A stretch of DNA of 12,324 nucleotides, taken from Dehalococcoidales bacterium (GTDB lineage Bacteria > Chloroflexota > Dehalococcoidia > Dehalococcoidales > UBA5760). A model generated the notes under the pieces. That model was not told where the DNA came from and made no database searches. It saw nothing but the letters and a program-made list of their open reading frames with translations. How positions within the stretch are numbered: position 1 is the first letter of the stretch; each line of letters starts with the position of its first letter. The translations under genes and the position numbers were made by a program. Where the stretch lies: contig JAGYOC010000284.1 in assembly GCA_018399795.1 (NCBI GenBank), forward strand, positions 1-12,324, given 5' to 3'. This document shows positions 1 through 12,324 of this stretch, piece by piece.

Positions 1-701
1 CTAAACGGGTACATCCATGCGGCATTGAAATAGATGGCATTTGTAAGGACGAGGCGGGTCAGGTAATCTATCATACCCTGTGGGATAAGGTCTTCGATTC
101 TGCCCTCGGTTTGTTCGCTAACCCAGTCGTTAATGGTAACGCGAGATTCTTCGGGAGATTCCATGAAATCGAGTACCCTTAGTCCAGCCCCGTAGTTTTG
201 GGCAAGGGTATCAAGAAAATCAGCTAAAAAATCATAATCCTTCTGCCCCCAGATGGCATTAACGGTGTTAAGCCTGAAACCCTCGTCATCTTTACCCCCG
301 GCACCCTCGCCACGGCTGGAAAGTGTCATATCGAGGCTGTTAAAGGCCTGGTGCAGCCTTTCCTGTCCCAGGCCAAAGTGCATAGCATCGGCCATCTCGT
401 CCTCTGTTTCCCCGCGAGCCCCGGCATAGGTCATCGCCAGCGCAAGCGATATGCTGTAGGGTGAATAGAATATATTGCTATCACCCGTTTTCAGGTACTG
501 GTAGAGGTCCATGGCAAAGGCGCTATTATCACTCGCCAGGTCTTCGATAGTACCACCAGATAACTCGGGCGAGGTTACCCTTGGTTTGTCCGATTTGAGT
601 ACTCCAGCCTCAGCAGGGCCGAGCGCAGACTGGGTGCATGCCGTAAGCCCGGTAAAAAGAAGGGCTACCAGGGTTAATATTGTTGCTATCTTTATCTTTA
701 T
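1..701 (-). CDS. Serpin-family protease inhibitor, predicted lipoprotein (3' end outside window)
   Basis: About 233 residues are visible and the frame is still open at position 1. Serpins are suicide inhibitors that trap serine or cysteine proteases. Family features seen: NIFYSPYSISLALAMTYAGA (helix B region), ETEDEMADAMHF, LNTVNAIWGQ, INDWVSEQTEGRIEDLIPQG and LVLTNAIYFNAAW (strand 3A region), in the correct order. The reactive-centre loop lies past the window edge, so inhibitory activity and target cannot be judged. The N-terminus reads IKIKIATILTLVALLFTGLTAC, two pieces of a lipoprotein signal: basic start, hydrophobic stretch and lipobox LTAC, so the protein should be anchored outside the cytoplasmic membrane. 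The start is odd: no ATG, GTG or TTG occurs in frame between the preceding stop (747-749) and the signal peptide. ATA at 699-701 sits 7 bases after a perfect AGGAGG. The first in-frame ATG (510-512) would delete the signal. It is the last visible gene of the sigma-factor operon. Confidence 0.9.
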   Translation of the reverse strand, partial: MKIKIATILTLVALLFTGLTACTQSALGPAEAGVLKSDKPRVTSPELSGGTIEDLASDNSAFAMDLYQYLKTGDSNIFYSPYSISLALAMTYAGARGETEDEMADAMHFGLGQERLHQAFNSLDMTLSSRGEGAGGKDDEGFRLNTVNAIWGQKDYDFLADFLDTLAQNYGAGLRVLDFMESPEESRVTINDWVSEQTEGRIEDLIPQGMIDYLTRLVLTNAIYFNAAWMYPF

Positions 702-708
702 AACATCA

Positions 709-714
709 CCTCCT
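709..714 (-). promoter_or_regulatory. Shine-Dalgarno AGGAGG that places the serpin start at an ATA codon
   Basis: On the minus strand the sequence reads AGGAGGTGATGTTATAAAG. AGGAGG is followed after 7 bases by ATA (699-701), which is in the serpin frame. The nearby ATG (704-706) is only 2 bases from AGGAGG, is in another frame and meets TAA after one codon. The site therefore points to AUA as initiator, or to an ATG changed to ATA by one base. Confidence 0.6.
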
Positions 715-746
715 GGATAGCTATCAACATATCCAGCTCCGATCGC

Positions 747-893
747 TTAGTGCGACGGCACCAGTCGACATTCATACATGCTGGCCCTTGTCCTGTTCCA
801 CAGGTAGGCATATCTATCCCGCTCGGACATGGTAAGCCACTTCAGGTGAAACCATGCTTTATTGATATAATCGATAATTCTTCGTCCTTTCAT
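747..893 (-). CDS. Small basic protein of unknown function, 48 residues
   Basis: A short open reading frame between the anti-sigma-like gene and the serpin gene, on the same strand, with a strong ribosome binding site (GAGGAGGG, then 4 bases, then ATG). It begins MKGRRIIDIINKAWFHLKW and ends CRLVPSH. It is rich in Arg/Lys, Trp and Tyr, with an amphipathic-looking N-terminal half (IIDIINKAWFHLKWL) that could lie on a membrane; there is no clear signal peptide or full transmembrane segment, and one Cys. I do not recognise a family. The start lies 45 bases after the stop of the anti-sigma-like gene, and its TAA stop is 45 bases before the serpin ATA start, in the same frame. The good ribosome site and operon position favour a real gene, but with no homologue known to me it could be chance. 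Confidence 0.55.
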   Translation of the reverse strand: MKGRRIIDYINKAWFHLKWLTMSERDRYAYLWNRTRASMYECRLVPSH

Positions 894-938
894 AATACCC
901 TCCTCATTTTACAAGTCCATTTTCTCCAAACCGAATCT

Positions 939-2147
939 CTATTCAAGAGATATTTGAAACTCCCATGGGCCTTCATAATCCCCGAGTCTTGTTATGGTGA
1001 AGGTCAGTTCCTCGGTGCCCTTGGGCACAGGGTCGAGCATATCCCATGTATGAAGCATGCCGTTGCTCAGAAAATGGATGCCAGATAGCCCCGCCTCGAT
1101 GGTCCGCTTCCCATCCAGGGTATACTCCGCATCGGCATGAAGCGACATAAGCGGTGGAGGAGGCAGGTTGGGCCCCTGGGGCAGGTCATAATCAGGCGGT
1201 ACATTAAAGGCATAGAACCTGGCTTCGGTAGTGGTGATCTCCACACGTTCTAGGGTGATGGTAATTCCATTGACCATCTTTGACGCATTCACCTCTATTG
1301 TTTTTTCTATCGTGCCCTCCTCGGGCAGAATAAGGAACGAGACATATCTATGCCGGCTGATCGAAGTCCAGCCCTCTTCAAGGCGGACACGCCCGAATTC
1401 GAGGTAGTAACGGCCATGGGGTACCTGTTCCCCCCGATCATCGAGCTGGTCCCATGTGAGTGTATAGCTGGCTATTTCTCCCGGTTCCAGAGACTTGCTT
1501 CTCTCCCCGGCGGAAAAAGTACGAGCTGCCTCGTCGTAGGGGTAACTGCGCATTATCCTTATCTCTGGGGGAAATGGCTTTAACTCCAGGCTTCCATCAG
1601 TGCCGTTTTTGAACGATAGGTTTATTACGATCTCCTCGCCCGGCATGTAGACATCCTTATCTAAAACCGCATCACCTTCTACCGGGATAGTAATGCCGGG
1701 GGTGGGTGCAGGTCCGGGTACCGGTCCGGGCTCCGGCTCTGGCGCCTGAGCGGTTTCCGGTATGGGGGGTTCTTCATCAAGTAATTTAGGAGTAAAATAG
1801 GTAAACACACCTGAATAGCCCATAATAACAACTATGACAAGGGCCGAAACAAGTCCCACCGTTACCGTACGCCATACCGGCTGCTTCCAGTTCTCCCACA
1901 GTCGCTCCCAGAAAGAGCCTTCCATTTCATGCTCAGCTTCTCTTTCCTTCTTTTCAATTTTTTGAAGCAGCCTGTTTCTGAGCGTATCGTGGAATAGAGG
2001 GGAAGGGCTCATCCGGAGGCTTAGCATCCTTCTGGCAAAATCGAGGGCCGACCGGCTGTCCTCGTTCAGTCCCGGCTCTATCTCTTTACCCTGAAGAACA
2101 CTCTCGAGGTTATTGAGAACATCTCTTTCCATATCTTTCTTATCCAT
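939..2147 (-). CDS. Membrane anti-sigma-factor-like protein with an extracytoplasmic BsuPI-like domain
   Basis: 402 residues. Seen: a charged cytoplasmic N-terminus (1-90) with a helical segment SALDFARRMLSL...LRNRLLQKIEKKERE of the kind found in partners of ECF sigma factors; one membrane helix at about 92-115; a Pro/Glu/Gly-rich linker (126-150); a beta-rich domain at about 158-252 whose pattern (VYMPGEEIVINLSFKNGTD, ARTFSAGE, LEPGEIASYTLTWDQ, VPHGRYYLEFG) resembles the BsuPI intracellular proteinase inhibitor family; and a C-terminal domain (about 278-402) ending EGPWEFQISLE, like the end of DUF4179/DUF5643 proteins. There is no cysteine, so it is not a zinc-binding (ZAS) anti-sigma. The ATG lies 4 bases after the sigma-factor stop, implying translational coupling. 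Inference: it holds the sigma factor at the membrane and senses an outside signal. The BsuPI assignment rests on pattern only; a generic Ig-like domain is the alternative. Confidence 0.75.
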   Translation of the reverse strand: MDKKDMERDVLNNLESVLQGKEIEPGLNEDSRSALDFARRMLSLRMSPSPLFHDTLRNRLLQKIEKKEREAEHEMEGSFWERLWENWKQPVWRTVTVGLVSALVIVVIMGYSGVFTYFTPKLLDEEPPIPETAQAPEPEPGPVPGPAPTPGITIPVEGDAVLDKDVYMPGEEIVINLSFKNGTDGSLELKPFPPEIRIMRSYPYDEAARTFSAGERSKSLEPGEIASYTLTWDQLDDRGEQVPHGRYYLEFGRVRLEEGWTSISRHRYVSFLILPEEGTIEKTIEVNASKMVNGITITLERVEITTTEARFYAFNVPPDYDLPQGPNLPPPPLMSLHADAEYTLDGKRTIEAGLSGIHFLSNGMLHTWDMLDPVPKGTEELTFTITRLGDYEGPWEFQISLE

Positions 2148-2151
2148 TCTG

Positions 2152-2700
2152 CTACCCCCCGAAGCAATCTCTCAGCCTTCTTATGGAGCGATAGAGGATC
2201 GTCCCAACATTGGTCTCGGATAGACCCAGTATACCGGCAATCTGCCGGTTATTGAGCTCGCTCCCAAACTTAAGCGAGACTATTTCCTGTTCCTGCACAG
2301 AAAGTGCTGCCAGGCATACCTTAACCCTCTGCTGCTCTTCCTGGCGTTCATATTCTTCTTCGGGCGACGATTTTGTCTCTTGCATCTCGACTATATTCTC
2401 CAGAGGTACCGTCTTTTTCCTTTCAGCCTTCCTGTAGTGATCTATAAGCGTATTGCGGGCTATGGTAAAGAGCCAGGTCGAGATTGACGATTTGCCGGGT
2501 TTGTAGCTGGCAAATTTATCGATTACCTTCTCGAACACTTCCGAGGTAAGATCCTCAGCCACGCATTTATCGCTTACCCTATAGGTCATATACCGAAATA
2601 CCCTGGGTAAATACTGCTCGTAGAGCTCGATAAATTTATCCCTCGATACCCCGGCATTGCCGACCGACGGCTTATCTAATATGCCTTCTGGTTTTTTCAA
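2152..2700 (-). CDS. RNA polymerase sigma factor, ECF (sigma-70 family) type
   Basis: 182 residues, usual for ECF sigma factors: only regions 2 and 4 are present. Region 2 spans about 22-92 (FIELYEQYLPRVFRYMTYRV, AEDLTSEVFEKVI, STWLFTIARNTLIDHYR), covering core-enzyme and -10 contacts. A charged Glu/Gln-rich linker follows (about 100-125). Region 4 (about 128-177) has a helix-turn-helix, NRQIAGILGLSETNVGTILYR, for -35 recognition. The start is TTG at 2698-2700, preceded by GAGGAAA at a good distance; a later start would leave region 2 intact and cannot be excluded. It is the first gene of the minus-strand group that continues with the anti-sigma-like protein, a small ORF and a serpin, so these are its likely co-regulated partners. 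Which promoters it reads is not visible; the promoter I can see ahead of it looks like a housekeeping one. Confidence 0.95.
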   Translation of the reverse strand: MKKPEGILDKPSVGNAGVSRDKFIELYEQYLPRVFRYMTYRVSDKCVAEDLTSEVFEKVIDKFASYKPGKSSISTWLFTIARNTLIDHYRKAERKKTVPLENIVEMQETKSSPEEEYERQEEQQRVKVCLAALSVQEQEIVSLKFGSELNNRQIAGILGLSETNVGTILYRSIRRLRDCFGG

Positions 2701-2728
2701 AAGCTTTCCTCGAGGTTGCTTCTATATG

Positions 2729-2757
2729 ATTATACGAAGCCATTGAGAAAGTATCAC
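2729..2757 (-). promoter_or_regulatory. Putative promoter of the sigma factor-serpin operon
   Basis: On the minus strand GTGATA (2752-2757) and a consensus TATAAT (2729-2734) are separated by 17 bases. The transcript would start about 20 bases before the sigma-factor TTG. The -10 is perfect and the -35 matches 4 of 6. No ECF-style GGAAC -35 was seen here, so self-regulation is not supported by this site. Confidence 0.4.
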
Positions 2758-2876
2758 GAAAATTCAACTCTCATGTTTGGATATGAGTGAATAAATGGAA
2801 TAAATAATGAATATACTGAAGAAATGAAAATCAGGAGGTAAGTCTAAATTGTAAACATCTTTTAATGTAAATGGCC

Positions 2877-2891
2877 GGGTAATTATTACCC
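2877..2891. repeat. Inverted repeat GGGTAAT-T-ATTACCC, operator-like
   Basis: Two perfect 7-base arms separated by one base. The size and AT-rich centre are like sites for dimeric regulators. It lies about 140 bases upstream of the putative sigma-operon promoter, and no regulator gene is adjacent. The other sides show no T-run, so it is not a terminator. Confidence 0.4.
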
Positions 2892-3060
2892 TTTCCGTAT
2901 ACAATCACACGATCTAAGCGCATGTGTAACGAGTCGCAATACCTTTTGTTTTTATAAGCCTTTTTTATTTACTATTGCAGTAAGGTGATGCCGTGAAAAC
3001 TATCACTCATTAGTTCGAAAATCATTTGTTAGTATTCTGGCTGGGAAAAGGCCGCTATGG

Positions 3061-3741
3061 CTATTGTTTGGTGGCATTACCCGTGCGGTCCGCATCCTCC
3101 TTCGATTTCTGGAGGTAACCCCTTAAACGGCTGATGTTTTTGGGAAGGGCAAGCCCGATACCGGGAAGCAGGTATAGAAAAGCGCCCGGGGCCAGGAAAT
3201 ACATCGGAATCAAGCAAAAGGACAGGCCGATTACCCGCCCCAGTATCTGGGCACCGAGGGCATGGAACACCTTTCTGAATCCGCCCTCTATCCGGCCTTT
3301 CGTCCCGTACTCGGTAGCCAGTATGGCGGCCAGCATCACCCCCAGGCAGGCCGGCACAATATACGGGTTCACAGCAAGCAGCACGCCCAGAAAGCTGGCC
3401 AGGCCCCTTCCACCACGGAACCGGAGAAAGAGGGAGTAATTGTGCCCCATCACGACAAAGAAAACGCCGGTCATCAGGGCAAAACCGGGGTCATAGCCCA
3501 GGTAGTAAAGCCACTGTACGATGAAGACCACCAGGGCGCCCTTCCCGACATCAAGTGCCGTGGCCAGGACCATCAGTTTTATGGAGCCCGTGGTCCGGTA
3601 TACGTTCATGGCACCGACATTGCCGGAACCCTTTAGCCAGACCAGTTCCCCACCTGCCTGCCTGGTAATCAGAAAGGCGGTGGGTATGGAACCGATAATG
3701 TAGGCTATGCCCGCGATTAGAATCAGCCACAAATTTTGCAT
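3061..3741 (-). CDS. plsY: Glycerol-3-phosphate acyltransferase PlsY
   Basis: Membrane enzyme that moves an acyl group from acyl-phosphate to glycerol 3-phosphate, the first step of phospholipid synthesis in most bacteria. Seen from the ATG at 3739-3741 (226 residues): GSIPTAFLI (17-25), GSGNVGAMNVYRTTG (38-52) and GHNYSLFLRFRGGRG (99-113), which are the three conserved cytoplasmic-loop motifs of PlsY, set between hydrophobic segments. The length is slightly above the usual 190-220, owing to a charged C-terminal tail. A TTG at 3751-3753 is an alternative start (4 more residues), but the putative promoter would place the transcript start almost on it, so I prefer the ATG; neither has a strong ribosome site. 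The gene stands alone, divergent from the oxidoreductase gene. Confidence 0.95.
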   Translation of the reverse strand: MQNLWLILIAGIAYIIGSIPTAFLITRQAGGELVWLKGSGNVGAMNVYRTTGSIKLMVLATALDVGKGALVVFIVQWLYYLGYDPGFALMTGVFFVVMGHNYSLFLRFRGGRGLASFLGVLLAVNPYIVPACLGVMLAAILATEYGTKGRIEGGFRKVFHALGAQILGRVIGLSFCLIPMYFLAPGAFLYLLPGIGLALPKNISRLRGYLQKSKEDADRTGNATKQ

Positions 3742-3760
3742 ATTGAGCACCAACTATGGA

Positions 3761-3789
3761 ATTATACAGGTAAAGAAAAAATATGGAAA
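3761..3789 (-). promoter_or_regulatory. Putative plsY promoter
   Basis: On the minus strand TTTCCA (3784-3789), a 17-base spacer and consensus TATAAT (3761-3766). The start of transcription would fall near 3754, giving a very short leader to the ATG at 3741. Confidence 0.45.
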
Positions 3790-3854
3790 GAGATGAAACT
3801 AGAGAATAAACACAGGCTTCTATTGGATCGGAAAGATACGGGCTGGGTTCGATA

Positions 3855-5825
3855 ATGGTAATTTCCACCGAAGCGACCGTTAAAGGGTACGCGGGTTCCA
3901 TACTTCTCTGCGACCTTTCCCGACGGGAAATTTCCCGGCTGGATACCATGGACTATGCCGCCGGCTTTCTCGGTGGCAGGGGGCTTGCTGCCTCCCTATA
4001 CTGGCACCTCGCGGCACCGGTAAAGGAAGCGCTCGGCCCGGAAAACCCGCTGATATTTGTCACCGGGCCACTGGCCGGTTTTTCCGGGCTTGCCGGGTCG
4101 CGGTGGCAGGTATACACCCGGTCGCCATCGGTGATACCGCCTTCGTTCAGTTACAGCAACATGGGCGGGAGCTGGGGTACCCATCTCAAGCTCGCCGGAT
4201 TCGATGCCCTGGTGGTTACCGGGGTGGCAGACAGCCCGGTTTATCTGTTCATACACGACGGCATTTGTGAATTCCGGGATGCTGATCACCTCCGGGGAAT
4301 GGGTGCCGCCCGAAGCAGGGAGTCTTTGAAGGCGGAACTGGGGAAGGCGGTCAGGATACTCGCCATAGGTCCCGGCGGCGAACGGGTGATACCCTTTGCT
4401 ACTATTCTTGCTGACGATGACGCCAGTGGCTCCGGGGGAGCCGGTGCCGTTATGGGTTACAAGGGAATCAAGGCGATTGCGGTGGCCGGCAAAGGCTACC
4501 CCCAGCCACACGACCCCCGGAAACTGGAGGAGATCACCCGTTATTTACGCGAACTGAAAAGACGGGAGCCACGGGAGGACATTATATCACCCCCCGGTAT
4601 GAAGATGAGCCGGAAAGCCTGCCTGGGGTGTATTGCCGGGTGCCTGCGTTCCACACTGAGAAGGGTTGGAGGCGAGCAGGGCAAATACCTCTGTACCTCA
4701 GGGTTCTTCTACGAAGACCTGGCCCGTGATTACTACCGCCAGGATAACGAAGTCCCCTTCCTGGCAAATCGGCTCTGTGACGACGTGGGGCTGGATATCA
4801 ACACCATCGATACCATGATCAGGTGGCTTTGCCGCTGCTACCAAAGGGGAGTTATCCCGGAAAAGGAAGGCGGCATTCCTCTTTCCCGGCCGGGAAGCTA
4901 CGAATTTATCCGAAGTCTGGTAGAAAGCATAGCCAGTCGGGAAGGGTTGGGTGCCTTTCTGGCGGGTGGAATATACGGAGCGGCTGAGCATCTCGGCCAT
5001 GCTGCCGGGGAGCTGATTCCCGATAATGTCTGTCGCGACGGCACCGGCGTTGCCTACGGCCCAAGGATGTACCCTGCCAACGCACTTATCTTCGCCACGG
5101 AGCCAAGGCAGTCCATACCGATGACGGCGGAGACCGGCCGGACCGTGCTCAAATGGCTGGAATGGATGGGTGGGGGCAGAAAACCCGAAACCGCTGATGA
5201 CAACAGGGAGCCGGCCTTGCCCTTTATTCCGGGAAATCCGGTTAGCCTTGACGATATGGAGTTTATCGCAAGGCGCTTCTGGGGTACCACTCAGGCAATG
5301 GACTTCTCCACTTACCGGGGTAAAGCCCGGGCGGCGAAAGCGATACAGGACCGCCATTCCCTCAAGGAGAGTGCCATTCTGTGCCACTTCTCCTGGCATA
5401 CCAGCCAGATAGAGTTTTTCCGGCCCGGCATAATTGCCGAGGTCATCAACGCGGTTACCGGCCAGAGCTATGATGAGGACGGCATCTATGGGCTTGGGGA
5501 ACGCATCTATAACCTGCAGCGCGCCATCCATATCCTGGAGCGGAATTGTGGCCGGGAGTACGATGTGCTTCCGGGGGCTTGGTATGATTCTCCCCTCGCT
5601 GAATCATTTCTGAATCCGGAACTCCTCGCTCCGGGATCGGGAGGAAAACCCGTGACCAGGAAGGGCGCCGTGCTGGACAGAGAAGAGGTTGAGCTTATGA
5701 AGGATGAGTACTACCGTCTGCGGGGTTGGGATGAGGCAACCGGGCTACAGACAGAGGCAAAACTCAAGGCTCTCGGCCTTGATGCGGTATCTAAGAAGCT
5801 CTCTGCTCTGAAACTGACACGCTGA
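3855..5825 (+). CDS. Tungsten/molybdenum aldehyde:ferredoxin oxidoreductase (AOR) family protein
   Basis: 656 residues, slightly longer than the usual 600-640. Members oxidise aldehydes to acids (or reduce acids) using a tungsten or molybdenum bis-pyranopterin and one 4Fe-4S cluster, passing electrons to ferredoxin, in the cytoplasm of anaerobes. Seen: N-terminal GYAGSILLCDLSRREIS and GFLGGRGLA (GGRG at 40-43), SNMGGSWGTHLKLAGFDALV, GPGGERVIPFATILADD followed by GGAGAVMGYKGIKAIAV (cofactor-binding region), and cysteines C256-x2-C259-x3-C263 plus C510 (ILCHF), matching the four cluster ligands of the family. The C-terminus (DEYYRLRGWDEATGLQTEAKLKALGL) is typical. The substrate cannot be told from sequence; subfamilies include aldehyde, formaldehyde, glyceraldehyde-3-phosphate and benzoyl-CoA-type enzymes. 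The ATG has only a weak ribosome site (GGG). No pterin-synthesis, MoaD-like or ferredoxin gene is adjacent. Confidence 0.93.
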   Translation: MVISTEATVKGYAGSILLCDLSRREISRLDTMDYAAGFLGGRGLAASLYWHLAAPVKEALGPENPLIFVTGPLAGFSGLAGSRWQVYTRSPSVIPPSFSYSNMGGSWGTHLKLAGFDALVVTGVADSPVYLFIHDGICEFRDADHLRGMGAARSRESLKAELGKAVRILAIGPGGERVIPFATILADDDASGSGGAGAVMGYKGIKAIAVAGKGYPQPHDPRKLEEITRYLRELKRREPREDIISPPGMKMSRKACLGCIAGCLRSTLRRVGGEQGKYLCTSGFFYEDLARDYYRQDNEVPFLANRLCDDVGLDINTIDTMIRWLCRCYQRGVIPEKEGGIPLSRPGSYEFIRSLVESIASREGLGAFLAGGIYGAAEHLGHAAGELIPDNVCRDGTGVAYGPRMYPANALIFATEPRQSIPMTAETGRTVLKWLEWMGGGRKPETADDNREPALPFIPGNPVSLDDMEFIARRFWGTTQAMDFSTYRGKARAAKAIQDRHSLKESAILCHFSWHTSQIEFFRPGIIAEVINAVTGQSYDEDGIYGLGERIYNLQRAIHILERNCGREYDVLPGAWYDSPLAESFLNPELLAPGSGGKPVTRKGAVLDREEVELMKDEYYRLRGWDEATGLQTEAKLKALGLDAVSKKLSALKLTR

Positions 5826-5875
5826 ACAGTTCAGGTGAAACCCATCCCATCAGGCACCTACAGCACTCGCTTTGC

Positions 5876-5904
5876 TTGCCTTCGGGAAAATGAATGGTTA
5901 GAAT
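5876..5904 (+). promoter_or_regulatory. Putative folP promoter
   Basis: TTGCCT (5876-5881), 17-base spacer, TAGAAT (5899-5904): 4 of 6 and 5 of 6 matches to the housekeeping consensus. It lies in the 117-base gap after the oxidoreductase stop, so folP need not depend on read-through. Confidence 0.4.
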
Positions 5905-5942
5905 AGATAATACCATAAGGCTTGTGAGCAGGAGGCCCGTCG

Positions 5943-6845
5943 ATGAACCGTTTCGGAACTACCAGGTGCGGTAATGCCGAATTCCACTGGGGCGAGAGAA
6001 CCTATATTATGGGGGTTATCAATGTGTCCCCTGATTCCTTCTCCGGGGATGGTATCAGCAACCTTCAATCGTCGCTGGAGCAGGCACAGCTCTTCGTGAG
6101 CGAGGGTGCCGATATCCTCGATATCGGCGGCGAATCTACACGGCCCGGTGCGGAGCCGGTATCAATAGATGAGGAAATAGGCCGCGTCGTTCCGGTGATA
6201 GAAAAGCTCTCCCTGGAGGTGGATGTCCCCCTCAGCATCGATAGCTATAAACCCGAGGTAGCACGCCGGGCCGTTGAGGCGGGAGCGACAATACTGAACG
6301 ACCAGTGGGGCCTCAAGCGCGAGCAGGGGCTTGCTGAACTGGCGGCGGAAAAGGGGTTGCCGCTCATCTTGATGAGCAACCAGCGCGATAAGTCGGGGTA
6401 TGACCTGCGCATAAAAAGCGACGTCTCTTACTACGACGATGTTATTGCCGAGGTAATGTCATCACTTCGCAAAAGCCTTGATGTGGCACTGGGCCTGGGA
6501 GTGTCCTGGGATAACCTCATTATCGACCCCGGTATCGGCTTCGGTAAGACCTGGCAGCAAAACCTGGAAATATTGCAGCGGCTGGAGGAATTGAACGAGC
6601 TGGGGAGGCCGATTCTGGTAGGTCCCTCCCGGAAGTCCTTTATCGGCATAGTCCTTGACCTTCCCGCCGAGGAGCGTGTCGAAGGAACCGCGGCCTCGAT
6701 AGCCATCAGCATTGCCAAGGGTGCCGACGTGGTCAGGGTTCACGATGTCGGGCAGATGACAAGGGTGTGCCGGGTGAGCGATGCCATTGTCCGGCAGGCA
6801 AGCGACCGCATACGCATGCGCAGGCCAAGAAAAGCCGCACAGTAA
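5943..6845 (+). CDS. folP: Dihydropteroate synthase
   Basis: Joins 6-hydroxymethyl-dihydropterin diphosphate with p-aminobenzoate to give dihydropteroate in folate synthesis; cytoplasmic TIM barrel. 300 residues, near the usual 270-290. Seen: GVINVSPDSFSGDG (24-37), DIGGESTRPGAEP (60-72, the flexible substrate loop), SIDSYKPEVARRA (98-110), DPGIGFGKTWQQNLEIL (195-211), GPSRKSF (227-233) and RVHDV (265-269). Two motifs differ from the common form: LNDQWGLK (118-125) where NDVSGG is usual, and LMSNQRDK (143-150) where MHMRG is usual. This may mark a lineage variant or a relative with altered substrate use, but the key residues N27, D99, N119, D195, K231, R265 and H267 are present. Ribosome site AGGAGG lies 7 bases before ATG. 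It converges on the YprB-like gene with 22 bases between; a short CCGGC-tatc-GCCGG stem (6846-6859) lies there without a T-run. Confidence 0.93.
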   Translation: MNRFGTTRCGNAEFHWGERTYIMGVINVSPDSFSGDGISNLQSSLEQAQLFVSEGADILDIGGESTRPGAEPVSIDEEIGRVVPVIEKLSLEVDVPLSIDSYKPEVARRAVEAGATILNDQWGLKREQGLAELAAEKGLPLILMSNQRDKSGYDLRIKSDVSYYDDVIAEVMSSLRKSLDVALGLGVSWDNLIIDPGIGFGKTWQQNLEILQRLEELNELGRPILVGPSRKSFIGIVLDLPAEERVEGTAASIAISIAKGADVVRVHDVGQMTRVCRVSDAIVRQASDRIRMRRPRKAAQ

Positions 6846-6867
6846 CCGGCTATCGCCGGAGATCATA

Positions 6868-7359
6868 CTAGAGAATCAGCTCCTTCAGGGTCTTGAGGTT
6901 AATCACGTCTTCCCGGTTGTATTCCAGCAGGGTTCTGAGGGCTTCCCGGTCACGGTCATTGACGTAGCGCCACCACAGCCTCACCGCCTGATAGCCGTTG
7001 ATTTCTGTCAGGCGTCTGGGTATGCCCAGCTGCATCTCGACGCGCTTCAATCCGCCGTAGAGATTTCTCTGCCAGCAGTCGTACATCAGGTCCCGGTGCC
7101 GGAAGAGACCGGCCAGGTTGATCCTCAGGCAGTCACAGATGAAGGGAATGTCGAAGCGGCTACCGTTATAGGTATAGATTATATCCACTCCGCCCAGAGC
7201 CTTAAGTATGCTTTCGGCCGAAATTTCCCGACCTACCAGCTGTATGAAAGTGCTATCCGGGCCGTCTATGCGATGGATGCCGACCACGGTTATTTCGCAT
7301 AATTCGGAGGAGAGGCCGGTGGTTTCAATATCGAGAAAAGCCTCCAGAAGCTGTCGCAA
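6868..7359 (-). CDS. YprB-type ribonuclease H-like (DnaQ-fold) exonuclease domain protein
   Basis: 163 residues. Seen: FLDIETTGL (D10, E12), YTYNGSRFDIPFI (D70), HRDLMYDCW (D90, D94) and YNREDVINLKTL (D151), the acidic residues expected for two-metal catalysis in DEDD-type exonucleases. The pattern fits the RNase_H_2/YprB family, predicted to cut nucleic acid 3' ends; the substrate is unknown. The Bacillus YprB protein is much longer and carries extra repeats, while this is the bare nuclease domain, as in many other bacteria. The start is TTG at 7357-7359, with AGGGAG about 8 bases ahead; no ATG fits. It follows mtaB by 20 bases on the same strand and is probably co-transcribed. TTG start and small size are the main uncertainties; the domain call is solid. 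Confidence 0.85.
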   Translation of the reverse strand: MRQLLEAFLDIETTGLSSELCEITVVGIHRIDGPDSTFIQLVGREISAESILKALGGVDIIYTYNGSRFDIPFICDCLRINLAGLFRHRDLMYDCWQRNLYGGLKRVEMQLGIPRRLTEINGYQAVRLWWRYVNDRDREALRTLLEYNREDVINLKTLKELIL

Positions 7360-7379
7360 TAAAAAATCTCCCTTTCGAT

Positions 7380-8651
7380 CTAATTCCGGGGTTCTATTCC
7401 CCCCCGCATCCCGTCCCGGTAGGGCTCCAGAAGTTTCACATTACGGGTTGTGTTGGTAAGGTCATGGCTATCGGCGGAGTATACCCTGATATAATTGGCG
7501 GTAAGCCCTGACCATATTCCACCAGATTCTTGCTCAAAGAGCACTTCCATGCTGCGGTCCAGAAACTGCTGCCGGAATTTCCGGGCGCTCGCTTTGGCGA
7601 GAGAGAGCATTCCTTTTGCCCGCTTCCTCTTTACCCTCTCGTCGACCTGCCCGGGTAAACGGGCAGCTTCAGTGCCGCTTCTCCGTGAGTAGGGAAACAC
7701 ATGTATACGGGCAAAATCCATTTGCTGGCAGAAGTTATAGCTCTCCTCATACTCCTGCGTATTTTCACCCGGAAAGCCGACCATTACATCGGTAGTTATG
7801 GCCGCCCGGGGTACTTCTTTGCGAATAAAGGATATCGATTGCTCGAACTCTTTCCTGGAATAGCTGCGCCCCATTTTCTCCAATATGCTATCGCTGCCGC
7901 TCTGTAGACATATGTGGAAGTGAGGACACAGCCTTTCATCGCGCCAGAGGCCGATAAGCTTTGTCGAAAGTTCCCCGGGTTGAAGCGAGGAGAGCCTGAG
8001 CCTTTCCACATCTGTATCCTGTAGAATCCGCTCAATCAAAACGGCCAGGTCAGCTCTGTTGCTCCGGTATGAGCCTACCCTGACGCCGGTCAGGACTATC
8101 TCCCGGTACCCACAGGCTACTCGCTGCCTGACATCATCAATCACCCTGTCGGCGGGGATGCTCTTTTCCCTACCCCTTACAAAAGGAACAATACAGTAGC
8201 TGCAGTGTAAACTGCAGCCGTCCTGTACCTTGATTATGGAGCGTGTGCGGTGACCATTACAGCGGTTGTCTTGCGGTGTATTATCTCCCGTAGAACTGCA
8301 ACCAGTGTACCCGGCGTTGCTTAGAATACGCAAAATGTTCGATTTTTCCCTGTTACCCAGAACAAGCCCGACTCCGGGAATGGATGATATTTCTCCGTGA
8401 GCGCGCTCGGCATAGCACCCGGTAGCTATCACCAGGCTGTCTGGATTGAGCCGATGTGCCATTCGCAGGAGGTGGCGTGATTTGCGGTCTGCTATATGGG
8501 TAACCGTGCAGGTATTGAGCACGTAAATATCGGCTTCTCCGGGTGAGGAGACTACCTCATAGCCGGCTTCAGAGAACTGTCGGGACAGGTCCTCTGTCTC
8601 CGCCTGGTTTAGCTTGCATCCCAGGGTATCAAGGGCAACTCTTTTGGACAT
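7380..8651 (-). CDS. mtaB: tRNA t6A37 methylthiotransferase MtaB
   Basis: Radical-SAM enzyme that adds a methylthio group to N6-threonylcarbamoyladenosine at position 37 of tRNAs reading ANN codons. 423 residues, normal length. Seen: UPF0004 domain with LGCKLNQAETE (the GCKxNxxE signature that separates MtaB from MiaB and RimO) and cluster cysteines C12, C48 and C79; radical-SAM motif C146-x3-C150-x2-C153 (GCSLHCSYCIVPFVRG); TDVMVGFPGE; FPYSRRSGTEAA; and a C-terminal TRAM-like segment (about 365-415) for tRNA binding. The ATG is preceded by GAGGAAGG at about 10 bases. Transcription is probably from the shared symmetrical promoter at 8711-8739, with recJ in the other direction. Confidence 0.95.
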   Translation of the reverse strand: MSKRVALDTLGCKLNQAETEDLSRQFSEAGYEVVSSPGEADIYVLNTCTVTHIADRKSRHLLRMAHRLNPDSLVIATGCYAERAHGEISSIPGVGLVLGNREKSNILRILSNAGYTGCSSTGDNTPQDNRCNGHRTRSIIKVQDGCSLHCSYCIVPFVRGREKSIPADRVIDDVRQRVACGYREIVLTGVRVGSYRSNRADLAVLIERILQDTDVERLRLSSLQPGELSTKLIGLWRDERLCPHFHICLQSGSDSILEKMGRSYSRKEFEQSISFIRKEVPRAAITTDVMVGFPGENTQEYEESYNFCQQMDFARIHVFPYSRRSGTEAARLPGQVDERVKRKRAKGMLSLAKASARKFRQQFLDRSMEVLFEQESGGIWSGLTANYIRVYSADSHDLTNTTRNVKLLEPYRDGMRGGIEPRN

Positions 8652-8688
8652 AAACCGGAAACCTTCCTCATGGGGTAACCACGGTAAA

Positions 8689-8718
8689 TTGACCGATAGG
8701 CTCCACTAGCATTATAAT
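8689..8718 (+). promoter_or_regulatory. recJ promoter, one half of a symmetrical bidirectional promoter
   Basis: TTGACC (8689-8694), 18-base spacer, TATAAT (8713-8718): 5 of 6 and 6 of 6 matches to the housekeeping consensus. Expected start near 8725, leaving a leader of about 70 bases before recJ. Confidence 0.75.
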
Positions 8719-8739
8719 TTCCCCATATCAGCCGGTCAA
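8711..8739 (-). promoter_or_regulatory. mtaB promoter, the other half of the symmetrical bidirectional promoter
   Basis: On the minus strand TTGACC (8734-8739), 17-base spacer, TATAAT (8711-8716). The two -10 elements overlap inside the self-complementary octamer ATTATAAT (8711-8718), and both -35 elements are the identical hexamer TTGACC. Expected start near 8704, giving mtaB a leader of about 50 bases. Confidence 0.75.
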
Positions 8740-8795
8740 AAATAGGAGACTTCAGAGATATTAATTAATTTTTCGGCTATGAACTGGAGATTGGC

Positions 8796-10478
8796 TTGAA
8801 CGGTTGCCAGTGGAACATCATGCCACCGGCTCCAGCAGAGTATCTGGCAGCAAACCCGGACCTTTCCCCTCTGGTAGCCCAAATTCTCTATAACCGCGGC
8901 TTGACCGACCCGTCATGTGTGGCGTCGTTTATTGCTGCCGAAGAGCGTCTCTCGGCAGACCCTTTTCTTCTTTCCGGCATGCATGAGGCGGTAGCCCGTA
9001 CCTACCGTGCCCTCCTCTCGGGAGAAAACATTGCCATATACGGGGACTTCGATACCGATGGGATTACCGCCACCGTCCTGCTGGTACAGGGTATTAATCA
9101 GCTTGGGGGCAAGGTCTATCCCTATCTGCCCCACCGCCTGAACGAAGGGCATGGCGTTCGGGCGGGTGTGCTGGAAAGACTTCATCAGGAGGGCATCAGC
9201 CTGGTTATCACCGTGGATTGTGGCATAACTGCCGTTGATGAGGTCAGGAAGGCGAAAAGGAAGGGCCTCGATGTTATTATTACGGATCATCATACCTGCC
9301 CCGATGATTTGCCACAGGCAGTTGCCGTGGTTGATCCCAAGCTGCCCGGCTCAGTATACCCCTTCTTTGATCTGGCCGGTGTTGGCGTAGCCTTCAAATT
9401 TCTGCAGGCCCTGTTGCAGAGCATAGGCAAAGAGGAAGTACTGGACAATCTCTTTGATCTGGTGGCCCTGGGGACCATAGCCGATGTGATGCCCCTGGTG
9501 GGCGAAAACCGTTATCTGGTCAAGCGGGGCCTCAGGCAAATCAACGACACACCACGCCCCGGAATAGCGGCAATGGCAAAGCAGACCAATCTGCCCATCG
9601 GTAAACTGGATGCGGATAGCGTTTCCTGGGTAATATCGCCTCGCCTGAACACAACCAGCAGATTGGGGCATGCCATGCCCAGTTACCAGCTGCTGGTAAC
9701 CGATTCAAATGAGGAGGCGAGGGAGCTGAGCCTCTGGCTGGAACAGAAAAATGCCGAGCGGCAAAAAATAACTGGCGAAGTGATTACCAGAGCCCGTGAG
9801 CAGATACTGGCTGAAGGGATCGCTCCGATACTGATTGCTGTTGATGAGGAATACCCGGCGGGGGTTATCGGTCTGGCTGCCGGACGGCTGCGGGAGGAAT
9901 ATTACCGCCCGGCGGTGGTCGTCAAGTCCGGCAGCCAGACCAGTACGGGAAGTTGCCGCAGTATTCCGGAGTTCAATATCACCGAGGCTCTGACACGGTG
10001 TCGGAGCCTGCTCTCAAAATTTGGGGGGCATCCCCAGGCGGCGGGTTTCACGCTGCCTACCAGGTACCTGCCCAGCCTGAAAAAGGAGCTTCTCAGTATA
10101 GCCTCACAGGGTCTGGAGGGAGTTGACCTGCGCCCCCGCATCGATATCGATGTCGAAGTGACATTGCCCGAACTGGGCGGCGATACCTACTCCAGCATTG
10201 AGAGGCTGGCACCATTCGGTAAGGGTAATCCCCGTCCCGTACTTATCAGCAGAGGGGTTAATGTCATTGATATGAGAGCTGTCGGTAATAATGAGACGCA
10301 CCTCAAGCTCAAATTCAGGCAGGGGGGCACCACCTGGGACGGCATCGCTTTCAAGGTGGGCAACCGTATAGGAAGGGTATCTTCACCGCTGGATATTGTC
10401 TATCACCTGGAAGTGGATTCATGGAACGGGGCGGAAAAACTGCGGCTCAATATTCTGGATTTTTCCCCATCCCTGTAG
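8796..10478 (+). CDS. recJ: Single-stranded-DNA-specific 5'-3' exonuclease RecJ
   Basis: Degrades single-stranded DNA 5' to 3' in recombination and mismatch/base-excision repair; cytoplasmic. 560 residues, normal. Seen: DHH phosphoesterase motifs IAIYGDFDTDGITA (79-92, metal-binding D84 and D86), VITVDCGITA (138-147), IITDHHTCPDDLP (161-173) and LGTIADVMPL (225-234); DHHA1 motif FGGHPQAAGF (409-418); and a C-terminal OB-like domain. One motif, SPRLNTTSRLG (281-291), differs from the usual NAAGRL. The start is taken as TTG (8796-8798), with GGAGA 5 bases before it and a Trp near the N-terminus as is common in RecJ; ATG at 8820 would remove 8 residues. A 6-codon ATG reading frame (8779-8799) overlaps the TTG start by its TGA stop. 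It converges on hisS with 8 bases between stops. Confidence 0.96.
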   Translation: MNGCQWNIMPPAPAEYLAANPDLSPLVAQILYNRGLTDPSCVASFIAAEERLSADPFLLSGMHEAVARTYRALLSGENIAIYGDFDTDGITATVLLVQGINQLGGKVYPYLPHRLNEGHGVRAGVLERLHQEGISLVITVDCGITAVDEVRKAKRKGLDVIITDHHTCPDDLPQAVAVVDPKLPGSVYPFFDLAGVGVAFKFLQALLQSIGKEEVLDNLFDLVALGTIADVMPLVGENRYLVKRGLRQINDTPRPGIAAMAKQTNLPIGKLDADSVSWVISPRLNTTSRLGHAMPSYQLLVTDSNEEARELSLWLEQKNAERQKITGEVITRAREQILAEGIAPILIAVDEEYPAGVIGLAAGRLREEYYRPAVVVKSGSQTSTGSCRSIPEFNITEALTRCRSLLSKFGGHPQAAGFTLPTRYLPSLKKELLSIASQGLEGVDLRPRIDIDVEVTLPELGGDTYSSIERLAPFGKGNPRPVLISRGVNVIDMRAVGNNETHLKLKFRQGGTTWDGIAFKVGNRIGRVSSPLDIVYHLEVDSWNGAEKLRLNILDFSPSL

Positions 10479-10486
10479 AGGACAAC

Positions 10487-11743
10487 CTAGCAACGGGATT
10501 TAATCTCCTCTGCTATTTCGCTGGCGGGAAAGCTGCTTTGCTCCGAGGTGGCCATATCACGCAGTAGCACGGTACCGCTCTTTACCTCGTCCTCGCCGAC
10601 AATTATGGTGAGGGCGGCCCTGCAAGCATTGGCGTGGCGTAACTGGGCCTTCAGGCTTTTTCCGGTTCCAGGCTGTATAACCCTGATGCCGGCCCGCCTC
10701 AGCCGGGAAGCCAGTTTCAGGGCTTCGCTGCCTGCGTTTTCCCCCAGGGAAGCGATGAATATCCCCGGTTGAGATGGTGGCGCGACATCAATCTCCTGCT
10801 TCTTGAGGTTCAGTACGATGCGTTCCATGCCGCTGGCAAATCCCATCGCCGGGGTGGGTTTGCCGCCCAGTTCTTCGATGAGGTAATCGTATCTTCCGCC
10901 ACCACCCAGGGTGCTCTGAGCCCCTTCGGATTCGGGCTGTATCTCAAAGACGGTCCGGGTATAGTAATCCAGTCCCCTGACCAGGCAATGGTCCACCACA
11001 AAAGGAATACCCAGTAGCTCCAGATGGTTTCTCAAGCTACGGAAGTGTTCCGCACATTCTGCACAAAGGCTATCGACGCTCTGCGGCGCCGAGCCTGCTA
11101 TCCTTCGACACAGGGGCTTTTTGCAATCCAGAAGCCTGAGGGGGTTCCTTTTCAGCCGGGCCTTGCAGTCCTTACACAGGTCTTCGGAGTAGCGTTGGTA
11201 GTACTCCTTGAGAATGCCGAGATAGCCGGGCCGGCATTCGCGGCAGCCAATGCTATTCAGTAGGAGGGTAAGTTTACCGATTCCCAGTTGCGAGAAAAAG
11301 CGCCAGGCGATTTCGATTACCTCGGCGTCGAGAGCAGGTGCTTCTTCGCCGAAGGCCTCGCAGCCGAACTGCCGGTGCTCACGGTATCTACCCGATTGGG
11401 GCCTTTCGTAGCGGAAAATGGATGTCAGGTAGTACAGCTTTACAGGCTGTGGTAGATTATGCATACCGTGCTCGAGATAGGCGCGGCACACCGGTGCCGT
11501 ACCCTCCGGTCTCAGGGTGATCCGGTTTCCCCCTTTGTCCTCGAAGGTGTACATCTCTTTTTCCACTATATCGGTATCTCCACCTATGCTCCGTGAAAAA
11601 AGGCGTGTGTCTTCGAAAGTGGGGGTATCAATGCGCTGGTAACCATAGAGACGGCAGAGATTGACCGCTTTCTGTTCTATGTAACGCCAGTATGCCTGTT
11701 CCTCCGGCAGTATGTCTGAGGTTCCCCGTGGTGCCTGATACAA
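10487..11743 (-). CDS. hisS: Histidyl-tRNA synthetase
   Basis: Class II synthetase charging tRNA-His; cytoplasmic dimer. 418 residues, normal. Seen: APRGTSDILPEE (4-15), motif 1 region (YGYQRIDTPTFED), TLRPEGTAPVCRAY (76-89), motif 2 FRYERPQSGRYREHRQFGCE (110-129), the HisRS signature LVRGLDYYTRTVFE (254-267), GGGGRYDYL (280-288), motif 3 GFASGMERIVL (301-311), and the C-terminal anticodon-binding domain. Eight cysteines fall between 167 and 230 (C167/170, C190/193, C207/212, C227/230), which suggests a metal-binding insertion; I believe similar Cys-rich forms occur in some Firmicutes and Chloroflexota. The start is TTG (11741-11743) with GGAGTG 7 bases before it. It is alone on the minus strand, divergent from the rRNA promoter. 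Confidence 0.97.
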   Translation of the reverse strand: MYQAPRGTSDILPEEQAYWRYIEQKAVNLCRLYGYQRIDTPTFEDTRLFSRSIGGDTDIVEKEMYTFEDKGGNRITLRPEGTAPVCRAYLEHGMHNLPQPVKLYYLTSIFRYERPQSGRYREHRQFGCEAFGEEAPALDAEVIEIAWRFFSQLGIGKLTLLLNSIGCRECRPGYLGILKEYYQRYSEDLCKDCKARLKRNPLRLLDCKKPLCRRIAGSAPQSVDSLCAECAEHFRSLRNHLELLGIPFVVDHCLVRGLDYYTRTVFEIQPESEGAQSTLGGGGRYDYLIEELGGKPTPAMGFASGMERIVLNLKKQEIDVAPPSQPGIFIASLGENAGSEALKLASRLRRAGIRVIQPGTGKSLKAQLRHANACRAALTIIVGEDEVKSGTVLLRDMATSEQSSFPASEIAEEIKSRC

Positions 11744-11768
11744 CGGATTTCACTCCCTTCCGTAAGCA

Positions 11769-11798
11769 AGAATACCGTATTGACAGCAAACTTGTAAA
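11769..11798 (-). promoter_or_regulatory. Putative hisS promoter
   Basis: On the minus strand TTTACA (11793-11798), 18-base spacer, TATTCT (11769-11774): 5 of 6 and 4 of 6. A perfect TATAAT also occurs at 11809-11814 on this strand but lacks a good -35, so a second start is possible. No T-box-like leader is seen; the leader would be only about 20 bases. Confidence 0.35.
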
Positions 11799-11837
11799 GA
11801 AGAGTTTTATTATAGCCGGGAAAGTCGATTTTGATAG

Positions 11838-11867
11838 TTGACAAAGTTATTTCCTTTGTGCTAGCAT
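11838..11867 (+). promoter_or_regulatory. Strong promoter ahead of the 23S rRNA gene
   Basis: Perfect TTGACA (11838-11843), 18-base spacer and extended -10 TGCTAGCAT (TG at 11859-11860, TAGCAT at 11862-11867). Expected start near 11874, about 167 bases before the mature 23S 5' end. It is the only strong plus-strand promoter in this gap. Confidence 0.75.
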
Positions 11868-11944
11868 TTGCTATCAGTAGAGGGTAATACTGTAATAGCC
11901 TATGATGATGTTCAAGACATAAAGTAATAGCATGGTGATGCGTA

Positions 11945-11963
11945 ACCAGGCATTCGGCTTGGT
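11945..11963 (+). promoter_or_regulatory. Candidate antiterminator hairpin in the 23S leader
   Basis: ACCAGGC (11945-11951) can pair with GCTTGGT (11957-11963) over a 5-base loop: seven pairs with one G-U. Its right arm is part of the left arm of the terminator stem, so the two folds exclude each other. An upstream TGGT (11933-11936) could in turn cover ACCA (11945-11948). Confidence 0.4.
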
Positions 11964-11988
11964 GGTTCGTCACCAAGCCGGTTTTTTT
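11955..11988 (+). terminator. Intrinsic terminator inside the 23S rRNA leader
   Basis: Perfect 10-bp stem CGGCTTGGTG (11955-11964) / CACCAAGCCG (11971-11980), 6-base loop GTTCGT, then G and seven T (11982-11988). It lies after the promoter at 11838 and 53 bases before the 23S gene, so transcripts must pass it to make rRNA. The T-run is on the plus side only. Confidence 0.75.
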
Positions 11989-11994
11989 GTCTTG

Positions 11995-12006
11995 TGTACT
12001 TTAAAA
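11995..12006 (+). promoter_or_regulatory. boxA-like antitermination site before 23S
   Basis: TGTACTTTAAAA, followed by ACTGAATA, resembles the boxA consensus TGYTCTTTRANA and the CTTTGAAAACTGAATA segment common before 23S genes in Gram-positive spacers. boxA RNA binds NusB-S10 so that polymerase ignores terminators. It lies after the terminator, so it cannot act on that one. Confidence 0.5.
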
Positions 12007-12040
12007 ACTGAATACGGCGACTAATATCAAATCTGAAGCA

Positions 12041-12324
12041 GGTCAAGCGGTTAAGGCACACGGTGGATGCCTTGGCATCAAGGGCCGAAGAAGGGCGTGG
12101 CAAGACTGCGATAAGCCTCGGTTAGCTGTCTAGCAAGCTTAACCGTGGATTCCCGAATGGGGCAACCCACCCGGGCAAAACCCGGGTACCCCCGGCTGAA
12201 CACATAGGCCGGGAGGAGGTAAGCGGGGGAAGTGAAACATCTCAGTACCCCGAGGAAAGGAGATTATTCCCTGAGTAGTGGCGAACGAAAGGGGAAAAGC
12301 CCAAACCCGGCAAGCTTAGTGGTT
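12041..12324 (+). rRNA. rrl: 23S ribosomal RNA, 5' part
   Basis: The sequence from GGTCAAGCGGTTAAGGC onward matches the 5' end of bacterial 23S rRNA: CACGGTGGATGCC, GCGATAAGCC, GGGGAAGTGAAACATCT, AGTACCCCGAGGAAA and AGTAGTGGCGAACGAAA are near-universal stretches. The 5' end is set by alignment to the known E. coli start (GGTTAAGC) and may be off by a few bases. The gene continues past the window. No 16S gene precedes it: hisS is on the other strand within 300 bases, so this locus is a split rRNA unit with its own promoter. Confidence 0.97.

Follow-up and report, generated by a model that had tools for sequence, protein, structure and literature searches.

Does a single sigma factor of this Dehalococcoidales bacterium control protease inhibitors? 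The question is raised by one end of a 12,324-nucleotide stretch of DNA (contig JAGYOC010000284.1), which is called the window here. An earlier note had read this end as an operon in which a sigma factor module may deploy protease inhibitors.

Organization of the locus

All four reading frames are encoded by the minus strand; they follow one another as described before, separated by gaps of 4, 45 and about 45 nt. Together with the promoter, the features are:

2732..2757, minus strand: ECF-type autoregulatory promoter (predicted) for the sigma gene, with the sequence GTGATACT-N13-CGTAT, located 31 nt ahead of the TTG start codon
2152..2700, minus strand: ECF sigma factor, 182 aa, TTG start, with PF04542 and PF08281 profile matches
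939..2147, minus strand: likely membrane anti-sigma factor, 402 aa, from the structure model and the pairing with the sigma gene
747..893, minus strand: unconfirmed 48-aa ORF in the same frame as the serpin, with a ribosome site and without a homologue
1..701, minus strand: serpin (PF00079) with lipobox, 233 codons, cut by the window end, with a non-standard ATA start behind AGGAGG

Frames, order and short gaps agree with the proposed one-strand operon of four genes, except that one of the four is not confirmed as a gene. This is the 48-aa ORF: although its ribosome site is good, the ORF itself was the only match at E ≤ 10 among 5.8 billion proteins, in a search that needs shared 5-residue words. 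Sigma-70 and terminator scans over positions 1-3100 gave numbers at chance level.

A conserved pair of sigma and likely anti-sigma genes

The sigma factor was identified correctly from the start. In the profile search, PF04542 (E 2.5e-19) and PF08281 (E 1.1e-8) both exceeded their cut-offs, so that sigma-70 regions 2 and 4 are combined in a short protein, and a candidate bipartite promoter lies before its own gene, as is expected of the ECF type. The best NCBIfam model was TIGR02952, with a score below the cut-off of that model.

In the structure model, the adjoining 402-aa protein consists of a cytoplasmic helical domain (residues 1-89), one transmembrane helix (about 90-111), a proline-rich linker and two Ig-like beta-sandwich domains (153-276 and 281-402). 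The profile search gave no match of its N-terminal domain to a Pfam anti-sigma family. Judged from its sequence, its cytoplasmic N-terminal domain, its single transmembrane helix and its position next to the sigma gene, it is likely a membrane anti-sigma factor. That zf-HC2 anti-sigma proteins belong to the same ectodomain family (12 of 102 aligned homologues) speaks for this as well. A sigma gene was found directly upstream of an anti-sigma gene with the same N-terminal domain in all 32 relatives read in context (G331 and G332, which also have the domain, are outside this set), and the two putative partners are a conserved pair of the Dehalococcoidia.

The genes that follow the pair are less constant. 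None of the 32 relatives, 26 of which have at least 1.5 kb of downstream sequence, carries a serpin beside the pair. The argument from adjacency, according to which the serpin should stay near the sigma and anti-sigma genes in relatives, therefore fails by the test that its own author had set. An A1 match and a serpin share a contig only in G122, G163, G328, G330, G388 and G341, where they are never adjacent. Co-occurrence within the Dehalococcoidales shows no clear excess either, with a serpin in 21 of 31 genomes that have any A1 match vs 88 of 156 overall. In five of the 32 relatives, a chagasin-type (I42) inhibitor gene follows the pair at a distance of no more than 1 kb, compared with a background of 2 in 944 genes at 1.5 kb. 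The next gene behind the pair frequently encodes a SIMPL or VWA protein.

In the sigma tree, the I42-linked sigma factors all fall within one supported group of 12, and their linkage may thus be one old event. The window sigma lies outside every starred group.

A promoter motif shared with inhibitor genes

The motif GTRATACT-N13-CGTAY precedes the sigma gene in the window and in relatives, where a relaxed form was found in 22 of 31. In a search for bipartite word pairs, the best pair occurred in 15 of 27 upstream regions, compared with a maximum of 3-4 in eight shuffles; the 27 regions, out of 32 including that of the window, remained after five close kin had been dropped. L158, whose contig begins at the sigma gene, is outside both lists. 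The window promoter has a matrix score of 33.6, the next best score in the window being 6.1. In many relatives, the anti-sigma gene is directly followed by a second site, which is missing from the window; G001, G004 and G006, which are among the nearest to the window by sigma, have one exact site each, before the sigma gene.

Within the Dehalococcoidales, the 23 genomes that carry the pair contain 66 exact sites (reversed-pattern control: 1), and the 133 genomes without it contain 18 (control: 19). Eighteen of the 66 sites precede inhibitor genes, 17 sigma genes and 31 other genes, including those of VWA, SIMPL and DUF4349 lipoproteins and genes without an assignment. The regulon is thus not restricted to inhibitors. 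DUF4349-PKD, PrcB_C and large secreted proteins are also found behind the site, as are VWA and SIMPL proteins.

For serpins and I42 inhibitors, the association was assessed by coordinates, requiring an exact site within 600 nt upstream in Dehalococcoidales genomes; 97 of 109 serpins and 108 of 140 I42 genes were used, the weakest matches, mostly fragments, having been dropped. A site was found at 4 of 19 serpins in genomes with the pair vs 0 of 78 in genomes without it (p 0.001), and at 8 of 29 vs 1 of 79 I42 genes (p 9e-5). Where the pair is present, 15 of the 19 serpins and 21 of the 29 I42 genes are without the exact site. When serpin upstream regions from the class and the order were scored with the sigma-trained matrix, 8 of 22 with the pair reached at least 16, vs 0 of 119 without it (p 1e-7), among which the best score was 15.4 (G347). 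The same test on I42 genes gave 6 of 15 vs 1 of 22, a biased comparison, since a number of these loci had entered the set through the motif or through their place next to the pair. Its unbiased part gave 2 of 7 vs 0 of 21 (p 0.06); the I42 claim consequently relies on the coordinate test. All these p-values overstate the case because several genomes are close kin.

Genes for alpha-2-macroglobulins with a TED domain, a third inhibitor family, also lie behind the site. The thioester motif GCGEQ was present in all six proteins read. Among 12 upstream regions in genomes with the pair, scored without a control set, seven reached at least 14 and four at least 16. The search covered the genomes with the pair plus G414, and scores were obtained for 13 of the 14 MG2 genes that exceeded the cut-off, leaving out G419:C87 (near a contig end) and weaker matches.

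Because the sites are concentrated in genomes with the pair, where they precede genes of three inhibitor families, protease inhibitors are most likely well represented in the regulon driven by the window ECF system, and the window serpin is in line with the operon. The proposal of a sigma module that deploys such inhibitors accordingly survives on other grounds than its original ones: the promoter that serpin, I42 and alpha-2-macroglobulin genes share where a genome carries the pair speaks for it, while the arguments from adjacency and from a specific likeness to BsuPI do not. The non-inhibitor targets, and the SIMPL or VWA genes directly downstream of the pair, would also suit a general envelope-stress ECF system that answers any surface damage through a mixed regulon of surface lipoproteins, of which inhibitors are one part. 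We regard this as possible although somewhat doubtful, as 18 of the 49 sites that precede genes other than sigma genes in the 23 genomes belong to three unrelated inhibitor families, while inhibitors make up only a handful of genes per genome.

The outer domains of the 402-aa protein

The outer part of the protein had been likened to the proteinase inhibitor BsuPI; the folds appear similar, though not in a specific way. Ectodomain 1 matches the BsuPI structure 3isy (Foldseek E 1.7e-4, TM 0.57/0.62) at rank 48 among many Ig-like folds, and BsuPI is not among the 50 matches listed by the other structure searches. Since Spo0M, RbmA and transglutaminase Ig domains match as well, several of them with better E-values or Z, the likeness is not specific. 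At the sequence level, PF12690 gave E 0.0016 and 18.8 bits, under the cut-off of 22.9. In its outer domain, the protein thus has an Ig-like sandwich of a generic kind, with BsuPI among its matches. The inhibitor status of BsuPI is itself disputed (PMC3901451). When A2 was compared by sequence with the PDB, most matches were to parts of arrestin and FlgD (best E 0.0036).

The ectodomain could itself be the effector, a BsuPI-like surface protease inhibitor or decoy with solo lipoprotein copies, similar to LbpA beside RsiV. This reading draws on the 3isy match, on 42 of 102 aligned ectodomain homologues that match BsuPI at E ≤ 0.01, on a solo lipoprotein homologue (P0008, 68% identity over 68% of the query) and on four homologues with an I42 domain. 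We consider it unlikely, given the generic fold, the BsuPI score below cut-off and the result of a site scan: the 350 nt before solo copies or those of zf-HC2 anti-sigma type (12 of the 102 homologues) contained no site in 22 cases scanned (21 distinct loci, one being counted twice), although for zf-HC2-type copies this region lies within their own sigma gene.

The serpin of the window

The serpin matches PF00079 with E 1.2e-49 and 169.9 bits, at profile positions 2-170 of 370 only. As the window ends there, no reactive loop is visible; the inhibitory hinge, present in 133 of 138 serpin relatives, would lie beyond the window end. Its description as a lipoprotein serpin is borne out by the profile match and by LTAC, which we take to be a lipobox, but not by the start: the codon just behind AGGAGG is ATA, and the first in-frame ATG, GTG or TTG is at 512, inside the serpin fold.

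Matrix and site scans found no promoter of its own for this gene, and no site between it and the anti-sigma gene. As there is also no relative with an adjoining serpin, control of the window serpin is deduced from co-direction alone. Among 144 serpin loci, an ECF sigma gene lies upstream on the same strand in eight, and none was found in the three other orientations within 6 kb (a 451-aa RpoD-like match, L133, was set aside). Six genomes contain a second type of operon, in which a 187-aa ECF sigma factor, a membrane partner and a serpin follow one another on one strand as in the window. Its sigma factor belongs to another group, and in five of the six a beta-propeller protein acts as the partner or accompanies it (PF09826 in L085 and L098; L044, L093 and L097 assigned by clustering). 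A chance placement of the serpin, as a wandering and perhaps start-broken gene behind an ordinary sigma/anti-sigma pair, would suit its ATA start, the diversity of serpin neighbourhoods and an adjacency unique among the 32 relatives, but is improbable in view of the one-sided orientation of sigma genes at serpin loci and of the motif of the window sigma before serpins elsewhere.

Proposed mechanism and significance

For the inhibitor-rich regulon, we propose that the one-pass membrane anti-sigma factor would hold the ECF sigma factor until an outside signal frees it. The freed sigma would use GTRATACT-N13-CGTAY to transcribe the operon to which it belongs. In relatives, it would also transcribe genes of secreted or lipid-anchored proteins, prominent among them three unrelated inhibitor families (serpin, I42 chagasin and thioester alpha-2-macroglobulin); in the window, read-through from the promoter of the sigma gene would yield the serpin. 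The pairing, the conserved promoter and the inhibitor genes behind it in relatives can be read from the DNA. Binding of sigma by anti-sigma and recognition of the motif by sigma are presumed; release probably involves regulated proteolysis, with proteolytic attack or envelope damage as the putative trigger, and the system may sense proteases.

The closest parallel is SigV/RsiV/LbpA, the system by which Bacillus subtilis and Clostridioides difficile respond to lysozyme (PMC9044953). It also combines an ECF sigma factor with a membrane anti-sigma factor, the attacking outside enzyme is the signal for a regulon that confers resistance, and a copy of the sensor domain exists without the sigma-binding part. 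Sensing in the window is likened to it by analogy. Lysozyme and wall modification there contrast with protease inhibitors among the outputs here. In Bifidobacterium breve, a protease-inducible two-component system adjoins the serpin operon (cited in PMC8012564). This is likewise a dedicated regulator next to a bacterial serpin, though not an ECF sigma factor, and as described there it concerns one inhibitor and not three families. BsuPI/IPI of B. subtilis (PF12690, 3isy) has an Ig-like sandwich that ectodomain 1 appears to resemble, whereas the window protein stands under the sequence cut-off and in a membrane anti-sigma context, and would be an inhibitor by analogy only. Among the matches listed in the open-access literature, no paper links an ECF sigma factor to a serpin, a chagasin or a bacterial alpha-2-macroglobulin.

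To learn why selection favours serpins in commensal and sediment bacteria, when most bacteria do without them, has been called a major open goal (PMC8233489). We tentatively suggest, with slightly less than even confidence, that the Dehalococcoidia may possess an acute-phase-like anti-protease response, in which an Ig-like membrane sensor would restrain one ECF switch until proteases from outside cut it or bind to it; the switch would then deploy inhibitors of the serpin, chagasin and thioester alpha-2-macroglobulin kinds jointly. With the promoter named and its proposed targets few, the question can be addressed by protease addition with a transcript readout. If true, free-living bacteria would control serpins, chagasins and alpha-2-macroglobulins via one regulator.

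The window's candidate operon

The four same-strand reading frames with short gaps, described as genes in the earlier note, are present on the minus strand in the first 2.76 kb of the window, with intergenic gaps of 4, 45 and about 45 nt:

2757-2732, exact GTRATACT-N13-CGTAY upstream of the sigma gene (pattern match)
2700-2152 (-), ECF sigma factor gene
2147-939 (-), 402-codon membrane protein gene
(-), 48-codon ORF
(-), serpin gene, leaving at the window edge

The serpin matches PF00079 with an E-value of 1.2e-49, with coverage ending at position 170 of 370 because the frame is cut by the window end. AGGAGG is followed immediately by a signal sequence and lipobox. The start position behind this strong ribosome site (699-701, minus strand) is ATA, and the first in-frame ATG/GTG/TTG lies at 512, inside the serpin fold. 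An unusual start codon, an error in this lone metagenome contig or damage to the gene would each account for the ATA. A homologue search with the 48-codon ORF returned only the ORF itself.

Elsewhere, the window encodes an aldehyde ferredoxin oxidoreductase family protein (3855-5825, plus strand), near G3P acyltransferase, pterin-binding (FolP-like), RNase H-like, UPF0004/radical SAM and RecJ genes and a 418-aa ORF assigned as HisS by eye; no connection of this region to the sigma/serpin finding was seen.

The membrane protein and its outer domain

The 402-aa protein (P0002) was subjected to a homology search, which gave 220 homologues; 28 sequences, P0002 among them, align end to end. Matches were found in 18 of 294 genomes of the class and in 31 of 156 genomes of the order, taken as Dehalococcoidales. 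In all 32 relatives with the same N-terminal domain whose context was examined, a sigma gene lies immediately upstream, mostly overlapping. Among 102 aligned ectodomain homologues, 12 carry zf-HC2, and some others are solo lipoproteins; judging by sequence, the ectodomain is mobile among proteins. Given this mobility and the constant sigma gene, the protein is consistent with an anti-sigma factor whose outer part can be swapped and which would bind the sigma factor. Four ectodomain homologues (P0033, P0039, P0050 and P0055) have a C-terminal I42 (chagasin) domain and lack the anti-sigma domain, and three of them begin with a lipoprotein-like signal. The ectodomain also occurs on contigs binned as Deltaproteobacteria and Archaeoglobales (L009 and L010), through transfer or misbinning.

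In the predicted structure (mean pLDDT 84), helices at the N-terminus precede a TM helix, after which a Pro-rich linker leads to two beta-sandwich domains. As to the proposed likeness of the outer part to BsuPI, domain 1 modelled alone (pLDDT 93) matches 3isy (BsuPI) with a TM-score of 0.57/0.62, but not specifically, since it also resembles Spo0M, RbmA, transglutaminase and GH3 Ig-like domains, many of which beat 3isy on E-value or Z. BsuPI was removed from MEROPS over doubt about its role (PMC3901451).

A shared candidate promoter

Counts of bipartite words covered the upstream regions of 27 sigma genes, that of the window included (32 regions less five close kin). The best word pair was found in 15 of the 27, while eight shuffles peaked at 3-4. 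A relaxed form of GTRATACT-N13-CGTAY precedes the sigma gene in 22/31 relatives. A matrix trained on the sigma sites of 16 relatives scores 33.6 at the window's sigma site, the runner-up anywhere in the window reaching 6.1. The window has this one site, before the sigma gene, from which the serpin would therefore be transcribed; in many relatives, by contrast, a further site follows the anti-sigma gene.

Inhibitor genes near the pair

Serpins occur in 77/294 class and 88/156 order genomes, and 133 of 138 serpin relatives have the inhibitory hinge. The expectation that the serpin stays near the pair did not hold: it adjoins the pair in 0/32 relatives, of which 26 have at least 1.5 kb readable downstream. 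An ECF sigma gene lies upstream of a serpin on the same strand within 6 kb at 8 of 144 serpin loci, and at none in the three other orientations; six of the eight share one sigma group, one has a DUF5667 protein (L107) and one is L235. The six of one group (L044, L085, L093, L096, L097 and L098) represent a second sigma-serpin operon type, with a different ECF sigma factor from that of the window, of 187 aa, followed by a membrane partner and a serpin. In five of these loci the membrane partner is a beta-propeller protein or lies beside one (recognised by PF09826 in L085 and L098 and by clustering in the other three); in L096 a short membrane protein alone is the partner.

An I42 gene follows the pair within 1 kb in 5/32 relatives, with a sixth case divergent; the I42 background is 2 of 944 genes at 1.5 kb. 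In the sigma tree, five of the six cases group with the divergent one or are closely related to it, all within one supported group of 12 sigmas that does not include the window sigma. A single 793-aa ORF (L118, 4823-7204, plus strand) matches both I42 and serpin profiles and, by sequence, is apparently a fused two-inhibitor protein; I42 and serpin genes adjoin on one strand in L198 and L231.

Genome-wide sites and their targets

The 23 order genomes with the pair (by N-terminal match) contain 66 exact sites against 1 for the backwards pattern; the 133 others contain 18 against 19. Targets of the 66 were assigned by hand.

Targets of the 66 exact sites in pair genomes
sigma: 17
I42: 8
alpha-2-macroglobulin: 6
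VWA lipoproteins: 6
serpin: 4
SIMPL: 2
DUF4349: 1
PrcB_C: 1
without named family or not read: 21

All five sites of genome G341 lie on one 2.3-Mb contig, before the sigma gene, an I42 gene 170 kb away, an alpha-2-macroglobulin, a SIMPL lipoprotein and a large secreted protein 413 nt on. Site-linked alpha-2-macroglobulins have MG2 and MG3 (three tested) and TED domains, with the thioester GCGEQ in 6/6 read. The PrcB_C (PF14343) protein of G349 (L340, 965-1459, minus strand) has a lipoprotein-like start. In G339, G341 and G340 the promoter is followed, at a distance of about 400 nt, by large secreted proteins (L326, L328 and L294) that look like surface-layer proteins; L326, the one tested, gave no informative Pfam match.

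Among order genomes, by coordinates, 4/19 serpins in pair genomes versus 0/78 in others have an exact site in the 600 nt before them (p 0.001), as do 8/29 versus 1/79 I42 genes (p 9e-5), p-values uncorrected for kinship. The lone exception, G414 (L198), has promoter sites and no pair in the assembly, from which its sigma gene may be missing. Matrix scores of at least 16 were reached by 8/22 serpin upstreams in pair genomes (G218, G328, G330, G339, G340, G341 and, twice, G350) versus 0/119 without the pair (class and order); the best of the latter, 15.4, is in G347, which has an ectodomain match alone. For alpha-2-macroglobulins the count covers pair genomes alone: of 12 upstreams scored there, 7 reach 14 and 4 reach 16. 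Against a regulon rich in inhibitors, the majority of serpins and I42 genes in pair genomes are without the exact site.

Proposed mechanism

The VWA, SIMPL and DUF4349 targets of the same promoter speak against a purely anti-protease role. ECF sigma/anti-sigma pairs, bacterial serpins, I42 inhibitors and alpha-2-macroglobulins are each known separately; joint control of the three inhibitor families by one ECF promoter was not found among the matches listed in searches of open-access literature. In Bifidobacterium breve a serpin is protease-induced through a two-component system (PMC8012564), whereas the window has an ECF sigma factor.

The best reading is an anti-sigma/sigma system controlling surface proteins rich in protease inhibitors. 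The anti-sigma factor would hold the sigma factor until an event outside the cell frees it. We infer that the trigger is protease binding or bait cleavage: the ectodomain might bind a protease, much as RsiV binds lysozyme (PMC9044953), or the exposed linker or ectodomain might be bait cut by an attacker. Freed sigma factor would then raise its own operon, in the window including the serpin transcribed from the site before the sigma gene, together with a group of surface proteins among which protease inhibitors are prominent.
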